A stretch of 44,736 bases of DNA from an uncultured Acidobacteriota bacterium. Lineage in GTDB: Bacteria > Acidobacteriota > CAIWXX01. The translations under genes and the position numbers were made by a program. Below are positions 1 to 44,736 of this stretch, one piece after another. The DNA lies in contig CAIWXX010000025.1 in NCBI GenBank assembly GCA_903916735.1, forward strand, positions 1 through 44,736, read 5' to 3'. How positions within the stretch are numbered: position 1 is the first letter of the stretch; each line of letters opens with the position of its first letter. The notes under the pieces are model-generated. The model did no database searches, was not told the origin of the DNA, and saw only the letters and a list, made by a program, of their open reading frames with translations.

Positions 1-137
1 ACAGCCGAATGTTCAATATTCAACATTCGGACGAAGTAGTTATATTGCCAGAGGCCTGACCAGGGAGCGATGCATAGAAAGATACCCGCAACGTAAGTGC
101 ATGCAATGTAGCCGTAGAGCATCCAGCGTCGACTCAC
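1..137 (-). CDS. Small membrane protein, partial (runs off left edge)
   Basis: A reading frame begins right at the stop of the upstream TPR gene and continues to the window edge (about 45 codons visible). The start is either a GTG at 137-135, which overlaps the TPR stop as GTGA and has an AAGGG just upstream, or an ATG at 122-120. The visible protein is aromatic and hydrophobic (YGYIACTYVAGIFLCIAPWS, then LWQYNYFVR), which looks like one membrane segment followed by a short loop. I recall short membrane proteins of this kind in Acidobacteria but cannot name a function. The overlap suggests translational coupling with the TPR gene. The last visible codons run through a near-perfect palindrome (5-30), so the frame may be disrupted or lengthened by a repeat. 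Confidence 0.55.
   Translation of the reverse strand, partial: MSRRWMLYGYIACTYVAGIFLCIAPWSGLWQYNYFVRMLNIEHSA
5..30. repeat. 26-bp near-perfect palindrome
   Basis: The two 9-bp arms CCGAATGTT and AACATTCGG are exact reverse complements and flank the self-complementary core AATATT; only the two C residues beside the core fail to pair. It lies inside the frame of the partial membrane protein. Short AT-rich dyads of this type usually occur as dispersed intergenic repeats, so its location in a coding frame is unusual. Confidence 0.7.
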
Positions 138-3100
138 TGTCCCTTGCTTCGAGCGAGAAGGTCCTGGGTCTCCTTAATTCGATCACTCACTGACCGGTAA
201 TTGGCATTGTAACCGAAAACATCCTTGAAGGCCTCCATCGCGCGCTCGTACTCGCCGATCTGCTGATAAGCCAATCCGAGATCATATCGAAGGCCCTGAT
301 ATTCATTTTCCCGGTGCCCCGGCATTTCGATGCCTTTTTTCAACCAGCTCACGGCCTGCTTGGGCATTCCTTTTTCCATGAAACAGAGTCCAAGAAGCGA
401 GCAGCATTCCAGGAATTTATTGGGATCTCGGGCCGCGATCTGAAATTCCCCGATCGCCTCGTCGATCAAGCCCATCTCCTTGTAGGCAATGCCCAGATTA
501 TACCGCGTGTCGAAATCTTCAGTTCCGAGCTGCTTTTCGATCCCTTTCTTGAACTCGGTGAAGAGCTCTTCCAGGCTCTTTTCCTGGTAAGCCTGGCTCT
601 CGTCTGTGACAATTTCTTCTTCCCGCGATGCGGCGCGGATTTCTTCTGCCTTGAGGAGCTCAGCCTCGAGCTCCGAGGAAAGATCGAAAAACTCCTCCTT
701 ATCACCGGCCGGCCGCTCATCAGGTACAGCAGCCACGGGTGAGCTGCTGACGGCTGTGATCTCGACCTTCTCATTCAGGTCGAGCGTCAGTTCTTCTTCG
801 GCACCGGGAGCAATAGCTTCTTCCTGGAGGAAGGTCTCATCCAAGCCGGGAACAAGGAGCTCAGCCGGATGGAAGGGGGCTACTAGCTGAGCGCCTGCAG
901 GACGCTGTTCATCAATAAACTCGATCTCATCGAGAGAGCTGATGAGATCCCCGGGTAGCTCATCCTCAAGAGGCGGGCCTGGGATTCGCGACGGAGCCGG
1001 GGGCGCCTTGGGAGTGGCTTTGCTGACGGTCCGGACGATGGCTTCGAGCTCAGGGATGTCTTCGATCAGGACTTCATCGAGTGTCAGAGGCTTTGGTTCA
1101 GACGGTCGATCCGGCGGCGGCGTGATCGCTGGCGGCTCCACGCCGGCGGCGGATGCTTTTGGCGGCCGCCCGGGCTTTTTGGCGGTTGGTGGAAGGGCCG
1201 GTGTCGCCGGCGCAGCGGATCGAGCTTGCTGCGGAGACTCAATATGAATATCCATGCTCGCGACGGCCTCCCGCAACTCCTTCAATTCGGGCATCTCTTC
1301 TTCGACGAGAGAAGGCTTGGAGATGGCGACCGGTGGGGGAGCATGTTTGATTTTGGGCGGCTTGGGAACGGCGATCGGCGGTGGTGGCTGCTTGATTTCA
1401 GGTGGCTTGGCAGCAGTCATCGGGGGTGGAGACTGCTTGATTTCGGGCGGCTTGGCGACTGATGGTCGTGCGGCGGGTGGTGGTGTGAGCGGCGGTGGTA
1501 TTGGCAGCTTTTTTTCTTTCTCTTCGATCTCGCCAAAGAGCGCCCGAACCGAGACCCCCTCAACCTCTTCCAACCCGCCTTCGATCCCGACCACATCCTC
1601 AAACGAAGCGAAATCCAGATCTATATCCGGCATCTCAACTTCTTCATCGTCTGACAGTGGTAGGGCAGGTTCGATCCGAGCTCCCTCTTTTGCGATGAGA
1701 GGCTGAGCTACCTGCGGAAGATCGATCTTTCCGATCTCCGCGGCCGGTTGTTTTTCTTCGACCGGCTCTTCGAGCCCCGCGAGATCTATCTCAAGTTCCT
1801 CTTCAATCACCTCAACCGGCGGCGGGGCCTGCGGCGGGGCCGGCGGAGCCGGCTTCGCCGGTTCCGTAACCGGCGGCATGCGCTGGCCTCGTTCGAGAGA
1901 GCGCATGCGATCGAGCAGTCCAGGGGCATTAGGGTCGAGGCGTGTGGCATCAGCGAGCACCGACCGCGCGTTCTCATCATCCTTCAAATCTTGGTAGATT
2001 TCGGAGAGAACCATGCACTCCTTAACGGCTTCGGCCACCCAACCCTTCTCTTCGAAAATTTCGCGCAGGATCGAGTGCCCATGAAGATTCATCGGTTCAA
2101 TTTTCAGAACATTCGCTACCTGCTCTTGAGCTTTATCATAGAGCTTGTATCGCATGAAGACATCGGCTTCAGTCAGGCATTCCAGGATCTCTGCTGCTGC
2201 TCCCTCTTCATCCATCGTTGGCACGGCCGGCTTGGGCGGGGCGGCGCGCTGGGCCACTGTGGGTTCTACGGGTGTGGCCGAAACTCGGACTTCCCCCTTC
2301 TCCTTAGCCGCTGCCGTGGATGGTTGAGCAGGTGCCTGAGCCTCTTCTTCATCCGGCGCCGGCGGCTCTTTCTCGCCCTTGAACTTGATCAAGCGCTCGC
2401 GATGCTGAAAATTTTCGGGATCGAGATCAATGACCTGCTGCAGAACGCCAAGAGCTTCTTGGGTCTGACCGATGGCATAATAAGCGTCAGCAAGAGATGA
2501 GAGCGCTGCAATCAGGTTGGATTGCTGTTTGAAAGCGGAATAGATCTCAACCAATTTCCCGAGAGTTGGTATGTGCGAGGGCGAGATGTTGAGAATCGAT
2601 CGCATGAGTGCAACCGCTTTCTCGCCCTCTCGCTGCTTGACAAGAGCATCCACAGCCGGATCGAAGAGATCGAAGGCACGATCAAGCTGATTTCGCTTGA
2701 TGAACGCCTGCCCCATCTCAAGGAGGTTATAACTTTCCGCCGGATCAACATCGACAAGCCTCTTGAAGCATTGCTCGGCTCGATTGAAATCTTCCTCCTT
2801 GAGAAAAAGGCCGCCGAGATACTTCAATAAGCCTGGATCATGTGGATTTGCTTTCAACGCCTCGGTCAGGAGGACGATGGCGCTGTCACGTTGTCCAAAA
2901 TCCAGACGCGCTTGAGCCACAGAGATGAGTGCCTGTGAATTGCTCCGATCAAAATCGAGAGCCCGGTTCAGATACAGGAGACATTCCTCTGTTTGACCCT
3001 TGTTTCTCAGCTCAGTGGCAACGCGAGTAAATTCTTCAACGGCCTGCGGAAGCATTTTTTCCTTGACATAGAGTTCGGCGAGCTTGATCCGCATCTTGAC

Positions 3101-3538
3101 GTTATCGCGATCAAGTTCAACCAGACGCCTGTAGGTATCGAGGGCATCGGTAATTCTATTCTGCCGCTGATAATACTCGGCGAGCTCAATGTACTGATTC
3201 CGCGATTCATTGACCAGGCCCTGTTTGGAATACAATTCGGCCAGCTTGGTCATCACACCCAGGTTCTGCGGATCGATCCGCTTGACTTTGGTGTACATGG
3301 CGATGGCCTTCAGGATAAATCCATCCTGGGTATAAAACTCGGCCATCTCCGTCCAGTGATGCACGGATTCGCGTACTTTCCCGAGACGCGCGTAAAGGTC
3401 TCCGACCTGATTCCGAACCTGCCAGTCCTTGGGATTGTCCTTCAGAAGTGTGAGATATTCGGCGATTGCATTCTCAAGTCGGCCGGCTTTGATATATTTC
3501 TCGGCGTTCTTGTTGATCTTCTCGCGGTTGATCGCCAT
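134..3538 (-). CDS. Very large TPR protein with proline-rich and acidic linker
   Basis: A protein of 1134 residues with no signal peptide. Residues about 1-390 form a run of tetratricopeptide repeats (alternating A/G/Y and LDP/NP turn positions). A second TPR block spans about 440-560, and a last block about 1010-1134. Between about 570 and 1000 the chain is low-complexity, rich in Pro, Glu, Asp and Ala, with three tandem 15-residue units near 694-738. TPR domains are scaffolds for protein-protein contacts. The layout suggests a cytoplasmic hub with two or three docking surfaces joined by a flexible acidic tether. It sits 14 bp after rnhB and is the penultimate gene of the ffh operon. Its partner is not evident; a role in assembly or secretion is only inferred. 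The ATG at 3538 has only a weak ribosome site (GTGAG). Confidence 0.85.
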   Translation of the reverse strand: MAINREKINKNAEKYIKAGRLENAIAEYLTLLKDNPKDWQVRNQVGDLYARLGKVRESVHHWTEMAEFYTQDGFILKAIAMYTKVKRIDPQNLGVMTKLAELYSKQGLVNESRNQYIELAEYYQRQNRITDALDTYRRLVELDRDNVKMRIKLAELYVKEKMLPQAVEEFTRVATELRNKGQTEECLLYLNRALDFDRSNSQALISVAQARLDFGQRDSAIVLLTEALKANPHDPGLLKYLGGLFLKEEDFNRAEQCFKRLVDVDPAESYNLLEMGQAFIKRNQLDRAFDLFDPAVDALVKQREGEKAVALMRSILNISPSHIPTLGKLVEIYSAFKQQSNLIAALSSLADAYYAIGQTQEALGVLQQVIDLDPENFQHRERLIKFKGEKEPPAPDEEEAQAPAQPSTAAAKEKGEVRVSATPVEPTVAQRAAPPKPAVPTMDEEGAAAEILECLTEADVFMRYKLYDKAQEQVANVLKIEPMNLHGHSILREIFEEKGWVAEAVKECMVLSEIYQDLKDDENARSVLADATRLDPNAPGLLDRMRSLERGQRMPPVTEPAKPAPPAPPQAPPPVEVIEEELEIDLAGLEEPVEEKQPAAEIGKIDLPQVAQPLIAKEGARIEPALPLSDDEEVEMPDIDLDFASFEDVVGIEGGLEEVEGVSVRALFGEIEEKEKKLPIPPPLTPPPAARPSVAKPPEIKQSPPPMTAAKPPEIKQPPPPIAVPKPPKIKHAPPPVAISKPSLVEEEMPELKELREAVASMDIHIESPQQARSAAPATPALPPTAKKPGRPPKASAAGVEPPAITPPPDRPSEPKPLTLDEVLIEDIPELEAIVRTVSKATPKAPPAPSRIPGPPLEDELPGDLISSLDEIEFIDEQRPAGAQLVAPFHPAELLVPGLDETFLQEEAIAPGAEEELTLDLNEKVEITAVSSSPVAAVPDERPAGDKEEFFDLSSELEAELLKAEEIRAASREEEIVTDESQAYQEKSLEELFTEFKKGIEKQLGTEDFDTRYNLGIAYKEMGLIDEAIGEFQIAARDPNKFLECCSLLGLCFMEKGMPKQAVSWLKKGIEMPGHRENEYQGLRYDLGLAYQQIGEYERAMEAFKDVFGYNANYRSVSDRIKETQDLLARSKGQ
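1324..1458 (-). repeat. Three tandem 45-bp units within the TPR gene
   Basis: The coding strand carries three consecutive, diverged 45-bp units, each encoding a 15-residue motif of the form KPP(E/K)IK(Q/H)-x-PPP followed by four or five small or hydrophobic residues (AKPPEIKQSPPP, AKPPEIKQPPPP, PKPPKIKHAPPP). The unit length keeps the frame, so copy number could change without breaking the protein. This is a likely site of length variation between strains. Confidence 0.8.
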
Positions 3539-3552
3539 GTCATACTCACATA

Positions 3553-4194
3553 CTAGAACGCGAGCCTTGGCTGCTCTTCTTCAAGAAAGCGGCAAAATGA
3601 ACGTCGGTGCAATTCCGACATTCCGTATCTCTGGATGGCTTCCATGTGCGCCTGTGTTCCATATCCCTTATTTTTGGAGAGATTATAGCACGGGAAGGTG
3701 GGCGCATACAGCTGCATGAGACAATCGCGCTGAACTTTGGCGAGGATCGAAGCTGCGGCGATCGATGCACTTGTCTGGTCGCCTTTGATGATGCCCTGCT
3801 GAGGAAAGGCAAGATCCTGGATCGGTTCGCCATCGACGAGAACGAAATCGGGAGGAGGATCGAGCAGTGTGAGCGCCTGGCGCATCGCTCTGAAAGTGGC
3901 CTGGCGAATGTTCAATGCGTCGATCTCCAGATGTGAGGCACTCGCAACAGCAAAAGTCGTCTTTTTCATGATCCACAGTGCCAACTCGTGCCTCCGTTCG
4001 GGGGCCAATCTCTTGCTGTCATCAATGCCAGGATGGCTTCCCCGATCGAGAACCACCGCGGCAGCAACGACCGGCCCGAACAATGCTCCACGGCCGACCT
4101 CATCGACACCGGCTACCCGGGCATATCCGGCGCTCCAAAGGCCGTTTTCCAGTTGACAGCCACAGTGGCTATCAAGCCTCCTGGCTCGCGGCAT
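3553..4194 (-). CDS. rnhB: Ribonuclease HII
   Basis: RNase HII removes ribonucleotides and RNA primers from DNA in the cytoplasm by metal-dependent hydrolysis. The hallmark GVDEVGRG (catalytic D31, E32) is followed by [21 protein letters not shown] and [21 protein letters not shown]-type motifs, and the end has GYGTQAH. The 213-residue length is normal. I placed the start at the ATG at 4194, preceded by GGGAGCCGGAGCAC; a longer frame upstream only translates rplS antisense to its own frame. The gene overlaps the end of rplS by 23 bp, so the two are probably translationally coupled. This rplS-rnhB pairing is common in many bacterial phyla. Confidence 0.95.
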
Positions 4195-4573
4195 GTGCTC
4201 CGGCTCCCGATGCTGTATGCGCAGGAACCTGCCTCTTGTCCTTGAGCCTTGCGGCTTTCCCCTGCAACTTGCGGAGATAATAGAAGCGCGCGCGCTTCGC
4301 ATTGCCGCTTCTCACCACCTCGATCTTGTCAACATTCGGCGAGTACAATGGGAAAATCCGCTCAACTCCGACTCTGAAACTCACTTTTCGGACCGTGAAT
4401 GTCGACGAGAGGCCGGCTCGATGACGGGCAATCACGACCCCTTCGTAAACCTGAATTCGTTCCTTCTCGCCCTCTCTGACCTTTACGTGGACTTTGACGG
4501 TGTCCCCTCCCCGAAAAGAAGGCAGAGTCTTCGTTGTAAGCTGCGTCTCATCGACCGCTTTGACAGGTTGCAT
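4172..4573 (-). CDS. rplS: Ribosomal protein L19 (bL19)
   Basis: L19 sits at the 30S-50S interface of the large subunit. The protein shows the family core [30 protein letters not shown], the [20 protein letters not shown] region and [12 protein letters not shown]. Family members are about 115 residues; this one is 133, with an added Ala/His-rich tail ([16 protein letters not shown]) that overlaps the start of rnhB. Two in-frame ATGs exist at 4579 and 4573. The second is chosen because AAGGAG lies 8 nt before it but only 2 nt before the first. It follows trmD after 134 bp of untranslated sequence, the usual trmD-rplS order. Confidence 0.96.
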
Positions 4574-4713
4574 GATCATATCTCCTTATCTGACTATTTC
4601 ACTGGTCATTCTCAATCGCCGGCATTCGACAAGTCCCCGAGAACGCGACTGCAAACGAAAGGCCTTGCTCCGCAAGCACATCACACTCCTATAAAATGCC
4701 ATGGGACAAATAT

Positions 4714-5403
4714 CTATCCATGCACATGATGAAAAAGATCCGGGCGATTGATCCGGGTCCGCTTCTCGGCTTGTTCGTGCCGCCATCGATCAACGCGAGC
4801 ATGGTTGCCGGAGAGCAACTCCTCCGGCACCCCCCACCTTCGAAATTCCGGCGGCCTCGTATACTGGGGATAATCCAGAATGCCTTCAACGAAGCTCTCG
4901 GCCTTCACCGAATCCGGATTTCCAACGGCGCCAGGGATGAGGCGAGTTACAGCTTCGATGACCACCAACGCAGCGATTTCTCCTCCGGCGAGGACATAAT
5001 CTCCGATAGAGAGTTCCTCATCGACCATGTGCTCTGCCACTCGGTGATCCACGCCCTCGTAGCGGCCGCTGATAAGGAGAAGGCGTCGAGCTGTCGCATA
5101 TCTGAAAGCTGTGGCCTGATCGAGCCGTGATCCCTGCGGTGACAGAAGGATCACAAGAGGCTTCTCTTCTCCGACGGCTGAGAGCGATTCAATAGCGCGC
5201 CAGATCGGCTCCGGTTTCATCACCATTCCCGGGCCTCCCCCGTATGGCGTGTCATCGACCTGAAGGTGCGCCCCTTCGGCATAGTCCCGCAAGTTGTGAA
5301 TGAAAACCGAGGCAACTCCGGCGGCCATCGCTCGCTTGAGCAGCCCGCAGGACAGAGGCCCGGAGAAAAATTCCGGGAAGATCGTGACCACATCAAATCG
5401 CAT
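4714..5403 (-). CDS. trmD: tRNA (guanine-37-N1)-methyltransferase TrmD
   Basis: TrmD methylates G37 next to the anticodon using S-adenosylmethionine and so prevents +1 frameshifts. The 229-residue protein starts MRFDVVTIFPEFF and carries YGGGPGMVMKPEP, the trefoil-knot SAM-binding segment LLISGRYEGVDHRV, then IGDYVLAGGEIAALV and the C-terminal YPQYTRPPEFRRWGVPEELL-type region. All are standard for the SPOUT class. Its ATG lies 11 bp inside the end of rimM, so translation is likely coupled. RimM and TrmD occur together in most bacteria. Confidence 0.97.
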   Translation of the reverse strand: MRFDVVTIFPEFFSGPLSCGLLKRAMAAGVASVFIHNLRDYAEGAHLQVDDTPYGGGPGMVMKPEPIWRAIESLSAVGEEKPLVILLSPQGSRLDQATAFRYATARRLLLISGRYEGVDHRVAEHMVDEELSIGDYVLAGGEIAALVVIEAVTRLIPGAVGNPDSVKAESFVEGILDYPQYTRPPEFRRWGVPEELLSGNHARVDRWRHEQAEKRTRINRPDLFHHVHG

Positions 5404-6058
5404 TTAATTCCAGCAGCCCTTCAGGTGGATTGATCCATACCTGTTTCAGCGAAGGCTCGATTCGATAGCAGATATCCTCGCAAAAAGGGATGAGGACGAC
5501 TTCACCACCTGCGGCAGCGGCCACCTTGAGGAGAGGATTCTGGCTGCCGGTGATACCCGTAATTTTTCCAACAGGCGCGCCATCTTTTAACAGCACAGTG
5601 CAACCGATCAGATCGAAATGAAAGTAACTTCCCAGCGGGAGTGGCCAAGCCTCCTCGCGGAACACATGAAGCTCGGCTCCAACCAGCGTTTCCGCTTCAT
5701 CAATTGTATGAGCCGCTGTTGTTTTGATGACAGCGCCATCCCGAACCAACCTCGCTGATTCGATCTGCACATCGATCAGAGGCTTTCCCGGCAACGCCAG
5801 CAGAACATGTTCCAGCTTGCAGATATGCTCGGGGAAGTCCGTCAATACCTCCAGACGCAATTCGCCTCGCAACCCTTGAGGGCGCCTCACGCGCGCGAGC
5901 AAGACAGTCCCCTGTTCCGGGTTCTGAGTTCCGAGCTCCTCTTGAACACAGCTCAAAATGCCTGGTTCGGAACTCGAAACCCAAAACTCGGAACTCTCTG
6001 CTGGCATGGTTCCAGCGCCAGATCCGCCCTTGCAGGCGGACAGTTCGGCTTCTTTCAT
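5393..6058 (-). CDS. rimM: Ribosome maturation factor RimM with repeat-derived N-terminal extension
   Basis: RimM assists 16S rRNA processing and binds S19 in the 30S head. The canonical part begins near residue 52 (VLLARVRRPQGLRGELRL), followed by the PRC-barrel part (YFHFDLIGCTVLLKDG, VGKITGITGSQNPLL, IPFCEDIC). The total is 221 residues against a usual 165-180. The extra 50 residues at the start include SSEFWVSSSEPG and EELGTQNPEQG, which are direct translations of a short inverted repeat (5914-5997). The ATG at 6058 is one base after the khpA stop and has GGAG 8 nt upstream, so it is a good start. A TTG nearer the core (in VLLAR) is possible but has no clear ribosome site. The extension is probably translated. 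Confidence 0.92.
   Translation of the reverse strand: MKEAELSACKGGSGAGTMPAESSEFWVSSSEPGILSCVQEELGTQNPEQGTVLLARVRRPQGLRGELRLEVLTDFPEHICKLEHVLLALPGKPLIDVQIESARLVRDGAVIKTTAAHTIDEAETLVGAELHVFREEAWPLPLGSYFHFDLIGCTVLLKDGAPVGKITGITGSQNPLLKVAAAAGGEVVLIPFCEDICYRIEPSLKQVWINPPEGLLELNAI
5914..5997. repeat. Inverted repeat of the GAACTCGGAACTC type, inside rimM
   Basis: The 10-bp arms GAGTTCCGAG (5926-5935) and CTCGGAACTC (5987-5996) are exact reverse complements. Between and around them are more copies of the same pattern (GTTCCGGGTTC at 5914, GGTTCGGAACTCGAAACCC at 5964). Such sequences are, to my knowledge, usually dispersed intergenic repeats in several phyla. Here the repeat is read through in frame at the start of rimM. 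Confidence 0.75.
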
Positions 6059-6059
6059 C

Positions 6060-6290
6060 TTACTCCAGGATTTCCAGGACGAACCGTTTTTTCACCTTCA
6101 TGCCTGCAGCATTCAGGATCGTCCGGATCGCGTGCGCCGTACGTCCCTGCTTTCCGATCACTTTCCCTAAATCCTGCTGTGCAACCCTCAGCTCGAGAAC
6201 GGTCGTTTGTTCCCCTGTGACCTCAGCCACCGAGACTTTGTCTGGATTGTCAACCAGTTGTTTCGCGATCAGCTCCAACAGTTCCTTCAT
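6060..6290 (-). CDS. khpA: KH-domain RNA-binding protein KhpA
   Basis: A 76-residue single KH-domain protein (YlqC/KhpA family) that binds RNA broadly and in Gram-positives pairs with KhpB. The RNA-gripping loop GKQG is at residues 46-49 within [19 protein letters not shown]. The start has a strong GAGGAGG 7 nt upstream. It sits between rpsP and rimM, the conserved location of the family, and its stop is one base before the rimM start. A partner khpB is not in this window. Confidence 0.93.
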
Positions 6291-6493
6291 ACGTGCCTCC
6301 TCAATGGAATGGGAAAATCAGAACCCGCTGATGTGCGGTACCAAGTGCAATGCATATTAGACCACCGAGGCATTAAATGTCGAATATCCGGCATCGCGGA
6401 TAACTCCTCTGATTTCACCGCTAACATGAAGGATAACTCCAGATGTCACTGCCGGCAAGTGCACGGCCGTGTCCCGGCTTCTTCTTTCGTCTG

Positions 6494-6730
6494 TTAGTTT
6501 GGTTGAGCAGCGAGAAGCGACCGAACCGTCTCGGAGACTTCCGCCCCCTTCGATATCCAGTACGCCGCTCGATCACGATCGAGCTTGACATCCGCCGCCG
6601 CCGGGATTGGGTTGTAAAACCCCAACGTGTCCAGAACCTTGCCGGCCCGGCTGTTGCTCCGTTCGACGACTACAATGCGATAAAACGGCTTTTTATTCCG
6701 TCCCAGTCGCTTGAGTCTGATTGTAACCAT
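6494..6730 (-). CDS. rpsP: Ribosomal protein S16 (bS16)
   Basis: S16 is an assembly protein of the 30S subunit body. The 78-residue protein begins MVTIRLKRLGRNKKPFYRIV and continues with RAGKVLDTLGFYNP and DRAAYWISKGAEVSETV, all diagnostic. It starts 18 bp after ffh, as in many genomes. The 203 bp after it, before khpA, contain no gene that I can support; that spacer may hold an RNA processing or attenuation signal, though I see no clear hairpin with a T-tract. Confidence 0.97.
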   Translation of the reverse strand: MVTIRLKRLGRNKKPFYRIVVVERSNSRAGKVLDTLGFYNPIPAAADVKLDRDRAAYWISKGAEVSETVRSLLAAQPN

Positions 6731-6748
6731 GTAACCTCCGTCGCTTGA

Positions 6749-8089
6749 TTAAGTCGATTTCTGAAATAATTGCGGTATGCGCTTTCCGAAACGAACGCGC
6801 TTCATCATTTTCCTCATCTCGGCATACGAGCGGAGGAGTTGATTGACTTCCTGCACGGATCGACCGCTGCCTGATGCAATGCGCTTACGGCGGCTCCCGT
6901 CGATGACATTTGGGGTTTCGCGTTCGAGCAGCGTCATTGATTGGATGATCGCTTCAGTATGCAGGATTGCCCGATCGTCAATATCCGTCTCGCTCGGCAG
7001 CCGCATCCCGCCGGGGAGCATCTTGAGGATATCGCCGAGCGAACCCATTTTCTTGACCTGACGTATTTGATCCAGCATGTCGTCCAGAGTGAATGCGTTT
7101 TTCCTCAGCTTTTCCTGAAGTCGTTGCGCATCCTTGATCGAAACTGCTTCTTCCGCTTTTTCAATGAGGCCCATGAGATCGCCCATGCCGAGAATCCGCG
7201 ACGCCATGCGCTCAGGTTGGAAAACTTCGAAATCCCCCGACTTTTCGCCGACACCGGCGAACTTGATCGTCTTCCCAGTGACCTCGCGCACCGACAGCGC
7301 CGCGCCACCGCGGCTGTCGCCATCGAGTTTGGTGAGGATGATTCCGGTGAGCGCCAGTCGCTCATTGAACGCCTGTGAACTGCGCACGGCATCCTGCCCC
7401 GTCATGCTGTCGGCAACATATAGGATCTCACTCGGCTTCAGCGCATCACGTAGGACAACCAGTTCCTCCATCAGCGCGTCATCGATGTGGAGCCGTCCGG
7501 CTGTGTCGATGATAAGCGGATTAAAGCCCTTGAGACGCGCTTCATTAAAACACTCGCGCCCAAGCTCGCGCACCGTTGTCGACTTGCCCTCGAAATACCT
7601 GAGGTGATGTTGATCAGAAAGAATCCTGAGCTGTTCCCGAGCAGCAGGACGCTGCAAGTCGGTCGACGCGAGGAGAGGGGTGAGGGAGCGCTTGCCGAGA
7701 TAGAGAGCCAGTTTGGCTGCTGTGGTGGTTTTGCCCGATCCCTGAAGTCCAACAAGAAAGAAAACTGATGGAAATCCTTTGATGTTGAGTGAATCGCGTC
7801 CCTTCAGAAGCGCCGCATCGGAAGGACCGCCCAGCACGGCAACCAGCTCAGAATGAATGATCTTAATGAGTTGCTGAGCAGGCGTGAGACTGAGCAATAC
7901 CTCCTGGCCTTTCGCCTGCTCCCGAATGTGCTCGACAAAGTTTTTCACCACAACCACATTAACGTCGGCTTCAAGGAGTGCAAGACGGACTTCGCCGAGG
8001 GCTTCCTCCATGTTGGACTCGGTGAGAGTCCCTTCCCCGCGGATTCTCTTTACAATCCGCTGGAATTTGTCAGATAATCCCTCCAGCAC
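6749..8089 (-). CDS. ffh: Signal recognition particle GTPase Ffh (SRP54)
   Basis: Ffh binds signal sequences of nascent membrane proteins and delivers ribosomes to FtsY. The 446-residue protein has the N-terminal helical bundle, then the G domain with Walker A GLQGSGKTT (K120), DTAGRL, TKLDGDSRGG and GVGEKSGD, followed by the methionine-rich M domain that binds SRP RNA and signal peptides (LGDILKMLPGGM, RKRIASGSGRSVQEVNQLL). The start is a GTG at 8089 with AGGAG 9 nt upstream. It is the first gene after the promoter at 8138-8166. The SRP RNA gene itself is not found in this window. The receptor gene ftsY lies at 13251-14159. Confidence 0.97.
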   Translation of the reverse strand: MLEGLSDKFQRIVKRIRGEGTLTESNMEEALGEVRLALLEADVNVVVVKNFVEHIREQAKGQEVLLSLTPAQQLIKIIHSELVAVLGGPSDAALLKGRDSLNIKGFPSVFFLVGLQGSGKTTTAAKLALYLGKRSLTPLLASTDLQRPAAREQLRILSDQHHLRYFEGKSTTVRELGRECFNEARLKGFNPLIIDTAGRLHIDDALMEELVVLRDALKPSEILYVADSMTGQDAVRSSQAFNERLALTGIILTKLDGDSRGGAALSVREVTGKTIKFAGVGEKSGDFEVFQPERMASRILGMGDLMGLIEKAEEAVSIKDAQRLQEKLRKNAFTLDDMLDQIRQVKKMGSLGDILKMLPGGMRLPSETDIDDRAILHTEAIIQSMTLLERETPNVIDGSRRKRIASGSGRSVQEVNQLLRSYAEMRKMMKRVRFGKRIPQLFQKST

Positions 8090-8137
8090 GCCCGGCTCCT
8101 CTCATCAATATACCTCTCCATCGAGAGGGAAACCTGG

Positions 8138-8166
8138 ATACTAACTGATTGATTCTAAAATGTCAA
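8138..8166 (-). promoter_or_regulatory. Sigma-70-type promoter of the ffh operon
   Basis: On the minus strand a perfect -35 TTGACA (8166-8161) is followed after exactly 17 bp by TAGTAT (8143-8138), a four-of-six -10. Transcription would start near 8131, leaving a leader of about 40 nt. The leader contains a 6-bp stem hairpin (CCTCTC, loop GATG, GAGAGG) at about 8113-8128, before the AGGAG ribosome site. This is one of the two best-formed promoters in the window. Confidence 0.7.
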
Positions 8167-8888
8167 TAAATACGAACCCTCCCTAATCCAGAGGCAGGAT
8201 TTTTGATAACAAGGACTTAGTCGTGGACGAATCAATTGCAGTTTGTTTGCGTCGACGCCCAGAATGGCCCGGTGTTCATCATCCCATGCACCATGGGCAT
8301 TGTTTTGTGCAGTTTGCCTTCCTAGCACCTAACCCCCTGGCGGAGCCAGAACCAAAGACGGCGGCCACACCACCCGCGACTCCAGACCTCTCAGGAAGCC
8401 AGGAAGGGAGGAATGCAAGAACGGAAGGTGGTCGGCCAAAAATGGTCGGTTCGTTCCTGGTTTCCTTACTTCCTGCATTCCTAAGGGAGGTTCGGATGGA
8501 ATCTTGAAAGTTCCGAAAATCTTGCCATTTCGTGTCGACATTTCGCCGTTTAGACACTAATCAGGAAATCCTTGTTCAGGGGAGATCTGAAAACAGGCAA
8601 CTGCAGCCTTATTTGAATCAATTCGCTGACATATGAGGATTTATGACAAGGTACTAGCGAGGCAGAGTGTTCGCTTCAACCCATCGGTGATAATTTATTG
8701 GAGATCATCGACTATCACGCTAACCTGTGAATGAACCGTACAAAGATGAATGGAAATGAGAAAAAAGTTGTGAAATCATAATCCATCCTGCATCGATTGG
8801 AAACGCTCATGGCCGCCATCCAGATGAGCTCGTCTGTTGAAATAACTCCGGAAGCAGAATCGCCAAAAGGCACGACGACAGACAGCCG
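8167..8888. other. Non-coding region between the rib and ffh operons
   Basis: About 720 bp with no frame that looks like a protein. It holds a CCCATG-CAC-CATGGG dyad at 8283-8297, a CTGGC-GGA-GCCAG dyad near 8337-8349 and the larger inverted repeat at 8409-8482. The part nearer the cNMP gene (8500-8800) is AT-richer. I see no intrinsic terminator with a convincing T-tract for the rib operon. A small RNA could be encoded here, but no family is recognisable by eye. Confidence 0.6.
8409..8482. repeat. Purine-rich imperfect inverted repeat
   Basis: AGGAATGCA (8409-8417) is exactly complementary to TGCATTCCT (8474-8482). Inside this pair GAACG pairs with CGTTC, and two GGTCGG motifs sit beside an A-rich loop. 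The flanks carry more GGAAG/CTTCC alternation. It resembles the GGAAGGAATGC-type dispersed repeats seen between genes in several phyla; that family link is from memory. Confidence 0.55.
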
Positions 8889-9368
8889 CTATTTAAAATG
8901 CGACGAGATCAGAAACAGCGAAGAGATTTTGCTGCTTGTATCACGCAGGCGGCCCGAGAGCACACGACAGAAGCTCCAGAGGAATTTACAGGCAAGCCTC
9001 CGATCGGTATCGAGCAGGTCCAACATCGCGGGAATCGGTATCTCAAGGAGTCGGACGTCGGAATGAGCGAAGGCGTGAGCCGAGCGCGGCACGCGTTCAA
9101 TCAGCGCCATTTCGCCGAAACAATCGCCGGCCTTCAAAATGGCCAGCGCCTCTTCTCCGACGCCATCGACTACTTTGCTGATGCGAATGGAACCTTCATA
9201 GATGATATACAGACGATCAGGATCGGCATTCTCGACGAAGATCGTCGCTCCGCTGGCGTAAGATTTCATCTGTCCCAGGAGAAGAAGCGCCGCGATCTCA
9301 TCGTCGTCGAGGTCATGAAAAAGATCGATCCGTTTCAGGACTTCTCCCCCACGACCGATATCATCCAT
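8889..9368 (-). CDS. Stand-alone cyclic nucleotide-binding domain protein
   Basis: A 159-residue protein that is almost only a Crp/cNMP-binding beta-barrel: FVENADPDRLYIIYEGSIRI, then the phosphate-binding cassette FGEMALIERVPRSA, in which E86 (ribose contact) and R95 with S96/A97 (phosphate contact) are kept, then helices. The R plus small residues favour real cyclic nucleotide binding. There is no helix-turn-helix, so it is not a Crp-type transcription factor. It would act as a sensor module for a partner. Its ATG overlaps the last base of the HEAT-repeat gene stop (TAATG), which makes the HEAT protein the obvious partner. Which nucleotide it binds cannot be told from the sequence. Confidence 0.88.
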   Translation of the reverse strand: MDDIGRGGEVLKRIDLFHDLDDDEIAALLLLGQMKSYASGATIFVENADPDRLYIIYEGSIRISKVVDGVGEEALAILKAGDCFGEMALIERVPRSAHAFAHSDVRLLEIPIPAMLDLLDTDRRLACKFLWSFCRVLSGRLRDTSSKISSLFLISSHFK

Positions 9369-10207
9369 TATTTCTCCTGCTCGTGCCGGCGAATCGACTT
9401 GAGAGCCTTCTCGGCCGTCACACGGACGCTATAGTTGGGATCCGCAACCAGGAATTCCAACAGGCACGCGCACTCCGGCCCGCCGATCTCTCCAAGCGAT
9501 TCGGCGAGGGCTCCACGGACTTCCACATTCTGGTCTTTCACGAGATGCGCCATCTTTCCGACGGCCGATGGATCTTTTCGGCGGCCAAGGATCTCCACCG
9601 CCGTCGAACGCAGATACCAGAGTCGCTCGTGCAATCGTTCATTCAGTAATTCGATATCCAGATCCTGACGCTCGGCGAGAGCATCAACCGCCGCCGTTCG
9701 ATTCGTCCAGCTTTCATCACGGAGGGCTTGCAAGAGCAGATCGGGCACCCAGGGCGCCTGGACATCCATAAGACGCTTGATGGCGTCGATACGCACGTTT
9801 TTATCCTGGCTCTGAATCATCCGGCTGAAATAACCTTCCTCGCGGGAGCGGTCCCCAGAAATCCCGACGCGCCGGAAAATGTGATCGGAAAGAGTTCGCT
9901 GTCGTTCACGGACCCTGTCGAGGCTTTTCAAGGCGGCCAGCGCAGTCCGCTTGACCATGGCACTCGAATCTTCTGCGGCGTGGCTGTAAAATTCACGGTC
10001 CTCGAACCCCCGGCGTCGCATGATTCCAACGACAGCACGTCGCACATCCGCCGACGAGTCCTCCATGAAGGACATGATGATGCGATCGACATCATCTCCC
10101 GGTTGTGAGGCGAATTCTTCGAGCAGATCGCGGCGTTTCTGCGGCTTCTCCTCATGGATCTTGCGCACGGCTTCTTCCAGATTTATCGCAACTTCGTTAT
10201 CACCCAT
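9368..10207 (-). CDS. HEAT-repeat protein
   Basis: A 279-residue all-helical protein made of HEAT-like repeats: SADVRRAVVGIMRRRG, SAMVKRTALAALKSL, KNVRIDAIKRLMDV, SWTNRTAAVDALAE, WYLRSTAVEILGRR, VEVRGALAESLGEIG and YSVRVTAEKALKSI. Such repeats make a curved solenoid for protein binding. There is no signal peptide or catalytic motif. It starts 3 bp after ribBA (AAGGTG ahead of the ATG) and overlaps the next gene by one base, so it is co-transcribed with the riboflavin genes. Because the cNMP domain protein is translationally coupled to it, a sensor-scaffold complex is plausible. The link with flavin synthesis may be only positional. Confidence 0.88.
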   Translation of the reverse strand: MGDNEVAINLEEAVRKIHEEKPQKRRDLLEEFASQPGDDVDRIIMSFMEDSSADVRRAVVGIMRRRGFEDREFYSHAAEDSSAMVKRTALAALKSLDRVRERQRTLSDHIFRRVGISGDRSREEGYFSRMIQSQDKNVRIDAIKRLMDVQAPWVPDLLLQALRDESWTNRTAAVDALAERQDLDIELLNERLHERLWYLRSTAVEILGRRKDPSAVGKMAHLVKDQNVEVRGALAESLGEIGGPECACLLEFLVADPNYSVRVTAEKALKSIRRHEQEK

Positions 10208-10210
10208 GTC

Positions 10211-11422
10211 CTACACCTTCGAGAGCAGATGGCCCAGTTTTTCCTTTTTGGTTTTTAAGTATTTCCGACTCGAATCCGACGGCGGAATTTCAATCGGAAT
10301 ACGCTCGATGATCTTCAATCCATATCCTTCCATAGCGACAAATTTGCGCGGATTGTTCGTAAGCAGGCGTATTTGACGGATCCCGAGATTGCGCAGAATC
10401 TGAGCGCCAATTCCATAATCGCGCTGATCGGGCTTAAAGCCCAGATGCTCGTTCGCTTCAACCGTGTCCACACCGTTGTCCTGCAGGTGATAGGCCTTGA
10501 TCTTGTTGGCGAGTCCGATCCCACGCCCCTCCTGGCTCATGTACAGAAGAACCCCACGGCCTTCTTTCCCGATGGAGTCCATGGCCTTGCGGAGCTGGTC
10601 TCCGCAATCACACCGGCAGGACCCGAAAACGTCTCCGGTGAGGCACTGGCTGTGAGCCCGGACAAGCACTGGGACATCGGATGTGATGTCGCCCATGACA
10701 AGAGCCACGTGAGTCTCTTTGTTGATGATGTTCTCAAAAACCTTGACCGAGAACAAGCCAACTCGCGTCGGCAGCCGCGCTTCGGCGACCGACCGGACAA
10801 TCGTTTCGGTCCGCATCCGATATTTGATGAGATCGGCGACGGTAATCATCTTGAAATGATGATGTTCGGCAAACTGACGAAGCTGCGGCACTCGAGACAT
10901 GGTCCCGTCATCATTCATGATTTCGCAGATGACGCCCGCCGGATATTTCCCGGCGATCCGACACATGTCAATAACGGCTTCGGTTTGCCCGGTCCGTTCG
11001 AGAACGCCCCCTGGCCGCGCGCGAAGCGGAAACATGTGACCGGGGCGCTTGAGGTCTTCAGGATGAGCTGCCGGATCGATTGCCGTCAGCACCGTCTGCG
11101 CGCGATCAGCGGCCGAAATGCCTGTCGTGACCCTTTTCCGCCCCTCGACGCTCACACAGAAAGCTGTTTGAAAATTCGATGTATTCTCCGAAACCATCAT
11201 CGGTATTTTCAGTTCATCGAGTCGTTCGGGCGTCATCGGCAGACAGATTAAGCCCCGCCCATGCGTGGCCATGAAATTGATCGCCTCGGGCGTGATCTTC
11301 TCGGCGGCCATCGCCAGATCGCCTTCATTCTCCCGATCCTCGTCATCGACGATGATGATCATCTTGCCCTTCCTGAAATCCAGCAGGGCATCTTCGATCG
11401 TGTTAAAGGTGGAACTACTCAT
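10211..11422 (-). CDS. ribBA: Bifunctional DHBP synthase / GTP cyclohydrolase II RibBA
   Basis: This makes both riboflavin precursors, dihydroxybutanone phosphate from ribulose-5-phosphate and the diamino-pyrimidine from GTP. The N-terminal half (1 to about 200) has the acidic metal loop [10 protein letters not shown] (26-35), [10 protein letters not shown] and [22 protein letters not shown]. The C-terminal half has the zinc site [20 protein letters not shown] (three Cys), SQEGRGIGL and the [14 protein letters not shown] region. The total is 403 residues, normal for the fusion. The ATG at 11422 lies 6 bp after ribE. Both halves look intact. Confidence 0.97.
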
Positions 11423-11428
11423 GAAATT

Positions 11429-12058
11429 TTAGAGACTTTTCCTTTCCAGAGATGCGCCCCGGCCGATGGGAAGGGCACGCAGGTAGTTGATGACGTACTT
11501 CCCGAGTATGTCCGCTTCGAAATGAACGCTTTCTCCCGGGGTCAGATTGTCCAGATTTGTTTGGCGGAGCGAGTACGGCACCAGAGCCACACTGAAAGCG
11601 CGCTTCGTGAGCGTGGCCACAGTGAGACTCACCCCATTGATGGCGACGGAACCTTTAGAGACAAGCATGGGTTCGAAGCCGGACGGTATGGAAAATTCCA
11701 CTTCTGTAGAATCCGACAGCTTCTTCACTTTCCTGACAACCGCGACTCCATCTACATGGCCGGTGACGATGTGACCGCCAAGGAGCTGATCGGCGCGCAT
11801 GGCTCGTTCCAGGTTCAACCGAGTGCCTCGGTAGAGCTTTGAAAAGCGGGTCCGGCTGAGGGTTTCGCCGGAGAGAGAAAATTCGATGCTCTTCCCACTC
11901 TGCCGCTCAACCGTCAAACAGACGCCGTCAACACTCACGCTCTCGCCAGGCGACAGCCGGCAATTCCACGCGCCTTGATCGACTCTGAGCCGCACACGAC
12001 CACCGGTCCTTCCGATTGTTTCCAGGCTTCCCATGGCCTCTATTATACCGGAAAACAT
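11429..12058 (-). CDS. ribE: Riboflavin synthase, alpha chain
   Basis: This enzyme dismutates two molecules of dimethyl-ribityl-lumazine to riboflavin. It shows the diagnostic start [10 protein letters not shown] and the two tandem lumazine-binding barrels: the first has [11 protein letters not shown] and [13 protein letters not shown], and the second starts [13 protein letters not shown] and has [10 protein letters not shown]. The 209-residue length is normal. Its substrate needs lumazine synthase (ribH), which is not in this cluster and must be elsewhere. There are 69 bp between ribD and this gene, too short for an FMN riboswitch. Confidence 0.96.
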
Positions 12059-12127
12059 TTCAGTTCCGAGTTGATGACAGCACGCGTCGGCTCTGCCGGG
12101 CGATCCCCAAATCAGTACCTGGACGTC

Positions 12128-13267
12128 TCATGGAGTTGCCCGATTCAACTTGGAGTAATCCGGCCGTCCGATCGCGATCATGTCGGCTCCCGCTCGAATC
12201 CACTTGACGTTCGCCACGGGGATCGCATCGGAAATTCCTCGCGCGCCTTCCCCGGCGACCGGAGACGGCGCGCGTTCGCCACCGATGATCTTCGGCGCGA
12301 TAAAGATGACGACCTTGTCAACGAGCCGGTTGTCGAAAGCCGTTCCGAGGAGATCGGCTCCTCCTTCCACGACGATCGAAGAAATTCCCCGGCGCCCAAG
12401 TTCGAAGCAGGCGGCGACAAAATCAACCCTCCCCTCACGTTCCTTGCACGGGATGACGACGGCGCCTTTGGCTTCGAGTGCGCGACGTCGTCGTTCAATC
12501 GGCTTTTTCCCACAGACGATGAGAACGGGATGAACACGCGCCGATTTCAGGATGCGGGCCCATGGAGGGGTTCGGAGGCTCGTGTCGAGTATGATCCGAC
12601 TGAAAGGACGCTGTGGTCCTGAGCGGTTCAGCCGGCGGGATAGTTCAGGATCATCGGCGAGAACGGTGTTCAGACCGACCATAATCCCATCCACGTGGTG
12701 TCGAATTTTGTAGGAGAAATGGCGAGCCATCTGCGATGTGATCCATTTGGACTCGCCGGAGGCCGTTGCGAGTTTGCCGTCGAGACTCATGGCGACCTTC
12801 GCAATTAGAAACGGCCGGCCTTTCGTGACATGCACGAAGAAAGCTTCGTTGAGATCGCGAGCCTTATGCTGCAGACACCCTTTCTCGACCGTGATGCCCG
12901 CCGCGCGCAGCCTTTTGAAACCGGCGCCGTTGACTAGAGGGTTCGGATCCTGCATCGCAGCCACAACCCGGCCGACGCCTGCTTTAATGATGGCATCAGT
13001 GCAGGGAGGAGTCCGGCCCTGATGGCAGCACGGTTCCAGATTGACGTACAGGGTTGAATGGCTCGCACGATCGCCCGCCTGCTCCAGCGCGACGACCTCG
13101 GCATGCGGCCCTCCGATGCGCCGATGATAACCCCGGCCGACAATCTCACCGTTTTTCACGATGACGGCTCCAATCAGCGGGTTCGGGCTGACGCAGCCTT
13201 CGCCTTTCCGCGCGAGGCGAAGAGCCTCACTCATCATCCGTTCGTCGAAATCATGACCTGTTTTCAA
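12128..13267 (-). CDS. ribD: Bifunctional pyrimidine deaminase / reductase RibD
   Basis: RibD carries out steps two and three of riboflavin synthesis. The N-terminal deaminase has the zinc site GGPHAEVVAL (H55, E57) and LEPCCHQGRTPPC (C80, C89). The C-terminal part is the NADPH-dependent reductase (KVAMSLDGKLATASGESKW, GIMVGLNTVLADDPELSRR, VVEGGADLLG). I chose the TTG at 13267 as start: GGAGG lies 6 nt upstream and the protein then begins MKTGHDFDERMMSEALRLA like its relatives. An ATG farther upstream (13309) would add 14 residues that merely read through ftsY. With this start the gene overlaps ftsY by 17 bp; 379 residues. Confidence 0.94.
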   Translation of the reverse strand: MKTGHDFDERMMSEALRLARKGEGCVSPNPLIGAVIVKNGEIVGRGYHRRIGGPHAEVVALEQAGDRASHSTLYVNLEPCCHQGRTPPCTDAIIKAGVGRVVAAMQDPNPLVNGAGFKRLRAAGITVEKGCLQHKARDLNEAFFVHVTKGRPFLIAKVAMSLDGKLATASGESKWITSQMARHFSYKIRHHVDGIMVGLNTVLADDPELSRRLNRSGPQRPFSRIILDTSLRTPPWARILKSARVHPVLIVCGKKPIERRRRALEAKGAVVIPCKEREGRVDFVAACFELGRRGISSIVVEGGADLLGTAFDNRLVDKVVIFIAPKIIGGERAPSPVAGEGARGISDAIPVANVKWIRAGADMIAIGRPDYSKLNRATP

Positions 13268-14159
13268 ACAACGCCTCCACGAATATGTCCGGCGAAAAGG
13301 GAAGGACATCCTCTGCCTTCTCGCCGACTCCTATGTATTCTACGGGAAGCCGCAGCTCTTCCGCTATCGAAAAGACAATTCCGCCTTTGGCTGTTCCATC
13401 CATCTTCGTGAGGACAATGCCCGTGAGTGGAACGGACTGCTGGAATTCGCGGCACTGCACAAGCCCATTCTGGCCGACGGTCGCATCGAGAACAAGCAGT
13501 GTTGCGTGTGGAGCACCCGGCAGTTCACGCGATGCCACCCGGCCCATTTTTTCCAGTTCGGCCATGAGGTGCTTCTTCGTTTGAAGTCTCCCCGCCGTAT
13601 CCACGAGTATATGATCGATGCTCCGGGCTTTGGCGGCTTGAATGCCGTCGAAAACCAGTGCCGCCGGATCGGCACCCGATCCCTGGCGAACAACTGGAAC
13701 ATCAAGCCGATCGGCCCAGATCTCGAGTTGTTCGCCGGCCGCTGCACGAAATGTGTCGGCGGCGACGAGCAGCACACTCTTTCCTTCGCTCTTCAACAAG
13801 CGGCCGATCTTGGCAACGGTCGTCGTCTTCCCACAACCATTGACACCGACGAAGAGAGTCAGACGGGGAAAGGCGCTGCCCGAGCCGGAGGCACGAGGAA
13901 GGATCGCCACCATCTGTCGTTTCAATTCCGATAGCACCTCCCCGGCCGTCTCCAGTTTCATGGAACGAAGCGATATGACGAGCCTCTGCGATGCAGCGAT
14001 ACCGACATCGGCAGCCAACAGTCGCTCTTCCAGTTCAGTGAAGAACGTCGAATCGATGCCTGTCCGCCCAGAAAAAAATGCCCCGATCGATGAAGCGACT
14101 TTTTCCCGGCTTCGCTGAAGTCCGGTTTTCAGCCTGTCTAGAAACCCGGGGTTCTCCAT
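13251..14159 (-). CDS. ftsY: Signal recognition particle receptor FtsY
   Basis: FtsY is the membrane-side GTPase that docks the Ffh-ribosome complex. The 302-residue protein has an NG domain only: Walker A GVNGCGKTT (K111), LLVAADTFRAAAGEQLEIWA, DTAGRLQTKKHLMAELEK, TKMDGTAKGG and YIGVGEKAEDVLPFSPDIF. The long acidic A domain of E. coli FtsY is missing; membrane contact is probably through the short N-terminal helix (GFLDRLKTGLQRSREKVAS). It heads a tight minus-strand run into ribD. No FMN riboswitch is seen upstream. Confidence 0.96.
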   Translation of the reverse strand: MENPGFLDRLKTGLQRSREKVASSIGAFFSGRTGIDSTFFTELEERLLAADVGIAASQRLVISLRSMKLETAGEVLSELKRQMVAILPRASGSGSAFPRLTLFVGVNGCGKTTTVAKIGRLLKSEGKSVLLVAADTFRAAAGEQLEIWADRLDVPVVRQGSGADPAALVFDGIQAAKARSIDHILVDTAGRLQTKKHLMAELEKMGRVASRELPGAPHATLLVLDATVGQNGLVQCREFQQSVPLTGIVLTKMDGTAKGGIVFSIAEELRLPVEYIGVGEKAEDVLPFSPDIFVEALFENRS

Positions 14160-14264
14160 CTTATGCCATGCCGAGGATCATGGGAGGCGTAACTATGACC
14201 CAGGGACTCATTGTTCGATGGCACTGCACGATCGATTTGAATTGTCGGCTGGTCATCCTGGTTG

Positions 14265-14279
14265 TGTCCGAGTCGGACA
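14265..14279. promoter_or_regulatory. 15-bp palindrome between ftsY and a divergent secreted-protein gene
   Basis: TGTCCGA-G-TCGGACA is a perfect dyad around one central base, in the 261 bp between the divergent starts at 14159 and 14421. Its position fits an operator for either gene. A GGCGT/ACGCC hairpin lies at about 14364-14381. No matching regulator gene is adjacent, and no clear -35/-10 pair was found next to it. Confidence 0.4.
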
Positions 14280-14420
14280 ATGAGTAGAATCGAGACATGT
14301 TGTTTCGGAAAAAAAACATAACGAACATTGCTCTCTTTCTGCCGCGCTTCGTGCAGGCGCGAAGGCGTTTTCCTGACGCCGGTAGTACTGTAGCATAGGC
14401 ACGGGATTCTGAGGTAATCA

Positions 14421-14918
14421 ATGAGGAATTGTCTTGAAATGTGCAGCGTGATGAAAAATTTCATGTCCGGCGTTGGGATCCTCTTATTCGCAATGATCAT
14501 CCTGGGTGCGCCGACCATCAGCGCAGCGGGCAGCATCAAGGTCAAGCTCGAGAGCTCTGCGATGAGCATGTTCGCGCCGGCGCGATTTGTAGTCACAGGA
14601 ACGCTCATCGGGGGTTCGGACTCCGATCCCGCCCTCCATTGTCTGACCGAAGAATGGGTCTATCAGCGAGTGTACGAAACGGTCACCAACCATGAGGAAA
14701 ACAAATCGATCCGCTCGTCTCCTTGCAACGGCCAGACACAGCCGGATTCATTCACCCGGGGTTTCAAGAATGAATTTACCTTTTTCGAGGTCGGGCGATA
14801 CGCAATCCGGCTGCTGCTGAGGAATCCACAAGGAAAGGTTGTTACCAGCTCCACGATATCACTGCGCGTCCTCCAGCCGGCCGATCCGATGTATCAGAGC
14901 GAAGAAGAGAAAAAATAG
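14421..14918 (+). CDS. Small secreted protein with an Ig/PKD-like beta domain
   Basis: A protein of 165 residues. Residues about 11-36 are a signal peptide (MKNFMSGVGILLFAMIILGA, then a small-residue cleavage region near SAAG). The mature part looks all-beta: IKVKLESSAMSMFAPARFVV, a central stretch with two cysteines (HCLTEEW and SSPCNG) that could form a disulfide, then FEVGRYAIRLLLRNPQGKVV, which matches the last strands of PKD or fibronectin-like folds. GAGG lies 6 nt before the ATG at 14421. Function is unknown; the family is not recognised beyond the fold impression. It stands alone on the plus strand. Confidence 0.75.
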   Translation: MRNCLEMCSVMKNFMSGVGILLFAMIILGAPTISAAGSIKVKLESSAMSMFAPARFVVTGTLIGGSDSDPALHCLTEEWVYQRVYETVTNHEENKSIRSSPCNGQTQPDSFTRGFKNEFTFFEVGRYAIRLLLRNPQGKVVTSSTISLRVLQPADPMYQSEEEKK

Positions 14919-14938
14919 AACCGACCATAAGGGCATGG

Positions 14939-15079
14939 CTCCCGCCCGAAGAAAACATCGCAGCTATCGATCTCGCTCTCACACCATCCGAGCTTGCCGA
15001 GATCGTAGCGATCATGCCGATTGATGCGGTCATGGGCACGCAATATAAGGAACAAGGCATGCTTCGAGTCGGACTGTGA
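14939..15079 (+). pseudogene. C-terminal remnant of an aldo/keto reductase
   Basis: Starting just after the secreted-protein gene, one frame reads LPPEENIAAIDLALTPSE, then LAEIVAIMP and MGTQYKEQGMLRVGL before a TGA at 15077-15079. The order and spacing match the extreme C-terminus of aldo/keto reductases (family pattern: ENxAAxDLxLTxEELxxIdxifP, then GxRYxxxgM). The catalytic barrel, start codon and ribosome site are missing, and the sequence before it is another gene in a different frame. It is a decayed fragment left by a deletion, or the junction of an old insertion. Confidence 0.7.
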
Positions 15080-15182
15080 CGATGCAGCCTATTACTAATA
15101 TTCTACAGAAGTAGAATAAACTGCCTATCGCAACGACGATCCGGATTGAGGGGAAAAGGCCCGGCTTGCTGATCAGCAGGAT

Positions 15183-16202
15183 TCATCGTATCGCCACGGC
15201 AGCAGGCCTGTTCAACACCGTGACGCCCTTCATGAAAATGAGAATCCCCACAAGCGTGGGCAGCAGGCCAATGATGACGGCGCCGATGGCCACGTTCATC
15301 TGATCATCGATTTCCACACGCCCGATGACGAAGGCGAGGCTCACGGCCAGCAGCACCATTCCACCTGCGCTGGCCATGATGCCTCCGAAAAAGGCCAACG
15401 CCGCACCCCACAAGCCGGATCCGTGTGTTCCGACAACGGGTATTGTTGCCACCGGCAAATTCCGCAGTGGTGCGGCCATCATAATTCTCTGCCCCTGCTG
15501 CGCCCTTCTGACCAGCACAATCGCCCACCGCCATTCGACGATGAAGATGGCGATGCCGCAGAGCAGGAGGAGGCCGATGGCTCCATCCTGTCCCTCGGGT
15601 AAGTGGCCGCGAATCCCGTCGCTCATCGCTTTGATTGTGAGCAAAGGGGTATCATAGAGGCCGTGCAGGAGGGTGGCAATGGCCCATCCGGTGAAGAGAA
15701 GTCGGGATCGAGACTCAGGCGAGTATTTGGCCCGGCCGGCATAGTATCCCATGATGGCGCCGAGGAACGAGTGTGCAGGAACTGCTGTGAGCGCCCTCAT
15801 GATGGCGACCGTCGAACCACCAGTCGTTACATAGAGAACATTTTCAAGGGTTGCAAAGCCGAGCGATGCAACCGCCCCATAGACGACCCCATCCATCGGT
15901 TCATCGAACTCACGACTCCGCATACTATATCCCGTCAACACCGCCAGCTTTCCCAACTCTTCGGGTATCGCTGCCGTCAGGAAGGCGCTCAGAGCCCCGT
16001 AGACATAGAAGTCACGGCAGAATCGAATCATGTAATCCATCGGCAATGCCACAACTAGAATCGGGACTGTGACAAGAATTCCCCACAGGAATGTCATCCA
16101 CAGGACCCGTGGTGGTTCCGGATAAGCATCCCGGGAATGGAAATACCAAACGAGCAGGATTGATGGAACAACGGCTGAAACGCCGAGTAAGAAAGTGGGC
16201 AT
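15183..16202 (-). CDS. PrsW-family intramembrane protease
   Basis: A polytopic membrane protein of 339 residues with about 8-9 hydrophobic segments. It carries the PrsW family signature: two glutamates in IPEELGKLAVL (E81, E82), EPMDGVVYGAVASLGFATLE with E120, PAHSFLGAIMGYYAGR with H144, and LLHGLYD with H180. These acidic and histidine residues are the proposed active site in this clan of glutamic intramembrane proteases. In Bacillus, PrsW cuts an anti-sigma factor; no such target is near here. It starts 25 bp after the M28 peptidase and is likely co-transcribed with it. The C-terminal hydrophobic region beyond residue 250 is an extension of unknown role. Confidence 0.88.
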   Translation of the reverse strand: MPTFLLGVSAVVPSILLVWYFHSRDAYPEPPRVLWMTFLWGILVTVPILVVALPMDYMIRFCRDFYVYGALSAFLTAAIPEELGKLAVLTGYSMRSREFDEPMDGVVYGAVASLGFATLENVLYVTTGGSTVAIMRALTAVPAHSFLGAIMGYYAGRAKYSPESRSRLLFTGWAIATLLHGLYDTPLLTIKAMSDGIRGHLPEGQDGAIGLLLLCGIAIFIVEWRWAIVLVRRAQQGQRIMMAAPLRNLPVATIPVVGTHGSGLWGAALAFFGGIMASAGGMVLLAVSLAFVIGRVEIDDQMNVAIGAVIIGLLPTLVGILIFMKGVTVLNRPAAVAIR

Positions 16203-16227
16203 CGATAAACTCTAGTTCGGTATGTCG

Positions 16228-17601
16228 TCAGTCATTCGGGAGCTCTTCGGAACCGCGCGATCGCTCATTTGAGCCCGACGCACTTTTTCGAGTCAGGGAA
16301 ATTGTTATCCGGGTAGTATGTCCGGCGACGATCGTCACCTTTTTCATCGCCGTTCGATAACCGGTTGCGGTTGCCTGCAGCTGATAACGGCCCGGCAGCA
16401 GGTTGCGGATTGAAAAGGCCCCTTTGGTCGATGAGCTCACAGGCGCGTATCCTGTTCCGATCAACTCGATCCTGATACCGGCATCCTTGGGTGAATCGAT
16501 TCGATCCGCAATCCCGGCGATGGAACCAAGAGCTGTCTGGAGGCCGGCCAGCTGGGCTGTGGCCACGGTGACAGTGGCGGTCATTTTTCGCAATTGAGAT
16601 GTCACAATATTGGAAACGGTATCACACGTCCTGTGATAGCACGTATAGTGATCCCAGTCGTAATCGATGGCAAGGACAGCCGGGTAGCCGTGCTCATGAA
16701 ACGTCACATGATCGCTTCCCCAACCATCCTCCGGATAGCGGTAGACTGAAAGATCGGTGTACATTCGAGCGGCGGAAGTCAGTCGATCCATGAGCGCCAC
16801 GGAGCCTGGATCTTTCGGAAAACCCTCGACCCAGAGCTGGGGTGTTCCGGCTTCATCGTAACCAATCATGTCCATATTCAAGACGCCGCGTAGATCCCAC
16901 TTCTCCTGATCCGCTCTTTGTGCAATGTGTTCAGCGCCCCAATCGCCGACTTCTTCGGCCGTAAGGCATATGAAATAGATCGTCGACTGGGTTTGAAGAG
17001 GAGCGAGAAGTCGAGCGGCTTCGACAACACCCACCGAACCGCTGCCATTATCCTCGGCTCCCGGGGCCTCCGTCTCAAAACGGTTGGAAGTTGAATCCAA
17101 ATGTCCACAAATGATGTAAATACGGCCGGGATATTGTGATCCTCGCTTGATGCCGACGACATTGCGGAGGGACGATCCGCCTTCGCTGAATGTGTCGAAA
17201 TAGGCATCATCAAGGCCGACGCCGACGAAACGGCTGAGAACGTATTGCGTCGCCGTCTTCATGCCGGCGCTGCTGAAGTAACGGGTCGGGATGACAGTTG
17301 AGATAGCGTTGAGGTCCGAGATCATGCCGTTGCTGTTAACGGCATTGGCCAGGCTTTGCAGCAATTGGCTGCGCGGAAGATCGTTCCTGAGAGCCGGATT
17401 CAAGTGGTGCGCGGATGCCCGGAAGTCCCGCGATGATTCCGAGTCGCTCGGCACCGACGGCGGGCGGAATCTCAAACCGCGCCCCCGAGTGCGAATGAGA
17501 GGAATTCCATCCCATTCATCGTGAGCTTGGAAAACTGGAGTCGCGAGCAGTGCGATCAGAAGTAAAGTCAGAGACCATGCCACGCGATGACTCTTTTTCA
17601 T
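16228..17601 (-). CDS. Secreted M28 zinc peptidase with C-terminal carboxypeptidase-regulatory-like domain
   Basis: A protein of 457 residues with a signal peptide at 1-26 (KKSHRVAWSLTLLLIALLAT). The M28 domain spans about 90-355, with all ligands visible: H167 in GHLDS, D184 in GAEDNGSG, catalytic pair E216/E217 in LTAEEVGDWG, D244 in LNMDMIG and H323 in CYHRTCDT. Family members are aminopeptidases or dipeptidases with two zinc ions. Residues about 370-440 form a carboxypeptidase-D regulatory-like beta domain (GTGYAPVSSSTKGAFSIRNL, LPGRYQLQATATGYRT), common on secreted proteins of Acidobacteria and Bacteroidetes. It acts outside the cytoplasm, probably in peptide scavenging. PrsW follows directly. 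Confidence 0.93.
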   Translation of the reverse strand: MKKSHRVAWSLTLLLIALLATPVFQAHDEWDGIPLIRTRGRGLRFRPPSVPSDSESSRDFRASAHHLNPALRNDLPRSQLLQSLANAVNSNGMISDLNAISTVIPTRYFSSAGMKTATQYVLSRFVGVGLDDAYFDTFSEGGSSLRNVVGIKRGSQYPGRIYIICGHLDSTSNRFETEAPGAEDNGSGSVGVVEAARLLAPLQTQSTIYFICLTAEEVGDWGAEHIAQRADQEKWDLRGVLNMDMIGYDEAGTPQLWVEGFPKDPGSVALMDRLTSAARMYTDLSVYRYPEDGWGSDHVTFHEHGYPAVLAIDYDWDHYTCYHRTCDTVSNIVTSQLRKMTATVTVATAQLAGLQTALGSIAGIADRIDSPKDAGIRIELIGTGYAPVSSSTKGAFSIRNLLPGRYQLQATATGYRTAMKKVTIVAGHTTRITISLTRKSASGSNERSRGSEELPND

Positions 17602-18045
17602 GATTACAAAACCCTCGTGACATGTTCATCGGAGTGCATGCTGGAATTGTGCATATCCAATTTCCTTATTCTATCGCACGAAGATGATAAGTATACTCTC
17701 ATCCAATACCATCTGGGCGGCAAGGCACCGGTGAGTCGCCCTCTGTGACATCTGGTGAAAAGACCATGAACGATTCAGTGAATGTCATCAGCGATGATCC
17801 GGTCGATGATACCTCAACGCCTGTCTATCGCAACGGCTTCACCCGATCAATTTGGCGATCCCGAAAGCGGCTGTTGCATCGAATTTTCTTCTTCCGACAA
17901 CAGTCACTGATAGCCGGGGCTCGATTCCCCGAGGGCCACCAGCATCCCATTTCCCGTTCCCGCTAATATGGCAAATCATCTTCACTACCAGCACGGCGCA
18001 AAAAAGATTGGCCGAAAGCATCAGAGAGGTGAACTCCCATTGCCG
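17602..18045. other. Non-coding region with a tRNA-3'-end-like sequence
   Basis: About 440 bp without a convincing gene. On the plus strand, 17915-17941 reads CGGGG-CTCGATT-CCCCG followed by AGGGCCACCA. That is a five-base stem with a seven-base T-loop-like loop, then a CCA end, as in tRNA or tmRNA. One base is missing between the T-stem and the acceptor for a canonical fold, the T-loop starts with C, and no D-arm or anticodon arm lies upstream. A GCCCTC at about 17734 could pair with GAGGGC but is 200 bp away. It is probably a degenerate RNA gene end or an old attachment site. Confidence 0.4.
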
Positions 18046-18498
18046 TTACATTTCCTTGAGTATTTTTCGCAATGTGCATTCAATCGAGTCAACATGAGCG
18101 CCTCTCCAATAGATTTTGCTACAGCTGGGGCACATCTTAAGCTCATGGCATGATGAAGAGACATGCAGAGGAATTCGGCCGAAAGCATCGGCTGAGGAAA
18201 TTGGCGCCAGCACCACATTGCAATCACCACATCGCGTCAGAATATCGCCTTGATGCAGGGTAAAAGAGGTGAAAATATCGCGAAGCTGGTCCCGGCAATG
18301 ATCCGATCCGACGACATAAGCCGGTCCCGATGCCTTGGCGGCAAGCTTTTTATCGCGCGTGAGAATGATGCGCTTCTCGTCGGCAGCGTGTCTTAGAAAT
18401 GCTTCGTCCTGCCGATCTCGCTCATAGGCACAATCAACGCCGGCGAAGCGGAGCCACCGGGCGAGGCGGCCGAGCATCGCATCTGCGAGAAATTTCAT
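18046..18498 (-). CDS. Mut7-C RNase-domain (PIN-like) protein
   Basis: A protein of 150 residues. It begins MKFLADAMLGRLARWLRFAG, the hallmark of the Mut7-C domain (first acidic residue D6), then RIILTRDKKLA with further acidic positions. The C-terminal half is a zinc ribbon with CGDC (90-93) and CPSC (123-126). Mut7-C domains are PIN-like nucleases named after the C-terminus of the nematode MUT-7 protein; the bacterial role is not established. The ATG at 18498 has no clear ribosome site. It is the last minus-strand gene downstream of the DMT transporter, after 259 bp that contain only a GACGGCC/GGCCGTC dyad near 18518-18551. Confidence 0.88.
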   Translation of the reverse strand: MKFLADAMLGRLARWLRFAGVDCAYERDRQDEAFLRHAADEKRIILTRDKKLAAKASGPAYVVGSDHCRDQLRDIFTSFTLHQGDILTRCGDCNVVLAPISSADAFGRIPLHVSSSCHELKMCPSCSKIYWRGAHVDSIECTLRKILKEM

Positions 18499-18757
18499 AA
18501 AGGTAGTTTACCAGGAGACGGCCGGTTTTTTCAGATCACGCGGGCCGTCAAAGATCGGAACCACCACGAATCACAGGTTCCGTCATGACATCTCTGTGCG
18601 CATCTGCATGTATCTGAGGCTCACCGCGATCGGCGAGTCGGGTTTCTTTATCTCCGTCACATTCGCGATGAATTCCATCCATGACGACGTGTGCGGCTAT
18701 CAACAACATTCAAGCCCTCGGACAATTGATAATTTCACATTTTCACGAGGCACCACA

Positions 18758-19654
18758 CTAGCCTCGTTCAACGACGAAAACCCCTGTGAGAATAAGGGCG
18801 CCACCATAAATGATTTTCGCTGTCAGGGGTTCCTGTCCCAGTGCAATAGAAATCAGGATGGCGACCACTGGTTGAAAATAAGAAAGTGCTGCAATCTTTG
18901 CCGCGCCAATATCTCTTAATCCGCGATAAAAGATCAGATAAGCGGTCGCGGAAGCAAAAAGACCCATGTAGGTAACGGCAAGAATACTTCTGTAAGTGAC
19001 GATGCCGGGGTTGGGAGATCGCAGAAAGAAAACAGCGGGGAGCAGCATCAGTGTCCCGAAGAGGTGGCAATAGGCCGTCGTGCGGAGGATTCCATAGCGA
19101 ACAATTGTTTCCTTGCTTGTGATTGTATAGATGGAGAAACAGAGAACTCCGCACAATGTGAGGAGATCTCCTGCCAGGCGCGAGCGGTCAATCGAGAAGT
19201 CAGCACTCAAGGTGAGTGCGATGACGCCGATGAATGAGATCAGAACTCCGGTGATTTTTCTGACTCCGATGTGCTCATCGAGAAAAACAGCCGCAAGAAG
19301 GAGAACCCATATCGGACCAGTTGCGATGACAAGAGACGAGTGTGACGGAACAGTGCGATGGAGCCCGTGCACGAAGAGAACCTGATTCAGACCGACGCCC
19401 GTGAGCCCGAGGAAAGCCATCTGGGCCATCGAACGCCTATCAGGCAGAGGATCCTGTCTCGGCTGCAATTTGAGAATCAGAAAAAGAAATGTGGTCGCCA
19501 GAATGACGCGACATGCGGCCAATGTAAAAGGATCCAGCTCGGTGAGGGCAATCTTTGCGACCGTATAATTGGCGCCCCAGATCAAGACCATTAACGCAAG
19601 AGACAGACGGAGTTCCAATTCGACCCTGTGATCCTCAGGTTCAGACACGCTCAT
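18758..19654 (-). CDS. EamA/DMT-family transporter
   Basis: An integral membrane protein of 298 residues with about ten hydrophobic helices arranged as two EamA halves: LIWGANYTVAKIALTELDPF at the start of the first half, and LTLCGVLCFSIYTITSKETI at the start of the second, with the usual YLIFYRGLRDIGAAKIA near the end. The drug/metabolite transporter superfamily exports amino acids or other metabolites; substrate cannot be predicted. It begins 34 bp after truB and may be read through from the large operon. The first ATG has GGGAG only 2 nt upstream; a GTG two codons later is better spaced. Confidence 0.9.
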   Translation of the reverse strand: MSVSEPEDHRVELELRLSLALMVLIWGANYTVAKIALTELDPFTLAACRVILATTFLFLILKLQPRQDPLPDRRSMAQMAFLGLTGVGLNQVLFVHGLHRTVPSHSSLVIATGPIWVLLLAAVFLDEHIGVRKITGVLISFIGVIALTLSADFSIDRSRLAGDLLTLCGVLCFSIYTITSKETIVRYGILRTTAYCHLFGTLMLLPAVFFLRSPNPGIVTYRSILAVTYMGLFASATAYLIFYRGLRDIGAAKIAALSYFQPVVAILISIALGQEPLTAKIIYGGALILTGVFVVERG

Positions 19655-19688
19655 TTCTCCCGCTCATCGATCGCGCCCGCCACCGAGG

Positions 19689-20627
19689 CTAAGGGCGAAT
19701 TAGCACCACGGCCGGATGAATCGTGATAATGATTGAATGTCGATCAACCATTTCGCCGATGGCTATGAGGAGGGCGCCGGAAGGATCCATCAGCTTCAAA
19801 TACTTGCTGGTCGGAACAGAATTCAACTTGCGAAGAATATCTTTGCCGAAGGTGATCTCCCTGACATCGGCACTCGTCAGCGTGATCGAATCGAAAGATG
19901 AAAGGAGCCCGGACATCGGCAGAAGAAATGGGGCCTCTTTTCCATCATCGCGTGCGGCACGAAGCTGGTCCAGCGTCACCGCACGATCGATCGAGAATTC
20001 GCCGACCTGAAGCCGTCGAAGCGAGTCGAGATGAGCGCCACAGCCGAGTTTCATGCCGAGCTCATGAGCGACTGACCGGACGTAAGTGCCGGTTGAACAG
20101 TCGACGAAAAATTCGACAAGCCCATTATCAAATCGCTCAATGTCTAAAGCATAAATGTCAACGAGCTTCGGTTCGGTGATCACGATCTCGCCCTGACGGG
20201 CCAGTTCGTAAAGCTTCTTTCCCCCGACCTTGCGCGCGCTGTACGGCGGGATTGTGAGCCGAATCCGACCGACATAAGAACGCGCCTGTCGTCTGATCTC
20301 CTCAAGCGAAGGAAAGGAAGAGGCTTCATCTGACACCCGTTTGCCGGCCCGGTCATAGGTGTCGGTGGAATACCCGAGTCGCATGGCGCCGCGATAGCTC
20401 TTTCTCTCCATCAGGAAGAATCGAGTCAACCGGGTTGCCTGCCCGATCGCCATCGGAAGCAGTCCGCCGGCAATCGGGTCGAGTGTGCCGAGGTGGCCAA
20501 TTCTCTTTTCGCCGAGGATCCTCCTGCAGGCGGCGACGACGTCGTGGGATGTTGGACCGGGATCTTTGTCGATGAGTAGAACCCCGTCAAGCCCTCGAGT
20601 TCTATAGGCGGCGCGCCCGTGGCTCAT
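19689..20627 (-). CDS. truB: tRNA pseudouridine-55 synthase TruB
   Basis: TruB makes pseudouridine 55 in the T-loop of tRNAs and also helps tRNA fold. The protein carries GVLLIDKDPGPTSHDVV and the catalytic loop GHLGTLDPIAGGLLP with the nucleophile D50. It also has the Y-containing motif RLTIPPYSARKVGGKKLYE and CSTGTYVRSVAHELG. It is 312 residues with a normal C-terminal PUA-like part. Its ATG overlaps the nrnA stop as ATGA, so the two are coupled. Confidence 0.97.
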   Translation of the reverse strand: MSHGRAAYRTRGLDGVLLIDKDPGPTSHDVVAACRRILGEKRIGHLGTLDPIAGGLLPMAIGQATRLTRFFLMERKSYRGAMRLGYSTDTYDRAGKRVSDEASSFPSLEEIRRQARSYVGRIRLTIPPYSARKVGGKKLYELARQGEIVITEPKLVDIYALDIERFDNGLVEFFVDCSTGTYVRSVAHELGMKLGCGAHLDSLRRLQVGEFSIDRAVTLDQLRAARDDGKEAPFLLPMSGLLSSFDSITLTSADVREITFGKDILRKLNSVPTSKYLKLMDPSGALLIAIGEMVDRHSIIITIHPAVVLIRP

Positions 20628-21610
20628 CCTCGTCCCGCTCCAGTCGCCGTCGGTTGAACCAATGTCTTTTGTTTAATCACGGCGATCAGCCTTTCCTGGA
20701 CCTCCGCATAATCTCCATCAATGCTGAAGCCTGATGCTTGCGGATGTCCGCCTCCGCCGAACTCGGCGGCGACCTCTGCTACATCCAGGCGCCCTCGAGA
20801 TCGAAGCCCCACGCGATAATACCGCGGCCCGACCTCTTTGTAGAAAACCGCGACATCGACACCATCAATCGATCGCGGATAGTTGATGATGCCTTCGGTG
20901 TCTCCGTCGGCGATTTCGATATCTTCCAGGTCTTTGAGAAACATCGCGATGGTCGCTGTCCGCAGCTCAGAATTCACCTGCAAACGAGCCAGACAACGGC
21001 CGAGCAAAAGAATCTGGCCAGGACGGTTGTGGTCCTGCAACGCATCGGCAACGAAGGCCGGATTCGCGCCCGCTCGCGTCAATTCGGCACAGATCTCAAA
21101 CGCGCGGGCACTCGAATTGCTGAAGTGAAAGAAGCCTGTGTCCGTCGCAATCGAAACATACAAGTGAGTGGCAATATCGGCCGTCAAACGGACACCGAGC
21201 CTGAGAGCCAGATCATAGATCATCTCGCCGACCGCACAGGCATCCGTTTCAACCCAGTTCAGGCAGCCGAACATCTTGTTCTTGGAATGATGATCAATAT
21301 TGATGACGGACTGCCCTTTGAGACAGGGGTAACCGCATCGTTCGAGTTCGGTGCACTCGATCACGAAGACAGCATCACATGATGCGTCATCGAGACTCTT
21401 CCCAATCTGAATGCGCTCGACACCCGAGAGCCGGTGATAGGCCGATGGAGAAGGATCATGATTGAAAACAACCGCTTCCTTACCGAGCTGCTCCAGGATG
21501 AAGACCAGCGCCATTTCCGATCCAATGGAGTCGCCATCGGGTTTGAGATGGGACGTCAGCAAGAACCTTCGCCCGGAGCGTATTCTTAGTATGATCTCAT
21601 CCATGACCAC
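20624..21610 (-). CDS. nrnA: DHH/DHHA1 phosphoesterase, NrnA type
   Basis: NrnA-type enzymes degrade short RNA oligomers and dephosphorylate pAp. The DHH domain shows HLKPDGDSIGSEMAL (D25, D27), the DHH triad at 106-108 in VINIDHHSKN, and a later D. The DHHA1 domain ends with GGGGHPQASGF, the substrate loop. It is 328 residues. The start is GTG at 21610 with GGGAGG 6-7 nt upstream, 2 bp after rbfA; an ATG two codons later is an alternative. The rbfA-nrnA-truB order is widespread in bacteria. Confidence 0.95.
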   Translation of the reverse strand: MVMDEIILRIRSGRRFLLTSHLKPDGDSIGSEMALVFILEQLGKEAVVFNHDPSPSAYHRLSGVERIQIGKSLDDASCDAVFVIECTELERCGYPCLKGQSVINIDHHSKNKMFGCLNWVETDACAVGEMIYDLALRLGVRLTADIATHLYVSIATDTGFFHFSNSSARAFEICAELTRAGANPAFVADALQDHNRPGQILLLGRCLARLQVNSELRTATIAMFLKDLEDIEIADGDTEGIINYPRSIDGVDVAVFYKEVGPRYYRVGLRSRGRLDVAEVAAEFGGGGHPQASGFSIDGDYAEVQERLIAVIKQKTLVQPTATGAGRG

Positions 21611-21612
21611 GG

Positions 21613-21963
21613 CTATTCCTCCCTGTCGTGCGGGTGCAGAAGCTGTTCGATGCGAATGGCTTTTTCGGCGGTCTCATCGAGAACGAAATGAAGTTCGGGC
21701 GCGTAGCGCAGCCGGAGGCTATGAGCGATCTCCGTCCTGAGAAAACCGGCGGCATGCTGCAACGCTGCAATCGACTCCTTCCGCGCCTTCTCATCGCCGA
21801 GAACACCGACGAAAATGCGCCCCGATCTCAGATCGGAACTCATTCGCACCTCGGTGACCGTGGCGAACCCAATCCGTGGATCGTGCATTTCTCTCTGGAG
21901 CAGCCGCATCAACTCCTGCTGGATCAAATCACCGACCCTTTTCGATCTCCCGATATGTGTCAC
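21613..21963 (-). CDS. rbfA: Ribosome-binding factor A
   Basis: RbfA is a KH-like cold-shock factor that helps mature the 16S rRNA 5' end on the 30S subunit. The 116-residue protein has RSKRVGDLIQQELMRLLQRE, DPRIGFATVTEVRMSSDL and the C-terminal LRLRYAPELHFVLDETAEKA, all typical. The start is GTG at 21963 with GGGAGG 4 nt upstream. The 353-bp spacer from ylxP contains a two-hairpin repeat, which may set transcript stability for the downstream half of the operon. Confidence 0.96.
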   Translation of the reverse strand: MTHIGRSKRVGDLIQQELMRLLQREMHDPRIGFATVTEVRMSSDLRSGRIFVGVLGDEKARKESIAALQHAAGFLRTEIAHSLRLRYAPELHFVLDETAEKAIRIEQLLHPHDREE

Positions 21964-22125
21964 TCAACCTCCCGATAGTAAAGCCTTCCATTTTCGCATA
22001 ATTCCATCGAAACGCAAATGAAAACGAATGGCACGCTCGCAGCGAATGCTTAGTACTCATCCGCGTAACTATGACCGCACATAGCCGTTTGGACATTTCG
22101 TATTTGATTCCTCCGCTCGCAGTCG

Positions 22126-22186
22126 CGGGCTTTATAGCCCGTGCTTTCGCCTGCGTTTCTGCTGGAAGCGCAGGCTGAAGCCTGCG
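22126..22186. repeat. Two-hairpin REP-like element between ylxP and rbfA
   Basis: Hairpin one is CGGGCT-TTAT-AGCCCG (22126-22141). Hairpin two is CGCAGGCT-GA-AGCCTGCG (22169-22186), with an 8-bp perfect stem. CCTGCG at 22150-22155 can pair instead with CGCAGG at 22169-22174, giving an alternative fold. The sequence matches the GCAGGCTTCAGCCTGC-type dispersed repeat I know from many GC-rich genomes. The whole 353-bp spacer (21964-22316) has no gene that I can support. Confidence 0.75.
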
Positions 22187-22316
22187 GCTACGGCCTCGAA
22201 ATGCTATCCGGCCTTTTTTCGCACCCATTACTCTTGACTCCACCTGACAGTCATAATACGTGGCCGAATTTGTGAACCGGAGTACTTAGAAGTCGATAGA
22301 TAGCCGATCCGATGTC

Positions 22317-22601
22317 TCAGCCGATAAAATCCAGAACGCAATTGAAAACATTATCCGGGCCCGCAATTTGCTCGACATCATCCATCACCCGATTGAACAT
22401 CTGTTCAAGCAGATGACGGCTTGAGCTGACCGATACGACTTCGATGAGCGCCCTCTGCCAGAGATCCTGAAACTCCGTTTCAGCAACGGCGATATTGTAT
22501 CGTTTTCGAAGCCGATCGCGGAGACTCCGGATGATTTGGCGTTTGTCCTTCAGTGATCCGGATTCGGGCAACCGGATTTCAAAAACCAAGTGCGCAATCA
22601 T
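22317..22601 (-). CDS. ylxP: DUF503 protein YlxP
   Basis: A 94-residue protein of the DUF503/YlxP family, which is regularly found between infB and rbfA, as here, and has been proposed to help ribosome assembly; the biochemical role is not settled. The signature is the N-terminal LVFEIRLPESGSLKDKRQII with RSLRDRLRKRYNIAVAE, then WQRALIEVVSVSSSRHLLEQ. It starts 60 bp after the infB stop. Confidence 0.93.
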   Translation of the reverse strand: MIAHLVFEIRLPESGSLKDKRQIIRSLRDRLRKRYNIAVAETEFQDLWQRALIEVVSVSSSRHLLEQMFNRVMDDVEQIAGPDNVFNCVLDFIG

Positions 22602-22661
22602 GCCTGCTGAGGGATCGTTACGATGAGACTCTCCTCAATCAATGCCAATCGATAATAAATC

Positions 22662-25055
22662 CTAACGCGATTCAGAGAGTTCCTGCTTCATGCGTTCCCT
22701 GGCGAAAGCTTCGATATGATCCCCCACCTTGACATCTCCGTATCGCTCGATGCCGATTCCGCATTCGAGTCCGGATTTGACTTCAGAGGCATCATCCTTG
22801 AATCGTTTGAGCGATGCGATTTTCCCCTCAAAGATGACAACGTTATCCCGGATGAGGCGGCATTCAGCGGATCGAGTGATCTTGCCTTCCGTCACGAAGC
22901 AGCCGGCGACAGTTCCAAACTTCGGCACTTTGAAGGTGTTTCGTACCTGGGCTGTTCCGAGGTAATTCTCCTTATAGGTCGGTTCCAGCAGTCCAACCAT
23001 CGCGTTCCGGATCTCATCCGTAATGTTATAGATGATCGTGTGCAGGCGGATGTCGACCTCTTCCGTTCGAGCGAGTTCGGTAGCTTTTCGTTCAGGCCGA
23101 ACGTTGAACCCTATGATGATCGCGTTGCTGGCCGATGCCAGCAGGACGTCGGTTTCAGTGATTGCACCAGCGCCGCTGTGAATGATCCGCAGCCGGACTT
23201 TGTCGGTGCTGAGTTTGTTCAATGTGGCAGCGAGGACTTCAACGGAGCCCTGGACGTCGGCTTTGAGAATGATCGGGAGCTCCTTGATGGCGCCGTCCTT
23301 GATCTGCTGGAACAGATGATCGAGGGTCAGGCGCGTCGGCTTCGTCATCCGGATTTCCCTTAATTTCATCTGCCGGAAATTGCCGATCTGCTTGGCATTG
23401 GCGATCTCGTCGACGGCCTGAAGATGATCTCCCGGCTGTGGGACATCGATGATTCCCAGAACTTCGACCGGTGTTGATGGGCCGGCTTTCTTCACGCGTT
23501 CGCCGACATCATTGATCATGGCGCGAACCTTGCCGAAGGTTGCACCCACGAGGACGTTATCACCAACATGAAGAGTTCCGCCTTGCACGAGCACCGTGGC
23601 AACAGGGCCTCGCCCTTTGTCGAGGCGTGCTTCGAGGACCGTTCCCGTCGCTGCTCGTTCCGGATCCGACTTCAACTCGGCCATGTCCGTGACGAGGAGA
23701 ATCATTTCGAGTAATGAATCGAGATTTAGTTGCTTTTTCGCGGAAACCTCGACCATGACCGTCTGCCCGCCCCAGTCTTCGGCGACGAGATCCTGGTCGG
23801 CGAGTTCGCGCCTGACTCGCTGTGCATCGGTTCCCGGCTTGTCGATTTTGTTGATGGCAACGATGATCGGAACGGCGGCGGCCTTGGCGTGATGGATCGC
23901 CTCAACCGTCTGAGGCATGACGCCGTCGTCTGCCGCGACCACGAGCACGACGATATCGGTGACCTTCGCGCCGCGAGCCCGCATCTTGGTGAAGGCTTCA
24001 TGGCCGGGAGTGTCAAGAAAGATGATGCTCCGCCCCTTCACCGTCACATGGTACGCTCCGATGCGTTGGGTGATGCCGCCTGCTTCCATTCCAGCGACAT
24101 TCGTGGAACGAATGGCATCCAGAAGCGATGTCTTTCCGTGATCGACATGCCCCATGATTGTGACGACAGGCGAACGGCCTTTGAGCTTGGTGACATCGAA
24201 CGTCTGTTCAGCTTCAATCTGGACCGCTTTTTCGAATGGAATGATTTCTACTTCCAGATTCAATTGCGGCGAAACAAGCTCGATCATATGCATATCAAGG
24301 CTGTGATTGATGGATACAAAGACACCGCGATCCAGAAGAGCCTTGATAATGTCCTTGGCTTTCACATCAACGCGCTCGGCGAACTCCTTCACAGTCACGC
24401 CTTCGGTGACGCTGACGTTGCGTGGAGGCAGCTTTTCGGCAGGAGGCTTCGGCTCGGGCGGCTTGACCTCGGGAGCACGCTTTCTTGCTGGAGGGCCGTA
24501 TTTTTTGTTTGCGGCATGATGCGGCTGTCCACCATGAGGCCGGTAATAGGGACGCGGAGGAAACGCCGGCGGATGCGTGACATGCGGCATCGTCGGGCGT
24601 GCCGCCTGCGGTTGAGGCTGAGTTGGTTTCGGCTCGACTTTCACCGGTGCCGCTGGAAGAACCTCTTGGCGCGGCGGATGGGCGGCAGGCGCTGATCCAG
24701 AAACCGAACCCGGGCGAATGGGCGTGGTTGGTTGAGCGACGGGTGTTGTGGGGACGGCTTGTGGAGGTGATAGAGTCGGCGGCGACGAAGGCGCCTTCGC
24801 TGCAGGAGCAGTTGCCGCTGCATGGGCGGCCTTTGCCGCGGCCTTGCGGATTTTTTCCTTCTCCTCGACAGCGGCCTTGGCTTGCTCGGCGAGCTTGCCG
24901 AAATGCTTCCGCACGAGCTGTGCATCGGCGATGTCTACAGAAGAGGAGTGGCTCTTGAAGGTAATCTGCTTGGACTGCAGGAACTCCATGACGTCCTTGT
25001 TCGTAATGTGAAGCTCCTTGGAAAGTTCATAAATCCTCGGTCCAGACAAAACCAC
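22662..25055 (-). CDS. infB: Translation initiation factor IF-2
   Basis: IF-2 is the GTPase that positions fMet-tRNA on the 30S subunit and promotes subunit joining. The 797-residue protein has an N-terminal IF2_N domain ([20 protein letters not shown]), an Ala/Pro-rich linker at about 80-215, a second IF2_N ([20 protein letters not shown]), and the G domain with [12 protein letters not shown] (K308), [14 protein letters not shown] and SAKKQ, then domains II, III and the tRNA-binding C2. The GTG at 25055 is only 3 nt from GGAGG; a TTG two codons later (25049) has better spacing and could be the real start. No ylxR gene lies between nusA and infB. Confidence 0.97.
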
Positions 25056-25077
25056 ACTCCTCCTGGTTGCGTATTAG

Positions 25078-25097
25078 GCCGCCGGCAAACCGGCGGC
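25078..25097 (-). promoter_or_regulatory. Strong hairpin in the nusA-infB spacer
   Basis: In the mRNA sense this reads GCCGCCGG-TTTG-CCGGCGGC, an 8-bp perfect stem with a 4-base loop, 22 nt before the infB start. There is no T-tract, so it is not an intrinsic terminator. It could stabilise or process the transcript or shield the infB ribosome site. It also looks like a REP-type half element. Confidence 0.6.
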
Positions 25098-25150
25098 AGG
25101 CAGACTCGCTACCATTAACCTGCCTTGACACATAAAAATTCTTTCTCTTT

Positions 25151-26332
25151 TCATTCTATCTTGTCAAATCGGCCATCGCGCCTCTGATGATCAGTGCCTG
25201 CCAGATCGGTTTCGTTCGAGGTTCCAGATGCAGCTGCCGTCAGCGGAAGTACCTCCTGCAGATCGCGATCTCGCCTCTCGCCGCTCTTGATATCGATGTG
25301 CCAGCCTGTCAGTCGTGAAGCCAGCCGGACATTTTGCCCCTTCTTCCCGATAGCGAGCGAGAGTTGTTTCTCATCGACAAGAACATCGACGGTCTTGTCG
25401 GATTGACTCCGTATGTTCACGCGGCGGATTCGAGCGGGACTGAGAGCTTTCGTCACGAAAGCAACCGGATCCTGTGACCATTCGATCACATCAATCCTCT
25501 CCCCGCGCAACTCCCGAATGATCGCTTGAATCCTGCTGCCCTTGACCCCGATACAGGCACCGACTGGATCGATGCCTTTGTCCTTGGAGCTGACTGCGAC
25601 TTTGGAACGTTCGCCGGCCTCACGAGCGACCCCTCTGATCTGGACAACACGATTTCGGATTTCAGGAACCTCGCCTTCCAAAAGCTTCTGGAGCAGAATG
25701 GCGTCAGATCGCGATGCGACGATCGTCACATCATGGGCGCTTATCAGCACTTTCACAAGAACAGCTCGAAGCCTGTCCCCGAGTTCGAAGTGCTCAATCG
25801 GGCTCTGCTCCTTTTTCGGGAGAACCGCTTCCACTCGACCGATATCCATTATGATATCAGAGCCGTCATAGCGCTTGACACTGCCGGTGACGACTTCACC
25901 GATTCGAGCATTATACTCCTGATAGATGCCACCGACTTCGACGTCGTGCATTCGGTTCGCAATGACATGCTTGGCGGCCTGAGCGGCGATTCGTCCGATG
26001 GCATCGGTATCTTTCATGATCTCCAGAGTTGCGCCCAGCTTGATGTCGGAATTGCCAAGACATGCATCGGTGATGGAAATCTCGGCTCTTGAGTCGACAA
26101 CCTGTTCGACAACTGTTTTCTTCGAGAAAACCTTGAAGGCACTTTTTAATGGGTCGAACCGTGCAAAGAGCTTTTCCCCGTTGCCGTAATAGCGATGTGC
26201 CGCGGCCTTGAGAGCGTCTTCAACGGCGGAAATCAGTATTCCTCGATCCATGCCGCGATCACGGCTCACTTGGTCGAGGACAAGCGAGAGGTCGAGCTCA
26301 CCTTCTGAAGGTGATTTCTTGCTTCGCCTCAA
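25151..26332 (-). CDS. nusA: Transcription elongation/termination factor NusA
   Basis: NusA binds RNA polymerase and modulates pausing, termination and antitermination. The 393-residue protein has the N-terminal polymerase-binding domain, an S1 domain (IGEVVTGSVKRYDGSDIIMD), then KH1 and KH2 (REAGERSKVAVSSKDKGIDP, GACIGVKGSRIQAIIRELRG, LAIGKKGQNVRLASRLTGW). The C-terminal acidic repeats of the E. coli protein are absent, as in most bacteria. The start is a TTG at 26332: AAAGGAG lies 8 nt upstream, and the frame overlaps the rimP end by 35 bp. Confidence 0.96.
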   Translation of the reverse strand: MRRSKKSPSEGELDLSLVLDQVSRDRGMDRGILISAVEDALKAAAHRYYGNGEKLFARFDPLKSAFKVFSKKTVVEQVVDSRAEISITDACLGNSDIKLGATLEIMKDTDAIGRIAAQAAKHVIANRMHDVEVGGIYQEYNARIGEVVTGSVKRYDGSDIIMDIGRVEAVLPKKEQSPIEHFELGDRLRAVLVKVLISAHDVTIVASRSDAILLQKLLEGEVPEIRNRVVQIRGVAREAGERSKVAVSSKDKGIDPVGACIGVKGSRIQAIIRELRGERIDVIEWSQDPVAFVTKALSPARIRRVNIRSQSDKTVDVLVDEKQLSLAIGKKGQNVRLASRLTGWHIDIKSGERRDRDLQEVLPLTAAASGTSNETDLAGTDHQRRDGRFDKIE

Positions 26333-26795
26333 TGATCAGCTCCTTTTTGATTCGAACCGGATTGCTAACCTTTGTCCGACCTTTTTTCGAGTTGTCAACC
26401 GGTTGCAAGACGATCTCTTCAGGCGTGGACTCAAGGAGTGTGCCGACGAGCGCCGTCGACCCTGCCACAGGTTCGGCAAGCGTCACCCGAAGCTTTCGCC
26501 CGATGACCCGAATAAAATCGCGAGTAGCCCCCAACGGGCGGTCGACGCCCGGTGAAGAGACTTCCAACGTATATGGGAATGGGATGATGTCCTCGACATC
26601 AAGCGATGTACTCAGCTGATGGCCGACATCCGCACAATCAGATAGCCGCACTCCTTCATCTCGATCGATCGTCACGATCAACGTCCGGCCCCGGAATTCA
26701 AGGCCCACAAGCTCGCTTCCCTCCCCATCGACAACTTTCGTAGCAAGCGGGCGCAGCTGTTCGACAAGCTCAGCATGCAAAATGTTTTTACTCAC
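26298..26795 (-). CDS. rimP: Ribosome maturation factor RimP
   Basis: RimP assists early 30S assembly around S12. The 165-residue protein shows LVGLEFRGRTLIVTIDRDEG, then LSDCADVGHQLSTSLDVED and YTLEVSSPGVDRPLGATRDF, the family signature. The start is GTG at 26795 with GGAG about 11 nt upstream. It is the first gene of the rimP-nusA-infB operon, with a promoter at 26866-26894, and its last 35 bp overlap nusA. Confidence 0.95.
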   Translation of the reverse strand: MSKNILHAELVEQLRPLATKVVDGEGSELVGLEFRGRTLIVTIDRDEGVRLSDCADVGHQLSTSLDVEDIIPFPYTLEVSSPGVDRPLGATRDFIRVIGRKLRVTLAEPVAGSTALVGTLLESTPEEIVLQPVDNSKKGRTKVSNPVRIKKELIIEAKQEITFRR

Positions 26796-26865
26796 GTGTC
26801 ACCGTTCTCCGGAGACGGCCCGAATTCCTAATCTCTCTTCGCCTATCCTGTATGTATGAACGTCC

Positions 26866-26894
26866 ACTATAACACGCACTTATCAGAAGCTCAA
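26866..26894 (-). promoter_or_regulatory. Sigma-70-type promoter of the rimP-nusA-infB operon
   Basis: On the minus strand TTGAGC (26894-26889) is followed after 17 bp by TATAGT (26871-26866), a five-of-six -10. The predicted start near 26859 leaves a leader of about 65 nt before the rimP GTG. Confidence 0.65.
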
Positions 26895-27296
26895 TGGCAA
26901 AGGAGCGCTCCTAATCCCACAGCATCGGGATTGCCGATGAGGTTCTCTTCTTCTTTGGCGGAGGAACAAAGAAACCTGCTCACCTCAGTTTCTCTGCGCC
27001 TCGGTTCCCGGGCGGCAATCAGCCTCTCACCCAATAGGTTCAGCGATACCCGGGACATCCGATGGGTACCGAAATGGTAACCGGATCGTGGATTGCTGCA
27101 GATCCTGCGACACAGGCGCCGCTGTCTCTTGCCTTTCGTTACCGCGGAATGCACAAACGAAAGTGCGCCCTGCTCCATTCGCCCAGGAAAAAAAGGAGGG
27201 ATTGAATGAAGGTGAAATCCAGTTGATTTTCATATATAGGAATAGGCAGAATCAAAGTGGGGCTTTGTGAATGCGTCATCCAAAGGAGTCAATAGC
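26895..27296. other. Non-coding divergent region between rimP and sixA
   Basis: About 400 bp. It contains a GGTACC/GGTAACC dyad near 27064-27081 and an AAAAAAAGGAGG stretch near 27190, but no small gene that I can support. Several short frames exist on both strands; none has a ribosome site and family-like sequence together. An AT-rich patch (27220-27245) just before sixA may hold its promoter; I found no well-spaced pair of boxes. Confidence 0.5.
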
Positions 27297-27779
27297 ATGA
27301 ATATTCTCATCGTTAGGCACGGCATTGCAGAAGAGATTTCGAGTGGGGGTGACAGCCATCGCGCGCTGACGGAGGAAGGCCGCTGCAAGATCAAGCAAGT
27401 CGCCACCGGCCTTGCCCGAATCAAACCCGAGATAGAGAGAATTTATTCGAGCCCGTTGGTTCGCGCCGAACAAACAGCACAGATCATCGCCGAGTCACTG
27501 AGGACAAATGTCGAGATCATGATCGAGCTGTCTCCCGGCCATTCCCCGATGGACCTCTGCCAGCGGCTCAGCGAAATCCGCAATGTTTCCGGCGTGATGC
27601 TCGTCGGCCATGAGCCAAATTGCTCGGAATTGGCATCCTACCTGCTCGGAAGCACGGGTGAAATCGGTATTGATTTTAAAAAGGGTGCGGCGTGTTTCAT
27701 TCAAGCAACCCATCCCATTGCATCGGCAGGGACCCTTCTCTGGCATCTCCCGCCGAGAATCCTGCGGCTGATAAATTAA
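27297..27779 (+). CDS. sixA: Phosphohistidine phosphatase SixA
   Basis: A histidine-phosphatase-superfamily protein of 160 residues. The catalytic RHG is at 7-9 (ILIVRHGIAEE), the second arginine is in SSPLVRAEQTAQII, and the second histidine is H105 in VGHEPN. Length and motif order match SixA, which in E. coli acts on phosphohistidine of PTS-type or phosphorelay proteins. The start is the ATG at 27297, with AAAGGAG 8 nt upstream; a GTG 30 bp earlier is open but has no ribosome site. It is a lone plus-strand gene, convergent with the DDAH gene. Confidence 0.9.
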   Translation: MNILIVRHGIAEEISSGGDSHRALTEEGRCKIKQVATGLARIKPEIERIYSSPLVRAEQTAQIIAESLRTNVEIMIELSPGHSPMDLCQRLSEIRNVSGVMLVGHEPNCSELASYLLGSTGEIGIDFKKGAACFIQATHPIASAGTLLWHLPPRILRLIN

Positions 27780-27853
27780 AACTGGTGAGTTTTTTGGCGA
27801 TGAAACCCAGTGAAAGCCTCAGCAAGGGTTCATGCCGAGAGCGGAGTGCAGAC

Positions 27854-28663
27854 CTATGTGCACCAGGCGCCGGGGCGAGGAATCCGGATCGACAGGCACG
27901 TCAAAGCTCCGTCAGCCTTATGAAATTCCGATACATCGATGAGGCGCACTGCTATATTTTTTTCTCTTGAGAGTAAGTCAGCAGTTGCGGGACTTCGGGA
28001 GGAGACGAGCACTACAGGCCCCAATACAAGCACATTGGCTCCAAAAGGCTCGATGACCGGAGTGCATCTGAGGCCGGCGTCGCGAAAAGGAGTGATATCC
28101 AAGGAGCCGGCAAAATGCACCAGATGATCAGGCCCTGCCAGAGTGCAGGAGGATTTGAGATGCAGTCCGCCTCTAACATTCACAACAACAACATCTAGGC
28201 CGTCCAAAGCGGCAATCTTCCGCAGAAATTCAGCTCCCTGCGGATTTGTCCTGGATGAAGTCCCGACAAAGAGCCTGTTGCCTGCGCGAAGTACATCGCC
28301 GCCGTCGAGGGTTAGTGGTGCTTCCATCGTATGGAGAGTGCACCATTGATTCAGGCCACTCCTCACCGCGGCAATTTCATGCCGACGTGAAGCGGCGCCT
28401 GGACGCGTCACAACGGCATTCTTTCCGGTTATTACCGCGGTGTCTTCAATAAAGCAGCAGTCCGGGCATGTATCGTCCGCAGGAATTCTGTGAACATCAA
28501 GTCCGAGATCGTTGAGCGTCTTGACGTAGGCATCGTGCTGAGTGCGAGCACGAGCGGCATCGATTTCCTGGCTATGATTTTCGCGTTCGCACCGATCCAT
28601 ATTCGACGCCACATCACGCACGAGGACTGTTAGTGGAGCGGCAAATGGTAACCGATCCGACAT
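27854..28663 (-). CDS. DDAH-type amidinotransferase-fold hydrolase
   Basis: A protein of 269 residues related to dimethylarginine dimethylaminohydrolase, which frees citrulline from methylated arginines. The catalytic set is complete: E73 and D74 in FIEDTAV, H168 in RGGLHLKS, and the nucleophile C256 near the end in DGALTCLS. LDGGDVL and FVGTSSRTN are substrate-loop motifs. An unusual CPDCC (residues 66-70) sits immediately before the FIEDTAV loop, where relatives have PDAVF. Bacterial members may act on methylarginine or on arginine itself; the substrate is not certain. It lies between sixA and the M16 pair with no tight operon partner. Confidence 0.9.
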   Translation of the reverse strand: MSDRLPFAAPLTVLVRDVASNMDRCERENHSQEIDAARARTQHDAYVKTLNDLGLDVHRIPADDTCPDCCFIEDTAVITGKNAVVTRPGAASRRHEIAAVRSGLNQWCTLHTMEAPLTLDGGDVLRAGNRLFVGTSSRTNPQGAEFLRKIAALDGLDVVVVNVRGGLHLKSSCTLAGPDHLVHFAGSLDITPFRDAGLRCTPVIEPFGANVLVLGPVVLVSSRSPATADLLSREKNIAVRLIDVSEFHKADGALTCLSIRIPRPGAWCT

Positions 28664-28807
28664 TTCAGGAATTTCCTCTCTTCGGACACGGCATAGATTC
28701 CAAATCCAAACCCTGACGAGAGAATTTTCTGCTGTAAAAATTCATGAGCAGGACGATGGCAACGGCCCCGATATGATTGTTGTCTGCCGGCAATAGATGA
28801 ATATCTC

Positions 28808-30220
28808 CTAGGTTTTCGGGAACGGCAATTCGGTGCACCGTCCAAGTTTCTTGAGTTGTTCCGCGAGTTTCTCTTTGTCCCCAACAATCAGGACGACCAG
28901 TTGATCAGGATGGATATAGCGCCGAGCAGCCGCCAGCATCTGATCATCGGTGACCCCACGGATTTTGTCCGGATAAGTTGCCCAGTAGGTTTCAGGATAT
29001 CCCTGCAGCTTTTTCACAATTGTCTGCGAGAGAACCTGACCTGTAGAATTGAACTTGAAGACGAACGAGTTCTCCAGATAGTTGAATGCAACCTGTCTTT
29101 CTTCAGGGGCGATCGTGCCGGCGCCGAAATCCGCGAGTAGCTTCCGCGCTGTCTCGACGGCCAAAGCGGCATTTTCATTGGACGTTGTCATTTCCACATC
29201 GAGGATTCCGCGGATAATGCCTTCAGAAACCCCACCATCAACGCCGTATGTCAAACCACGATTTGATCGCAATTCACGCATCAGCCGGCTATTGAATCCG
29301 CCCGTTCCGAGGATGTAATTCATCGGGATCAACGCATAGTGATCGGGGCCGTGGCGGGCTGGGCCGAGATGCCCGAGGATAATGGTTGCTTGTTGTAGTC
29401 CCTTTTTTTCGATGAAGTAGGTACCGCCCCTGGGCTCGGTCGTCACCGCCGGAGGGGCCGGCTGCAGATGGACATCAGACTTCCAGCCCCCCAGAGTCCT
29501 GTCAAGCAGACCGATCATTTCTTTTGTTTGGAAATCGCCATAAATGGCCAGTGAGATATTGGAGGGTTGCCAGCAGGTGCGGTGGAAATCGATCAAATCC
29601 TGTCGCGTTATCGCCTTTATGCTGGCCGTGGTACTGAATCGAGCGTAAGGCGAATCGGCCCCATAGAGCAGTTCCAAAAAGACTGCATTCCCGACCGTCG
29701 TTGGGTAATCCCACCGGCGACGAACGCCATCCAACAATTGTGCCCGAGCAACTTCGATCTTGTCGCTCTCGAAACGCGGCGCCCGAAGAATGTTGGCAAA
29801 ATCGCCCATGATCTCAGGAATATTCTCCGAGAGGCACGAAAAATTGGCGCTGCCGAATTCATCGTCGTAGCCCGCTTCAATAGAGGCGGCGAGAAACTCG
29901 AGTCGGCTGTCAAGTTCATCCCCGGTCTTATTGCCGGCTCCTCCAGTCCGCATAACTTCGCCGGCCATCTCCGCCAGACCAGCCTTCCCAGCGGGCTCCC
30001 AAATCGACCCGCCGCGTGCATAAGCGAAGCCCTGCACAAGAGGGACTTCGTGGTCTTCCAGGAGATAAAGGGTGATCCCATTACCGAGGCGCTGGATATT
30101 CGGCTTCTTTGGTGTGAAATGCAATGGCTGGTATTGCAGGTTGTCGGGCCGGATCTGAGCGACTGCCGGAAGAGCGATGAAGAAGAAGGCCAGAGCGAGC
30201 ACAAGACGATTACTTCTCAT
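28808..30220 (-). CDS. M16-family peptidase-like subunit lacking the zinc motif
   Basis: A protein of 470 residues with a signal peptide (MRSNRLVLALAFFFIALPAV). The fold is M16 throughout, but the zinc-binding HxxEH is replaced by AEMAG in GLAEMAGEVM, so it cannot bind zinc in the usual way. The C-terminal substrate-clamp RSNRGLTYGV (the Arg/Tyr pair of M16B) is kept. This is the pattern of the non-catalytic partner in M16 heterodimers. It overlaps the upstream active-subunit gene by 11 bp, which fits a stoichiometric complex in the periplasm. Confidence 0.92.
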   Translation of the reverse strand: MRSNRLVLALAFFFIALPAVAQIRPDNLQYQPLHFTPKKPNIQRLGNGITLYLLEDHEVPLVQGFAYARGGSIWEPAGKAGLAEMAGEVMRTGGAGNKTGDELDSRLEFLAASIEAGYDDEFGSANFSCLSENIPEIMGDFANILRAPRFESDKIEVARAQLLDGVRRRWDYPTTVGNAVFLELLYGADSPYARFSTTASIKAITRQDLIDFHRTCWQPSNISLAIYGDFQTKEMIGLLDRTLGGWKSDVHLQPAPPAVTTEPRGGTYFIEKKGLQQATIILGHLGPARHGPDHYALIPMNYILGTGGFNSRLMRELRSNRGLTYGVDGGVSEGIIRGILDVEMTTSNENAALAVETARKLLADFGAGTIAPEERQVAFNYLENSFVFKFNSTGQVLSQTIVKKLQGYPETYWATYPDKIRGVTDDQMLAAARRYIHPDQLVVLIVGDKEKLAEQLKKLGRCTELPFPKT

Positions 30221-31712
30221 TTTTGACCTCCTGCGCCGGGGCGGGTTTCCTTACAATTTCGGCGACTGTGCAGTTTTCATCGATTAAGTACTTGCGGGCC
30301 GCATCCATGATCTCCTGCGGCGTGATACTCGCAACAATGTCAGCCCGCTTCAGATACATCCTCCAATCGTTGTACATCAGCTCGTTGATCAGAAGCGAAA
30401 AGGCGAAACGATTGCTCCCGATGCCTCGCACTTGAGATGCCTTCACCTGATTCAGAGCCTTCTCGAGCTCGGTTGGAGTCACAGGCTCTCGGGCGAGTCG
30501 ATCGAGTTCCTCCCGAATCTCCGCAATGACATCATGGCACGTCGCGGGCGCCACTGGTGTTGCCGCGAAGATCATCAGATTGTCGAAACGACGACCAGGA
30601 CCACTGCCTGAAGAAACGTCTGAAACTTTCTGTTCCTTTTTAACGAGCCTTTCCCAGAGCCGCGATGATCGTCCGGTGGCCAGCACATTGGAGATCACAT
30701 CCATCACAAAGGCATCGCGGTTCGGATACGTCGGCTTATGAAAGCCCATGACGAACTGCGGCTCAGCTTCCCATTCCACCTGAATCAGACGCTCGCCTCG
30801 TTGAGCCGGTTCTCGTGTTGTAATGGCAGGCGGCCGCGGGGCTGAAGGAGCATCCCCGAAGTACTTATCGGCAAAAGTCAACACCGCCTTCGGATCGACA
30901 TCACCCACAATCGTGATGACCGTATTGGCCGGCACATAATAAGTTCTGTAGTAGTTCTCGGCAGTCTCCCGCGTCAGCTGGTCCAGATCTTCGATCCAGC
31001 CCACAACCGGTTCATGATAGGGATGCGCGCGGAAAGCAGCAGAATAGAATTCCTCCTCCAGCTTCCCGTCCGGCGTGTCATCGTATTCGCGCCGCTCTTC
31101 CCTAACAACATCCCTTTCTGTATAGAACTCCCGCAAGACGGTGTGCTTGTACCTCTCCGACTCCATCAAGAACCAGAGTTCCAGCTTATTTGACGGCAAA
31201 GACGTGTAAAACACAGTCGTATCGTTGCTTGTCCCCGCATTTGTTCCATTGGCTCCAGCCATATCATAAATTCGATCAATCTCGTCTTTGACGATATATG
31301 GCTGCTGTTTTTCTTCCAGTTCCTTGAGCTTCTTTCTGTCATCCTCGACCTTGGTGGGATCAACACCGGTCTTCTTTTGGGCTTCCTGAAGTTCGCGGAT
31401 AACGGCGTCTTGCTCCTTCATGAGCTCAAGTTCTTTGGCATAGTTCCGAGACCCAATGACAGGAGTTCCCTTAAAGGACATGTGTTCAAAAAGGTGGGCA
31501 AGGCCGGTTCCACCCTTGGGATCATCGACTCCACCGGCCAAGACACCCAGAGCACCAGTAAAGGTCGGAATCTCGTGGCGCTCATAGATCAGAATACGCA
31601 GTCCATTTGGCAGCGTTGTACTCGTGACTCTTCGTTCCAGGTCCGTCAAAGATGCTGCCCCCAGTCCCAAGGGGATGCTGAGAAGGAGTATGCAGAGCGG
31701 ATATTTTTTCAT
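30210..31712 (-). CDS. M16-family zinc peptidase, active subunit
   Basis: A protein of 500 residues with a signal peptide (MKKYPLCILLLSIPLGLGAA). The inverted zinc motif HLFEH is at 73-77, with the distal glutamate in VVREERR (205/206). An insertion of about 50 residues at 95-145 (ELMKEQDAVIRELQEAQKKT, KKLKELEEKQQ) is predicted coiled coil and separates the two metal-site parts. A C-terminal M16 domain follows. The start is the ATG at 31712, because it begins the signal peptide and GAGGA lies 5 nt upstream; an in-frame start 81 bp earlier would bury the signal. It pairs with the inactive subunit downstream and probably clears peptides outside the cytoplasm. Confidence 0.93.
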   Translation of the reverse strand: MKKYPLCILLLSIPLGLGAASLTDLERRVTSTTLPNGLRILIYERHEIPTFTGALGVLAGGVDDPKGGTGLAHLFEHMSFKGTPVIGSRNYAKELELMKEQDAVIRELQEAQKKTGVDPTKVEDDRKKLKELEEKQQPYIVKDEIDRIYDMAGANGTNAGTSNDTTVFYTSLPSNKLELWFLMESERYKHTVLREFYTERDVVREERREYDDTPDGKLEEEFYSAAFRAHPYHEPVVGWIEDLDQLTRETAENYYRTYYVPANTVITIVGDVDPKAVLTFADKYFGDAPSAPRPPAITTREPAQRGERLIQVEWEAEPQFVMGFHKPTYPNRDAFVMDVISNVLATGRSSRLWERLVKKEQKVSDVSSGSGPGRRFDNLMIFAATPVAPATCHDVIAEIREELDRLAREPVTPTELEKALNQVKASQVRGIGSNRFAFSLLINELMYNDWRMYLKRADIVASITPQEIMDAARKYLIDENCTVAEIVRKPAPAQEVKNEK

Positions 31713-32056
31713 GGGTATCCTCGATTCTGAATAACAGATCATGCGCGTACCGGAAATTTCCGTTTGGAAAGTTTCGGGCACTTTCTTGAGCATGCTCTAA
31801 TGAGACGTCAGCAATTGAAAGGACGCCGATGCATGCGCTTTCTATTGAAAAAAGCGCTGAGGCGCATGACCATCCTGCAAGAATGTCCTGTCAAGAAACG
31901 GGTCATCTTACTTATTCAATATGCCCCTGAAACTGATCCACGATCAACGGTGGGGCTGCCCTCTCGATATTCCGTCATCACGGATCAGTGTCCCACAATC
32001 TCCAGTTGCACTTCCATCATCAATTATGGAGGGCCTTCAATCGGTTTTCGGATCTT
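31713..32056. other. Non-coding region upstream of the M16 operon
   Basis: About 340 bp between the 131-residue protein gene and the M16 pair. A TTGACA occurs on the minus strand near 31897-31892, but no matching -10 lies 16-18 bp downstream. ATGACC-type inverted bits flank it (about 31867-31906). No gene is supported here. Confidence 0.45.
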
Positions 32057-32452
32057 CTATCTGCTCTTCGCCCTAAGCGCCTGAGCCGTTCGAAGCGCTT
32101 CCGGCAACCCCTTTACCTTGCGTATTTTGGCGATGTTTTCTCTCTCTCTCGGCGAGAGCTGCCTCAGGAGGCCAAGCAACTGCCCATGCAGTTTCAACTC
32201 GGCACTACGCTGTGGAGATATCTTTCTCCTTTTTCTTTTTACAGGTGCCGTTGCTTCTGATGCGCTATCGACCATAATCGTGGGCCGACGAGGGGCTCTC
32301 TTCTTTTCGGCGATGGCAGAGCCGACCGATTTATCAAGGGTTCCAGCCAGCGCTTCGATGGCTCCAAGAATCGTGGCCTTGTCCTCATCGTTGCGGCTCC
32401 GCCCCAGGATCTCGCATAGTCCGGAAATAAGAACTCCAATTGGTTTTGACAT
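32057..32452 (-). CDS. Basic 131-residue protein of unknown function
   Basis: No family recognised. The start is well supported by GAGG 6 nt upstream. The N-terminal about 47 residues look helical and slightly acidic (GVLISGLCEILGRSRNDEDK). The middle is a basic, Ala/Pro-containing linker (EKKRAPRRP, VKRKRRKISPQRS). The C-terminal 45 residues are predicted helices with the string LRQLSPRERENIAKIRKVKG. The strong basic patches suggest nucleic acid binding. It is divergent from a possible 48-residue gene, with a dyad block between them, the usual layout for an autoregulated DNA-binding protein. That role is inferred from charge and context only. Confidence 0.75.
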   Translation of the reverse strand: MSKPIGVLISGLCEILGRSRNDEDKATILGAIEALAGTLDKSVGSAIAEKKRAPRRPTIMVDSASEATAPVKRKRRKISPQRSAELKLHGQLLGLLRQLSPRERENIAKIRKVKGLPEALRTAQALRAKSR

Positions 32453-32475
32453 CCTTTACCTCATCTTTCTGCGCG

Positions 32476-32517
32476 TATTGAACGCGCCAACACAGGCGTA
32501 TTTCAACGCGTTCAATA
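32476..32517. promoter_or_regulatory. Operator-like inverted-repeat block in a divergent intergenic region
   Basis: TATTGAACGCG (32476-32486) and CGCGTTCAATA (32507-32517) are perfect 11-bp inverted repeats 20 bp apart. The left half is itself a dyad, GCGCG-TATTGAA-CGCGC (32471-32487), and the spacer holds GCGTATTTCAACGC. The block lies 24-65 bp from the 131-residue gene start and 32-73 bp from the small-gene start. A TATCAT (32523-32528) just beyond could be a -10 for the plus strand, so binding here could block its promoter. Confidence 0.6.
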
Positions 32518-32548
32518 ATAAATATCATAGAAATTCAAGAGATACAAT

Positions 32549-32695
32549 ATGCCAGCCATTGTGACAAGAGGTCGTAGCGATTTTCAAAATAAAAATAAAA
32601 CATTTGAATTTCAAAGTAAGTCTCAGTTCTTTCCCAAGACAAACGTCGGAATTTCAAAGAAACCTTATGTGCCGCCGGATGTCATGAAAGCATGA
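32549..32695 (+). CDS. Possible 48-residue small protein
   Basis: A short frame starts ATG at 32549 and ends TGA at 32695. It is Asn/Lys/Phe/Gln-rich and AT-rich compared with neighbours (RSDFQNKNKTFEFQSKSQFF, then KKPYVPPDVMKA). A weak ribosome site AAGAGA lies about 8 nt upstream. Low complexity and small size make coding uncertain. Support comes from its divergent position across the dyad block. No family recognised; the unusual composition may also mean non-coding AT-rich sequence. Confidence 0.35.
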   Translation: MPAIVTRGRSDFQNKNKTFEFQSKSQFFPKTNVGISKKPYVPPDVMKA

Positions 32696-33110
32696 ATTCA
32701 TTGGAATAGAAGCCCGGCCGATGATCAATGCTGTCAACCTGATATGCATCGGGCTTGGACGCCGCCTATAAGAAAGTCCTACTGCAACAAAAACCCCTAT
32801 GACCGCGGAATCTTACTCAAATAAAAACCCTCTGCCTTGAATCGGATTGGAGCCCGTATCAATTGTCAACGCCCACTAATATGATATGGAATTCGACAGA
32901 CAAGTCATGTCACTCTGGAGCTTCCATGAGGGCGGATATGGTTTTCGAATTGGCGCGCGAAGAAAAATGGGCTCCAAATCAGCTCCATTTTCTCGCTGCC
33001 GTCGGAGCATTTCCCAACTCATAAACTATTTCGGACAAGGGTGTTTTTCAGGTCTGTCTCTACGGGCTCAATCCTGCCTTGGTTCTCGCGGATGAAAGGA
33101 TGAAGCTTGT

Positions 33111-33139
33111 TTGAAGTTCTCCTCTCTTTTTCGTATACT
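33111..33139 (+). promoter_or_regulatory. Sigma-70-type promoter of the SGNH hydrolase gene
   Basis: TTGAAG (33111-33116) is followed after 17 bp by TATACT (33134-33139), a five-of-six -10. The leader of about 25 nt contains CCCTCTC and GGGGGGAGG, which can pair and may mask the ribosome site GGGAGG upstream of the ATG at 33171. The 415 bp before the promoter (32696-33110) hold only dyads, such as AGCCCG/CGGGCT at about 32710-32754 and AAAATGG/CCATTTT at 32964-32991. Confidence 0.65.
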
Positions 33140-33170
33140 GCCCTCTCTGGGGGGAGGCTGAGTAGCCAAT

Positions 33171-34781
33171 ATGAAGCATGCCATTTTTTCGCTTTGTCTG
33201 CTTTTTCTTTTAGCCGCCATCGGCGGGGCGCTTTCTCTGCAAGATGCAGACGGAATCGTTTATGGAATCGGACCCGATGGAAGCGGCTCAATCTCCGGAT
33301 CCGGCGCAGAGAAAATGATTCCATTGCCGCCATTTGTTTGGCCGACGTTTCGAACCGAGCCCGATGGCGGCATCCTTGCCGCCTTACAGACAGCGATGGG
33401 TGTTAATATCATCAAGCTCAGGCCATCCATCAATACGTGGAAATCTCTGGAGATTCTGCGAGGCGCATCGTCTCCACTTCTCGCCGCCGGCGGCCTCTTT
33501 TATATAATGGATGACGGCGTACACCAGACGCTTTTCTACAAGCGCACTCCGCCATCCGGCCACGCGATCGCCCGATTCGACGAAATCGGGGGATATGCGG
33601 CCATCAAACGAAATGGACGGATCGTGATCGCACTCGGAGCCTCCGAAGGGAATACCGAGAGGGTTTTCATTGTCACGGGCGCCGAGGGCCAGTGGAGCCA
33701 ACCTCACGCCGTCACACCGAAATCCCAGCTGCGATTCAGCCCTGATCTCACAATCGATGATCACGGGCGCCTCATCCTGGCCTATCTGGGCATGGGATCA
33801 AGTCATACATGTCTTTATCTGGCAACCGAAACAAAAAGCGGGACGTTCCGAGAACGCGAGATATCCGTTGCAGCCGAGGAGGCATCATCTCCCAGGTTTT
33901 CGCATTCGAGAAGCAATAATCTCTATTGGATTTCATCGGGAGCCGAGAGTGATCACATCCTGGGTGCAACCGTGGATGATCCGACAGCCCGACTCATCAC
34001 AAGCTGTTCCAGAGATACAGTGATCGAGCGATTTGGCAATGCACTCTTTCAGACCACCTCCCACACGCCTCTCGATTCTTCGAATCCTTCCCTCTCTCCG
34101 ATTTATCAAATCTCACAACAACCTGTCCCCATTGATCGACGCCACACATACCGAGCATTCGCTGAAGCGGATCATTACGTCGGGTTCGGCGACAGCATCA
34201 TGGAGGGCGATTCGCCCGATAATAGCGGCAGTGAGGAAAATGCTTTCTATCCTTATCTCCGTGATCAACTGACCTTGATCTATGGGACCGCTGAGGTCTT
34301 CAATGAAGGGGCTGGCGGCGATAATACGGCACCAGGCCTTTCGAGAATCGATAGCGTTCTCGCGGCCGACATGCCCGGTTACATCTGCATCATGGAAGGG
34401 ACCAACGATATCACCCGAAAGCGCGATCACTACACAGCTCAAAGCACGAAGCGCAATCTCATGCACATGGCAGAGAAATGTCAGCAAGCCGGCGCCGTGC
34501 CCATCCTTTCGACGCTCATCCCGCGCACACGAAAAGACCCTCACGACCCGCGCAACTCTTTGACGCGGCGGTGGAATCAGGCCATCACATCTGCGATAAA
34601 TACACACCATCTGGCAAATGTGGACCTATTCACGAAGTTCATCAATACTCCAAATTGGCAATCGGATCTCATGTTTGACAGGCTTCACCCAAATTCAACC
34701 GGCTATCAGCTTATGGGCGAAATCTGGCTCAAGGCCATTCAAGACGTGAAGGGACCTCCTCCGCCCCCTACAAATCCTTAG
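33171..34781 (+). CDS. Secreted SGNH/GDSL hydrolase with N-terminal propeller-like region
   Basis: A protein of 536 residues with a signal peptide (MKHAIFSLCLLFLLAAIGGA). Residues about 30-330 look like repeated beta blades with DDH/Asp-box-like turns (SPDLTIDDHGRLILAYLGMG), probably a beta-propeller. The C-terminal 200 residues are an SGNH esterase: block I GFGDSIMEGD with nucleophile S342, block II GAGGDNT, block III EGTNDIT with N412, and block V DRLHPNSTGY with D503 and H506. All four signature blocks are present, so it is likely active as a lipase, esterase or deacetylase on a surface glycan. The gene has its own promoter and starts a plus-strand trio. Confidence 0.9.
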   Translation: MKHAIFSLCLLFLLAAIGGALSLQDADGIVYGIGPDGSGSISGSGAEKMIPLPPFVWPTFRTEPDGGILAALQTAMGVNIIKLRPSINTWKSLEILRGASSPLLAAGGLFYIMDDGVHQTLFYKRTPPSGHAIARFDEIGGYAAIKRNGRIVIALGASEGNTERVFIVTGAEGQWSQPHAVTPKSQLRFSPDLTIDDHGRLILAYLGMGSSHTCLYLATETKSGTFREREISVAAEEASSPRFSHSRSNNLYWISSGAESDHILGATVDDPTARLITSCSRDTVIERFGNALFQTTSHTPLDSSNPSLSPIYQISQQPVPIDRRHTYRAFAEADHYVGFGDSIMEGDSPDNSGSEENAFYPYLRDQLTLIYGTAEVFNEGAGGDNTAPGLSRIDSVLAADMPGYICIMEGTNDITRKRDHYTAQSTKRNLMHMAEKCQQAGAVPILSTLIPRTRKDPHDPRNSLTRRWNQAITSAINTHHLANVDLFTKFINTPNWQSDLMFDRLHPNSTGYQLMGEIWLKAIQDVKGPPPPPTNP

Positions 34782-34797
34782 AACCTCGGGCCACGCC

Positions 34798-34845
34798 TTT
34801 CCAGCCCTGCTTGAATAGTGGAGTCCGTAGATGACAGGGCTGAAA
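34798..34845. other. Hairpin between the SGNH gene and the first GT-C-like gene
   Basis: CAGCCCTG (34802-34809) pairs with CAGGGCTG (34835-34842), extended by TTT/AAA across one bulged C, giving an 11-bp stem over a 25-nt loop. There is no T-tract on either side. It may be a partial transcription or processing signal. The rest of the 185-bp spacer has a duplicated ATGATGGATA just at the next start. Confidence 0.45.
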
Positions 34846-34966
34846 CCGAAGAGCGAGGTGTATCTGCATGGAAACGGTTGATATAGAATCCGTCTGTCAA
34901 CCGGATGAAAATTGAGGATAATTGAGAATGAGCATTTTTATGCCACAATGGGCCGAATGATGGATA

Positions 34967-36637
34967 ATGATGGATAACAGCAGGCCGCAAGAGGGACATT
35001 CTCGATCGCACCCTCCTCCGACAAAATGTCGCGAGAAGTTTTTCGGAGTCATCCTCTTTTGCTGTGCTCTCGCTTGCTGCTCACTCTATCTGTCAGACGC
35101 GCTCACACAGCCGATCGAACAGCTGCTCGTGACGGTCGCCGATGATTCTTTTTTCTATCTCCAGATAGCCCGCCATATCGCCCATAACGGCCAATCGACC
35201 TTTGACGGCATCAATCCCACCAACGGCTACCATCCGGCATGGATGGCCCTGATGACGCTCTTCGCAAAACTCGGCGCGGACAAAGAGGTGTTGCTGCGAT
35301 CATGTCTTGTGACATGTCTCTTCTTTCACATCCTCTCAGGCGCACTCATCGTCATTATTCTGAATCGAATTGCCGGAGGCATATGGAGTTGGCTTGCGGG
35401 AGCCGTCTGGGTCATGAATCGCCTTCCTTTATCATTTTGCCGGATGGGATTGGAAACGTCTTTCTATATCTTTTCACTCGGCCTTGTCATACTCATCTTT
35501 GTCAAGTGGATGGGGCCGCATATGCACCGTGGGACGCCCTTTCACCCGCCCACCCGAGCACTCATCCGGGTTGGACTGGCCTTGAGCCTGTCATTCTATG
35601 CACGGACAGAGGCGGTTCTCCTCATATTTGTCATGCTCGCCTACCTTAGCGCACTCCTGATTTTTCGAAGAGAAGGGCGCCTTATGAGCAGATCCATTTG
35701 GCATCGACTTCTAGCGTTGTACGGATCATATTTACTGAGCATTTTTCCCTGGTTCTTGTATTCCTACTACATGACAGGGCATCTGTTACAGAACAGCAGC
35801 CAAATGAAAATTTTGTGGGCAATGGATAAGCATGCCGGAGTGGATATCGAATCGCGTATTCGTTCGGCGATCGAATTCCTCTGGTGGCCATGGCTGGGGG
35901 TGACAGTCGATGCATTGCTGGGCGTGCCGCAATTCCTGTTGAAGATCGCGCCCCTGGCCGTTTTCCTCGTTCTTATCGGGATTATTTTTTTCTTTCGAGG
36001 ACGGGCCAGTCACGTTTTTCAGCTGACACTCATACTCTCCATCGCAACTCTGTTGACCGGGGCCGTCTACGCACTCTGGTATACGGATCATCAACTGTGG
36101 TATCTCGCCCAGCCCGGTTTTTCACTTTACATCATTGCCGCCTGCTGGATCGGTATCAGTATTCAAAGACTGACCATTTTTCAGAATAGATTATTGGGAA
36201 TCCTCTCCTCATCCACCATCTTTCTGATCGCTTTTCTCGCATCCCTCAGTTTCCGGAAAGACATGCCCGCCATCTATCCTTGGCAGAGGGACGTTTATAC
36301 ATCTCAGATCCGATTCGAAAAGTTGATCCCTCCATCGGCCCGGATCGGTTGTTTCAACTATTGTGGGATCGCAGCATTTTTCAGTGATCGGACTGTTATC
36401 AATCTCGATGGCCTGGTCAATAGCAACATCCAGCCCTATTATTGCAAGCATACCGTTGAAAAGTACTTACGCGATTACCACATCGCTTATATTGCCGACG
36501 AAGAGGCCTCCATACGCCGGGTACAACGATTCACATCAGCGCCTCTCAATCTTATCCCACTCGACTCAGCTCCTCTGGCTGGGGTAACAATGGATCGCCG
36601 ATGGCTGTGGCGGGTCCAGGATCCGCACTCTCCCTGA
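34967..36637 (+). CDS. GT-C-like polytopic membrane protein (putative glycosyltransferase)
   Basis: A protein of 556 residues with about 11 hydrophobic segments. After the first membrane helix comes DDSFFYLQIARHIAHNGQST, with the acidic pair D59/D60, then NPTNGYHPAWM. This is the first-loop signature of GT-C-fold enzymes that use lipid-linked sugars. The C-terminal soluble part has GCFNYCGIAAFFSDRTVINL with DGLVN, a tail I recall in related uncharacterised proteins. It probably transfers a sugar to a periplasmic or lipid acceptor; neither sugar nor acceptor can be told. The ATG at 34967 lies in a short direct repeat and has a weak ribosome site. Confidence 0.8.
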   Translation: MMDNSRPQEGHSRSHPPPTKCREKFFGVILFCCALACCSLYLSDALTQPIEQLLVTVADDSFFYLQIARHIAHNGQSTFDGINPTNGYHPAWMALMTLFAKLGADKEVLLRSCLVTCLFFHILSGALIVIILNRIAGGIWSWLAGAVWVMNRLPLSFCRMGLETSFYIFSLGLVILIFVKWMGPHMHRGTPFHPPTRALIRVGLALSLSFYARTEAVLLIFVMLAYLSALLIFRREGRLMSRSIWHRLLALYGSYLLSIFPWFLYSYYMTGHLLQNSSQMKILWAMDKHAGVDIESRIRSAIEFLWWPWLGVTVDALLGVPQFLLKIAPLAVFLVLIGIIFFFRGRASHVFQLTLILSIATLLTGAVYALWYTDHQLWYLAQPGFSLYIIAACWIGISIQRLTIFQNRLLGILSSSTIFLIAFLASLSFRKDMPAIYPWQRDVYTSQIRFEKLIPPSARIGCFNYCGIAAFFSDRTVINLDGLVNSNIQPYYCKHTVEKYLRDYHIAYIADEEASIRRVQRFTSAPLNLIPLDSAPLAGVTMDRRWLWRVQDPHSP

Positions 36638-36684
36638 ACCGGCCGCCATTCGAGATTTCAAATGAAAATCCCATTCTGTGGAGA

Positions 36685-38361
36685 ATGCGAAGCATGATCC
36701 CCTTGCTGAAAAGGCCTGCAGAGCATCAAAGATGGCTCGACCTCGGCTGCCTTCTTTTGGCCGTCCTCATCGCGACGATAGCGCTCTTTCATGTTCGTGA
36801 TTTCTACCACGACGACGCCTTCATTACTCTTCGATATGCCAGTCGATTGCTTTCCGGAAAGGGCCTCACCTGGAGCGATGGCGAGCGAGTTGAAGGATTT
36901 ACTCATCCCCTATGGCTTGGACAAATCGCGCTTTTGGGTGGACTGGGATTCGATCTGGTTGGCGCAACACGAGTACTGGGAGTGACATACCTACTCGTTC
37001 TCTTCATAATTTGGCGGCGAGCAGGAGCCTGGCCTCTTCCTCTGCTCCTGATCGCGAGTCAGCCTGGACTTATACTCTGGACCCTTGGAGGCCTCGAGAC
37101 CGTCAGTTTCTGCACCTGGATGATTCTGGGCTGCCGGCTTGGTCAGCGAGTTTGTGAATACAGTGCGGATCTGAATCCACGTGCTCAACGATATGGCATG
37201 CTCCTGGGTCTGGCATTGGCAGGAGCGGCGTTGACGCGACCTGAGGGGCTTGCAACAGGGGTGATCACTCTTCTGGTCGTCCTGAGTCGCCGGCGCCTTC
37301 GGCCGGCTCTGACGGCGGCTGCCGCTTTCATCCTGCCGGTTTGCGCATATTTGGCCTTCCGCATTGCCTATTTCGGCGATTGGATCCCCAATTCGGCACG
37401 TGTCAAAATCGACGGCATCCCATTCATCACCCAATTCGGTTTCGCTGTCCACTACATCCGGTCAACGGCCCTGGAATGGCTGCCGTGCGTCGCCATAGGA
37501 GCTCTGTCAATTCTCTTCCTTCCGCGCTTCCGGTCATTGTGGGTTGTATCGCTCAGTGTGCCGATCCTTGTTTCGATCCTTTTCGGTGGCGGTGATCACA
37601 TGGTGGGAGCTCGTCTTATCGTTCCCATCACTGTGCTTTTTGCCTATGCCGCAAGCATCAACGGATGGCCATCCTCACGCTTGAATCGATCCATCATCTC
37701 CATTGCTCTCTGCGTCGGATTAGCATGGCAATGCCGGATCGACTTTTCACGTACGGTGACCCGGGACGATGCTGCTGCGGTGGGTGAACCAGTCGGGCGA
37801 TTCTTCCATGAGCACCTTCCACCGTCAACGCTCGTCGCGCTGGCAACAGCAGGCTCGACCCCCTATTTTGCACCCTCGCTTCGTTTCATCGACACTCTGG
37901 GTCTGAACGATCGCGCGATTGCATCGCGCTCTTCCCCCGTCATCATCACCCGCTGGCAGGCCATTCCAGGGCACCGCAAAGGTGATGGTGAAAGTGTTCT
38001 GAACCGTCAACCGGATATCATCGTGCTTGGCCCGGCCGACGGTTACCTCGGAACAGATCCTCGCCGCTGGTTTCTAAGTGATTTCGAACTGCTCACATCA
38101 CCACGATTTCAAGCGCTGTACCGCCCCTATGTGTTTCTCGTGCCTGTCACACCTCAGGAAGCTGCGTGGCCGGCTGTTGCTCAACGCCTCATACCCATGA
38201 AACGTTCAATCGCGCTTGTGGCCTATCTCCACACCGACTCGCCCTCTGCAGCAGGCTTCGCGCGCCTGGGGGCTCTCCTGCCCGTGCCGTGGCGAGATGC
38301 TCCAGCGCCCCTGATGGACTCAAAATCGATTCGAAGCAGTCTCCTTAGAAACTCCGAATGA
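36685..38361 (+). CDS. GT-C-like membrane protein, AftB/ZomB-related
   Basis: A protein of 558 residues with about 11 membrane segments. The first loop reads HDDAFITLRYASRLLSGKGL followed by GERVEGFTHPLWL, closely matching the pattern of mycobacterial AftB arabinosyltransferase and the ZomB family (DDAFIT-RYA, GERVEGYT-PLW). D43/D44 would be the catalytic acidic pair. The C-terminal IDTLGLNDRAIA also matches this family. An ATG at 36601 would overlap the previous gene by 37 bp and lacks a ribosome site; the ATG at 36685 or the one at 36694 is more likely (GGAG nearby). It is co-oriented with the preceding GT-C-like gene. Its 3' end overlaps the convergent pepA by 17 bp. Confidence 0.82.
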   Translation: MRSMIPLLKRPAEHQRWLDLGCLLLAVLIATIALFHVRDFYHDDAFITLRYASRLLSGKGLTWSDGERVEGFTHPLWLGQIALLGGLGFDLVGATRVLGVTYLLVLFIIWRRAGAWPLPLLLIASQPGLILWTLGGLETVSFCTWMILGCRLGQRVCEYSADLNPRAQRYGMLLGLALAGAALTRPEGLATGVITLLVVLSRRRLRPALTAAAAFILPVCAYLAFRIAYFGDWIPNSARVKIDGIPFITQFGFAVHYIRSTALEWLPCVAIGALSILFLPRFRSLWVVSLSVPILVSILFGGGDHMVGARLIVPITVLFAYAASINGWPSSRLNRSIISIALCVGLAWQCRIDFSRTVTRDDAAAVGEPVGRFFHEHLPPSTLVALATAGSTPYFAPSLRFIDTLGLNDRAIASRSSPVIITRWQAIPGHRKGDGESVLNRQPDIIVLGPADGYLGTDPRRWFLSDFELLTSPRFQALYRPYVFLVPVTPQEAAWPAVAQRLIPMKRSIALVAYLHTDSPSAAGFARLGALLPVPWRDAPAPLMDSKSIRSSLLRNSE

Positions 38362-39796
38362 GCCTCAGGAGTGTGCCGACTCCGTGTCCGGTTCCGCCCT
38401 TGGTATTGGGCCCAATTTCCTTTTCGAGAAACGCCGGCCCGGCGATATCCAGGTGCGCCCACGGAGTGGATTTAACAAACTCATTCAGGAAGAGCCCCGC
38501 TTTGATGGCTCCTCCTTCGCGGCCATAGTTGGAGTTTTTAAGGTCGGCCACTTCGCTCTTGAGAGTCTCCTTATACTCTTCAATCAGCGGCAATTCCCAG
38601 ACTCTCTCCCCGGCTTCAGCGGCTGCCTTGAGAAGGGCCCTTTTCACGACTTCGTCCGTACTCATGAGGCCCGCACAGTTGTCTCCCAGCGCGATCACAC
38701 AGGCACTGGTGAGTGTCGCCAGATCGATAATCCAGTCGGGCTTCTGCTGTTCGGCATAGACGAGGGCATCGGCGAGGATGAGCCTGCCTTCAGCATCAGT
38801 ATTCAGGATTTCGACCGTCTTTCCATTCATCATTCTAAGAATATCCCCCGGTTTATAGGCGGCTCCGCCCGGCATGTTTTCCGTCGCCGGAATCACGCCG
38901 ATGATATCGACAGAGGGGTTGAGATCCGCGAGAGCGGAGAAGATGCCGAGGACTGTGGCTGCACCCGACATATCGCACTTCATAGCCATCATGTGATCAT
39001 TCGCCTTGAGTGAGAGGCCTCCACTATCAAATGTGATTCCTTTGCCAACGATCGCGAGGCGCTTCCGAGGTCGCAGCGAACGGTAGTGCATGACGATGAA
39101 CCGCGGCTCTTCGCGACTCCCTCTCGCCACACCCAGCACCCCGCCCATCCCCTGTCGTTCCATCCATTTTCGATCGAAGACCCGACATCGCATCCATTTT
39201 TGCCCGCGGGCCAGTTCGATGGCACGCGATGCAAGATAGCTCGGCGTGACAACTCCCGCAGGCTCATTGACGAGGTCCCGAGCGTAGCAGACCGCATGTG
39301 CTTCGACCTCTCCGGTGTGAACAGCCGCTTTGACGGCGTGGCTTTTCTCACCAACCAGGAGCCGGACATGATCGATGTCCTTTCGAGTATCATCAGGCTT
39401 CTTGTATTTATCGAAGTTGTAGAGCGACAGGACGACCATATGACTGAGCATTTCAAGACGCTCCGGTGAGAAGCCATCTGCTCGCACACAGAGATACTCA
39501 ACGCCCGACTCCCGCGCTTTTCTGAGAGCGAGAAGTATCGACCGGCGCATCTTGAATCCGTCGTCAGATCCACCGGCAATGATCATGATTTCCGCCGGCG
39601 TCTTCCCGTGTGTATCAAGAACAGCCACCTCTCCCGCCTTCCCTCGGTATTTCTGCCGGGCCAATGATCGCACCAATGCACCCTGCAAAAGCCGATCGAC
39701 TTCTGCCACCTCCGGCTTCCACTCCTCGGTAGTAAAAACCAAGAGTCCGTCGGCGCGAGTATTCAGGTAGCTCTGTGTTGAGATATCGATCTTCAT
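38345..39796 (-). CDS. pepA: Leucyl aminopeptidase (M17)
   Basis: A cytoplasmic zinc/manganese aminopeptidase of 483 residues that trims N-terminal residues; PepA is also a DNA-binding protein in E. coli. The C-terminal catalytic domain has GKGITFDSGGLSLK, the metal and bicarbonate motif NTDAEGRL, KCDMSGAATVLG, and ENMPGGAAYKPGD. The N-terminal 170 residues are the variable domain. The start is the ATG at 39796, overlapping the thiL stop as ATGA; GGAAGG lies upstream. A longer frame starting 30 bp earlier only reads thiL. Confidence 0.95.
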   Translation of the reverse strand: MKIDISTQSYLNTRADGLLVFTTEEWKPEVAEVDRLLQGALVRSLARQKYRGKAGEVAVLDTHGKTPAEIMIIAGGSDDGFKMRRSILLALRKARESGVEYLCVRADGFSPERLEMLSHMVVLSLYNFDKYKKPDDTRKDIDHVRLLVGEKSHAVKAAVHTGEVEAHAVCYARDLVNEPAGVVTPSYLASRAIELARGQKWMRCRVFDRKWMERQGMGGVLGVARGSREEPRFIVMHYRSLRPRKRLAIVGKGITFDSGGLSLKANDHMMAMKCDMSGAATVLGIFSALADLNPSVDIIGVIPATENMPGGAAYKPGDILRMMNGKTVEILNTDAEGRLILADALVYAEQQKPDWIIDLATLTSACVIALGDNCAGLMSTDEVVKRALLKAAAEAGERVWELPLIEEYKETLKSEVADLKNSNYGREGGAIKAGLFLNEFVKSTPWAHLDIAGPAFLEKEIGPNTKGGTGHGVGTLLRLIRSF

Positions 39797-40806
39797 GAAT
39801 CGTCCTTCCTTGAAAAATGCTCCCACGAACCCTCCGGCAGGGGGCGTACGGCCTCGCCATCATCCAGTTCAATGCCGTGCTCTATGATGGTGCCGATGCA
39901 ATGGAAAGCACCGACGCGGCGAAGAGCCTTTGCTTTTCCAGGCGGCACCGTCAAAAGCAAACCATAATCCTCACCACCGTGTAAGGCCAGGTGGCGAGGA
40001 TCACTGGACATCTGATCACAGAATCGCTGCAGATCGCGGGATATCGGGAGGGCTCGCACATCGATCGTCGCGCCACAGCCCGACGCTTCACAAAGATTTC
40101 GAAGATCACGTGAAAGCCCGTCACTCATGTCCATCATGGCACTTGGGATGTTGTGCTTTGCCAGGGCCTGTCCAATCAGAATCTCGGGTTGTGGTTGCAG
40201 ATGCCGCTTCAACAGGCCGGGAAAGCGAAGGCCCCTTTGAAGAGCCTGCAGACCCGCCGCCGAATCACCGAGAGTTCGTGTCACATATATTGCGTCACCG
40301 GGTTGGGCGCCACTGCGCAAAATAGGACGAGTGGATTCTCCAATGATGACCACATCGAGAAAGAGAGGCCCAGGTGAGGCCGATGTATCGCCGCCGATGA
40401 GAGACACACCGTGTGCGCCTGCAACCTTAAGAAATCCTCGATAGAAACTTCGAACCCATGCCGATCGAGTCGTGCTGGAGGCTGCGAGCGACACCATCAG
40501 ATACAGCGGCCGGCCCCCCATGCCGGCGATGTCAGAGATGTTCACGGCAGCGGCTTTCCAACCGATGTCGAAGGGGGAAGCGCGATCGATGAGAAAATGG
40601 ACATCCTGAACGAGTTGGTCGCAGGAAATCAAAAGGCGACTGCCCTGACGGCTGCCGATGACGGCCGCATCATCGCCGACGCCGATCTCAAGAGGAAATC
40701 GCGTGCGAGCGGGCTTTTTCTGCTTTCGATTCAAGAGCCACCGGATGAGAGCCCGCTCCCCCCATTCTCCAACGGTTGTCTGTCGCTTCTTCGTTTGGCG
40801 TGCCAC
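39793..40806 (-). CDS. thiL: Thiamine-monophosphate kinase
   Basis: ThiL makes thiamine diphosphate from thiamine phosphate and ATP, the last step of the pathway. The 337-residue protein has IGVGDDAAVI, CDQLVQDVHFLID, SLIGGDTSASPGPLFLDV, MDMSDGLSRDL and HGGEDYGLLLTVP, all in family order. The start is GTG at 40806 with a distant GGGAG. It is coupled to pepA by the ATGA overlap. No other thiamine gene is present in the window. Confidence 0.95.
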   Translation of the reverse strand: MARQTKKRQTTVGEWGERALIRWLLNRKQKKPARTRFPLEIGVGDDAAVIGSRQGSRLLISCDQLVQDVHFLIDRASPFDIGWKAAAVNISDIAGMGGRPLYLMVSLAASSTTRSAWVRSFYRGFLKVAGAHGVSLIGGDTSASPGPLFLDVVIIGESTRPILRSGAQPGDAIYVTRTLGDSAAGLQALQRGLRFPGLLKRHLQPQPEILIGQALAKHNIPSAMMDMSDGLSRDLRNLCEASGCGATIDVRALPISRDLQRFCDQMSSDPRHLALHGGEDYGLLLTVPPGKAKALRRVGAFHCIGTIIEHGIELDDGEAVRPLPEGSWEHFSRKDDS

Positions 40807-40872
40807 TAGCGGAGTGCTCCCAACGGGTTTTCACAGTTTGCGATTCGCTGGTCTGACCAGGCCGAATTCTTC

Positions 40873-40945
40873 AACCACGGATAAGCACCGATGGACTCAG
40901 AGGATTCATCGCCGGATCTGTGTTTATCCCTGTTCATCTGTGGTT
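40873..40945. repeat. Large imperfect palindrome of the AACCACGGAT type
   Basis: The ends AACCACGGATAA and TTCATCTGTGGTT are inverted copies of each other. Between them ATGGACTCAGAGGATTCATC and ATCTGTGTTTATCCCTG keep the same quasi-palindromic pattern. It matches a very common dispersed repeat in environmental bacterial genomes (CCACGGATGAACACAGAT-like), known to me from misannotated small frames ending in VYPCSSVV. It sits alone in the 220 bp between lon and thiL. Confidence 0.7.
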
Positions 40946-41026
40946 CCATATCCCGACGTGCCGTGAGGGTCGTCGATTGTATACGTCTCGGCTTTTTTGG
41001 AACATCACACCGGAATTCATCTCGAA

Positions 41027-43405
<2,379 letters not shown>

Positions 43406-43420
43406 CGAAGTTCCTCCCTC

Positions 43421-43867
43421 TCACTCACTATCAACCTGTATCTCAATATCCGTACCCCGCCGATCTCTGATGATCGGCAGCTTCAGAAACAAAACCCCGT
43501 CCTTCATCCTGGCCGTCGAGTTCCGTATATCGACGGTGTGGGCGAGGTGAATAACCTTCTCAAAGCGGCCGTGCGTGATTTCCATGCAGTGAAAACAGAT
43601 CGGACCGGTCAGCGGGTAGCGATTCGACCGCTTCTGGCCGCGGATAACCAGGCCGCCTCCTCGAATCGCAAGACTCACGTCCTTTCTCTCGACACCAGGC
43701 AGATCGATCCTCAGATGGAGGTTTTCTCCTTTCTGGAATATGTCCACGGGCGGATCCCAGAGATCCATCCCGCCACCAGTTGATGCGTCCATGAATCGTT
43801 CAAAGAGCGCATTGATCTCCTGATGAATTCTCGCCAGATGCCGATATTGATGAACGTTTCGAGCCAT
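43421..43867 (-). CDS. Small heat-shock protein, Hsp20/alpha-crystallin
   Basis: A 148-residue ATP-independent holdase. The alpha-crystallin domain runs from WDPPVDIFQKGENLHLRIDL through GVERKDVSLAI, GRFEKVIHLAHTVD and MKDGVLFLKLPI to a short C-terminal tail ending near EIQVDSE. A classic IXI motif is not seen, though DIEIQV may serve. The ATG at 43867 has no ribosome site and lies only 8 bp after a -10 box, so the message may be leaderless. It shares an operon with lon. Confidence 0.93.
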   Translation of the reverse strand: MARNVHQYRHLARIHQEINALFERFMDASTGGGMDLWDPPVDIFQKGENLHLRIDLPGVERKDVSLAIRGGGLVIRGQKRSNRYPLTGPICFHCMEITHGRFEKVIHLAHTVDIRNSTARMKDGVLFLKLPIIRDRRGTDIEIQVDSE

Positions 43868-43875
43868 AATACTAT

Positions 43876-43905
43876 ATTTTATCGGAGAGGCATCCGCTGC
43901 GACAA
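43876..43905 (-). promoter_or_regulatory. Promoter of the hsp20-lon operon
   Basis: TTGTCG (43905-43900), 18 bp, then TAAAAT (43881-43876), a five-of-six -10. Transcription would begin at or within a few bases of the hsp20 ATG. No heat-shock sigma-32 box and no CIRCE element were found. A TTGACA at 43925-43920 lacks a -10. Confidence 0.5.
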
Positions 43906-44029
43906 GTCGGGTTAATTCCTGTCAAACAACCGGCCGAACAATCCGATAGTCAGGCAAGAAAATAATCATTTGAACACGAATTCCAATTAGCAATTTTCAG
44001 ACCGATCCTCGTCCACCCTCGGCTTCGAA

Positions 44030-44509
44030 TCACTTCTTGCCGCGCCCTTTGAGAGGCTGCGACTTGAGCAATCCCTTGACTTCGGACATGAACTCGCCGA
44101 CCGCCTTGAACTGGCGATACACCGAGGCAAAACGGACGTAGGCTACTTTATCGAGTCTCTTGAGCTTATCCATGAGATAGGCCCCGATTTCCGTCGTCGA
44201 AATCTCCTTTTCCGGCTTTTCCTGGAGAATGACTTCAACATCATCGGCCGCTTGTTCCAGCTTATTGACGGCCACCGGCCTCTTCTCACAAGCCTTCATA
44301 AGGCCATGAAGGAGCTTTTGCCTGTCGAAAGGCTCGCGCCGTCCGTCCTTTTTAACGACCATATAGGGGATATCCTCAATGCGCTCATAGGTGGTAAAGC
44401 GCCGCCCACAGTTGAGGCATTCCCGGCGGCGGCGAATCGCATCCCCTTCCTTGCTTTCGCGCGAGTCGACAACCTTGTCCTCGATTCGGCTGCAAAAAGG
44501 GCATTTCAT
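44030..44509 (-). CDS. nrdR: Transcriptional repressor NrdR
   Basis: NrdR represses ribonucleotide reductase genes in response to ATP/dATP. The 159-residue protein has the N-terminal zinc ribbon with C3, C6, C31 and C34 ([22 protein letters not shown]) and the ATP-cone ([20 protein letters not shown]). There is a Lys-rich end. GAGGTG lies 7 nt before the ATG. No nrd gene or NrdR-box pair is visible here. The 162 bp between it and hsp20 hold nothing further except the hsp20 promoter. Confidence 0.97.
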
Positions 44510-44530
44510 CGATTCACACCTCGTCCCGCT

Positions 44531-44536
44531 ATCTTA
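44531..44536 (-). promoter_or_regulatory. Possible extended -10 for nrdR
   Basis: The minus strand reads TGATAAGAT, a TGn-extended TAAGAT box, with TTGCTT about 15 bp upstream as a poor -35. The message would start about 15 nt before the nrdR start codon. The match is weak. Confidence 0.3.
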
Positions 44537-44691
44537 TCACAGCCGCTTGAAAAGCAAGGAACAGGAAAACCGCCATTTGTGGGGATAATATCGCCGAAAC
44601 AACCGTATCCTTAATCTTTCTGACGTTTGCCTTATTGCGTACTCACCAAGAGGCGGAAAGAGAAGCGATGGACAAAATCCGAGCGCGACAA

Positions 44692-44736
44692 TCATCCTTG
44701 TTCTGAGGTGACTTGAGGCTGGGAGTCTTCTTCGAG
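44692..44736 (-). CDS. Possible C-terminus of an upstream gene (partial)
   Basis: From the right edge one minus-strand frame reads LEEDSQPQVTSEQG and stops with TGA at 44694-44692. The acidic, polar ending is a plausible protein tail, but 14 residues are too few to identify a family, and other frames are not excluded. The 182 bp between this stop and nrdR are non-coding. Confidence 0.25.
   Translation of the reverse strand, partial: LEEDSQPQVTSEQG

Follow-up and report, generated by a model that had tools for sequence, protein, structure and literature searches.

P0001, a basic protein of 131 amino acids, is the product of a genuine gene and belongs to an unannotated protein family that recurs among Acidobacteriota and for which nucleic-acid binding is plausible. 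The explanation we favor, to which we assign a joint probability of about 0.5, has three parts: P0001 acts as a stand-alone small basic protein that would bind nucleic acids, the inverted repeat (dyad) ahead of its gene is specific to this lineage, and the 48-amino acid open frame that diverges from it (P0002) is a product of chance. Judged from charge and predicted structure, the likeliest role of P0001 is that of a nucleoid-associated or other nucleic-acid-binding protein. The locus lies in a window of 44,736 nucleotides (44.7 kb), the whole stretch of DNA that was analyzed, and its features are collected in Table 1. The first-pass annotation had described two divergent reading frames of 131 and 48 amino acids, separated by 96 bp that hold a perfect 11-bp inverted repeat, and all of these elements are found where it placed them. 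The 96-bp gap has a G+C content of 38.5%.

Table 1 Features of the P0001 locus and predicted regions of the protein (residue numbers refer to P0001).
Feature	Position	Strand	Basis
P0001, basic open reading frame of 131 amino acids, undescribed family	32057..32452	-	homologues; AlphaFold; pI 11.1, charge +15.6
C-terminal module shared across the family (P0001 residues 70-131)	32060..32245	-	22-member alignment A4; domain model pLDDT 87.9
Ribosome site of P0001, GATGAGGTAAAGG	32453..32465	-	sequence; duplex energy -7.0 kcal/mol
Dyad, TATTGAACGCG-N20-CGCGTTCAATA	32476..32517	none	perfect 11-bp inverted repeat; single copy in genome
P0002, open frame of 48 amino acids, probably not a gene	32549..32695	+	no relatives; chance length; weak ribosome site
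M16 peptidase, same-strand neighbor downstream of P0001	30210..31712	-	ribosome site; signal-peptide-like start
N-terminal helices of P0001	residues 5-18, 22-52		AlphaFold
Basic disordered linker of P0001	residues 53-79 (disorder in model around 52-68)		AlphaFold
C-terminal three-helix bundle of P0001	residues 80-130		AlphaFold, pLDDT about 94

We regard P0001 as a gene because it combines a ribosome site, coding statistics and real relatives. The ribosome site (GATGAGGTAAAGG-ATG) is as good as previously claimed, with a duplex energy of -7.0 kcal/mol, and in-frame codon statistics exceed chance (z 3.5). A phmmer search with P0001 found matches in 24 of 396 Acidobacteriota genomes, its own included, and the best match outside its own genome had an E value of 8.7e-10. 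A profile of the 55-residue core, built from alignment A4, extended the matches to 27 of the 396 genomes; P0001, which is itself a row of A4, scores E 7.7e-20 against this profile. Matches to Pfam, NCBIfam and PHROG models were absent, as were P0001 or its relatives from plasmids, phages and viral contigs, and a literature search returned nothing relevant. Thus, the earlier description of an unrecognized basic protein holds (no named family, pI 11.1). By sequence comparison, the family is small, undescribed and patchily spread across Acidobacteriota.

Similarity between P0001 and its relatives is found mainly over residues 70–127. The 22 rows of A4 yield the core consensus RxxLSPKRRAxLxLQGRYMGYxRQLxPRQKAQVxxxRxxKGxxAAIxxA, in which Gly is invariant and Tyr, Arg and Ala are near-invariant. 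P0001 carries the family core motif LxLxGxxxGxxRxL...KG...A and fits the family build in its length, its basic character and its helical N-terminal part. It is a divergent member that lacks the near-invariant core Tyr and reads LHGQLLG where most members carry LQGRYMG; its N-terminal region does not align confidently to that of most members. The window's genome holds a single copy of the family, whereas nine dispersed copies (L058-L066) in genome G184 represent a lineage-specific expansion. In one of these nine, L065, most of the N-terminal part seems to be missing. Two copies in another genome (G168, contig C35) lie about 1.3 kb apart, at 322486 and 323801, and the second has stop codons within the matched frame and may be a pseudogene. 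A subgroup (L004, L005, L029 and L031) has a longer N-terminus, with two predicted-helix-like stretches (e.g. LSPGQAAYVLDRLIRDRRVTQYDVQRYV...) followed by a coiled-coil-like stretch. The basic linkers of this subgroup are long, and two of them contain an AT-hook-like RGRP.

All 24 family members measured have a pI of 11–12 and a charge of +15 to +28, and P0001 is among the least basic of them (pI 11.13, charge +15.6). Its charge is distributed unevenly, with +0.5 in the N-terminal part, +5.8 in the linker and +9.1 in the bundle. An RGRP core occurs in the linker of 2 of the 24. The structure prediction proposed in the first-pass annotation, made with a four-row alignment, gave a confident C-terminal three-helix bundle preceded by a basic linker and two N-terminal helices. 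Modeling of the C-terminal domain alone reproduced the same bundle (pLDDT 87.9). Fold searches with the full model and with the C-terminal domain returned nothing at E <0.001, and the best Z score was below 5. With the full model, the top structural alignments include archaeal PDCD5 (PDB 6iqc/6iqo; Z 4.7, RMSD 9.8 over 67 residues); however, P0001 has no sequence match to PDCD5 and no Pfam match, and a Z score would have to be far higher to carry meaning for helical bundles. The best-aligning rows for the C-terminal domain are the three-helix domains of staphylococcal protein A and affibodies (Z 4.8, RMSD 2.9 over 51 residues), a likeness that reflects a common arrangement of helices with no sequence or functional link, the domain of P0001 being strongly basic. 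We also considered homology to TALE repeats. Among solved-structure sequences, the core profile matched TALE-repeat proteins at an E value of about 1e-6, yet each repeat contributed at most 2.2 bits, and we rejected the match as an accumulation artefact. The two final core helices (QVKALREKKGVRAAIEIA-type; 32060-32140, minus strand) resemble a TALE-like helix-Gly-helix hairpin at a level that is not significant.

The basic charge and predicted helical domain make nucleic-acid binding by P0001, as proposed earlier, plausible. Because P0001 matched no DNA-binding family or solved structure, binding is inferred solely from charge and shape. Nucleoid-associated proteins with basic linkers or tails include H-NS, HU and the histone H1-like HctB and AlgP types. 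Like these proteins, members of the P0001 family are small and strongly basic, with an oligomerization-like helical N-terminus and a disordered basic linker, and are present in multiple copies in some genomes. Unlike them, the P0001 family has a C-terminal helical bundle with no assigned family, and it shows no sequence match or significant structural match to these types. In the model we favor, the N-terminal helices of P0001 would form a dimer, and the linker and bundle would bind DNA (or RNA) largely irrespective of its sequence, in the manner of nucleoid-associated proteins. The gene is probably monocistronic. The dyad would be a lineage-specific cis element that provides a promoter binding site, forms a hairpin in the 5'-leader of the P0001 transcript, or has no function. 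Acidobacteriota, a poorly characterized group, abound in soils. A very basic, recurrent family that sometimes reaches many copies per genome could help to organize or regulate their chromosomes, and naming the C-terminal module would provide an annotation for dozens of orphan genes. A bolder and more tentative possibility is that the family represents a new type of acidobacterial chromatin-like protein, in which an unassigned three-helix DNA- or RNA-binding module has reached nine copies in some genomes; in the present lineage, the gene would have gained a dyad for autoregulation or a leader hairpin.

The arms of the dyad, TATTGAACGCG (32476-32486) and CGCGTTCAATA (32507-32517), are separated by a spacer of 20 bp. 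Their halves had been described as dyads themselves. This is true of the right half, which falls within a perfect 8-bp palindrome (AACGCGTT, 32505-32512); the left half contains no palindrome of 7 bp or longer. As minus-strand RNA the dyad folds into a hairpin whose 18-bp stem encloses a 4-nt loop (-19.2 kcal/mol, compared with -14.2 for the opposite strand); pairing extends to 18 bp on the P0001 strand because bases of the spacer add G-U and A-U pairs. The position of this hairpin just ahead of the ribosome site, together with the very high charge of P0001, raises the possibility that P0001 associates with RNA or the ribosome instead of DNA and that the leader hairpin is a feedback site on its own mRNA. 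A faint profile signal from ribosomal protein bS20, which is not significant (E about 0.3), points in the same direction. Nevertheless, the hairpin has no Rfam match and is not seen upstream of the relatives examined, its stability in leader context reaches a z score of only -1.9 relative to shuffles, and its place in the transcript is only predicted. We consider this reading unlikely.

Less likely again is an autorepressor role, in which a P0001 dimer would recognize the promoter dyad of its own gene in a sequence-specific manner; this is the view of the first-pass annotation with the micro-gene left out. The basic character of P0001 and its small helical domain would suit this role, and a perfect 11-bp repeat just upstream of the ribosome site has a probability of about 0.0004–0.0008 in one given stretch of 96 bp. 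However, across the whole window 0.6 such repeats with spacers up to 20 bp are expected and 1 is observed, so the dyad is unremarkable on that scale. It occurs once in its genome, with spacers of 5–35 bp allowed, and it is absent from the 150 bp upstream of all 25 distinct P0001 relatives surveyed. Inverted repeats in these upstream regions are at chance level except at L004, L005, L059, L026, L033 and, marginally, L029. Those at L004 and L005 are terminator-like and belong to the preceding gene; those at the other four are unrelated. Upstream of relatives, the half-site is represented by a single match, at 8 of 9 positions, in L005, where it straddles the preceding gene's stop codon. The genome contains five further exact 11-bp half-sites, each of them inside coding sequence. 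A regulon search with half-sites returned more places than its reversed-pattern control, which does not preserve codon content (103 vs 44 and 85 vs 23); seven of the eight places inspected are inside genes, and the remaining one is a degenerate 14-mer. An autoregulatory operator thus remains unproven, because the dyad is single-copy and absent at the 25 family genes and its half-sites elsewhere are inside genes. The expectation that the dyad would recur upstream of homologues was not borne out, and a conserved operator is not supported by these comparisons.

P0002 very probably arose by chance as an open frame within an upstream region rich in A+T. No relatives were found at E 0.001 in the 396 Acidobacteriota genomes, where five weak matches outside its own genome (E 0.04–0.09) are at chance level, and none were found in plasmids, phages or viral contigs. 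When the 718-bp gap that contains P0002 (32453-33170) is shuffled, an ATG frame of 48 amino acids arises in 62.5% of cases. Its ribosome site is weak (-2.9 kcal/mol), and an internal 11-nt repeat returns 43 nt further on, a distance that is not a multiple of three. The codon score (z 2.1) lies between chance and coding: among open non-coding frames inside genes, 29% score at least as high, and the value falls below the median of coding genes (3.5) and above their 5th percentile (1.5). This intermediate score and the divergent geometry would fit a regulator/peptide or toxin-antitoxin-like pair formed by P0001 and the 48-amino acid product, a proposal made very improbable by the absence of P0002 relatives, the chance-level length, the weak ribosome site and the out-of-phase repeat, as well as by the lack, among frames of at least 70 amino acids, of any neighbor that recurs beside P0001 relatives beyond close kin. 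The micro-gene proposed earlier as a partner of P0001 is of no further interest unless its translation is shown.

Among frames of at least 70 amino acids, the neighbors of P0001 relatives share nothing beyond close kin; because they vary across members, P0001 has no fixed partner. In the only genome from the same bacterial family (G001), P0001 is absent, the M16 peptidase pair is kept, and the gene upstream of the pair differs. Elsewhere in the window, at 34967-38361, two long frames of 556 and 586 amino acids adjoin with a 37-bp overlap, and neither matches a Pfam model at E 0.001. The most likely start of the M16 peptidase downstream of P0001 is at 31712, which has the ribosome site GAGGATACCC-ATG and a signal-peptide-like start (MKKYPLCILLLSIPLG), in preference to the upstream ATG at 31793.
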